Assembly: GCA_017847995.1 (NCBI GenBank)
Contig: JAGAPB010000009.1
Span: forward strand, 1-35,098
Source of the DNA: Oscillospiraceae bacterium
Lineage (GTDB): Bacteria; Bacillota; Clostridia; Oscillospirales; Ruminococcaceae
Direction: 5' to 3'
DNA length: 35,098 bases
The notes beneath the pieces are model-generated. The model searched no databases. It saw only the letters and a program-made list of their open reading frames with translations, and was not told the origin of the DNA. Below are positions 1-35,098 of the stretch, one piece after another. Position numbers and translations under genes: made by a program. How positions within the stretch are numbered: position 1 is the stretch's first letter; every line of letters starts with the position of its first letter.

Positions 1-926
1 CGGTTGATGCCTTCCACCTCATGGGTGATGCGGTCGGTGATCTTGTGCAGCAGGGCGTAGGGGATCTCTTCGATGGTGGCCGACATGGCATCGGTGGTGT
101 TGACAGCACGGATGATGGCGGACCAGCCTTCGTAACGCTTTCCATCGCGCACGCCAACACTCTTCATGTCGGGCACAGCAATGAAGTACTGCCACACCTT
201 GCCTGCCAAACCGGCGTTGTCAAATTCTTCACGCAGGATGGCGTCGGCTTCGCGCAGGGCGTTCAGACGGTCACGGGTGATGGCACCCAGGCAGCGCACG
301 CCCAGGCCGGGGCCGGGGAAGGGCTGACGGTAAACCATTGCGTGGGGCAGGCCCAAGGCTTCGCCAACCACACGAACTTCGTCCTTATACAGCAGACGAA
401 CGGGCTCTACCAGTTCAAACTGCATCTCTTCGGGCAGGCCGCCAACATTGTGGTGGGCCTTTACGCCGTCGCTTTCCAGAATGTCGGGGTAGATGGTACC
501 CTGTGCCAGGAAGGAGATGCCTTCCAGCTTGCCGGCTTCTTCATCAAACACCTTGATGAACTCGCCGCCGATGATCTTGCGCTTCTGCTCGGGGGCATCC
601 ACGCCGGCCAGCAGGTCGAGGAAACGGTCGGTGGCGTCGATGTAGATCAGGTTGGCATCCAGCTCTTTGCCGAACACTTCAATAACCTGTTCGCTTTCGC
701 CCTTGCGCATCAGGCCATGGTTGACATGTACGCAAACCAACTGCTTGCCAATGGCTTTGATCAGCAGGGCTGCAACGACCGAACTGTCAACACCGCCGGA
801 AAGAGCCAACAGAACCTTTTTGTCCCCAACCTGGGCACGAATTTCAGCAACCTGTTCCTGGATGAACTGGTTGGCCAGCTCGGGGGTGGTGATACGCACC
901 ATATCTTCGGGGCGCTTGTTAAGCAT
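1..926 (-). CDS. guaA: GMP synthase, ATP-pyrophosphatase subunit (partial, runs off left edge)
   Basis: Converts XMP to GMP in purine synthesis. It adenylates XMP, then replaces the adenylate with ammonia. The protein opens with MLNKRPEDMVRI and reaches the PP-loop SGGVDSS by about residue 43. It continues through the KRKIIG, QGTIYPD, HHNVGGLPE and PFPGPGLGVR motifs of GuaA into the C-terminal dimerisation domain, ending in EVEGINR at the window edge, roughly 15 residues short of the usual end. The ATG at 926 has GGAGGAATGTTCC before it. There is no glutaminase (GATase) domain: full-length bacterial GuaA has about 200 residues ahead of the PP-loop domain, here only about 40. It therefore looks like the split, archaeal-type synthetase subunit, which needs a separate glutaminase or free ammonia. 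Identity is very secure; the split state is read directly from the start and its upstream DNA. Confidence 0.95.
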   Translation of the reverse strand, partial: MLNKRPEDMVRITTPELANQFIQEQVAEIRAQVGDKKVLLALSGGVDSSVVAALLIKAIGKQLVCVHVNHGLMRKGESEQVIEVFGKELDANLIYIDATDRFLDLLAGVDAPEQKRKIIGGEFIKVFDEEAGKLEGISFLAQGTIYPDILESDGVKAHHNVGGLPEEMQFELVEPVRLLYKDEVRVVGEALGLPHAMVYRQPFPGPGLGVRCLGAITRDRLNALREADAILREEFDNAGLAGKVWQYFIAVPDMKSVGVRDGKRYEGWSAIIRAVNTTDAMSATIEEIPYALLHKITDRITHEVEGIN

Positions 927-995
927 GGAACATTCCTCCACTTCCAAATCTATGAAAACACAGGGTTTTCAATCCAAAAAATTGTTTACTTTCAA

Positions 996-1024
996 AGTGT
1001 AACAGCTATTTTTTTTGCTGTCAA
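996..1024 (-). promoter_or_regulatory. Sigma-A type promoter of guaA
   Basis: On the minus strand TTGACA (1024-1019) is followed after 17 bases by TACACT (1001-996), about 70 bases upstream of the guaA start. No purine riboswitch-like structure was recognised in the short leader. Confidence 0.65.
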
Positions 1025-1211
1025 TTGCCCAAAAACAACTGGCTTGTCTGCAAAAAAAATTTTGTAACATTGCAAAAAAGTACGGTTTATATTCCCCTTG
1101 GAATTTGCCATTTTTTGCTGAGAATTTTTGCCCGGGGCATTGGCTCAATGGTATCTTCTCTCTGCAAGTGCGCATTATTCCAACTCTGCCATGGAATAGG
1201 GTAAAAGCGTA

Positions 1212-1243
1212 CCCCCATACTTTGTGTATGGGGGCACTTTTTT
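1212..1243 (+). terminator. Strong hairpin terminator in the guaA-murJ gap
   Basis: The stem CCCCCATAC (1212-1220) pairs perfectly with GTATGGGGG (1226-1234) around loop TTTGT, followed by CAC and six Ts (1238-1243). The U-run favours plus-strand termination. On the minus strand the same hairpin is followed only by GCTTTT, so it may also end murJ transcripts less efficiently. Confidence 0.7.
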
Positions 1244-1323
1244 CAGTTGTGTTTTAGCCAAACCAGCCTATATCAAAACCGTATGTTTTCTTATGTCAGG
1301 TGGCCTAATGATTATCCGTTGGA

Positions 1324-2865
1324 TCAAGCAGATTTTCTGCGGGTAATGGTCTGGTAAGCTCCCACGATGACCTGGGCCATTTCGCGGGTGCCCAGCAGCA
1401 GCAAAACCACCACATAGACCACCACGCCAACACCGGCGGCGGCAACCATGGGCAGCAGGGGCTCGGTGATCTCCAGCAGAGTTTCCACGCCCCAATAGGC
1501 GCCCTTGGCGGCAGCGATCATCACAGCGGTGCCGACCAGCATCTTGACGCCGCTGACCAGCAGACTGCGCCAACCCATAGGGCCAATTTTTCGCCGCAGG
1601 CTGATCATCAGCATAATAACGGTGATAACGCTGGAAAGGCTGGTGGCCAGGGCCAGACCCTTGTGGGCCAAAGGCCCGATCAGAGCATAGTTGAGGCCGA
1701 TGTTGAGCAGAACGGCCAGAATGGAGTTGAAAGTGGGAATCTTGGTATCCTGCATGGAATAGAACACGTTGGAAAGGACGTCGCGGTAGCTGTAGAAAAT
1801 AAGGCCGATGGAATAGAAGGTCAAAGATTCAGCGGTGAGGCGAACGGCATCGGCCCCAAAGGCGCCGCGTTCAAACAGGATGCGGATGATGGGCTCGGCA
1901 AAGAAGATGAGGGCGGCCGACATAGGCAGTACGATGAGCGTGACCATCCCCATACCGGTGCGGGTGGTGCGCTTGATGCTGCGCATATTGTGCTGGGCGT
2001 TCTGGCGGGAAAGCTGGGGGAACACAGCGGTGATGAGCGAAACAACAAAGACCGAGGTGACTACACCGAATACACGGTTGGCATAGTTCAGGGCCGAAAC
2101 GCTGCCCTCCACCAGGGTGGAACCCAGGGAACGGTCGATGAGGGCGTTGATCTGGATAATGGTACGTCCGGCAAAGATGGGCAGCACCAGCTTGAGCAGT
2201 TTTTTGATGTAGGGGTCACGCAGGCGGAACTGAGGGAAATAGGTATAACCTTTTTTGAGGGCGACCCCCAGCAGCATCCCCACCGCAACGGCATAGCCGA
2301 TGACCGGGCCGGTGCCCAAAATCAGGGTGGAATTATCCTTGGCCAGCAGAATGGTAAGGATGACCATGATATTCAGCGGCACACTGACCAGACCCACCGC
2401 CACAAAGCTGCCCTTCATCTGCAAATAGCCCTGCAGCATATAGGAAAGGGCGATGAACAGCAGCGAGATGACCATGATGCGTGCCAGCGAAACGGCAAAC
2501 TGCAGGGTGGCTTCATCAAAGCCAACGGCAAACAGCTTGACGATGGGCTCGCTGAAGGCCTGGAAGATGCCCACCAAAGCCATCGAAATGAGCAAAATCA
2601 GCGAAGTGGTGCTGTTGTGGAACTGCTGCAGCCGCCGGGGATTGTTGACCTCCAGCTCGCTGTAGATGGAGATGTAGCAGGTCATGATGGCGGTGCCCAG
2701 ACCGGCCAGAATGACCGTGGGGATGGAAAAGCAGATGACGTAGGCATCGCTGACGGCGCCTGCGCCAAAGCGGTAGGCCAAAACCATTTCGCGCACAAAG
2801 CCAAGCAGCTTGGCAAGCACGGTGGTGGCCATCATGATGATGGTATATTTCGCGGCTTTTTGCAC
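1324..2865 (-). CDS. murJ: Lipid II flippase MurJ (MviN family)
   Basis: A polytopic membrane protein of the MOP superfamily that moves lipid II across the cytoplasmic membrane for peptidoglycan assembly. The 513 residues have the family's usual length and about 14 hydrophobic segments. The N-terminal LLGFVREMVLAYRFGAGAVSDAYVI region and the later RVFGVVTSVFVVSLITAVFP and ILFERGAF segments are typical MurJ signatures. The start is a GTG at 2865, preceded by GGAGG ten bases upstream. It is transcribed alone, with a promoter just upstream and no close partner gene, but it sits beside an O-acetylation cluster and in a window rich in lipid II enzymes. The C-terminus ends in a short basic tail (TITRRKSA). 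A paralogous oligosaccharide flippase is possible but less likely given the sequence. Confidence 0.92.
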   Translation of the reverse strand: MQKAAKYTIIMMATTVLAKLLGFVREMVLAYRFGAGAVSDAYVICFSIPTVILAGLGTAIMTCYISIYSELEVNNPRRLQQFHNSTTSLILLISMALVGIFQAFSEPIVKLFAVGFDEATLQFAVSLARIMVISLLFIALSYMLQGYLQMKGSFVAVGLVSVPLNIMVILTILLAKDNSTLILGTGPVIGYAVAVGMLLGVALKKGYTYFPQFRLRDPYIKKLLKLVLPIFAGRTIIQINALIDRSLGSTLVEGSVSALNYANRVFGVVTSVFVVSLITAVFPQLSRQNAQHNMRSIKRTTRTGMGMVTLIVLPMSAALIFFAEPIIRILFERGAFGADAVRLTAESLTFYSIGLIFYSYRDVLSNVFYSMQDTKIPTFNSILAVLLNIGLNYALIGPLAHKGLALATSLSSVITVIMLMISLRRKIGPMGWRSLLVSGVKMLVGTAVMIAAAKGAYWGVETLLEITEPLLPMVAAAGVGVVVYVVVLLLLGTREMAQVIVGAYQTITRRKSA

Positions 2866-2908
2866 GGCACAGGCACCTCCTTCCTCGGGGAATGATCGTA
2901 ACTAAAGT

Positions 2909-2938
2909 ATTTTACCACATTATGGTGTCTTTCGTCCA
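2909..2938 (-). promoter_or_regulatory. Probable promoter of murJ
   Basis: TGGACG (2938-2933) and TAAAAT (2914-2909) on the minus strand are 18 bases apart, about 45 bases before the murJ GTG. The -10 is good and the -35 is weak. Confidence 0.5.
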
Positions 2939-3012
2939 CTATAAAAGTGTTTTTCAAGGCCGGACTATGGGAATTCTATTCGCCCGCCGGGCAAAACATT
3001 CCCGGCAAACAG

Positions 3013-3038
3013 CAAACCGGCTCGGATGAGCCGGTTTG
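3013..3038 (-). terminator. Hairpin after the O-acetylation operon
   Basis: A perfect 11-base stem, CAAACCGGCTC with GAGCCGGTTTG and loop GGAT, begins about seven bases after the stop of the DHHW gene. The U-tract beyond it is poor (GCTGTTTG), so termination may be incomplete. Confidence 0.6.
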
Positions 3039-3044
3039 AAAGGA

Positions 3045-4199
3045 TCAGTAACGCAGTTTGGCCAGGTTGGTATCCTGCACAAAATTCATGTAGTTGTACA
3101 TCAGCAGAATGTCGTCGAAGCCTTTTTCCCCGGCCTGCTGCAGCACAGCGCTGAGGCTGAAGACATGGCGCAGGTCTGCCACCCAAACCTCGTCGTAGTT
3201 TTGGGTGAGGAAGGGGGCAAGGCTGTTGCCATAGCTGTCTTTGATAAGCAGCACACGGGTGGGGTTTTCCACGCCGCTGTTGACCACAATTTGGGTCAGG
3301 CCGTGGTTGCCCCACAGGAAGGAGGCGTACTTATCCCGTTCCTGCAGCTTTGCCAGATCATACATGCCGTCATAGCTTTGGCCGTCGATGATGACCTCCT
3401 CCACCGGCAGGTCGTACCAGGTGATGGTGTCGGGCACAGCGTTGTAAAGCTTGGCCTTGCTGTAATAGGTGCCGTAAAAGTCCTCCTGCAGGTTGGCGTA
3501 GGGGGCCAGCTCCTCCAGGGGTGCAGGGGTCATGCCCTTGCTTTCCACATATTCCCGATAGGCGTAGTAGGCGCCAAGGGTGGTCCAGTGGTGGTCGGTG
3601 CGGTAATAGATATACTCGTCATCATGAGCTTCCAGCACAGGGCCAAAGTCCAGTTTTTCCAGGTTTTCGGCATCAATGCGGGTGTACATTTCCCGGATCA
3701 GGGGCTCCTGGTCCACATTGGGGAAGCCGGCGGGAACCTTTTCCCCCAGCACCTGATAAGAGTTGGGAATGACCGCCAGGGTCACGCTCTGTTCCGGGTA
3801 CTGTTCCAGATATTCCTGCACAAAGCCGATGTTTTTTTCAAGCTGCTTCTGGTCAACGGCGGTGTACTTTTCGAACATATAATCATCCTGGCCAAAGGCC
3901 ACGCAGTTGTTTTCAATTTTCTGCAAAGCCGATTCCGAAACCGACTTCATGGTGATCCACTGGTCACGCCAGATAAACTGGTCGTTGACATATTCCTCGT
4001 AATCCATGGTGTACTCGTTGGCCACCAGCTTTTCCACCGTGAATTTGGGCTTCTGGGTCAGCACGCGGTTTTCCATTTCCGAAAACTGGCGGGTGGTGGA
4101 GGTCATGTCCATGCAGAACATAAAAATGAGGAACAGGGCAAACAGGCAAAGCAGCGGATAGCGCAGAACCTGACGCAGTTTTTCGGTCAATTTTTTCAT
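3045..4199 (-). CDS. DHHW family protein, AlgX/AlgJ-like partner of the MBOAT acyltransferase
   Basis: About 384 residues with one N-terminal membrane anchor (residues about 15-33), the rest predicted outside the membrane. The family-defining stretch YYRTDHHWTTLGAYYAY supplies the Asp-His pair, and a later LLIKDSYGNSLAPFL carries the serine expected of an SGNH-like O-acetyltransferase or esterase, as in AlgX/AlgJ. The gene lies 13-16 bases downstream of the MBOAT gene. By analogy with alginate and other polymer acetylation systems, it would take acetyl groups delivered across the membrane and place them on a surface polysaccharide; the polymer is unknown. A GTG at 4202, one codon earlier and seven bases after GGAGG, is an equally possible start. 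Family call is firm, substrate unknown. Confidence 0.85.
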   Translation of the reverse strand: MKKLTEKLRQVLRYPLLCLFALFLIFMFCMDMTSTTRQFSEMENRVLTQKPKFTVEKLVANEYTMDYEEYVNDQFIWRDQWITMKSVSESALQKIENNCVAFGQDDYMFEKYTAVDQKQLEKNIGFVQEYLEQYPEQSVTLAVIPNSYQVLGEKVPAGFPNVDQEPLIREMYTRIDAENLEKLDFGPVLEAHDDEYIYYRTDHHWTTLGAYYAYREYVESKGMTPAPLEELAPYANLQEDFYGTYYSKAKLYNAVPDTITWYDLPVEEVIIDGQSYDGMYDLAKLQERDKYASFLWGNHGLTQIVVNSGVENPTRVLLIKDSYGNSLAPFLTQNYDEVWVADLRHVFSLSAVLQQAGEKGFDDILLMYNYMNFVQDTNLAKLRY

Positions 4200-4215
4200 C
4201 ACTGCTCCACCTCCC

Positions 4216-5607
4216 TTAGAAACGGAAATACAGGAACGGATTGTAGGTGGCGTCTACCAGATAGGCCACCGACAGCACCAAAATTCCCAACAGCAAAACG
4301 ATGCGCAGGGGCTGGTACCACCCCTTGCCCATGGCTTCCAGCTTTTTGGAGGCCCAGGGCACGATGGGGGCCGAGAAGACGCAGCCCATTGCCAAAACCA
4401 CACCGTAGTTGCGCAGATAATAGATCCAGTCGGTGCCGCCAAAGCCGCCGAACATGCGGCCAAGCAGCACGCCAAGCTGGCCCAGGTCGGTGACGGCAAA
4501 CAGTGCCCAGCTCAGCATCACCAGCAGCACCAGGTAGAGGTGGCTGATGATTTTGTGACGCCCCAGGAAATCGCCGATGAGGTACTTTTCCAGCACCAGG
4601 AAAACGAAGCTGTAAAGGCCCCACAGAATAAAGTTCCAGTTGGCGCCATGCCAGAAGCCGGTGGCGGCCCACACCACAAACATATTGAAGATGTGGCGGG
4701 AACGGCTTACCCGGTTGCCGCCCAGGGGGATGTAGAGATATTCGCGGAACCAGGAGCCGAGGGTCATGTGCCAGCGGCGCCAGAATTCGGTAACAGAGCG
4801 GGAAATGTAGGGGTAATTGAAGTTATCGGGGAATTCGAAGCCCAGTATACGGCCCAGGCCGATGGCCATCAGCGAATAGCCCGAGAAGTCAAAGTAGATC
4901 TGAAGGGTATAGGCCAGCACGCCCAGCCAGGCCAAGGGCATGGAAATATTGGCAAAGCCGATGGTTTCCACCTCGGTCCACAAAGCGCCGCAGGCATTGG
5001 CGATCAGCACCTTGCGCCCCAGACCCATGATAAAGGTAGCGACACCGCTTTCGATGCGGTCCAGCCGGAGGGTGCGGGTCTTCAGCTCGCGGGCAACATC
5101 GGTATAGCGCACGATGGGGCCGGCGATGAGCTGGGGGAACAGCACCACAAAGGCACCGAAGTCGATGATATTGGTTTCGGCCTTCACTTTGCCGCGGTAG
5201 ACATCGATGGTGTAGCTCATGGTTTGGAAGGTGTAGAAGCTGATGCCCAAGGGCAGCGTGAGGGAAAGCATGCCGATGGAGGTGCCCAGCAGAGCGTTGA
5301 TATTTTCGATGAAGAAATTGGTGTACTTGAAAAAGCCCAGCATGCCCAGGTTAAAGAACACCGACAACAGCAAAAAGCCCTTGCAGGCGCGGGAATTGCC
5401 CCGGTGCTTTTCAATGCCGTTGGAGGCCACATAGTCCACCACGATGGAGGCCACCATGATGGGGAAATAGCGGACCTCGCCCCAGCAATAGAACACCAGG
5501 CTGAGCACCAGCAGGGTGAAGTTCTTCAGCTTTTTGGGCACAAGATAATAGAGCAAAAATGCAATGGGTAAAAAACGAAACAAAAACAGAATACTGCTGA
5601 ATACCAT
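4216..5607 (-). CDS. MBOAT family O-acyltransferase (AlgI/DltB-like)
   Basis: A 463-residue multi-spanning membrane enzyme. It contains the AlgI-type blocks PLGISFYTFQTMSYTIDVYRG, FPQLIAGPIVRY, YFDFSGYSLMAIGLGR, EFWRRWHMTLGSWFREYLYIPLGG and the invariant catalytic histidine in GFWHGANWNF. Such proteins pass an acyl group, usually acetyl, from the cytoplasm across the membrane. The ATG at 5607 has GGAGG at good distance. Its order after a DUF4358 lipoprotein and before a DHHW protein is a recurrent Firmicutes arrangement for acetylating a cell-surface glycopolymer. DltB is less likely because dltA, dltC and dltD are not present. The acceptor is not deducible from the sequence. Confidence 0.92.
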   Translation of the reverse strand: MVFSSILFLFRFLPIAFLLYYLVPKKLKNFTLLVLSLVFYCWGEVRYFPIMVASIVVDYVASNGIEKHRGNSRACKGFLLLSVFFNLGMLGFFKYTNFFIENINALLGTSIGMLSLTLPLGISFYTFQTMSYTIDVYRGKVKAETNIIDFGAFVVLFPQLIAGPIVRYTDVARELKTRTLRLDRIESGVATFIMGLGRKVLIANACGALWTEVETIGFANISMPLAWLGVLAYTLQIYFDFSGYSLMAIGLGRILGFEFPDNFNYPYISRSVTEFWRRWHMTLGSWFREYLYIPLGGNRVSRSRHIFNMFVVWAATGFWHGANWNFILWGLYSFVFLVLEKYLIGDFLGRHKIISHLYLVLLVMLSWALFAVTDLGQLGVLLGRMFGGFGGTDWIYYLRNYGVVLAMGCVFSAPIVPWASKKLEAMGKGWYQPLRIVLLLGILVLSVAYLVDATYNPFLYFRF

Positions 5608-5655
5608 AGGTCCTCCGTGGGAACGGAAGGTTCCCTCAAACGATGATGGTTTATT

Positions 5656-6138
5656 TTAAGAAAAGCTGCTTAGAAAGATCTCACAGGCCTTTTCGGTTTG
5701 TTGATCTTTGTGGGCCGCAGGCACTGCCAGGCAGCACCATTCGCCCCGTGAGATGACCCGGCCATATTGTTCGGCCGAAATTTCTTCGCCCAGCCAGGCG
5801 GACGCCGTTTGGCGCACCAGCTCCAGGCGCTGCTGCAACAGATGGTACAGGGCATCCCCCTCCCCTTCCGCCTTCAGCAAAAAAAGCTGGGCCTCCAAGG
5901 GTTCTTCGGCTACAAACAGTCCCACCGCTTCCGCATAGTCCTTTTCCGAAAGGCCAAGCAGCATTTCCAGTTCCGCGGCGGAAAGAAGTTCGGGCCGGAA
6001 ACTATCCGAAAGGCTCGTCCACATTTGGGATGCCAGCTCTTCCGGTCGGGCATCAAGCACAGGCTGGGGCGAGGTGTTTTTTGCGCTGCACCCCACAACC
6101 AGCAGCAGCGCGGCAAGCACGGTCAAACAACGTTTCAT
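5656..6138 (-). CDS. DUF4358-type lipoprotein
   Basis: A 160-residue protein with a lipoprotein signal peptide: MKRCLT, a hydrophobic core, and the lipobox LLVVGC with Cys17 as the likely lipidated residue. The mature part is mostly acidic and helical, ending with a Trp-Cys-Cys segment (GEWCCLAVPAA) and EKACEIFLSSFS. Small DUF4358 lipoproteins commonly accompany MBOAT and DHHW genes, so it is probably an accessory factor of surface polymer acetylation outside the membrane, but its activity is unknown. RBS GGGAGGA precedes the ATG. It starts 72 bases after the HAD gene and stops 48 bases before the MBOAT gene. The family assignment rests on size, lipobox and context. Confidence 0.7.
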   Translation of the reverse strand: MKRCLTVLAALLLVVGCSAKNTSPQPVLDARPEELASQMWTSLSDSFRPELLSAAELEMLLGLSEKDYAEAVGLFVAEEPLEAQLFLLKAEGEGDALYHLLQQRLELVRQTASAWLGEEISAEQYGRVISRGEWCCLAVPAAHKDQQTEKACEIFLSSFS

Positions 6139-6210
6139 CTTCTTCCTCCCTTTGGCACAAAAAGATACGTTTAGTATCTGCCGCAGAGGAAAAGATATGC
6201 CGCCAAAGGG

Positions 6211-6876
6211 TCAAATGCTGGATTCCAAAAAGCTTTGCAGTTCTTCCATGGTGTTGGCACAACAGACATGGGCCACGTCGGTCAAATCCTCTTTGCCCCG
6301 GAAGCCGAAGCCCCAGGTAACAGCCACAAAGTCCAGCCCGGCCTCGGCTGCGCCGCGGCCATCGCTGGCGGTATCGCCCACCATAACGGCCTCTTCCGGG
6401 CTGCCGCCCATCTCCTCCAGGGTTTGCAGGATAAGCTGTGCCTTGCTGACACCGGAATTATCCTGATAACAGGCCACCGAATCGAACAACTCGGATGCAC
6501 CCTTGGCCTCCAGGCAGATGCGGGTGAAAAGCCAGGGCTTCATGGTTGCGACCGAAAGCTTGCAGCCCTTTGCCTTCAAGCCTTTCAGCATTTCCTCCAT
6601 GCCGGGATAAAAGGGAGAATTACCCGCCCCTTCCATAGAGGCATACAGACGGTTGAAAACATCCAACGCATGCTGGTTGTCCTCCCCTTCCAGCCCGTAA
6701 AGCCGGTAAAAGCTATCTTCCAGCGCCGGGCCGATAACGGTGCGGAGCTCCTGATCGCTAAGATGCCGCAACCCCAGCTCCTGCTCGGCTTTGGTAAAGC
6801 TGACGACCACACCGGGATAGGTATCCATCAAGGTTCCATCCAGGTCAAAAACAAAATAAGAATAACGCTTTGACAT
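6211..6876 (-). CDS. HAD family hydrolase, phosphoglycolate phosphatase-like
   Basis: A 221-residue cytoplasmic HAD subfamily IA phosphatase. Motif I is FDLDGTLMDT, motif II the Thr of SVATMKP, motif III a Lys in SKAQLILQ, motif IV GDTASDGRGAAEAGL. The helical cap lies between motifs I and II. Relatives remove phosphate from small metabolites such as phosphoglycolate, pyrophosphate or nucleotides; the substrate cannot be told. The start at 6876 was chosen because AGGAGG lies nine bases upstream; an in-frame GTG at 6900 has no ribosome site. It is the first gene of the probable unit that continues into the lipoprotein, MBOAT and DHHW genes, though a role in acetylation is not implied. Confidence 0.88.
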   Translation of the reverse strand: MSKRYSYFVFDLDGTLMDTYPGVVVSFTKAEQELGLRHLSDQELRTVIGPALEDSFYRLYGLEGEDNQHALDVFNRLYASMEGAGNSPFYPGMEEMLKGLKAKGCKLSVATMKPWLFTRICLEAKGASELFDSVACYQDNSGVSKAQLILQTLEEMGGSPEEAVMVGDTASDGRGAAEAGLDFVAVTWGFGFRGKEDLTDVAHVCCANTMEELQSFLESSI

Positions 6877-6907
6877 TGCCACGATCCTCCTGTTACACAC
6901 TTGTTCT

Positions 6908-6936
6908 ATTGTAGCCTAATACCGCCAATTTTTCAA
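6908..6936 (-). promoter_or_regulatory. Promoter of the HAD-lipoprotein-MBOAT-DHHW unit
   Basis: TTGAAA (6936-6931), 17 bases, TACAAT (6913-6908) on the minus strand, about 30 bases before the HAD start. Confidence 0.7.
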
Positions 6937-6972
6937 CCAAAAACGTTCTGCCCCCTTGGAAAGAAAACCGGT

Positions 6973-7003
6973 AAAAAAACAGTCCATCCCGAAAGATGGA
7001 CTG
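6973..7003 (-). terminator. Rho-independent terminator of the cysteine-rich small gene
   Basis: On the minus strand CAGTCCATC (7003-6995) pairs with GATGGACTG (6988-6980) around a six-base loop and is followed at once by seven Ts. A textbook terminator 18 bases after the stop at 7021. Confidence 0.9.
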
Positions 7004-7020
7004 CTTCAGCAGATCGTGTT

Positions 7021-7218
7021 TTATTTCTTTACATACCCACGGTCGCGGGCCAGGTTTTCAAAGCTGCGGTCATAGGTTTTTTCGGCTTCGGGGCTGAACA
7101 TACAGGCAGGAGCGCCCTTGGCACGGTGGTGGGCAATGCATTCGCAGCATTTGCCGTGGCGGGGGCAGCCGGGATAGGTGCAGGCACAGGTTTCGGGGGT
7201 GGCACAGGGCATGGTCAT
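7021..7218 (-). CDS. Small cysteine-rich protein (DUF6485-like)
   Basis: A 65-residue protein with eight cysteines in its first 40 residues: Cys in [16 protein letters not shown], then [11 protein letters not shown] and APACMF. The Cys/His pattern suggests a structural zinc or iron site. The C-terminal third is a charged helix ([22 protein letters not shown]). It resembles the short Clostridia family annotated DUF6485, whose function is unknown; this match is from memory. GGAGAGT precedes the ATG directly. It has its own promoter and terminator, so it is a monocistronic gene between pyk and the HAD operon. Confidence 0.7.
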
Positions 7219-7249
7219 ACTCTCCTTTATGTCAGTTTGGTATGGTTCT

Positions 7250-7278
7250 ATTATACATCAAAATTCACACAGCTTCAA
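7250..7278 (-). promoter_or_regulatory. Promoter of the cysteine-rich small gene, overlapping the pyk 3' end
   Basis: TTGAAG (7278-7273), 17 bases, perfect TATAAT (7255-7250) on the minus strand. The -35 lies inside the last codons of pyk. No terminator separates pyk from this gene. Confidence 0.7.
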
Positions 7279-8677
7279 CACGAATCGTATTGGTGCTGCC
7301 CACTTTTCCGGTGATCTGGCCGCCGGTAAGCACAACATTGTCCCCCTTGTTCAGGCCAAAGGTCTGGGCTGCCTGGTGTACTGCCTGGTAGAACATGACG
7401 TCCATAGAGTTGAACTCTTCGGTAAGCACAGGAGTAACGCCCCAGCTCAGGTTCAGTTTGCGCCAAGCCTGCTCACCAGTGGTCAGGCCGATGATATCCA
7501 CCGGGCAGCGGAAGCGACTGACCATGCGGGCGGTGCGGCCGCTTACCGAGTTTACCACGATACATTTGGCTTTGATGTCCACCGCCATGGCACAGGTGGC
7601 ATGAGAAACCGCATCAAGGGTGCTGTGGATCTCAAATTCGGTGGTGCGGAACCATTCGGTATAGTCGATGTTTTTTTCGGTATATTCACAGATCTCAGCC
7701 ATATTTTTAACCGCAGCCACAGGATATTTGCCGGCGGCAGATTCACCCGAGAGCATGACGGCCGAGGTGCCGTCGTAGACGGCGTTGGCCACATCGGATA
7801 TTTCGGCACGGGTGGGACGGGGATTGTGGATCATGGATTCCAGCATCTCGGTGGCAGTGATGACCCGCTTGCCCAACAGACGACACTTGCTGATCAGGTA
7901 TTTTTGCACCGAAGGCACCTCAACAAAGGGGATCTCTACCCCCAGGTCGCCCCGGGCGATCATGATACCGTCAGCCACCTCGCAGATCTCTTCAATGTTT
8001 TTGACCCCGGAACGGTTTTCGATCTTGGCGATGACGTCCACATTTTCGCCGCCGTTGGCATTCAAAAAATCCCGCAGGCTTTGGATGTCCTCCCGGGTGG
8101 AAACAAAGGAAGCCGCCACAAAGTCGATGCCGTTGCGCAGGCCGAACAGCAGGTCTTCTTTATCCTGCTGGCTCAAATATTCGTTGGTCAGCACACGGTT
8201 GGGGAAGTTCATGCTTTTCCGGTCGGATAACACGCCGCCGTCTACCACGGTGCAGACCACATCGTTGCCTTCAATGCCTTCCACGCGAAAGACCACAAGG
8301 CCGTTGTTGACCAGAATGGTATCCCCTACACTGATATCCTGGGGCAGTTGCTTGTAGTTGACCGAAACACGGGTGTTATCCCCCACCACTTCGTCGGTGG
8401 TAAATACAAAAGTATCGCCATCCTTCAGCGTCACCTTTTTGTCGGCAAAGGTTTTGATGCGGTATTCGGGGCCCTTGGTGTCCAGCATGATGGCAATGGG
8501 CATATTCAGCTTTTCGCGGACCTGTTTGACCAAATCGATCTTGTGCTGGTGTTCCTCATGGGTGCCATGGGAAAAATTGAGCCGGGCAACGTTCATTCCG
8601 GCCAGGCACATTTGGGTCAGGGTCTCTTGGTTATCGCAGGCAGGGCCGATGGTACAAATCAGTTTGGTTTTTCGCAT
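7265..8677 (-). CDS. pyk: Pyruvate kinase
   Basis: The last ATP-forming step of glycolysis, phosphoenolpyruvate plus ADP to pyruvate plus ATP. Its 470 residues cover the A and B domains and the C-terminal domain, without the extra PEP-utiliser-like C-terminal domain of Bacillus-type enzymes. Visible motifs are KLICTIGPA, NVARLNFSHGTHEEH, the substrate/cation site LDTKGPEYR, ASFVSTREDI, the catalytic-lysine strand VIAKIENRSGV, GIMIARGDLGVEI, and the family signature as ITATEMLESMIHNPRPTRAE. The usual TQMLESM reads TEMLESM and PEIRTG reads PEYRIK, so it belongs to a somewhat divergent branch. The Glu after TKGP is the residue associated with potassium dependence. AGGAG is 11 bases from the chosen ATG and only 4 from an out-of-frame ATG at 8684. 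Confidence 0.95.
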   Translation of the reverse strand: MRKTKLICTIGPACDNQETLTQMCLAGMNVARLNFSHGTHEEHQHKIDLVKQVREKLNMPIAIMLDTKGPEYRIKTFADKKVTLKDGDTFVFTTDEVVGDNTRVSVNYKQLPQDISVGDTILVNNGLVVFRVEGIEGNDVVCTVVDGGVLSDRKSMNFPNRVLTNEYLSQQDKEDLLFGLRNGIDFVAASFVSTREDIQSLRDFLNANGGENVDVIAKIENRSGVKNIEEICEVADGIMIARGDLGVEIPFVEVPSVQKYLISKCRLLGKRVITATEMLESMIHNPRPTRAEISDVANAVYDGTSAVMLSGESAAGKYPVAAVKNMAEICEYTEKNIDYTEWFRTTEFEIHSTLDAVSHATCAMAVDIKAKCIVVNSVSGRTARMVSRFRCPVDIIGLTTGEQAWRKLNLSWGVTPVLTEEFNSMDVMFYQAVHQAAQTFGLNKGDNVVLTGGQITGKVGSTNTIRVEAV

Positions 8678-8744
8678 ATCGCATCGTTCTCCTATTTGGG
8701 GTAATTGGCAAGAAAACTCCTTGCAAGTTTACATTTGCAACTTT

Positions 8745-8772
8745 ATAATATACGTTTTGAAACTTGTGTCAA
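8745..8772 (-). promoter_or_regulatory. Promoter of pyk
   Basis: TTGACA (8772-8767), 16 bases, TATTAT (8750-8745) on the minus strand. Just downstream the leader carries two copies of the self-complementary hexamer TTGCAA in CTTGCAAGTTTACA then TTTGCAACTT (plus-strand reading, about 8720-8744), a possible operator at the transcription start. Confidence 0.65.
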
Positions 8773-8796
8773 CCCCAAAATCCACTTTAACAGAAA

Positions 8797-8820
8797 GAAA
8801 AGCCCGCCAAATTGGCGGGC
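8797..8820 (-). terminator. Terminator of the perR-rubrerythrin unit
   Basis: On the minus strand GCCCGCC (8820-8814) pairs with GGCGGGC (8808-8802) around a five-base loop, followed by TTTTCTTTC. Confidence 0.85.
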
Positions 8821-8852
8821 CTTTGAAAATACGAGGGATGTGTTGAAAAAAA

Positions 8853-9395
8853 TTAGTAATTCTTGGCCAGCTGCTGGAAGTAAGCCTGGGGATGGTCGCA
8901 TACGGGGCACTTCTGGGGAGCCTTGGTGCCTTCGTGGATGTGGCCGCAGTTGGCGCACTGCCAGAAGATCTTGCCGTCCTTTTCAAATACACGGCTGTTT
9001 TCAACATTGCTCTTGAGAGCCAGGTAACGTTCTTCGTGTTCCTTTTCGATCTTGCCAACCATATCAAACAGAATGGCGATCTTTTCGAAGCCTTCTTCGC
9101 GGGCGTCCTTGGCCATGTTGGCGTACATGTCGGTCCATTCATAGTTTTCGCCGGCAGCGGCATCGGCCAGGTTGGTCAGGGTATCGGGCACTGCGCCGTC
9201 ATGCAGCAGCTTGAACCAGATCTTGGCATGTTCCTTTTCGTTGTTGGCGGTTTCGGTGAAGATGGCTGCGATCTGTTCGTAGCCTTCCTTTTTGGCCTTG
9301 GAGGCGTAGTAGGTATATTTGTTGCGAGCCTGGCTTTCGCCGGCGAATGCTGCCATCAGATTAGCTTCGGTCTTGGTACCCTTCAGGTTGTTCAT
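8853..9395 (-). CDS. rbr: Rubrerythrin
   Basis: A cytoplasmic peroxide-reducing diiron protein of anaerobes, usually fed electrons through rubredoxin. The 180 residues comprise a four-helix domain with the metal-ligand segments ([30 protein letters not shown] and [12 protein letters not shown]) and a C-terminal rubredoxin-like domain with paired cysteines in [10 protein letters not shown] and [14 protein letters not shown]. Start at 9395 with AAAGGGAG upstream. It lies 38 bases after the PerR-like regulator on the same strand and ends in its own terminator, so the two form a peroxide-stress pair. Regulation by the neighbouring PerR protein is a reasonable inference. Confidence 0.96.
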
Positions 9396-9433
9396 AGTTG
9401 TACTCCCTTTCTTCGATAAAATAATTTTTAGAT

Positions 9434-9808
9434 TTAATTTTGACAGTTTTTGCAGGTGCCCCAGGCAATAAAATCATGCCGGTCTACTGCAAAGCCTGTT
9501 AGCTCACTGAGGTATTGGTCCAGTTCTTCCATTTTGGGAATGCGCCAGTCCATCACGCTGCCGCAGCAGCGGCAAATGATATGCTGGTGGCCGTCGTTGT
9601 TTCGGTCAAAAACATCGGCCCCGCCCGGCACAGGAATTCTGCAAAGGGTCCCCTGCTCTGCCAGCAAATTCAGGTTGCGGTAAACAGTGCCTAAGCTAAG
9701 AGTAGTATTTTCCGGTTTCAGGCGTTCATACACCTGTTCTGCCGTCAAATGCTCTTCCGACTGCCGCACTGTCTGCAGAATCAGTTCCCGTTGTCTTGAG
9801 AATTTCAT
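9434..9808 (-). CDS. Fur family regulator, PerR-like peroxide sensor
   Basis: A 124-residue winged-helix metalloregulator, shorter than Bacillus PerR (145) because the N-terminus is trimmed. Aligned by eye with PerR, all five regulatory metal ligands are present: His20 (in [10 protein letters not shown]), Asp68 (VFDR), His74 and His76 (DGHQH) and Asp87 (VMDW). The structural zinc cysteines are Cys79 and Cys82 (CRCC) and Cys119 and Cys122 (CKNC). The recognition helix is in [15 protein letters not shown]. The Asp and His set is that of PerR, which senses peroxide by iron-catalysed histidine oxidation. Being upstream of rubrerythrin in one unit supports this. I leave the symbol open because Fur-family members swap roles. 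Confidence 0.85.
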
Positions 9809-9826
9809 AATGCAGCTCCAAATCAG

Positions 9827-9846
9827 TAATGGTTCTTATTATGGTT
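9827..9846. promoter_or_regulatory. Candidate operator of perR-rbr
   Basis: Two near-identical direct copies, TAATGGTT (9827-9834) and TTATGGTT (9839-9846), sit 12 bases apart immediately downstream of the -10. This is the right place for autorepression, but it is not a clean match to the inverted PerR box (TTATAATNATTATAA), so the assignment is tentative. Confidence 0.35.
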
Positions 9847-9848
9847 TA

Positions 9849-9877
9849 ATTTTACATAACTTACCTCACTTTGTCAA
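9849..9877 (-). promoter_or_regulatory. Promoter of perR-rbr
   Basis: TTGACA (9877-9872), 17 bases, TAAAAT (9854-9849) on the minus strand, lying after the terminator of the preceding operon. The perR start is about 40 bases downstream. Confidence 0.75.
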
Positions 9878-9911
9878 GTATTTTCCCAAATATTTTTATG
9901 AAAAATTTAAA

Positions 9912-9943
9912 ACGAAAAACAGCCCCCGGAATCCGGGAGCTGT
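9912..9943 (-). terminator. Terminator of the metal exporter-Fur operon
   Basis: On the minus strand ACAGCTCCCGG (9943-9933) pairs with CCGGGGGCTGT (9929-9919), with one G-U pair and a three-base loop, and continues into TTTTCG. It begins about 15 bases after the stop at 9959. Confidence 0.85.
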
Positions 9944-9958
9944 AAGCTTTATTTCCCA

Positions 9959-10366
9959 TTATTTTTTGGCGGCGCAGTCGGGGCAGATGCCGGTCATTTC
10001 CAGGGTATGGCTAAGCATGACAAAGCCGGTATCCTTGCCGATGCTTTCCTCCATGGCGTGCAAGGGGCAGCTATGGATGGGCACCGTTTTGTGGCAGCGC
10101 ACACACATCAGCAAATGCCGGTGGTTTTTGCCTGCAATGCAGTAGCAGGCGCCGCCCCTGTGTTCCATCCGCTCCACAAGGTGGTGGTTTTCCAGCGCTT
10201 CCAAACAGCGGTAGACGGTGGAACGATCCACCCCGGTGGTGGGATTGAGCTGTTCAAACAGCTCTTCGGCGGTCAGTGCCTCTCCTCCGGCCTGTTCCAA
10301 ACACCGCAGAATGGCAACACGCTGGCGGGTGGCCTTCAGTCCGGATTCTCTCAGTCGTTGTTCCAT
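9959..10366 (-). CDS. Fur family metalloregulator (Zur/Fur-like), partner of the exporter
   Basis: A 135-residue DNA-binding metal sensor. The winged helix spans about residues 1-75 with the recognition helix in VDRSTVYRCLEALE. Structural zinc cysteines are Cys88 and Cys91 (CVRC) and Cys128 and Cys131 (CPDC). His82 and His84 (NHRHLLMC) and a histidine in MLSHTLEMTG are likely sensory ligands. The PerR-type Asp ligand before the HxH is absent, so it senses metal rather than peroxide, probably zinc, manganese or iron. It starts 12 bases after the exporter gene and would be co-transcribed with it. The 25-base palindrome over the start of this operon is its likely target, which makes the operon self-regulating. 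Confidence 0.85.
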   Translation of the reverse strand: MEQRLRESGLKATRQRVAILRCLEQAGGEALTAEELFEQLNPTTGVDRSTVYRCLEALENHHLVERMEHRGGACYCIAGKNHRHLLMCVRCHKTVPIHSCPLHAMEESIGKDTGFVMLSHTLEMTGICPDCAAKK

Positions 10367-10378
10367 GGCGCCCTCCCC

Positions 10379-11221
10379 TTACATCACAAGCTGCAGCAGG
10401 ATGCCGCACAGGCTGCCCGCCGCAAACATGATTGCCATGATCTTCAGGTTTTCTCCAGTGTCCCGGTGGGTGCGCCAAAGCACCATAAGGCCCATGCCGG
10501 CACCGGTGGCAAGTCCGGCTACCGCCGACCCAAAGCTGATATTCCCGGCCAGATAAAGCTCGGTGAGGGCCACCGAAACGGCGCAGTTTGGAATAAAGCC
10601 GATCAAGGCCGCCACAACGGGCTGCAGAAAGGAATCGGTGAGCAGCACCGAGGCAAGGCGTTCCTCGCCCAGAGCATGAATTCCGGCTTCCAGCAGGAAC
10701 ATAACCACCAAAATGAAAACAAAAACCTGCAGGGTATGACGCAGGGCAGGGCCAAGGATGCCCTCGCTTTCGTGGCAGCCGCAGTGCTCGCACAGGTCGT
10801 GGATGTGGTGTTCGTGGCTGCGGCGCAGCAGCTTATCCACAAGCAGGCCCACAAAAATGGCCAGCAAAATCTTGCAGCCCAGCAGGCGGAAGATCTCGTT
10901 CCAGCGGTCGGGGTGGCCCAGCATGACCATCAATGCCTCGTCCGAGGTGGAAAGAAAGATGGCGATGAGGGTGCCCGCCGAGATGACCCCGCCGGCGTAG
11001 AGGTTGGAAGCCGCCACCGAAAAGCCGCACTGGGGCACACAGCCCAGCAGCGAACCGATGACCACCCCCGAACCCTTGTGGCGGGTCAGCAGGTTTTGCA
11101 GGCCGTCGGGGGCCTTGTGTTCCAGGTACTCCATAAACAGATAGGCACCGAACAAAAAGGGCAGCATGCGCAGCGCCTCGGGAATGATATGAGCCAATAT
11201 TTCGGTAAAATGCAGATGCAT
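10379..11221 (-). CDS. Putative heavy-metal exporter (ArsP_2-like, 'putative manganese transporter')
   Basis: A 280-residue inner-membrane permease with eight to ten hydrophobic segments. Two matching half-motifs, LLGCVPQCGFSVAASNLYAGG near residue 60 and IGFIPNCAVSVALTELYLAG in the second half, show an internal duplication with conserved Pro and Cys in membrane helices, typical of the family I know as PF11449. Between the halves a hydrophilic loop (residues 134-150) is packed with His and Cys (SHEHHIHDLCEHCGCH), a probable metal-binding site. ATG 11221 is chosen over the longer frame because GGAGG sits five bases upstream and the longer start lies inside the promoter. Co-transcription with a Fur-type regulator supports metal export; which metal is not known. 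Confidence 0.82.
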   Translation of the reverse strand: MHLHFTEILAHIIPEALRMLPFLFGAYLFMEYLEHKAPDGLQNLLTRHKGSGVVIGSLLGCVPQCGFSVAASNLYAGGVISAGTLIAIFLSTSDEALMVMLGHPDRWNEIFRLLGCKILLAIFVGLLVDKLLRRSHEHHIHDLCEHCGCHESEGILGPALRHTLQVFVFILVVMFLLEAGIHALGEERLASVLLTDSFLQPVVAALIGFIPNCAVSVALTELYLAGNISFGSAVAGLATGAGMGLMVLWRTHRDTGENLKIMAIMFAAGSLCGILLQLVM

Positions 11222-11229
11222 ACAGTCCT

Positions 11230-11254
11230 CCAAATGCAAATAAGTTGCATTTGG
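11230..11254. promoter_or_regulatory. 25-base palindromic operator over the exporter-Fur transcription start
   Basis: CCAAATGCAA (11230-11239), spacer ATAAG, TTGCATTTGG (11245-11254): a perfect 10-5-10 inverted repeat. It begins two bases after the -10 and overlaps the ribosome site by two bases, so a bound repressor would block initiation. Size and symmetry fit a Fur-family box. Confidence 0.8.
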
Positions 11255-11255
11255 T

Positions 11256-11284
11256 ATCATACACGATTGGATCCGCTATGTCAA
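11256..11284 (-). promoter_or_regulatory. Promoter of the exporter-Fur operon
   Basis: TTGACA (11284-11279), 17 bases, TATGAT (11261-11256) on the minus strand; near-consensus, with the palindromic operator directly downstream. Confidence 0.85.
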
Positions 11285-11294
11285 ACTTTTTTGC

Positions 11295-11327
11295 AAAAAA
11301 TCCCCCCGGCCAAAGGCCGAAGGGGAT
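11295..11327 (-). terminator. Terminator of the putP gene
   Basis: On the minus strand ATCCCC with TCGGCC (11327-11315) pairs with GGCCGGGGGGAT (11311-11300) around loop TTT and runs into six Ts. It starts about 15 bases after the putP stop. Confidence 0.88.
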
Positions 11328-11341
11328 CAAAAGGGGGTCTG

Positions 11342-12883
11342 TTATACGCCCTGCTTAACTTCTTCAAATTCCTTGGTGATTTCAGAAGAAGGAGCGGCAG
11401 TCAACAGCGAAACGGCAACGATAACGATGCTGGAAACAACAAAGGCGGGCAGAAGTTCATAGATGTTCCAGGCGCCGCCCAGGGGACGAACCAGGAATTT
11501 CCACACAAATACCATAACGCCGCCGGAAATCATACCGGCCAATGCGCCCTGCTTGTTCACACGCTTCCAGAACAACGAGAAGAGCATTACAGGTCCAAAG
11601 GCACCGCCAAAACCTGCCCAGGCAAAGGATACAATGTAGAACACCGAGCTGTTGGGATCCCATGCAAGGAAGATGCCAATAACGGCAATGGCAACGACGG
11701 TAAGACGGGCGACCAGCATATTGGTCTTGTTGCTCATTTTGATCTTAAAGAAATCCTGGAGCAGGTCCTGGGACATACCGGATGCCGCGGTCAGCAGCTG
11801 AGAGTCGGCAGTTGACATGGTGCTGGCCAGAATGCCGGCCAGTACAATACCTGCCACAACCGCCCACAGGATACCGTTCTGGCTGAGCAGATTGGAAAGC
11901 TGAACGATAACAGTTTCGGATTCGGCAGTGGAGGTGAACATGGGGATACCGCCTGCCTTGGATACGCTGTAGCCCACAATGCCGATGAAAATGGCAACAC
12001 ACATGGAAATAACAACCCAGATGCTGCCGATGCGGCGGGAGGTTTTCAGTTCCTTTTCGTCACGGATGGCCATGAAGCGAAGCAGGATGTGGGGCATGCC
12101 AAAGTAGCCCAAGCCCCAAGCCAGGGTAGAAACGATAGCCAGGAAGTCGTATGTAGCGGCGGTGCCTGCGGCAGCGTTATATCCTTGGTTCAGGTTGAGA
12201 TAACCGGGCAGGGCGCGGGCATTTTCCATAACGATATCGATGCCGCCGGCCTGCTGAATGCCAAAGGTTACAATGACGATCAGAGCGATGGTCATAACGA
12301 TGGACTGAATAAGGTCGGTAGTGGAAACTGCCAGGAAGCCGCCCAGCACAGTGTAGCCAATGACCACGATGGCGCCAACGATCATGGAAACATGATAGTC
12401 GACCCCAAACAGGCTGCTGAACAGGGTGCCGATGGCCTTGAAGCCCGATGCGGTATAGGGAACAAAGAAAACCAAAATGACCACAGCGGCAATGCAGGAA
12501 AGCACGTGGTTGTTGTCACGGAAACGGCGGGAGAAGAAGCTGGGAACGGTGATGGCATCCAGCTTGACAGAATAACGGTGCAGCCGCTTGGATACGATCA
12601 GCCAATTGAAATAGGTGCCAATTGCCAGGCCGATGGCGGTCCAGCCCGCTTCGGCAATTCCGCACAGATAAGCCAGACCGGGCAGGCCCATCAGCAGCCA
12701 GCTGCTCATATCGGAAGCTTCGGCACTCATGGCAGTTACCAGGGGGCCAAGTTTGCGACCGCCCAAATAAAACTCGGACGAGCTTTCACCGCTGCCTTTT
12801 CGGCTGTAATAAAAGCCTACATAGATCATTGCGGCAAGATAGACGATAATCGTTGCGATCATCAAAAATTGTGCTGTAGTCAT
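11342..12883 (-). CDS. putP: Sodium/proline symporter
   Basis: A 513-residue sodium:solute symporter family permease with about 13 membrane segments, matching PutP in length. Family features are FYLGGRKLGPLVTAMSAEASDMSSWLLMGLPG early, GYTVLGGFLAVSTTDLIQS in the middle, and GILASTMSTADSQLLTAAS, the sodium-binding and signature region. Residues around AMSAEASDMSSW match the substrate and sodium site of PutP. It would import proline with sodium for nutrition or osmotic balance. ATG 12883 is preceded by AGGAGG six bases upstream; the longer frame to 12916 has no such site. It is monocistronic, with its own promoter and terminator, and the TetR gene lies just upstream on the same strand. Confidence 0.92.
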   Translation of the reverse strand: MTTAQFLMIATIIVYLAAMIYVGFYYSRKGSGESSSEFYLGGRKLGPLVTAMSAEASDMSSWLLMGLPGLAYLCGIAEAGWTAIGLAIGTYFNWLIVSKRLHRYSVKLDAITVPSFFSRRFRDNNHVLSCIAAVVILVFFVPYTASGFKAIGTLFSSLFGVDYHVSMIVGAIVVIGYTVLGGFLAVSTTDLIQSIVMTIALIVIVTFGIQQAGGIDIVMENARALPGYLNLNQGYNAAAGTAATYDFLAIVSTLAWGLGYFGMPHILLRFMAIRDEKELKTSRRIGSIWVVISMCVAIFIGIVGYSVSKAGGIPMFTSTAESETVIVQLSNLLSQNGILWAVVAGIVLAGILASTMSTADSQLLTAASGMSQDLLQDFFKIKMSNKTNMLVARLTVVAIAVIGIFLAWDPNSSVFYIVSFAWAGFGGAFGPVMLFSLFWKRVNKQGALAGMISGGVMVFVWKFLVRPLGGAWNIYELLPAFVVSSIVIVAVSLLTAAPSSEITKEFEEVKQGV

Positions 12884-12937
12884 TTGTGTCCTCCTAATTT
12901 CTGTGGAACGATCCAACAGATCTTTTCAAACTGTGTT

Positions 12938-12966
12938 TTATCATACCACGACCAAAATTAGAACGC
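12938..12966 (-). promoter_or_regulatory. Promoter of putP
   Basis: TTGCGT, 17 bases, TATGAT on the minus strand, about 60 bases before the start codon; the 34-base palindrome ends just upstream of the -35. Confidence 0.7.
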
Positions 12967-12972
12967 AATACA

Positions 12973-13006
12973 GAACGGAGTATAGACTATAGTCTATACT
13001 CCGTTC
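12973..13006. promoter_or_regulatory. Perfect 34-base palindrome between putP and the TetR gene
   Basis: The left half GAACGGAGTATAGACTA (12973-12989) is mirrored exactly by the right half (12990-13006). The core TATAGAC/GTCTATA resembles half-sites of some TetR-family operators such as QacR (from memory). No U-run follows on either strand. It lies downstream of the TetR stop and directly upstream of the putP -35, so it is a likely regulator site for putP rather than a terminator. Confidence 0.75.
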
Positions 13007-13041
13007 AACTTTATTCGCTATATTCCCTTGTAAATAAAGGA

Positions 13042-13656
13042 TTATTTAACTGTACGATTTTCAGAAATATTTTCAGCGTAAAAACTGCTCAAAAAAGAAG
13101 GTAAGGTTTTTGCGGCATAACGGCGCAAAGAATAGTCGCCGCCATCCAGGCACCAGTCGTACATCAATGCCCGTTCGCACAGGGCGTAAAGCTTGACCAT
13201 CTCGTTGATGGTGTGGGCCGAGGAAAGCTCGCCCGAGGCCTGGCCTTCGGCAATGATGCTGCGCAGCAGGCGGTAATAGGTGCGTTTGTGGTCCAGCAGG
13301 TGTTTTTCGCCGCTGGTGACGAGCTGGGTGGAAAGCAGGCGGGCCAGCAGCTCCAGGGAAACACTGTTTTCGATCATGCCGAACAGTTCCCCGTTGAGGA
13401 AGAGAAGCTTTTCCATGGCGGTTTTGTCCGGGGTCAGTTCGGGCATCAAAGCCTCATATTTTTCGTCAAACAGGTCGCTGAGAGTGCCCAGCAGGGCATC
13501 CTTTCCGTCAAAGTAGTGGTAGAAGGAGCCCTTGGAGGTGTGGGAAAGGTCGATGATCTCCTCCACAGTGGTGTGTTCATAGCCCTGCTCGTAAAACAGC
13601 TTCCAGGCTGCCGAAACAATTTTGCCGCGGGTGTTGCGGGCGGTCTTTTTTGCCAT
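13042..13656 (-). CDS. TetR/AcrR family transcriptional regulator
   Basis: A 204-residue regulator. The N-terminal helix-turn-helix domain is clear: RGKIVSAAWKLFYEQGYEHTTVEEIIDLSHTSKGSFYHYFDGKDALLG, residues about 10-57. The C-terminal ligand-binding domain is not assignable to a ligand. ATG 13656 has GGGGAG upstream. It has its own promoter and lies upstream of putP on the same strand, with the 34-base palindrome between them. It may therefore control putP, either from that palindrome or through another target; its own promoter does not contain the palindrome. The divergent murT-like operon is another possible target. Confidence 0.88.
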   Translation of the reverse strand: MAKKTARNTRGKIVSAAWKLFYEQGYEHTTVEEIIDLSHTSKGSFYHYFDGKDALLGTLSDLFDEKYEALMPELTPDKTAMEKLLFLNGELFGMIENSVSLELLARLLSTQLVTSGEKHLLDHKRTYYRLLRSIIAEGQASGELSSAHTINEMVKLYALCERALMYDWCLDGGDYSLRRYAAKTLPSFLSSFYAENISENRTVK

Positions 13657-13687
13657 AGGGGTCTCCCCTTTCCTTTTCTATAAGAAT

Positions 13688-13717
13688 ATTTTAGCACAAG
13701 GGCCCCCGGCTTTTCAA
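13688..13717 (-). promoter_or_regulatory. Promoter of the TetR gene
   Basis: TTGAAA (13717-13712), 18 bases, TAAAAT (13693-13688) on the minus strand. Confidence 0.6.
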
Positions 13718-13729
13718 TCTTTGCCTCAA

Positions 13730-13758
13730 TTGACACCGTTATAAGGGAATGGTATAAT
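13730..13758 (+). promoter_or_regulatory. Consensus promoter of the murT-gatD-like operon
   Basis: TTGACA (13730-13735), 17 bases, TATAAT (13753-13758): a perfect sigma-A consensus with ideal spacing, divergent from the TetR promoter. The leader to the start is about 65 bases. Confidence 0.9.
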
Positions 13759-13828
13759 TTTTTGTTGGAATAACGCAACAAAATCCGCGTCAATAATACC
13801 ATTATCCATACAGATGGGAGCTGTAAAC

Positions 13829-15139
13829 ATGAAGTTTATTCTGGCTGTACTTGTGGGCCGCGTGGTGCGCTTTATCGGTCAATTTATTGGCCGCTCCACC
13901 AACCTGCCCGGCAGCATTGCCCTGCGCATCTGCCCCGACCTGCTTTCCCGCATGATCTTTGATGGGAAGGTGATTGCCGTGACCGGCAGCAACGGCAAAA
14001 CCACCACCTCCAACATGATCGCCCACACCCTGCGCAAACAGGGCTATTCGGTGGCCATCAACACCGAGGGCAGCAACCTGACCCCCGGCATCGCCACCAC
14101 CCTGCTGTGTGCCTGCAGGCTCAACCGCCATGTTCCCCAGGACTACATCGTGCTGGAAACCGACGAACGCTTTACCCCCATTGTGTTCAGCCACTTTGTT
14201 CCCGATGTGTTTGTAGTGAACAATCTGTTCCGCGATCAGGTGGTGCGCAACGGCCACCCCGATATTGTATATGACCGCATTGCCGCCGCGGTACACTCCG
14301 GCATGACCATGGTGGTCAACGCCAACGACCCCATCAGCCAGCGCCTGGCCGAAAACAGCGACCGGGTCTATTTTGGCATGGAGCGCACCAGCCGCTCGGC
14401 CGAGCAGCAGGTCTTTCTTACCGATGACTGCAAGGTCTGCCCCAAGTGCTTCCACAAGCTGCGCTACCACTACTACCACTACAACCACATCGGTGATTTT
14501 TACTGCGAACACTGCGGCTTTAAAACCCCCGAGATCGACTTTTTGGCCACCGACGTGGACTTTGAGGCCGGCACCTTTAAAATTAACGGCCAGCCTGCCA
14601 GTGTAACCTACAAAACCACCTTCCACACCATCAACGCCACCGCTGCCGTGGCCGCCTGTGTTACCGCCGGGCTTACCATCCAGCAGGCCATCGAGGGCGT
14701 TGCCACCTTCCAGGTAAGCAATGTGCGCTATGATGAAATGACCCTGTGCGGGCGCAAGGCTGTGCTGATGCTGACCAAACAGAACTCGGCCTCACTGGAC
14801 CAGTCCATCAGCTACGCCCTGGAGCAGCCCGAAGAAAAGACCGTGCTGCTGTATGTCAACAATGTGCTGTATTCCGGCTTCCGCGATATTTCCTGGCTGT
14901 ATGACGTGACCTTTGAACGCATGAAGGGCAAGGTGGACAAGATCGTATGCAGCGGCGACCGCGCCTACGACCTGGCCGTGCGCCTGCGGGAAGGCGGCTT
15001 TGCCGACAGCGACCTGGTGGTCGTGGACGAACTGGGCAAGGCCAAGGAAATGGTGGAAAACAACACCAAGGGAGCCCTTTACATTCTGGCCGCATCTGCC
15101 TTTGGCAACGAAGACGGCATTCTGGAGGCGCTGAAATGA
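13829..15139 (+). CDS. MurT-like Mur ligase (lipid II isoglutaminyl synthase ligase subunit homologue)
   Basis: A 436-residue Mur-ligase family protein. Near the start is the P-loop VTGSNGKTTTSNM (residues 51-63), then VNNLFRDQVVR typical of MurT. A four-cysteine zinc ribbon follows, inserted in the central domain (Cys204, Cys207, Cys226, Cys229). The C-terminal DUF1727 domain keeps RDISWLYD, whose Asp353 corresponds to the Asp that MurT contributes to GatD's catalytic triad. Genuine MurT, with GatD, amidates the D-glutamate of lipid II. Two MurT motifs as I remember them are altered: the F-G-R-x-E block reads VSNVRYDE, and the K-N-P block reads TKQNSAS. The start at 13829 follows GGGAG; an earlier in-frame ATG at 13814 overlaps it. 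The stop overlaps the next start (ATGA). Family secure, substrate uncertain. Confidence 0.85.
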   Translation: MKFILAVLVGRVVRFIGQFIGRSTNLPGSIALRICPDLLSRMIFDGKVIAVTGSNGKTTTSNMIAHTLRKQGYSVAINTEGSNLTPGIATTLLCACRLNRHVPQDYIVLETDERFTPIVFSHFVPDVFVVNNLFRDQVVRNGHPDIVYDRIAAAVHSGMTMVVNANDPISQRLAENSDRVYFGMERTSRSAEQQVFLTDDCKVCPKCFHKLRYHYYHYNHIGDFYCEHCGFKTPEIDFLATDVDFEAGTFKINGQPASVTYKTTFHTINATAAVAACVTAGLTIQQAIEGVATFQVSNVRYDEMTLCGRKAVLMLTKQNSASLDQSISYALEQPEEKTVLLYVNNVLYSGFRDISWLYDVTFERMKGKVDKIVCSGDRAYDLAVRLREGGFADSDLVVVDELGKAKEMVENNTKGALYILAASAFGNEDGILEALK

Positions 15140-15849
15140 GAGACATCACCATTCTTCACCTATATAACGACACTTTGGACCTGTACGGCGACTACTTCAA
15201 TGTGACCGCCATCCGCAACCGCATTTTGGAAATGGGCGGCAGCTGCACCGTTCTCACCGCCAACCTGGAGGATGAAGATATTCCCCTGGAGCAGGCCGAC
15301 CTGGTGTATATGGGCCACGGCAAGGCCCGCAATCTGGCCGCTGTGGCGCCCCACTTTGCCCGGTTTGGCCAGCGTGTCATCCAGGCCATCGAGGGCGGCA
15401 AGGTATTCTTCGTCACCGGCAACAGCCGTCTGCTGTTCGGCAAGGAATTTGAAGGCGTGACCGAAGGCACTGTGCACCCCGGCATCGGTCTTTTTGACTA
15501 TATGGGCAAAGAGACCAACAAGGTCTTTACCAGTGACGTGTTCGGTCGCTGCTCCTTTGACCCCAACATCCGCACCTACGGCTTTATCAACCGCACCCAG
15601 CACATTGTGGGCGAAAACACCTCTCCCCTGTTCCAGATCGAACGCGGCGCCTGCGACGGCACCGAAGCCACCGGCCTGGAAGGCACCCATTACAAAAACT
15701 TTTTCGCCACCTGGCAGATGGGCCCCATCCTGGAACGCAACCCCGCCCTGCTGCGCCACCTGCTGACCACCCTGCTGGGGGACGAGATGGGCGACTATGA
15801 TGATACCTTTGCCCGCAAGGCCCTGGAACGAGTCTTGGCCGAAGGCTAA
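15136..15849 (+). CDS. GatD-like glutamine amidotransferase homologue lacking the catalytic residues
   Basis: A 237-residue class I amidotransferase-fold protein translationally coupled to the MurT-like gene (ATGA overlap). The opening ITILHLYNDTLDLYGDYFN matches GatD (HLYPDxMNxYGD). In GatD the nucleophile Cys94 lies in a C-G-G-Y-Q block; here the same position is Thr94 in FVTGNSRLLFG. The catalytic His of the Y-L-H-G-P block is Met195 in TWQMGPILERNP. The G-G-G-Q-D block reads GHGKA and G-F-E-N-H reads GFINR. The protein's only cysteines (37, 139, 173) are elsewhere. Glutaminase activity by the known mechanism is therefore very unlikely. Reading frame and length are intact, so it is not a decayed gene. 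It may be a structural partner, use free ammonia, or serve another reaction. Alignment was by eye. Confidence 0.8.
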   Translation: MRDITILHLYNDTLDLYGDYFNVTAIRNRILEMGGSCTVLTANLEDEDIPLEQADLVYMGHGKARNLAAVAPHFARFGQRVIQAIEGGKVFFVTGNSRLLFGKEFEGVTEGTVHPGIGLFDYMGKETNKVFTSDVFGRCSFDPNIRTYGFINRTQHIVGENTSPLFQIERGACDGTEATGLEGTHYKNFFATWQMGPILERNPALLRHLLTTLLGDEMGDYDDTFARKALERVLAEG

Positions 15850-15867
15850 AAGCAACACAAAAGCACA

Positions 15868-15900
15868 AATCCCCCTGACGGCTGTCAGGGGGATTTTTTT
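15868..15900. terminator. Shared bidirectional terminator of the GatD-like gene and malQ
   Basis: AATCCCCCTGAC (15868-15879) pairs with GTCAGGGGGATT (15884-15895) around loop GGCT, followed by a T-run on the plus strand. It lies between converging genes; minus-strand termination of malQ is weaker. Confidence 0.88.
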
Positions 15901-15902
15901 GT

Positions 15903-17378
15903 TCAGTTGTCGCGGCAATAAAGGTGGTTCAGGTCACGGATGCTGCGGGCAAGGTCATCGGTGGCCTCTCCAGGCAGCATGCGCCAGCCCCAGTTCCCCT
16001 CGGTTTTGCCGGGAACATTCATGCGGCAGCTTCCGTCCAGACCCAGAAAGTCCTGCATCTGGGCCATAGCCAGGTCGCAGACAGTGGCCCAGGCGGTGCC
16101 CATCATGTCCCACCAGGGGCGCTCCCAGCCGGGGCGGGCGTAAAAGCCACAGTAGCTGCGCTGCCATTCGGGCAGCGACTGCCACCAGCCCAACAGGGTG
16201 TCGTTGTCGTGGGTGCCGGTGTACATGATGCGGTCGCGGGTCATGTTGTGGGGCAGGTAGGTGTTGCTGTTGTCGCCGTCAAAGGCAAACTGCAGCACCG
16301 CCATGCCGGGGCAGCCCACCGCCTGGCGCAGTTGGTGCACCCCATCGGTAAGGGTACCCAGATCCTCGGCGATCAGGTCCAGGCCTTCCACCTGGCACTT
16401 CATGGAATCAAAAAATGCAACGCCGGGGCCCTCGATCCAATGGCCTTCCAGGGCGGTTTCGGCATTGGCAGGGATGCTGTAATAAGCCTCGAAGCCGCGG
16501 AAGTGGTCCAGGCGCACCTTGTCACAAAGCAGGTGACACTGCTTCAGGCGTTCGGCCCACCATTTATAGTCCTGTTTGGCCATTTCCTGCCAGTTGTAAA
16601 GGGGGTTGCCCCACATCTGGCCCACAGCCGAAAAACCGTCGGGCGGGCAGCCGGCCTGGTCTGCCATCTGCCCGTTTCCGTCCAGACAGAATAACTCGGG
16701 GTGTGCCCAAACGTCGGCGCTGCTGGCCGCAACATAGATGGGGATATCCCCAATGAAGGAGATTCCCTTGCCGTTGGCATATTCCCTCAGCTGCTGCCAT
16801 TGTTTCTGGAACAGGTACTGGAGGAAGTAATAATAGTAGAGATAGCGGCCATAGCTTCGGTCAAACTCCCGCAGTGCCTCTTCCGAGCGAGCCAGAAGGC
16901 CCATACGCAGCCTTTCGGGCAGGGTGTCGCCCAGTTCCTGCATCACCATAAAACGGGCATAGTCGGGCAGCCAGTAGCTGTTGCTCTGTGCAAAGGCTTC
17001 CAGCTCTTTGTCCAGGCGGTCGCCGCAGCGGTCCCAGGCCCGGCGCAGCAGCAGGTTGCGGCCGCTTTTTACGGCGGGATAATTCACCCGGCGGGGATCG
17101 CTGCCCCAATAAACCGAATCGATCTCGGCCTGCTCCAGCAGCCCATCGGCACAAAGCTGACGCAGGTCGATAAAAAGATGGTTGCCGGCAAACACACTGG
17201 GGGACTGGTAGGGGGAATTGCTTTCGTTGGTTTCGCCCAGGGGCAAAATCTGCCAGTAGCGCAGGCCGGCCTGTGCCAAAAAGTCGACGAACCGGCGGGC
17301 CTCGGTCCCCATGCTGCCAATGCCATAGGGCGAGGGCAGGGAAGAAATGTGCAGGATTACACCGCTTTGACGCATCAT
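15903..17378 (-). CDS. malQ: 4-alpha-glucanotransferase (amylomaltase, GH77)
   Basis: Transfers alpha-1,4-glucan segments between maltodextrins, freeing glucose, in starch and maltodextrin use or glycogen metabolism. The 491 residues match the family. Early HISSLPSPYGIGSMG and YWQILPLGET are the N-terminal TIM-barrel signature. The catalytic nucleophile is the Asp of VRLDHFRGFEAY, the acid/base Glu is in LIAEDLGTLT, and the third carboxylate is in TGTHDNDTLLGWW. AGGAGA lies five bases before the ATG at 17378; a second ATG follows immediately. It follows ftsZ and its terminator with no clear promoter of its own, so it may be expressed by read-through. Neighbouring maltose genes are absent. Confidence 0.95.
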   Translation of the reverse strand: MMRQSGVILHISSLPSPYGIGSMGTEARRFVDFLAQAGLRYWQILPLGETNESNSPYQSPSVFAGNHLFIDLRQLCADGLLEQAEIDSVYWGSDPRRVNYPAVKSGRNLLLRRAWDRCGDRLDKELEAFAQSNSYWLPDYARFMVMQELGDTLPERLRMGLLARSEEALREFDRSYGRYLYYYYFLQYLFQKQWQQLREYANGKGISFIGDIPIYVAASSADVWAHPELFCLDGNGQMADQAGCPPDGFSAVGQMWGNPLYNWQEMAKQDYKWWAERLKQCHLLCDKVRLDHFRGFEAYYSIPANAETALEGHWIEGPGVAFFDSMKCQVEGLDLIAEDLGTLTDGVHQLRQAVGCPGMAVLQFAFDGDNSNTYLPHNMTRDRIMYTGTHDNDTLLGWWQSLPEWQRSYCGFYARPGWERPWWDMMGTAWATVCDLAMAQMQDFLGLDGSCRMNVPGKTEGNWGWRMLPGEATDDLARSIRDLNHLYCRDN

Positions 17379-17410
17379 CGTTCTCTCCTAACAAAAACTT
17401 CGCTTTGCGA

Positions 17411-17439
17411 AAAAGAGGCCCGCCGGATCTCCGGCGGGC
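17411..17439 (-). terminator. Terminator of ftsZ
   Basis: On the minus strand GCCCGCCGG (17439-17431) pairs with CCGGCGGGC (17426-17418) around a four-base loop, then CTCTTTTT. A small second hairpin, TTCGC with GCGAA (17411-17399), follows directly and runs into GTTTTTG. Confidence 0.85.
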
Positions 17440-17455
17440 GCGGAAGGATCATGTT

Positions 17456-18595
17456 TTATCTTTGAAAAATTCTTACCAGAGCGCTCCAGTCGTCATCATC
17501 GTCATCCTTGTTGGCGGCAGGGGCTTCCTCCTCGGGCTTTTCTTCGGCGGGCTGCTGGGTTTCTTCGGGCTTTGCTTCAGCAGGGGCAGCCTCGGCAGCG
17601 TGCCAGGGGGGCAGGCTGATGCCGGGGGTGTCTTCGTTTTCAAAGTTGGTGGCAATGACGGTGACCTTCAGTTCATCGTTCATGCTGTCATCCAGGGTAA
17701 CCCCCCAAATGATGTTGGCGTCGGGATGGGCGGCGTCGTGGACCATGTTGGCCGCGGTGGAAATTTCGTCCAGGCCCAGGTCGGAAGAACCGACAAAGTA
17801 GAGCAGAACGCCCTTGGCGCCGTTGATGGAGGTTTCCAGCAGGGGGGAAGAAATGGCAGCCTGGGCAGCCTTTTCGGCCTTGCGGTCGCCGGTGGCCTGG
17901 CCAACGCCCATGTGGGCATAGCCGGCATCCTTCATGATAGAAACCACGTCGGCAAAGTCAACGTTGATCATGCCGGGCTGGTTGATCAGGTCGGAAATGC
18001 TCTGCACTGCCTGACGCAGCACGTCGTCGGCAATGGAGAAGGCGTTGAACAGGGTGATCTTTTCTTCCGAAATGCAGCTCAGGCGGTCATTGGGGATGAC
18101 CACCAGGGCATCCACGTGCTTGCGCAGTTCGGCAATGCCTTCATCGGCCTGGCGCATGCGGTGGCGGCCTTCAAATTCAAAGGGCTTGGTAACAACACCA
18201 ACGGTAAGTACGCCCATGTCGCGGGCAATTTCGGCCACAACGGGAGCGCCGCCGGTGCCGGTGCCGCCGCCCATGCCGGCGGTGATGAATACCATCTGGG
18301 TATCCTTGCCGATGGCGGCAGCCACATCGTCGCGGTTTTCTTCGGCAGCAAGGCGGCCTTCTTCGGGCTTGCCGCCGGCGCCGGTACGTCTGCCGCCGAT
18401 GTGCAGTTTATAGGTAGCCTTGGAGTACTTGAGGGCCATGGGGTCGGTGTTGATGCTGACATATTCAGCAACGGTATTCAGGCCGGAGGTGATCATACGG
18501 TTGACGGCATTGCCGCCGCCACCGCCAACACCAATTACCTTGATGGGAACTATGGTGTCCTGTTCAAAATCCAGATCGATGTTATTCATGGACAT
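17456..18595 (-). CDS. ftsZ: Cell division protein FtsZ
   Basis: The tubulin-like GTPase that forms the division ring. The 379 residues contain GVGGGGGNAVNRM near the N-terminus, the GTP signature GMGGGTGTGGAP, and the catalytic T7 loop INVDFADV. The C-terminal linker is short and acidic (PAEEKPEEEAPAANKDDDDDD) and ends in WSALVRIFQR, where most FtsZ proteins have a peptide like IPxFLRR that binds FtsA or SepF; it is only loosely similar here. ATG 18595 with GGGGAGGA upstream. It sits at the end of the dcw cluster behind its own promoter, so it can be expressed apart from the wall genes. No ftsA gene precedes it. Confidence 0.97.
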   Translation of the reverse strand: MSMNNIDLDFEQDTIVPIKVIGVGGGGGNAVNRMITSGLNTVAEYVSINTDPMALKYSKATYKLHIGGRRTGAGGKPEEGRLAAEENRDDVAAAIGKDTQMVFITAGMGGGTGTGGAPVVAEIARDMGVLTVGVVTKPFEFEGRHRMRQADEGIAELRKHVDALVVIPNDRLSCISEEKITLFNAFSIADDVLRQAVQSISDLINQPGMINVDFADVVSIMKDAGYAHMGVGQATGDRKAEKAAQAAISSPLLETSINGAKGVLLYFVGSSDLGLDEISTAANMVHDAAHPDANIIWGVTLDDSMNDELKVTVIATNFENEDTPGISLPPWHAAEAAPAEAKPEETQQPAEEKPEEEAPAANKDDDDDDWSALVRIFQR

Positions 18596-18669
18596 TTATA
18601 CTTCCTCCCCAAATGCGATCTATAACAGCAAGAAAAGATGCTGAAAGTCGGTAGAATATACTTTCTTAA

Positions 18670-18698
18670 AGTTTAACAGATTTCGGGGTATGAATCAA
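18670..18698 (-). promoter_or_regulatory. Promoter of ftsZ
   Basis: TTGATT (18698-18693), 17 bases, TAAACT (18675-18670) on the minus strand, downstream of the ftsQ terminator and 75 bases before the ftsZ start. Confidence 0.65.
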
Positions 18699-18764
18699 TA
18701 GAAAACGGTTGATTTACGCTGATTGAAACAAGGAAATTTGCGCAAAAAACCACAACAGATAGCC

Positions 18765-18803
18765 AAAAAACAAAAACACCCCTCAAAATCTTGTGAGGGG
18801 TGT
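18765..18803 (-). terminator. Terminator after ftsQ, ending the main dcw transcript
   Basis: On the minus strand ACACCCCTCA (18803-18794) pairs with TGAGGGGTGT (18785-18776) around an eight-base loop, followed by TTTTGTTTTTT. It begins about six bases after the ftsQ stop. Confidence 0.88.
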
Positions 18804-18808
18804 CTGTT

Positions 18809-19828
18809 TTACTCTTCCTCTTCTTCGTCCTCTTCCCCATCCTCTTGCGCCGGCTGGGCCGGTTGTTTGGGCTGCAGCTCGGCCGGGTCCACATAGGTTC
18901 CGGTTTTTTCGTCAAAAACATAGTGGTCGGGGATGGAGATCTCGGGAACATTGTTTTCGGGGTCGGCCCAAACCTTGCCCACCGTACCGGCATACAGCAC
19001 GCCGCGGAAGCCGGCCTCCAGCTGGTTGTCAATGACCTCACGCACCAGCTTCATCTTTCGGGCAAGCTCGCTTTCGCTGCCGAACTCAACAACGATATCC
19101 TCGCTGTATTGGGCAAGGATGTTATAACGGTCGGAAAAATCCACCTCCTGCAGCACAAGACCGCTTTCTTCCAGCGCCTGCAGCAGATAGTTGGTCATGC
19201 GGATGATCTCGGCCGATTCTTCGGCCAGGGCCAGTTCTTCTTCAGAGGCCTTTTTGGGGGCCTGGGCGGGATAGTCGCCGGGGTTGCCCTGCAGTTCGGC
19301 GCCGCTGATGGGCAGCAGCTCGGCGGGCAGTTGGGCGTCACGCTCCAGAATGCGTCCGTCGGCACTGATGAGGGTATAGCCGCCGTTGGCTTCTTCCAGA
19401 GCCGCCACCGGCTTGGCCTGGGTCACTTCCACCACAATGACGGGGGGATAGGTCCGTTTGAGGGCAACCTCCTCCACATAGGGCAGTTCCATGATCTTGG
19501 CCCTGGCGGTTTTCAGGTCTGCCCGGAAGAGGTTATCCCCCACCGAAATGCCGGTGAGCTGCTGGATGGCCTCAACGGGGTATTTGTTTACCCCCTTGAC
19601 CGTAATGGCAGTGATTTTAAAGAAAACGGTGAGGGAAAGGGTCACGCCCACGATGGCCAGAATGAGCAGCACCAGAATATAGTAAAGGATGCGGTTGCTC
19701 TTATGCCTTTTGCGGCGGCGCCTGCGGCGTTTGGCCTGGGCCGGTTGGGCCACAACGGCCTGTTCCTGCTGCACGGCCTGTCCACGATCACCGCGCTTTT
19801 TGGCCTTCTTTTTACGAAACAGCCCCAT
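18809..19828 (-). CDS. ftsQ: Cell division protein FtsQ/DivIB
   Basis: A 339-residue bitopic membrane protein of the divisome. A very basic cytoplasmic N-terminus (RRRRRRKRHK) precedes one membrane segment (ILYYILVLLILAIVGVTLSLTVFF, about residues 45-70). Next is a POTRA domain starting FKITAITVKGVNKYPVEAIQQLTGISVGDNLF, then the conserved ELPYVEEVALKRTYPPVIVVEVTQAKPVA. The long C-terminus ends in a run of glutamates (EEDEEEEE). DivIB joins FtsL and an FtsB/DivIC protein to activate septal wall synthesis. Start 19828 is chosen because GGGGAGGG lies six bases upstream; an upstream in-frame ATG has none. It follows murA by 43 bases and is the last gene of the main cluster before a strong terminator. 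Confidence 0.92.
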   Translation of the reverse strand: MGLFRKKKAKKRGDRGQAVQQEQAVVAQPAQAKRRRRRRKRHKSNRILYYILVLLILAIVGVTLSLTVFFKITAITVKGVNKYPVEAIQQLTGISVGDNLFRADLKTARAKIMELPYVEEVALKRTYPPVIVVEVTQAKPVAALEEANGGYTLISADGRILERDAQLPAELLPISGAELQGNPGDYPAQAPKKASEEELALAEESAEIIRMTNYLLQALEESGLVLQEVDFSDRYNILAQYSEDIVVEFGSESELARKMKLVREVIDNQLEAGFRGVLYAGTVGKVWADPENNVPEISIPDHYVFDEKTGTYVDPAELQPKQPAQPAQEDGEEDEEEEE

Positions 19829-19871
19829 GGTGTTCCCTCCCCTCTTCAAAATATTGTATGGGATGCGCAGG

Positions 19872-21122
19872 TCACACCCTTGTGATCTGCGCCCCCAGTT
19901 TTTGCAAATTCAAATCAAAATTTTCATAGCCCCGGGCGATGTGGTGGATCTGCCGCAGTCGGCTTTCGCCCTTTGCGGCCAAGGCAGCCACAGCCAGCGC
20001 CGCGCCGCCCCGCAGGTCGGTGCAGCTCATCACCGCTCCCTGCAATTGGCTGACCCCTTCCACAACGGCAACACGGCCTTCCACCCGGATATTTGCCCCC
20101 ATACGCACCAGCTCGCCCACCTGTTTATAGCGGCTTTCAAAGATGGTTTCGATAAAAACCGAAGTTCCCCTGGCCAGTGCGGCCATGGAAAGCATGGTGG
20201 ACTGGGCATCGGTGGAAAACCCGGGATAGGGCATGGTGCGCACCGTGCCCAGGCTGTTCAGGCGTTGGGGTGCCTGCAGGCCGATGGTGTCGGCGCCGCA
20301 CACAAGGGTACAGCCCGCTTCTTCAAAAACAGGCAGCACTGCCGAAAGGTGGTCGGGACACACATGGGTCAGGATAATCTCTCCTCCGGTAACTGCCGCG
20401 GCCGAAAGATAGGTGGAGGCGGCAATACGGTCGGGGATGACCCGGTGTTCGCAGCCGGTCAGCGCCTGTACCCCGGTGATGAGGATACTGCCGTCGCTGG
20501 CAAAGCGGATGTCTGCCCCGGCGGCGTTGAGGAAGTCGGCCAGGTCGGTGATCTCCGGCTCCCGGGCGGCATTGCTCAGGCGGGTCTCGCCCCGGGCCAG
20601 GCAGGCGGCCAGCATCACATTTTCGGTGGCCCCCACGCTGGGGAAGGGCAGAGTGATGGAAGCACCGTGCAGCCCCTTGGGGGTGGTGCAGCGCAGCACA
20701 CCGCCGCTTTCGTCGATTTGTACCCCCAGCTTTCGCAGGGCGGCAAGGTGCATATCGATGGGGCGTGGGCCAAGCTCGCAGCCGCCGGGCATGCTGACCT
20801 CGGCCATGCCATAGCGTCCGATGACCGCCCCCAAAAAGACGATGGAGGAACGCATGGCCCGCATCAGCCGGTCGGGGATGCGGTAATCTCCCCCTCCTGT
20901 AAATTCCACCGTTACGGTGCCCTGCCGCTGGGTGGTGGAGCAGCCCAGATAGTGCAGGATATTGCGCGCGGCGGCAACGTCGGTCAGGTCGGGGCAATTA
21001 TGTATGACCGAACGCCCGCACAGCAGCGCTGCCGCCAAAATGGGCAGAGCCGCGTTTTTGGCTCCGTGCACCGCCAATTGGCCACACAGCGGGGTTCCCC
21101 CTTTTATCAAATATTCGGGCAT
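19872..21122 (-). CDS. murA: UDP-N-acetylglucosamine 1-carboxyvinyltransferase
   Basis: The first committed step of peptidoglycan synthesis: adds enolpyruvate from PEP to UDP-GlcNAc. The 416 residues match the family. Visible are VHGAKNAALPILAAALL (with the Lys-Asn pair), the flexible loop SMPGGCELGPRPIDMHLAALRKLG with catalytic Cys (the fosfomycin target), and FSTDAQSTMLSMAALARG plus RGGAALAVAALAAKG in the second half. Cysteine rather than aspartate in the loop predicts fosfomycin-sensitive chemistry. It lies between murG and ftsQ; murA/murZ is more often outside the dcw cluster. RBS AAAGGAT upstream of ATG 21122; a 96-base gap precedes it. Confidence 0.96.
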   Translation of the reverse strand: MPEYLIKGGTPLCGQLAVHGAKNAALPILAAALLCGRSVIHNCPDLTDVAAARNILHYLGCSTTQRQGTVTVEFTGGGDYRIPDRLMRAMRSSIVFLGAVIGRYGMAEVSMPGGCELGPRPIDMHLAALRKLGVQIDESGGVLRCTTPKGLHGASITLPFPSVGATENVMLAACLARGETRLSNAAREPEITDLADFLNAAGADIRFASDGSILITGVQALTGCEHRVIPDRIAASTYLSAAAVTGGEIILTHVCPDHLSAVLPVFEEAGCTLVCGADTIGLQAPQRLNSLGTVRTMPYPGFSTDAQSTMLSMAALARGTSVFIETIFESRYKQVGELVRMGANIRVEGRVAVVEGVSQLQGAVMSCTDLRGGAALAVAALAAKGESRLRQIHHIARGYENFDLNLQKLGAQITRV

Positions 21123-21218
21123 CTCTGTTCATCCTTTCCTGGATGGCTGGGGCGAATTTCTCCCCGCATGAACATCTTATGCCCACCGCAGAGTTGGGGT
21201 TCCTGCGGCAAAATGGGT

Positions 21219-22346
21219 TTATTTGCTTCGAGAGCCGATGAGAGCCAAAACCTCGCCGGCAATGCGGCGGTTGGCATCCATAATGGCCATTTTGGCGGCG
21301 TTGGCGCCCAGTTCGGCCAGCCTTCCGGGCTGGGAAAGGATGTCGTTTACCACATCGCACAGGCTTTGACCGCTCAGGTCTTTTTCTTCCAGCACAACGG
21401 CGGCCTGGCGGTTTTGCAGGGCCATGGCGTTATGGTACTGGTGGTTTTCGGCCACATTGGGCGAAGGAATGAGCACCGAAGCCTTGCCCGCAGCCTGCAG
21501 CTCGCTGATGGAGGTTGCCCCGGCACGGCTGATGACCAGGTCGGCGGCGGCCAGACAGTCGGGCATATCGTGGATATACTCGCGAATATCCAGGTGGGGG
21601 TTGGGATAGTTTGCCCCCTGCTGCTGCAAGAACATGGGAACATCCTCGACGCCATAGGCGCCGGTGGCGTGGATGTGGTGGATGTCATCCCGGTGGCTGT
21701 TTTGGGCCATCAGGGTGGAAACAGCTTCATTGATGCGGTCGGCACCCAGGCTGCCGCCAAAGGAAAGGATGCAGATGCGGTCCCCCACGCCCAGCTTGGC
21801 ACGGGCGGCGGCACGGTCGCTGGTGACGATCTCTTGCCGAACAGGGTTGCCTGTCACGATGTATTCCCGGTCCTGGGGCAGATGCTTTTTGGCCGCCTCG
21901 GTGGCCAGCAGCATCTTGTCCACCTTGGCGCAAAGGGCCTTGGTGGTCAGCCCGGGAAAGGCGTTCTGCTCGTGGCTTACGGTGGGAATGCCCATCTTGG
22001 CGGCGGTAAGCACCACAGGGCCGCTGACATAGCCGCCGGTGCCCATCACTACATCGGGGCCAAAATCAGAAATAAGCTTTTTGGCACGGCTGGTGGCGGT
22101 AAGCAGCAGGCAGGCCGCCTGAATGTTCAGCTTGATATTTTTGAGGCTGAGGCGGCGCTGCAGGCCCATGACACGGATGGGCAAAAAGGGATATCCCGCC
22201 TGGGGCACCAGACGGGCTTCCATGCCCCGGGGGTTGCCCGCAAAGCGGATATCCGCCTCGGGGTATTGCTCCCGGATATAATTTGCCACCGCAAGGGCGG
22301 GATTGATGTGGCCGGCGGTTCCGCCGCAGGCAAACAGGATCTTCAT
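21219..22346 (-). CDS. murG: Lipid II synthase, UDP-GlcNAc transferase MurG
   Basis: Adds GlcNAc to lipid I to make lipid II at the inner face of the membrane. The 375 residues start with MKILFACGGTAGHINPALAVA, the N-terminal glycine-rich loop. GGYVSGPVVLTAAKMGIPTVSHEQNAFPGLTTK follows, and in the C-terminal domain FGGSLGADRINEAV, then ISRAGATSISELQAAGKASVLIP with the UDP-binding region. Start 22346 is the ATG of MKIL, with AAAGGAA upstream; the open frame extends further upstream but only through the end of ftsW. It follows ftsW by 49 bases in the dcw operon. Confidence 0.97.
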   Translation of the reverse strand: MKILFACGGTAGHINPALAVANYIREQYPEADIRFAGNPRGMEARLVPQAGYPFLPIRVMGLQRRLSLKNIKLNIQAACLLLTATSRAKKLISDFGPDVVMGTGGYVSGPVVLTAAKMGIPTVSHEQNAFPGLTTKALCAKVDKMLLATEAAKKHLPQDREYIVTGNPVRQEIVTSDRAAARAKLGVGDRICILSFGGSLGADRINEAVSTLMAQNSHRDDIHHIHATGAYGVEDVPMFLQQQGANYPNPHLDIREYIHDMPDCLAAADLVISRAGATSISELQAAGKASVLIPSPNVAENHQYHNAMALQNRQAAVVLEEKDLSGQSLCDVVNDILSQPGRLAELGANAAKMAIMDANRRIAGEVLALIGSRSK

Positions 22347-22395
22347 AAAACCGTTCCTTTCGCAAAACAATTGTAACGGATATTTTTGGTCGTAT

Positions 22396-23541
22396 TTATT
22401 CCTTGGGCAGCGAGCTTTGGCGCGAGACCGAAAGGACGACCCCCATCTGGGCCAGCAGCATGACCAGCGCCGTACCGCCATAGGAAAAGAAGGGCATGGA
22501 AATGCCGGTATTCGGTATGGTGTTGGTAACAACCGCGATGTTGAGAATGACCTGCAGGCCAAGCTGGGTGGTAAGGCCCACCGCCAGCATGGAGCCGAAG
22601 CGGTCGCGGGCTTTGGCGGCAATGGCAAAGCCGCGCCAGATCAGCAGTGCGAACAGCAGGATGATGAATACTGCCCCCACAAAGCCCAGCTCCTCGCACA
22701 CAACAGCGAAAACAAAGTCGTTCTGGGGTTCGGGCAGGTAGAGGTACTTCTGGCGGGATTGACCGATGCCCAGCCCCAGCAGCCCGCCCGAAGCGATGGC
22801 GTACAGCGACTGGAGGGTCTGGTAGCCCTTGCCCTGAGGGTCAGAGAAGGGGTCGAGCCAATAGGCAAAACGGCTGGTGGCATAGGCGATGATATCCTCA
22901 TTCATGGCGGCAAGGGCCAATCCGGCTACCCCCACAGCAGCCACAAGGGCAAACCACTTGAGGTTGCTGCCGCCGACAAACATCATAACAGCGCCGATGA
23001 GGCAGATGAGAACGGTGGCCGAAAGGTGGGGCTCCAGCATCAGCAGAACGGCAAAGACACCCAGAATGAGGGCAAAGGGCAGGATGCCGTACTTGAAGGT
23101 CTTCATCCGGGAATAGTTGACCGAGATGAGGTGGGCAAAGCTGAGCACCACCGAGAATTTGGCGAACTCGGAAGGCTGGAAGGTGGTAAAGCCCAGGTTG
23201 ATCCAGCGGTGAACGTAGTTGATCTCGGGCATGAAAAGCACCACCACCAGCAGCACCACCGTCACCGCCATAACAGGCACCACAAAGCGGTGCAGAACAT
23301 GGTAATCCACAAAGGAGACCACCATCATAACAAACACGCCCAGCACCGCAAAGAAAAGCTGGCGGGTGATAAAGTGAAAGCTGTTGTCAAAGTAATAGTA
23401 GGCATAGGCGTAGCTGGCCGAGAACATCATGACCAGGCCGCAGGTGAGAACGATGAGCACCAAAACCAAAAAGCTGGAATCCACGGTGCCTTTTTCGGCC
23501 TGCAGGGGCTGGCCTTCCTTTTTGTTTTTGAATAAGCCCAC
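22396..23541 (-). CDS. ftsW: Septal peptidoglycan polymerase FtsW (SEDS family)
   Basis: A glycosyltransferase of the SEDS family that polymerises lipid II at the septum with its partner transpeptidase. The 381 residues have about ten membrane helices. Signatures include RWINLGFTTFQPSEFAKFSVVL, GYQTLQSLYAIASGGLLGLGIGQSRQKYLYLPEPQNDFVFAVVCEELG and ISMPFFSYGGTALVMLLAQMGVVLSVSRQ. The start is a GTG at 23541 with GGAGG upstream. It directly follows mraY (37 bases); the murD gene that commonly sits here is missing. RodA or SpoVE are close relatives, but the location in dcw with the PASTA PBP favours FtsW. Confidence 0.94.
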   Translation of the reverse strand: MGLFKNKKEGQPLQAEKGTVDSSFLVLVLIVLTCGLVMMFSASYAYAYYYFDNSFHFITRQLFFAVLGVFVMMVVSFVDYHVLHRFVVPVMAVTVVLLVVVLFMPEINYVHRWINLGFTTFQPSEFAKFSVVLSFAHLISVNYSRMKTFKYGILPFALILGVFAVLLMLEPHLSATVLICLIGAVMMFVGGSNLKWFALVAAVGVAGLALAAMNEDIIAYATSRFAYWLDPFSDPQGKGYQTLQSLYAIASGGLLGLGIGQSRQKYLYLPEPQNDFVFAVVCEELGFVGAVFIILLFALLIWRGFAIAAKARDRFGSMLAVGLTTQLGLQVILNIAVVTNTIPNTGISMPFFSYGGTALVMLLAQMGVVLSVSRQSSLPKE

Positions 23542-23578
23542 GGGATCCCTCCTTCCTTTGGGTGGTGGAACAGTTTAT

Positions 23579-24592
23579 TTACAGCACAGCGGCTGCCAGA
23601 ACGGCCAGAACGCCGCCCAGGACGCCCACTGCCGAAAACATCATAACGATCTGCACCTCGGTCATGCCGCACATCTCAAAGTGATGGTGAATGGGCGACA
23701 TTTTGAAGATGCGCTTGCCATGGGTCAGCTTGAAGTAGGTGGTCTGGATGACCACCGAAAGCACCTCGCAGATAAAGACGATGCCCACAGGAACCAAAAA
23801 GATAGGCAGACCCAAACCGAAGGCGATGGCCACCAGCATACCGCCCAGGAAGAGGGAGCCGGTATCGCCCATAAACACCTTGGCGGGATAGAAGTTCCAA
23901 ACAAGGAAGCCGATGCAGCCGGCTGCCAGGGCGGCAGACATCAGGGCGGCGCCCCAAAGCTGCAGCATGGTTGCAATGACCAGGAAGGCCAGCGCAGCCA
24001 CAAACACCAGCGAAGAGGCCAGGCCGTCCAACCCGTCCGAAAGGTTTACGGCGTTGACGGTGCCGGCAATGATGATGACGATGGCAAAGGGATAGAACAG
24101 CCAGCCCAGGTCAAGCTGCCCCAGGAAGGGGATATCCACAATGGTGGAAAGGCCGCCGTTAAGCTGCATGGCGATGATGTAGGCAGCCGAAACAGCAAGC
24201 TGCATGGCCATCTTCTGCTTTGCGGTCAGGCCCATGTTCTGCTTTTTGACCACCTTGATGTAGTCATCCAAAAAGCCGATGAGACCAAACAGCAGGGCCA
24301 TGATCATGCCATAGAGCACGCGGGCGCCCATGACCGATGCGTCGGGCTGCCCGGCAAGGCCGGTGGCCTTGGCCATCCAGGGCCAGCAGACCGCCACGGC
24401 AACGGTGATGCCCAGCATAAACATGATGCCGCCCATGGTGGGGGTGCCCTGCTTTTTTTCGTGCCACTTGGGGCCAATGTCCAAAATGGTCTGGCCATAT
24501 TTGAGCTTGCGCAGCCAGGGCACCAGCACAAGGCCCGAAAGGGCGGTAACACCAAAGGCTGCCAAAGCCGCCACGATCATCCACGTATTCAT
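23579..24592 (-). CDS. mraY: Phospho-N-acetylmuramoyl-pentapeptide transferase
   Basis: Makes lipid I by moving phospho-MurNAc-pentapeptide onto undecaprenyl phosphate. The 337 residues have ten predicted membrane helices. Key residues are in FLDDYIKVVKKQNMGL (the aspartate pair), NAVNLSDGLDGLASS and the histidine-rich SPIHHHFEMCGM, plus KQGTPTMGGIMFMLG near the N-terminus. Start 24592 is the ATG of MNTWM, with AGGAG ten bases upstream; a TTG three codons earlier is too close to the ribosome site. Between murF (44 bases) and ftsW (37 bases) in the operon. Confidence 0.97.
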   Translation of the reverse strand: MNTWMIVAALAAFGVTALSGLVLVPWLRKLKYGQTILDIGPKWHEKKQGTPTMGGIMFMLGITVAVAVCWPWMAKATGLAGQPDASVMGARVLYGMIMALLFGLIGFLDDYIKVVKKQNMGLTAKQKMAMQLAVSAAYIIAMQLNGGLSTIVDIPFLGQLDLGWLFYPFAIVIIIAGTVNAVNLSDGLDGLASSLVFVAALAFLVIATMLQLWGAALMSAALAAGCIGFLVWNFYPAKVFMGDTGSLFLGGMLVAIAFGLGLPIFLVPVGIVFICEVLSVVIQTTYFKLTHGKRIFKMSPIHHHFEMCGMTEVQIVMMFSAVGVLGGVLAVLAAAVL

Positions 24593-24636
24593 ACTTCCCA
24601 AACTCCTTTTGAACCCAAACCTCTTTGGGTATTATG

Positions 24637-26004
24637 TCATTGTTCCAGCCTGGCCTGCAGGGTGCCCAGCACTTCTTCCAGCTTCATGCCGCGGCTGGCC
24701 TTGACCCAAACCACGTCGCCGGGCTGCACCTGCCCGCACAAAGCCTCGGCCAGGTCGGCCTTTTGGGCAAACCAATGGGCCTGCCGCAGGCCTGCTTCGG
24801 CGGCTCCCTGGGCGTACAGCCTGCCAAGGGGACCATAGCAAAACAGCATATCGGCGCATTGGGCCGCAAGTTTTCCGGTGCTGCGGTGGCTTTCTTCGGC
24901 AATGTGGCCCAGCTCCAGCATATCGGCCAGCACGGCGATGCGGCGGCCGCTGCAGGGGTAATCCTTCAGAGTGGTAAGGGCGGCCCGCATGGAATCGGGG
25001 CTGGCGTTGTAGCAGTCCTCCACCATGGTAACACCGCCCAGGCGCACAATATGCTGACGCATGCCGGAGGGCTGATAATCTGCCAAAGCGGCAATGCAGC
25101 GCTCGGCCGGAATGCCCAGCTTGCGCCCCACGCCAAATGCTGCCAGGGCGTTTAGCACATTGTGGCGGCCCACACAGGGGATGACCGCCTGCCATGTTTG
25201 GCCCTCGGCCATAATGACAAAGGAGGTGCTGTCCCCTTCTTCTTTTATCTCTCCGCCGCGGATGGCGCAGGCGGGATTTTCAATGCCATAAAAAATAGTT
25301 TCCAGGCGGGGTTCTTCCACGGTGGCCAGCAGGTCGTTGTCGCCGCACAGGAAGAGGGGCGCACCGTCCTCCAGCCCTTCGCAGAGTTCCAGTTTGGCCT
25401 TGAGGATATTTTCACGGCTGCCAAGGCGCTCGATGTGGGAAACACCGATGTTGGTGATGACGCCAATGGTGGGGTGCAGCGCCAAAGTGAGGTCGAGAAT
25501 TTCGCCCAGGCCCTGCATGCCCATTTCCACCACGGCGGCGCCGTGTTCTTTGGTGAGGCCATAGATGGTGGCAGGCACGCCGATCTCGTTGTTTTGGTTG
25601 CCCTGGGTTTTGTGGGTGTTGTAGCCCGCCGAAACCACACAGGCAATGAAGTCTTTGGTGGTGGTTTTGCCCACACTGCCGGTCACGGCCACCAGCTTCA
25701 GTTCGGGGAATTGGTCGCGGTAGACCGAGGCCATATCCAACAGGGCATCCTGGGTGTCCATGACCTCCAGCAGTTTATCCTGGTCCACATCCTCCACCGG
25801 CTGGTGCACCACAGCGGCAGCCGCACCCTGTTCCAGGGCAGTTTTTACAAAGCGGTGCCCGTCAAAGGTTTCGCCCTTCAGGGCGACAAACAAACAGCCG
25901 GGGGTCAGCTTGCGGGTGTCGGTGCAAATATGGGTGATGTCGGCTTCCACCGCGGTTTCGCAGCCCATTGCGGCGGCCAGCAGGGTCAGTTTTACAGCTT
26001 CCAT
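24637..26004 (-). CDS. murF: UDP-MurNAc-tripeptide--D-alanyl-D-alanine ligase
   Basis: Adds D-Ala-D-Ala to the UDP-MurNAc-tripeptide in the cytoplasm. The 455 residues have the three Mur ligase domains: an N-terminal domain with DTRKLTPGCLFVALKGETFDGHRF, the ATP-binding P-loop VTGSVGKTTTKDF followed by KTQGNQNNEIGVP typical of MurF, and a C-terminal domain from about residue 310 with EDCYNASPDSMRAAL. ATG 26004 with GAGAGGA upstream. It begins 17 bases after murE, a tight coupling with the preceding step of the same pathway. Confidence 0.97.
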   Translation of the reverse strand: MEAVKLTLLAAAMGCETAVEADITHICTDTRKLTPGCLFVALKGETFDGHRFVKTALEQGAAAAVVHQPVEDVDQDKLLEVMDTQDALLDMASVYRDQFPELKLVAVTGSVGKTTTKDFIACVVSAGYNTHKTQGNQNNEIGVPATIYGLTKEHGAAVVEMGMQGLGEILDLTLALHPTIGVITNIGVSHIERLGSRENILKAKLELCEGLEDGAPLFLCGDNDLLATVEEPRLETIFYGIENPACAIRGGEIKEEGDSTSFVIMAEGQTWQAVIPCVGRHNVLNALAAFGVGRKLGIPAERCIAALADYQPSGMRQHIVRLGGVTMVEDCYNASPDSMRAALTTLKDYPCSGRRIAVLADMLELGHIAEESHRSTGKLAAQCADMLFCYGPLGRLYAQGAAEAGLRQAHWFAQKADLAEALCGQVQPGDVVWVKASRGMKLEEVLGTLQARLEQ

Positions 26005-26021
26005 GGTCGTTCCTCTCCGGC

Positions 26022-27458
26022 TTATTGCCGATGGTTCATCAGGTTTTCCACAATGACCTTTTCATCAAAATAAATGGTCTCGTCCTTGAGCACCTGGTAA
26101 TCTTCGTGCCCCTTTCCGGCCAGAAGAAGGATATCATCCTGCCGGCGATTTTGCAAGGCCCACAAAATGGCATCGTAACGGTTGGGCATGACCACATAGG
26201 GCACATCCATCCCCTCGAAGCCCACCAGAGCATCGGCGATGATGGCGTCGGGGTCTTCGTCGCGGGGGTTATCGGAAGAAAGGATGACAAAATCGGACCC
26301 CTGGGCCACGGCCTTGGCCATTTTGGGCCGTTTGGTGGCGTCACGGTTGCCGGGGCAGCCGAACAGGGTGACGATGCGGCCCTTGGCAAAGGGGCGCAGG
26401 GCGGCCAAAATCTTTTCCAGCCCGTCGGGGGTGTGGGCAAAATCGCGGATGATCATGCCGGTTTCATCCCGGTGGATGAGTTCGGCGCGGCCCTTGACGC
26501 CGGGACAGTTGGTCAGGCTGCGGCAGACATCCTCCAGTTCCAGGCCCAGGCCCACGCAGCAGGAAATGGCCGCCATGGCGTTGGAGACCGAAAAATCGCC
26601 CGGCATGGCAAGCTTGACACGGGAGATGACCCCCATGCCCACAACGGCAAAGTTGCTGCCCAACTGGCTGGGCTGGATGTCGTTGGCGGTGTAGTCGGCG
26701 GCATTGTTGCTGGTGGAAAAGGTGACACAGGGACAATCCACCTCTTCCAGCAGGCGGCGTCCGGTGGGGTCATCCAGGTTGATGACCGCCTTTTCGCACA
26801 TGCCAAACAGCAGCTTTTTGGCCTGATAATAGTTTTCCATGGTGTGGTGGTAATCCAGGTGATCCTGGGTGAGGTTGGTGAAGACCGCTGTTTCAAAGCG
26901 GCAGCCCTCCAGGCGGCGCTGGTCCAGCCCGTGGGAGGAGGCCTCCATCACCACAAACTCGCATCCGGCCTGCACCATGCGGGCCAGGGTGCTTTGCAGC
27001 ACCATGGGGTCGGGGGTGGTGTATTTGGCGGGAATGATCATATCGCCGATCTCGGTGTAAACGGTGCCGATCAGCCCGGCCTTGTGGCCGCAGTCCTGCA
27101 GGATATGATGGATCAGGGTGGTGATGGTGGTTTTGCCGTTGGTGCCGGTAACACCCACCATTCTGATTTTCTTTGCGGGATTATCGAAAAGGTTGCAGCA
27201 GATGATGCCATAGGCGGCGCGGGTGTTTTCCACCAGCACCTGGCAATCCAAACCCAGGTCACGCTGGCAGACCACGGCGGCAGCCCCCTGTTCCACCGCT
27301 TTGGCGGCAAAGTTGTGGCTGTCCACACGCTCGCCCACAAGGCAGACAAACAGGTCGCCCGGCTTTACCTGGCGGGAATCGACCACAACCGACCCAATTT
27401 GGCGGTCGGCGGGAACTTGACTGCACTGCAGGCCTTCCAGCAACTGATATAGATTCAT
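26022..27458 (-). CDS. murE: UDP-MurNAc-tripeptide synthetase, meso-DAP type
   Basis: Adds the third amino acid of the stem peptide. The 478 residues contain SVVVDSRQVKPGDLFVC, the P-loop GVTGTNGKTTITTL, the carbamylated-lysine region, and GKGHEDYQ near the end. The specificity motif reads SSDNPRDEDPDAII; DNPR is the motif of meso-diaminopimelate-adding enzymes, whereas lysine enzymes differ. This predicts a meso-DAP peptidoglycan. The nearby nucleotide-binding-like loop is GCPGNRDATKRP, where GCGGDRD is more common. AAAGGAGG precedes ATG 27458, 28 bases after the PBP gene. Confidence 0.96.
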   Translation of the reverse strand: MNLYQLLEGLQCSQVPADRQIGSVVVDSRQVKPGDLFVCLVGERVDSHNFAAKAVEQGAAAVVCQRDLGLDCQVLVENTRAAYGIICCNLFDNPAKKIRMVGVTGTNGKTTITTLIHHILQDCGHKAGLIGTVYTEIGDMIIPAKYTTPDPMVLQSTLARMVQAGCEFVVMEASSHGLDQRRLEGCRFETAVFTNLTQDHLDYHHTMENYYQAKKLLFGMCEKAVINLDDPTGRRLLEEVDCPCVTFSTSNNAADYTANDIQPSQLGSNFAVVGMGVISRVKLAMPGDFSVSNAMAAISCCVGLGLELEDVCRSLTNCPGVKGRAELIHRDETGMIIRDFAHTPDGLEKILAALRPFAKGRIVTLFGCPGNRDATKRPKMAKAVAQGSDFVILSSDNPRDEDPDAIIADALVGFEGMDVPYVVMPNRYDAILWALQNRRQDDILLLAGKGHEDYQVLKDETIYFDEKVIVENLMNHRQ

Positions 27459-27486
27459 AAGAGGCTCCCCTCCTTTGGGAACGGCA

Positions 27487-29721
27487 TCAGCCGTCGGTAG
27501 TAAGATCCAAAAAGTCTACGGTGATAATGGTGCCGGGGGGAACGCTTTCCCCTTCGGCCGGGCTTTGGCGAACAGCCACGGCGCCGGGCAGTTCGGTGTC
27601 AACGCCCTTCACCTTGATGTTCAGTCCGGCGTTGACGATGGTGCGGTTGGCTTCGGCGCCGCTCATGCCGATGACGCCGGGTACCACCACGGTGTCTTCC
27701 TGGCTGAGCTGGTCGGTATACAGCACCACGGTGCCGCCGCGGGGAATATCCTCGCCGCTGCTGGGCACCTGGGCGATGACGGTGCCGCCGTCGCCGATGA
27801 TGCGTGCCTTCAGGGTCTTCTGGGTCAGGGCGGCCTGGGCGTCGTGGGGCACCATGCCCACATAGTTGCCCACCGTTATATCCATGTTGGCCAGTTCTTC
27901 GTCGCTATATTCGGGGTCGATGCCCAAATAGGGCAGCACCTCGGAAAGCACAGCGCCCACAACGGGGGCGGCGATGGTGGAACCAAAGGCGTTTTCCAGG
28001 GTGGGTTCATCCAGCATGATCAGGCAGACGATCTGGGGATCATCGGCCGGGGCAATGCCGACAAAAGAAAGGATGTTTTCGTCACGGCCGGTCTGGATGA
28101 GCAGGTCGATTTTTTCGGAAGTACCGGTTTTGCCGCCGATGCGGTAGCCGGGAATGGTGGCATTTCGGCCGGAGCCTTCCTTGACCACCATTTCGGTCAG
28201 GTACCGAATGGTCTCGGAGGTTTCTTCCGAAATGACCTGGCGTTTGGCTTCGGGCTGGGTGGTGGAAATGACGTTTCCTTCGGGGTCCAGCACCTGCTTG
28301 ACGATATAGGGCTGGTAGAGGGTGCCGCCGTTGACCGAGGCACACACCGCCGTGCAAAGCTGCAGGGCGCTCACCTTAAAGGTTTGGCCAAAGGAGGTGG
28401 AGGCCAGTTCCACGCCGCCTTCCTTGGTCAGGTTGGTATAGCTTTGCACCAGCCCGGCGTTGTCGGCCTCGCCCGGCAGGTCGATGCCGGTGGGCTCGGC
28501 CAGGCCGTAGCGTTCAAAGGCTTCGTAAAAATCAGCGCCGCCGATGCGGGCGCCGATGGCGATAAAGGCCGGGTTGCAGGAATTTTCGATGGCCTGGGTG
28601 AAGGTTTGCACCCCGTGGCCGGCGGCCTTCCAGCAGCCGAAGCGGTTGCCGCTTACGGTGGTGCTGCCGGTGCATTCAAAGGTATCGTTGAGGCTGGCAA
28701 CGCCGTTTTCCAGGGCGGTGGCGGCGGTAACGATCTTGAATACCGAGCCGGGTTCATAGGGGTCGCTGATGACCTTGTTGCGCCACTGGTCATACTGGGC
28801 CTGGCGCAAAAACTCGTTGTATTCCTCACTGTCCTCTTCCAGCAGTTCCAGTTGGGCCTGCTTGTTGGGGTCGCCCAGCTCCAGGGGCTTGTTGGGGTCA
28901 AAGTCGGGGGCGGTGGCCATGGCCAGCACTTCGCAGGTGTTGGCATCCATGATGATGCCGGCAGCGCCGTTCTTTACATTGTGCTCGATCACAGCCGTTT
29001 CCAGATGTTTTTCCAGATAGTGCTGGATGGTCTCGTCGATGGTCAGCACCAGGCTGTTGCCTTCCTTGGCCTCATACAGTTCCTTGTACTGGAAGTCCAG
29101 GTCGGTGCCCATGGCGTTTTGGGCCGAAACTTTGCGGCCGGGGGTTCCGGCCAGGGTTTCTTCATAGTAGGCTTCTATGCCGTAGGCGCCCTTGTTTTCG
29201 CTGCCGGTAAAGCCCAGCACCTGGGCGGCCAGGTCGCCATAGGGGTAGTAGCGCTTGGTGTCCTCTTCCAGGGTGATGCCTTTGGTGCCAAGTTGTTCGG
29301 CCAGGGCCAGCACCTTCTGGGCGGTCTCTTCTTCCACCTTATTGCCCACCAACTCGTAGTAGCGCTCCTTGTTGGCGCAGCGGGCGGCAATTTCATCTTT
29401 TTCCTTGCCCAAAATTTCGGCCAGGCCGGCGGCGATGGGCTCCACCTCTTCGTCCTCGATGTAGGCCGGCACCAGGATGACGTTCCACACGGTGGCACTG
29501 GTGGCCAGTTCCTTGCCGTTGCGGTCATAGATGGTGCCCCGGTTGGCGTTGATGGAAACCGAGCGCATCTGCTGGGCCACGGCCCGCTGCTGGTACTCCT
29601 GCCCGCCGGTGATCTGCAGCACACTCAGACGGTATATCAGCACACCCATACAAACCAGCGTCATAAACAGCATGACGAGTATCATACGTAAGCGCATTCC
29701 TTTTCCGGTGTCTTTTGCCAT
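27487..29721 (-). CDS. Class B penicillin-binding protein with PASTA domains (FtsI/PbpB/SpoVD-like)
   Basis: The septal transpeptidase that cross-links peptidoglycan beside FtsW. The 744 residues start with a basic cytoplasmic tail and one membrane anchor (about residues 10-32). Then come the dimerisation domain (NANRGTIYDRNGKELATS), the transpeptidase with the active serine in EPGSVFKIV, the SCN motif, and KTGT in YRIGGKTGTSEK. Two C-terminal PASTA repeats follow, from about residue 625 and 685 (VVVPGVIGMSGAEANRTIVNAGL). PASTA domains bind wall fragments and are typical of Gram-positive division PBPs and SpoVD. Only one such gene is here, while sporeformers often have both pbpB and spoVD. 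ATG 29721 has GGAGG upstream; the GTG at 29736 has no site. Confidence 0.93.
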   Translation of the reverse strand: MAKDTGKGMRLRMILVMLFMTLVCMGVLIYRLSVLQITGGQEYQQRAVAQQMRSVSINANRGTIYDRNGKELATSATVWNVILVPAYIEDEEVEPIAAGLAEILGKEKDEIAARCANKERYYELVGNKVEEETAQKVLALAEQLGTKGITLEEDTKRYYPYGDLAAQVLGFTGSENKGAYGIEAYYEETLAGTPGRKVSAQNAMGTDLDFQYKELYEAKEGNSLVLTIDETIQHYLEKHLETAVIEHNVKNGAAGIIMDANTCEVLAMATAPDFDPNKPLELGDPNKQAQLELLEEDSEEYNEFLRQAQYDQWRNKVISDPYEPGSVFKIVTAATALENGVASLNDTFECTGSTTVSGNRFGCWKAAGHGVQTFTQAIENSCNPAFIAIGARIGGADFYEAFERYGLAEPTGIDLPGEADNAGLVQSYTNLTKEGGVELASTSFGQTFKVSALQLCTAVCASVNGGTLYQPYIVKQVLDPEGNVISTTQPEAKRQVISEETSETIRYLTEMVVKEGSGRNATIPGYRIGGKTGTSEKIDLLIQTGRDENILSFVGIAPADDPQIVCLIMLDEPTLENAFGSTIAAPVVGAVLSEVLPYLGIDPEYSDEELANMDITVGNYVGMVPHDAQAALTQKTLKARIIGDGGTVIAQVPSSGEDIPRGGTVVLYTDQLSQEDTVVVPGVIGMSGAEANRTIVNAGLNIKVKGVDTELPGAVAVRQSPAEGESVPPGTIITVDFLDLTTDG

Positions 29722-29739
29722 TTGTGTTTCCTCCACGGC

Positions 29740-29793
29740 CCTAAATAAAAGAAAAGCTAAGAGCTAAGAAAATCATTTCCTTAACCCTTAGCT
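29740..29793 (-). terminator. Hairpin with U-rich tail inside the dcw operon, between ftsL and the PBP gene
   Basis: On the minus strand AGCTAAG (29793-29787) pairs with CTTAGCT (29761-29755), with an inner TTAAG/CTTA pairing, followed by TTTTCTTTT. It looks like a terminator or attenuator in the 86-base gap, which has no other function visible. Confidence 0.5.
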
Positions 29794-29807
29794 GATGTAA
29801 TCTTATT

Positions 29808-30302
29808 TTATTTCAGTTTCAGGTATTCCATGATTTCCCCCGCAGTACCGGAAATCATCTCCGCGCCGGTTTTTTCCTGACCCTTGGCAGTGATCTGGCT
29901 GCGGTCCTGTTCGTGCATATTCACATAAGTGATCTGGTTGGATTCCATCTTGGAAAGGCCAAGCTTGGTGGTGGCGTATTCCTCCAGCACCTGGGAGGAC
30001 CCGGCGGTGGTAAGCTGAGCCGAAAGGCGGGTGCTTTCGCTTTCCAGGGCGGTCAGGCGTGCCTCGGCGGCGCTGATCTGCGAAGAAAGCTCGGAAAGCA
30101 TCACCTGGCTGTAGATGACCATGACGATCATGACCACCAGCAGAAGCACCACCCCAACCTTGGGCAGAGGATTGGTTTTGGCCACAGGGCGGCGGTTTGT
30201 GACCACGCGCAGCTGGGGCTGTTTGGCAGCGGCAGGGGCGGCCTTGGGCGCTTCGGCCGTTTCAAAACGGGAAAAATCGTATGCAGCGTTGTTGGCAGCC
30301 AT
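29808..30302 (-). CDS. ftsL: FtsL-like division protein
   Basis: A 164-residue bitopic protein. A cytoplasmic Ala/Pro-rich N-terminus of about 47 residues (ending RRPVAKTNPLPK) leads to one membrane helix (VGVVLLLVVMIVMVIYSQVML). A coiled-coil follows (SELSSQISAAEARLTALESESTRLSAQ), with a short tail including the common ATTKLGLSKMESNQITYVNM. FtsL forms a trimer with DivIC and DivIB. Identity rests mainly on position between rsmH and the division PBP and on topology, since FtsL sequences are poorly conserved. GGAG upstream of ATG 30302; 36 bases after rsmH. Confidence 0.85.
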   Translation of the reverse strand: MAANNAAYDFSRFETAEAPKAAPAAAKQPQLRVVTNRRPVAKTNPLPKVGVVLLLVVMIVMVIYSQVMLSELSSQISAAEARLTALESESTRLSAQLTTAGSSQVLEEYATTKLGLSKMESNQITYVNMHEQDRSQITAKGQEKTGAEMISGTAGEIMEYLKLK

Positions 30303-30338
30303 GTCGTTGTCTCCTTTCCTCCAAGTTCAGGGGGTTGC

Positions 30339-31265
30339 TTAAAGTTTCTCGATGATGCGCAGCTTGGCGGACTTGCTGCGGCGGTTGTGCTCCAGCTCTT
30401 CGGCGCTGGCCACGATGGGCTTGCGGTTGATAAGCTTTGCCTTGGGCTTGTTGCCGCAGACGCACACCGGAAAATCGGGCGGGCAGGTGCAGCCCTTGCA
30501 GTAGCCGGCAAAACTTTGTTTTACGATGCGGTCTTCCAGCGAGTGGAAGGTGATGATGACAAATCTTCCGCCCGGTGCCAACCGTTCAAAGGCGGTGTTG
30601 AGGCAGCGGGTAAGGGAATCCAGCTCGCCGTTGACGGCGATGCGTATGGCCTGGAAGGTGCGCTTGGCGGGGTGGCCGCCTTCGGCGCGGGCCTTGGCCG
30701 GAATGGAAGCGTAGATGATATCCACCAACTGGGAGGTAGAGGTGAGGGGGGCCTTTTCGCGGGCCTCCACGATGTTGTGCACAATGCGGGAGGCAAACCG
30801 TTCTTCGCCGTATTCCCGCAGGATGCGCAGCAGGTCTTCGGGCGCCCAGGTGTTGACCACATCGGCTGCGCTGAGGCCGCTTTGGCTCATGCGCATATCC
30901 AGGGGGGCGTCGGCGCTGTAGGAAAAACCCCGTTCGGGGGTATCCAACTGGTGGGAAGAAACCCCAAGGTCCAGCAGGATGCCGTCCACCTGTTCAATGC
31001 CTTCCCGGTCCAGCACATTGGCCAGGTCGGCAAAATCGGTTTGGTGTACGCTTGCGGCGGGATAGGGGGCCAGCCGCTGGGATGCGATTTTAAGGGCATC
31101 GGGGTCTTTGTCCAGCGCCAGCAGGCGGCCTGTGGTCAGGCGGCGGGCGATCTGGCTGGAATGACCGGCACCTCCGGCGGTGCCGTCCACATAGATCCCA
31201 TCGGGTCGGATGGCAAGCCCCTCCAGGCATTCTTCCAGCAAAACCGGAATGTGTTCAAAATCCAC
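30339..31265 (-). CDS. rsmH: 16S rRNA (cytosine-1402-N4) methyltransferase RsmH
   Basis: Methylates C1402 of 16S rRNA (formerly MraW). The 308 residues start with HIPVLLEECLEGL and the SAM-binding DGTAGGAGHSSQIARRL. Next are DLGVSSHQLDTPERGFSY, the RTFQAIRIAVNGEL segment, and ITFHSLEDRIVKQSF, plus a cysteine-rich stretch (GYCKGCTCPPDFPVCVCG) that could bind metal. The start is GTG at 31265 with GGGAGGA upstream. It is the second gene of the dcw operon, 37 bases after mraZ, the usual position. Confidence 0.96.
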   Translation of the reverse strand: MDFEHIPVLLEECLEGLAIRPDGIYVDGTAGGAGHSSQIARRLTTGRLLALDKDPDALKIASQRLAPYPAASVHQTDFADLANVLDREGIEQVDGILLDLGVSSHQLDTPERGFSYSADAPLDMRMSQSGLSAADVVNTWAPEDLLRILREYGEERFASRIVHNIVEAREKAPLTSTSQLVDIIYASIPAKARAEGGHPAKRTFQAIRIAVNGELDSLTRCLNTAFERLAPGGRFVIITFHSLEDRIVKQSFAGYCKGCTCPPDFPVCVCGNKPKAKLINRKPIVASAEELEHNRRSKSAKLRIIEKL

Positions 31266-31302
31266 GAGGCTTGTCCTCCCTTCGTTGGAAGTAGTATGTC
31301 CC

Positions 31303-31722
31303 TTAGAAGCCCAATTTTTCCATTTCTTCGGCGATCAGATCGGGGGAAGTTTGCAGGGGGCCCTGTTCCCAGGCCGATTTGCTCCAAATTTCGGCACGGC
31401 TGATAACGCCGGCCACGATGATGTCCTTTTCCAGGGCTGCGTATTCACGCAGCACCGGGGGAAGCAGAATTCTTCCCTGCTTGTCCAGCTCCACTTCGGC
31501 GGCACCCGAGGCCAAAAAGCGCTGCAGGTGGCGTGCGCTGGAAAGGGGCAGCTCCTTCAGTTTTTCAAGGATGCGCTGCCATTCCTCCATGCCATAGACG
31601 AACAAACAGCCGTCCAGGCCCTTGGTCACAACAAAGCGTTCTCCCAGCTCTTCCCGCAAACGGGCGGGAAAGTTCAGTCTGCCCTTGGGGTCCAGTGTGT
31701 ACTGGTATTCACCTGTCAGCAT
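31303..31722 (-). CDS. mraZ: Transcriptional regulator MraZ
   Basis: A DNA-binding regulator of the dcw operon, forming ring-shaped oligomers. The 139 residues contain two SpoVT/AbrB-like halves: GEYQYTLDPKGRLNFPARLREELG and SGAAEVELDKQGRILLPPVLREYA, the paired DxxGR motifs. AAAGGAGG precedes ATG 31722. It binds upstream repeats and regulates its own operon in other bacteria; a matching 10-base-spaced repeat array lies at this promoter. Confidence 0.96.
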   Translation of the reverse strand: MLTGEYQYTLDPKGRLNFPARLREELGERFVVTKGLDGCLFVYGMEEWQRILEKLKELPLSSARHLQRFLASGAAEVELDKQGRILLPPVLREYAALEKDIIVAGVISRAEIWSKSAWEQGPLQTSPDLIAEEMEKLGF

Positions 31723-31780
31723 CTTCCCGCCTCCTTTGCTTCAAAAGTCCACAAATCAGTGGGTCGGGAGCGATTTTCGC

Positions 31781-31825
31781 TCCATTTTAACCCACTTAGA
31801 TACACTTTTCACCACTTATACACCC
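31781..31825. promoter_or_regulatory. MraZ-box array at the dcw promoter
   Basis: Minus-strand direct repeats of GTGG type: ATGGA, GTGGG, GTGTA, GTGGT at exact 10-base period (plus-strand starts 31781, 31791, 31801, 31811), then TGGGT one base out of step near 31821-31825. This is the arrangement MraZ recognises. The array starts right at the -10 and covers the transcription start. Confidence 0.8.
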
Positions 31826-31854
31826 ATTATAACCGCTGTACCCCTGTTTTGCAA
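31826..31854 (-). promoter_or_regulatory. Promoter of the dcw operon
   Basis: TTGCAA (31854-31849), 17 bases, perfect TATAAT (31831-31826) on the minus strand; the MraZ boxes follow immediately. Confidence 0.85.
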
Positions 31855-31925
31855 GAAAAATTCATTAGAAAGCCTTGCAAATTTTTTACAAAATATCGGT
31901 CATCCAATCGGTAAAAAAGCACAAC

Positions 31926-31972
31926 AAAAAACAGCCGCTTCCCCCCTCTGGTTTGAGGGGAAAAACGGCTGT
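31926..31972 (-). terminator. Terminator of the rsmD-coaD operon
   Basis: A long imperfect stem: ACAGCCG with TTTTTCCCCTC (31972-31955 on the minus strand) pairs with GAGGGGGGAAGCGGCTGT (31948-31931), then six Ts. The stem ends are A/T-rich on both sides, so it could work in either direction. Confidence 0.8.
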
Positions 31973-32076
31973 TTTATGCCATTCTTTTCTGTTTTTGCAA
32001 CCAACATTTTTTCTTTTTTGACATCAAGTTCCCTGCGTCGTCAAAAAAGGATAAAATTGGAAGAATTTCCCGATAT

Positions 32077-32538
32077 TTACAGCTGATTTCTACCGGTGGT
32101 TTTCAGCTTCTGGCGGGTCTCGCGCAGGTCGGCCAGGGCGCGGGTCAGGCTTTCTTCGGTTTCGCGCAAACGGCTGTCGGAAAATTCCTGGGCGGCAGCT
32201 TTCATTTCCTTGGTGCGGCTTTGGGTCTGGCTCAGCAGCTCGTTGGCCTTGGCCTGGGCTTCCTTCAGCACCACTTCCTGCGAAACCAGCACGCGGGCGC
32301 GGTCCTCGGCCCGGCGAACAAGCTGCTCAGCCTCGGCCTTGGCGGCGCGCAAGATCTCGTTGCGGTCGGCCACAATGTTTTTGGCCTGTTTGATCTCTCC
32401 GGGCAGGTTGATGCGGATCTCGTCCAGCAGTTCGCGGATCTGCTCCACATCCACAACGCAGCGGCCGCCGCTCATGGGCAGGCTCCAGGCTTTATCCAAA
32501 GTATCATCCATCATATCCAGGATCTCTTCAATATTCAT
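32077..32538 (-). CDS. Coiled-coil protein of unknown function
   Basis: A 153-residue soluble protein, almost entirely helical. After MNIEEILDMMDDTLDKAWSLP and a short segment VVDVEQIRELLDEIRINLPGEIKQAK comes a long charged coiled coil (about residues 55-140, rich in Glu, Ala, Arg and Gln: AAKAEAEQLVRRAEDRARVLVSQ). No membrane helix or enzymatic motif is visible. Such proteins beside coaD in Firmicutes are often labelled ATPase or ATP-synthase-subunit-like because of the coiled coil, which I do not take as a function. The ATG at 32538 overlaps the coaD stop (ATGA), and AAAGGAGG lies inside the end of coaD, so the two are translationally coupled. Confidence 0.8.
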   Translation of the reverse strand: MNIEEILDMMDDTLDKAWSLPMSGGRCVVDVEQIRELLDEIRINLPGEIKQAKNIVADRNEILRAAKAEAEQLVRRAEDRARVLVSQEVVLKEAQAKANELLSQTQSRTKEMKAAAQEFSDSRLRETEESLTRALADLRETRQKLKTTGRNQL

Positions 32539-33065
32539 TCTTGGGCCTCCTTTGAAGGTGATGGGGCTTCGGCGGTCTCCTCCGTGGAGCCAAGCCGTGC
32601 CCAAATCTGTTCCAGCAGCATTTTTGGTACAAACTGCGAAATATCTCCGCCAAAGCGGGCAAGCTGCTTCACCAGGCTGGAGCTGAGGAACATATTCTGG
32701 CTGCTGGTGGTCAAAAAGACCGTTTCGGCATAGGGCAGCAGGGTCTTATTGGTCAGGGCCATCTGGAATTCATATTCAAAGTCGGACATGGCGCGCAGTC
32801 CCTTGACCACGGCGCAGGCCGATTTTTCCCGCACATAGTCCATCAGCAGGCCGGTGTAGCTGTCCACCGAAACATTGGGCAGACCGGCGGTGGCACGGCG
32901 GAGCATGTCCACCCGTTCTTCGGGGGTGAAGACGGGGGTTTTGTCGGGGTTGATGACCACCAACACAATGACGTGGTCAAACAAAGTGCTGGCCCGGCGG
33001 ATGATGTCCAAATGCCCGTTGGTAACGGGATCAAAGCTGCCGGGGCAAACCGCTGTTTTGCTCAT
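32535..33065 (-). CDS. coaD: Phosphopantetheine adenylyltransferase
   Basis: The penultimate step of coenzyme A synthesis: ATP plus 4'-phosphopantetheine to dephospho-CoA. The 176 residues contain CPGSFDPVTNGHLDIIRRA with the nucleotidyltransferase TxGH motif (TNGH), KGLRAMSDFEYEFQMALTN, and the ISSSLVKQ-like motif near the end as LSSSLVKQLARFGGDISQFVP. The C-terminus is extended by an acidic Ser/Pro-rich tail (STEETAEAPSPSKEAQE). It follows rsmD by 17 bases and overlaps the next gene by four bases. This rsmD-coaD pairing is common in bacteria. Confidence 0.97.
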   Translation of the reverse strand: MSKTAVCPGSFDPVTNGHLDIIRRASTLFDHVIVLVVINPDKTPVFTPEERVDMLRRATAGLPNVSVDSYTGLLMDYVREKSACAVVKGLRAMSDFEYEFQMALTNKTLLPYAETVFLTTSSQNMFLSSSLVKQLARFGGDISQFVPKMLLEQIWARLGSTEETAEAPSPSKEAQE

Positions 33066-33082
33066 AGCTGTTTCCTTTCCGG

Positions 33083-33637
33083 TCAGGCGTCCTGCTCGTC
33101 GGTGGGACGGCGGTAGGCGGTGACCATGACCTTGCCATAGCGGTAGGTGCGGTAAATTTTAAATTCTCCCGCCGTTTCGGGCAGTTCCTCGCCCTTCTGG
33201 TGTTCGCACAAAATAACGCCTCCGTGGGTCATTTTGGGGGCCAGCAGGGGCAGCACCTTGGGCAGCAGGCCCTGGTTATAAGGGGGGTCCAAAAAGGCGA
33301 TATCAAACTGTTCGGCGGCGGTAGCCAAAAAGCCAAGGCTGTCCATGGCGGCCAGGCGGGCCTTGCCTGCAAAGCCGGTGGAGGCCAAATTATCCCGCAC
33401 CACATCCTGGGCCTGGCGGCTGCTGTCCACAAAAACGCAGAAGCGTGCCCCACGGCTGAGGGCTTCGATGCCCATCTGACCCGACCCGGCAAACAGGTCG
33501 AGGAACATGGCACCCTCCACCTCAAACTGGATGGTGCTGAAGACGGCCTCCTTCACCTGGTCGGTGGTGGGGCGTACATCCAGGGTGGGCAGGGTTTTCA
33601 GTTTGCGGCCACGGGCCGAACCGGTAATCACTCGCAT
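33083..33637 (-). CDS. rsmD: 16S rRNA (guanine-966-N2) methyltransferase RsmD
   Basis: A SAM-dependent methyltransferase for G966 of 16S rRNA. The 184 residues begin with MRVITGSARGRKLKTLP and RPTTDQVKEAVFSTIQ. The SAM site is FLDLFAGSGQMGIEALSRGA and the catalytic motif is FLDPPYNQG. AAAAGGAAT precedes ATG 33637. It is the first gene of the three-gene unit with coaD and the coiled-coil gene. Confidence 0.96.
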   Translation of the reverse strand: MRVITGSARGRKLKTLPTLDVRPTTDQVKEAVFSTIQFEVEGAMFLDLFAGSGQMGIEALSRGARFCVFVDSSRQAQDVVRDNLASTGFAGKARLAAMDSLGFLATAAEQFDIAFLDPPYNQGLLPKVLPLLAPKMTHGGVILCEHQKGEELPETAGEFKIYRTYRYGKVMVTAYRRPTDEQDA

Positions 33638-33674
33638 GGTTTTTCATTCCTTTTCACAGGGTTATACAGTTAAT

Positions 33675-33703
33675 ATTATGAGGGTTTTGTTCCCCGCTGT
33701 CAA
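33675..33703 (-). promoter_or_regulatory. Promoter of the rsmD operon
   Basis: TTGACA (33703-33698), 17 bases, CATAAT (33680-33675) on the minus strand, back to back with the ACT-buk promoter. Confidence 0.75.
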
Positions 33704-33709
33704 TGGTTA

Positions 33710-33739
33710 TTGACAAACCGGCTTGCTGGGATTTATAGT
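33710..33739 (+). promoter_or_regulatory. Promoter of the ACT-buk operon
   Basis: TTGACA (33710-33715), 18 bases, TATAGT (33734-33739). Transcription would start near 33746, so the T-arm-like hairpin would be close to the 5' end of the transcript. Confidence 0.7.
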
Positions 33740-33755
33740 TAATCCAGAAAAACGC

Positions 33756-33779
33756 ACGGGTTCAAGTCCCGTATGCCAG
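33756..33779 (+). other. tRNA T-arm-like hairpin with acceptor-like tail in the ACT-buk leader
   Basis: ACGGG (33756-33760) and CCCGT (33768-33772) close a seven-base loop TTCAAGT, matching the tRNA T-arm consensus GTTCRANYC exactly. ATGCCAG (33773-33779) follows as an acceptor 3' strand would, and CTGGGAT at 33726-33732 could pair with six of its seven bases. The D-arm and anticodon arm are missing, so it is not a working tRNA. It is either a tRNA remnant or a leader hairpin; its end joins the AGGAG of the ACT gene. Confidence 0.5.
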
Positions 33780-33791
33780 GAGTGATTTTTT

Positions 33792-34037
33792 GTGATAAAA
33801 CGCTATACCATGATCGTAAAAGACAGCGTTGGCGTGCTGGACCGCATCACCGGGTTTATCCGCCGCAACGGCTGGAACCTGGACCGCATCAATGTGGAGC
33901 CCCTGCCCGGCACCCGCACCTCCACCATGATGCTGGAACTGAACCTGACCAACCTGGAAGCAAGCAAATTTGAGCAGCGCCTGCACGAGTGGAACTTTAT
34001 TTTTGAAGTGCAGGGCAGCGCACAAAAGGAGGTTTGA
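33792..34037 (+). CDS. ACT-domain protein, acetolactate synthase small subunit-like
   Basis: An 81-residue single ACT domain: RYTMIVKDSVGVLDRITGFIRRNGWNLDRINVEPLPG followed by STMMLELNLT. Its pattern matches the N-terminal regulatory domain of IlvH/IlvN, which binds branched-chain amino acids, though it is shorter than full IlvH (about 160). No catalytic subunit is in the window. The start is GTG at 33792 with AGGAG nine bases upstream. Its stop lies just before the ribosome-spaced butyrate kinase start, whose AAAGGAGG is inside this gene's last codons, so the two are co-expressed. Binding of an amino acid or another effector is inferred. Confidence 0.82.
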   Translation: MIKRYTMIVKDSVGVLDRITGFIRRNGWNLDRINVEPLPGTRTSTMMLELNLTNLEASKFEQRLHEWNFIFEVQGSAQKEV

Positions 34038-34039
34038 GT

Positions 34040-35098
34040 TTGTACCGTATCCTTGTTATCAACCCCGGCTCCACCTCCACCAAAATGGCGGTTTTTGAAG
34101 ACAACGCCCCCGTGCTGGAGGCCACCCTGCGCCACAGCGCCGAAGATCTGGAAGAATGGGGCAGCATCCCCAGCCAGAAGCCCTACCGCAAGGCCCTGAT
34201 CGAGCAGGCGCTGGAAAAAGCGGGCATCGGCCTGCACACCCTGCAGGCTGTTGTGGGCCGCGGCGGCATGGTGCGCCCCATCGAATCGGGCACCTATGAG
34301 ATCAATGAAAAAATGCTGGAAGACCTGAACGGCCCCGGCGCCGCCAGCCACGCCTCCTCGCTGGGCGGCCTGATCGCCTATGAATTCGGCGCCGAGCTGG
34401 GCATCCCCGCCTATGTGGTGGACCCCATCGTGGTGGACGAGCTGGAGCCTGTGGCCAAGCTTTCCGGCCTGGCGGGCATTGAACGGCGCAGCATCTTCCA
34501 TGCGCTGAACACCAAATCGGTGCTGCGCAAGGTGGCCCGTGGTTTGGGCATGCCCTACGAGGACGGCCGCTTCATCGCGGTGCACATGGGCGGCGGCATC
34601 ACGGTATCGGCCCACCGCTATGGCCGTGTCATCGACGTAAACAGCGCATTGGACGGCGACGGCGCCTTTACCCCCGACCGCACCGGCTCCCTGCCCCTGC
34701 TGCCCCTCATCGAGATGTGCTATTCCGGCGACTACACCAAGCAGGAAATGATCGAAAAGGTGCAGCGCAAGGGCGGCCTGTACTCCTACCTGAACACCAA
34801 CGACATGATCGAGGCCGGCAACATGGTCAAGCAGGGGGATGAATTCGCCTCGCTGGTCATCGACAGCATGGCCTACCAGATCTGCAAGGAGATCGGCGCC
34901 ATGTTTGCCGTGCTGGAGGGCCGTGTGAACGCCATTGTGCTGACAGGCGGCATCGCCTATGACCAGCGGTTCACCGCCCTGATCAAAAAGCGTGTGGACA
35001 TGCTCTGCCCTGTGATCACCCACGCCGGCGAAAACGAGCTGGAGGCCCTGGCCGAAGGCGCCCTGCGTGTGCTCAGCGGGCAGGAAAAGGCCAGCACC
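34040..35098 (+). CDS. buk: Butyrate kinase (runs to right edge)
   Basis: Interconverts butyryl phosphate plus ADP and butyrate plus ATP, the terminal step of the phosphotransbutyrylase route of butyrate formation. The reading frame is open through the window edge with 353 codons, close to the usual 355-360, so only a few residues are missing. It shows the acetokinase-family motifs ILVINPGSTSTKMAVFED, VGRGGMVRPIESGTYEIN, FIAVHMGGGITVSAHRYG, DGDGAFTPDRTGSLP and IVLTGGIAYDQRF. The start is an unusual TTG at 34040, seven bases after AGGAGG; no ATG fits the ribosome site. Branched-chain acyl phosphates are also known substrates of this family. Phosphotransbutyrylase (ptb) is not in the window. 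Confidence 0.95.
   Translation, partial: MYRILVINPGSTSTKMAVFEDNAPVLEATLRHSAEDLEEWGSIPSQKPYRKALIEQALEKAGIGLHTLQAVVGRGGMVRPIESGTYEINEKMLEDLNGPGAASHASSLGGLIAYEFGAELGIPAYVVDPIVVDELEPVAKLSGLAGIERRSIFHALNTKSVLRKVARGLGMPYEDGRFIAVHMGGGITVSAHRYGRVIDVNSALDGDGAFTPDRTGSLPLLPLIEMCYSGDYTKQEMIEKVQRKGGLYSYLNTNDMIEAGNMVKQGDEFASLVIDSMAYQICKEIGAMFAVLEGRVNAIVLTGGIAYDQRFTALIKKRVDMLCPVITHAGENELEALAEGALRVLSGQEKAST

Follow-up and report, generated by a model that had tools for sequence, protein, structure and literature searches.

The window, a stretch of 35,098 nucleotides of DNA from an Oscillospiraceae bacterium, encodes a MurT-GatD pair in which GatD has lost its glutaminase site. We found that such glutaminase-less pairs are a large, old, functional and widespread natural variant family of MurT/GatD, and that their ligase chemistry has probably changed. 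The original prediction had described the loss for the window gene; it is not singular to that gene but belongs to a deep clade that extends over many families and in which the MurT partner is altered too. Because these MurTs are altered near the active site and in the loop that faces GatD, a changed amine donor is favored over ordinary amidation with borrowed ammonia, and we consider the chances about even that the window pair is an ATP-dependent peptidoglycan-precursor ligase that couples D-Glu to another amine, which is probably an amino acid.

The gatD homologue (positions 15136 to 15849, forward strand) is, as had been claimed, an unbroken frame coupled to a MurT-like ligase gene (13814 to 15139, forward strand). 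It has 237 codons plus stop and encodes a protein of 237 aa, and its start overlaps the stop of the ligase gene in the sequence ATGA. The protein matched the NF045636 profile at E 4e-19 (69 bits, below the curated cut-off of 400) and the GATase_3 profile at 30 bits (cut-off 27), and its sequence matches in the PDB were the GatDs of S. pneumoniae and S. aureus, at E about 1e-16. The nearest solved structure to its AlphaFold model (pLDDT 96) was S. aureus GatD (5n9m/6gs2; TM 0.86), so that the predicted fold is that of GatD. Within this fold, loss of the glutaminase site was confirmed at the level of sequence alignment. The motifs FVTGNSRLLFG, GHGK, GFINR and TWQMGP are present in the intact frame as described, and Met195 (15718 to 15720, forward strand), in TWQMGP, indeed replaces the catalytic His189 of S. 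aureus. Thr94 had been named as the counterpart of Cys94; in the alignments with the S. aureus and S. pneumoniae GatDs, however, Cys94 falls on Gly95 and Ile93 on Thr94, so that Thr94-Gly95-Asn96 (15415 to 15423, forward strand) replaces the Ile-Cys94-Gly of working GatDs, and the nucleophile position holds no Cys whichever of the two residues is taken. In addition, Gln98, Glu147, His149 and Gly60, each present in 100% of 77 normal GatDs, are replaced. Previous work showed that in S. aureus GatD even the C94S variant is inactive (PMC6113224). A different catalytic Cys or His within the window GatD was considered and rejected, since none of Cys37, Cys139 and Cys173, which had been listed as possible substitutes, is conserved among the nearest 12 sequences (a 12-member subclade), and no alternative nucleophile is apparent there.

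A consensus scan gave a putative promoter upstream of murT (13730 to 13758, forward strand; TTGACA-17-TATAAT, 12/12, with TG before the second hexamer) and a putative terminator, a hairpin of 13 pairs with a T tail, directly 3' of gatD (15867 to 15896, forward strand). When compared with the pair of L034, an Oscillospiraceae MAG from buffalo cecum that is 89% identical and carries the same motifs, dN/dS was 0.10 for gatD and 0.12 for murT. Together with the overlapping operon, the single clade and the natural fusions described below, the value of 0.10 supports the earlier view that the pair is under selection rather than in decay. The operon sits between murJ and the FtsZ/FtsW/MurF/MurE/PBP genes. 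TetR, SSF, GH77 and FtsZ neighbors are common to the window and L034, but in the next three carriers compared none of them was found beside the pair, and when 754 ORFs from carrier stretches were clustered, only the pair itself was widely shared and no conserved neighbor named a donor. The TetR-family regulator (window 13042-13656), divergent from murT and also present in L034, is a possible regulator of the operon in both. Beside murJ (window 3045-5607), an MBOAT acyltransferase adjoins a DHHW/AlgX-like protein, and the two resemble a cell-surface O-acetylation pair. A second intact murT-gatD, for which the original prediction had advised a search, was not found in the genome (95% complete), where MurT_C matched once and a single GatD is present; the only further GATase_3 match is HisH. 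The contig with the his genes (G000:C122, L002) has 38% GC versus 57% in the window and is possibly a contaminant in the MAG.

The window MurT (441 aa) consists of a Mur ligase middle domain, a Cys4 zinc ribbon and a MurT C-terminal domain. It matched Pfam MurT_C above cut-off (E 4e-20) as well as Mur_ligase_M, and the MurT of PDB 7q8e at E 4e-57; against the NCBIfam equivalogs NF045635 and NF052464 it scored 203 and 227 bits, both below the cut-off of 800. In the alignment it keeps K59, E108 and the four zinc-ribbon Cys. New, however, is Arg119 within the sequence LE-x-DER (14168 to 14170, forward strand; position 112 in S. aureus), the residue by which the glutaminase-less clade is recognized, and both the DNxAD motif and the acidic GatD-facing loop (D137, E141) are missing, with VNNVLYSGFRD and RDQVVRNGH in their stead. 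Asp349 is retained in the window subclade, as are D134 and R138 of the loop in the MurTs of the window clade.

We then determined how far the loss extends. Among 100 genomes of the window's GTDB family, 29 had a GatD homologue; by alignment, 23 of these had the glutaminase-less type only, five the normal type only, and one a normal pair plus a glutaminase-less fragment. In a sample of the class Clostridia, MurT_C was found in 153 of 293 genomes, and at least 37 of these 153 carried the glutaminase-less type. Glutaminase-less pairs also occur in Actinomycetota, some of them fused, and named carriers include Lancefieldella (Atopobium) parvula and Vescimonas fastidiosa. The PF08353 score, tried as a marker of type, worked in Clostridia and failed in Actinomycetota, where many low-scoring genomes were normal. 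In a MurT tree of 114 rows, built by a quick method with no bootstrap, 70 glutaminase-less pairs fell into one clade with an SH-aLRT of 99. The proposed check for a clade-wide loss was thus answered positively, the loss being shared by these 70 homologous pairs, more than expected by chance. Two further independent losses lie elsewhere in the tree. Isolated losses of Cys94 and/or His189 beside a MurT of normal type (L099, L100, L062, L156 and L157) are separate from the main clade, and some of them may be sequencing or MAG errors. Three Actinomycetota loci (L140, L143 and L144) encode natural single-chain MurT-GatD fusions of 751-771 aa that are glutaminase-less and carry T-G-N; together with the dN/dS of 0.10, these fusions show that the dead GatD is in use as a subunit. 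In one genus (f40 g152), a normal and two glutaminase-less pair types replace each other between species (L074, L076, L083; L082, L085, L086, L088; L101, L102), which suggests that wall-modification genes are exchanged. The GatD of a termite-gut actinomycete MAG (L036:3319-4410) has a long Ala/Pro/Val-rich insertion. Searches of the open literature returned no account of a natural glutaminase-less GatD.

Residues were compared between 77 normal and 70 altered pairs in S. aureus numbering. All altered GatDs lack C94, H189, Q98, E147, H149 and G60, which are invariant in the normal ones; R33 and G151 are also lost, and T-G-N is gained. The altered MurTs retain the ATP/acceptor core (K59, N85, E108, D110 and E111) and the zinc cysteines. 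Beside the ATP-site Glu they have gained Arg112, which is found in 88% (weighted) of altered MurTs where normal MurTs have Ala, Ser, Gly or Phe; D137 and E141 are lost from the GatD-facing loop, and D346 of DNxAD is lost, the replacement of this motif varying in length and sequence among subfamilies. In S. pneumoniae the MurT loop that faces GatD borders a putative ammonia channel. DNxAD has been discussed beside the MurE motif D(D,N)P(N,A), which binds the incoming amino acid, although the contact proposed for it in MurT is with the lipid II lysine; we infer that it may form the donor site.

On this basis we suggest that the window pair would be a functional peptidoglycan-precursor ligase, dependent on ATP, that has given up glutamine. 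Its MurT would still activate a precursor carboxylate as an acyl phosphate, most likely the D-Glu alpha-carboxyl of the lipid-linked stem peptide. The attacking amine would not be ammonia released by GatD and would most likely be an amino acid, differing by subfamily, and the glutaminase-dead GatD would persist as a structural partner and may also contribute to the site that binds the donor. The cadaverine that Negativicutes carry on D-Glu was considered as a model for a diamine donor.

Mammalian carbamoyl phosphate synthetase I has likewise retained a class I glutaminase domain, lost its catalytic Cys and come to use free ammonia; it works, however, with another synthase, whereas the partner of the window GatD is a Mur ligase. 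The known counterpart of the window pair is the MurT/GatD lipid II isoglutaminyl synthase (S. aureus 6gs2/6h5e, S. pneumoniae 6fqb, S. pyogenes 9sq9), with which it shares the operon, both folds, the zinc ribbon, the ATP site and the acceptor residue Asn85, and from which it differs by a GatD without Cys94, His189 and other glutamine-site residues and by a MurT with Arg112 and without D137, E141 and DNxAD. The S. aureus MurT/GatD C94G laboratory mutant also combines a glutaminase-dead GatD with a complete MurT, but there MurT is unchanged and activity depends on NH3 at pH 8.5, whereas here MurT has changed too. Archaeal MurT-like and pMur ligases are relatives of MurT that function with no active GatD, as the altered MurTs would; unlike the archaeal MurT-like proteins, which have no GatD at all, the altered MurTs are accompanied by one that is retained and conserved (PMC11915815).

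In group B walls the cross-link starts at the D-Glu alpha-carboxyl. This bond needs the carboxyl of the stem peptide to be activated, which is MurT chemistry, whereas FemX and ATP-grasp ligases activate the added amino acid instead. The Acetobacterium wall was reportedly assigned to group B by Kandler and Schoberth in 1979. Ala, Glu, Lys, Orn and Ser make up the reported peptidoglycan composition of E. limosum, and the wall types listed for Eubacterium include B2alpha. Wherever a pair was found in the genera Acetobacterium (18/18 genomes) and Eubacterium (5/5), it was only the glutaminase-less one; these include Acetobacterium woodii (G178, whose c1 subunit and PDB 4bem_J are identical along 182 residues) and Eubacterium limosum ATCC 8486 (G710). 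Other Eubacteriaceae genera have the normal pair, and one genus has both (clearly in G383, and by its MurTs in G721). The MurE motif was DNPA in six Eubacteriaceae genomes with the glutaminase-less pair only, and DNSR, which has the arginine seen in DNPR of DAP type, in five genomes with the normal pair only and in the two with both pairs; the divergent genomes G324 and G706 have a MurE with neither. That A. woodii and E. limosum, of group B genera, have the altered pair alone while their normal-pair relatives have a DAP-like MurE counts for a D-Glu ligase, and the presence of a normal and an altered pair together in G383 speaks for different products.

A group B function of the whole altered clade is contradicted by L. 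parvula, which carries the glutaminase-less pair and has A4alpha peptidoglycan; either the subfamilies must have different donors or products, or the link to group B is coincidental. Microbacteriaceae are the best-known family of group B, and none of the altered-clade pairs could be linked to them. Two GC-rich Actinomycetota loci with an independent loss (L187 and L188) were considered as Microbacteriaceae and rejected, since the MurT tree puts both beside small-genome Actinomycetota. On a Leifsonia shinshuensis plasmid for metal resistance (L198:8016-10965), an M15 peptidase called VanY-like comes after a murT-gatD of normal type, and in R. albus 7 the normal pair is on the conjugative plasmid pRUMAL02. 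The A4alpha wall of L. parvula, the normal Leifsonia plasmid pair and the Asp349 kept in the window subclade count against a changed donor for the window pair, as do the window MurE, whose motif DNPR is of DAP type, and the distance of the window subfamily from that of the Eubacteriaceae. The open literature that we searched yielded no gene for the D-Glu branching step of group B walls. We propose tentatively, and with less than even confidence, that the altered clade comprises D-Glu alpha-carboxyl ligases with subfamily-specific amine donors, the Eubacteriaceae branch being the group B ligase for the bridging diamino acid.

The original prediction had weighed free ammonia or another glutaminase against a different reaction; these were the right two alternatives, although no evidence was found for another glutaminase. 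The chief rival to a changed donor is that the pair still makes D-isoglutamine, with MurT using free ammonia and the dead GatD serving only as a scaffold, which we regard as possible but rather doubtful. The gut is rich in ammonia, and the nearest named relative is a gut bacterium (buffalo cecum), which fits ammonia use, as do the Asp349, D134 and R138 kept in the window clade. Furthermore, lipid II is amidated with NH3 at pH 8.5 when S. aureus MurT is combined with GatD C94G, while MurT alone is inactive, so that a dead GatD can be a real partner; at pH 7.5, however, the same mutant pair is inactive (PMC3266927). Plain ammonia use would not require coordinated changes in MurT, which counts for a changed donor, and it also leaves unexplained the genome with both pairs and the altered pair alone in Eubacteriaceae whose D-Glu carries the cross-link. 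We consider it unlikely that the acceptor is different, or that the dead GatD regulates MurT, with a product that is not a D-Glu derivative: archaeal MurT-like proteins without GatD do exist (PMC11915815) and the proposed lipid II contact DNxAD is lost in altered MurTs, but every MurT compared conserves the catalytic core and Asn85 of the acceptor site, and the window operon lies between murJ and the FtsZ/FtsW/MurF/MurE/PBP genes. It is very improbable that a separate glutaminase supplies GatD with ammonia in trans, or that GatD itself conceals a glutaminase site, as we found no support for it, no conserved Cys and no conserved partner gene adjoining the pair. Decay, to which the loss of catalytic residues taken alone might point, is refuted by the low dN/dS, the intact operon signals, the close relative with the same motifs and the clade of 70, and is scarcely credible.

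Public records label the pairs of this clade 'glutamine amidotransferase', 'hypothetical protein' or 'Mur ligase', and from homology a genome that carries one would be taken to produce amidated peptidoglycan. If other amines are attached, the predicted wall chemistry would be wrong for a good part of the gut Clostridia and Coriobacteriia, and so would the prediction of which muramyl peptides the host meets at the D-Glu position. The altered pairs also provide a concrete candidate gene for an old gap, namely how group B walls branch from D-Glu, and since Eubacterium limosum is a genetically tractable acetogen, this idea is testable. The altered family may include the enzyme behind group B walls.
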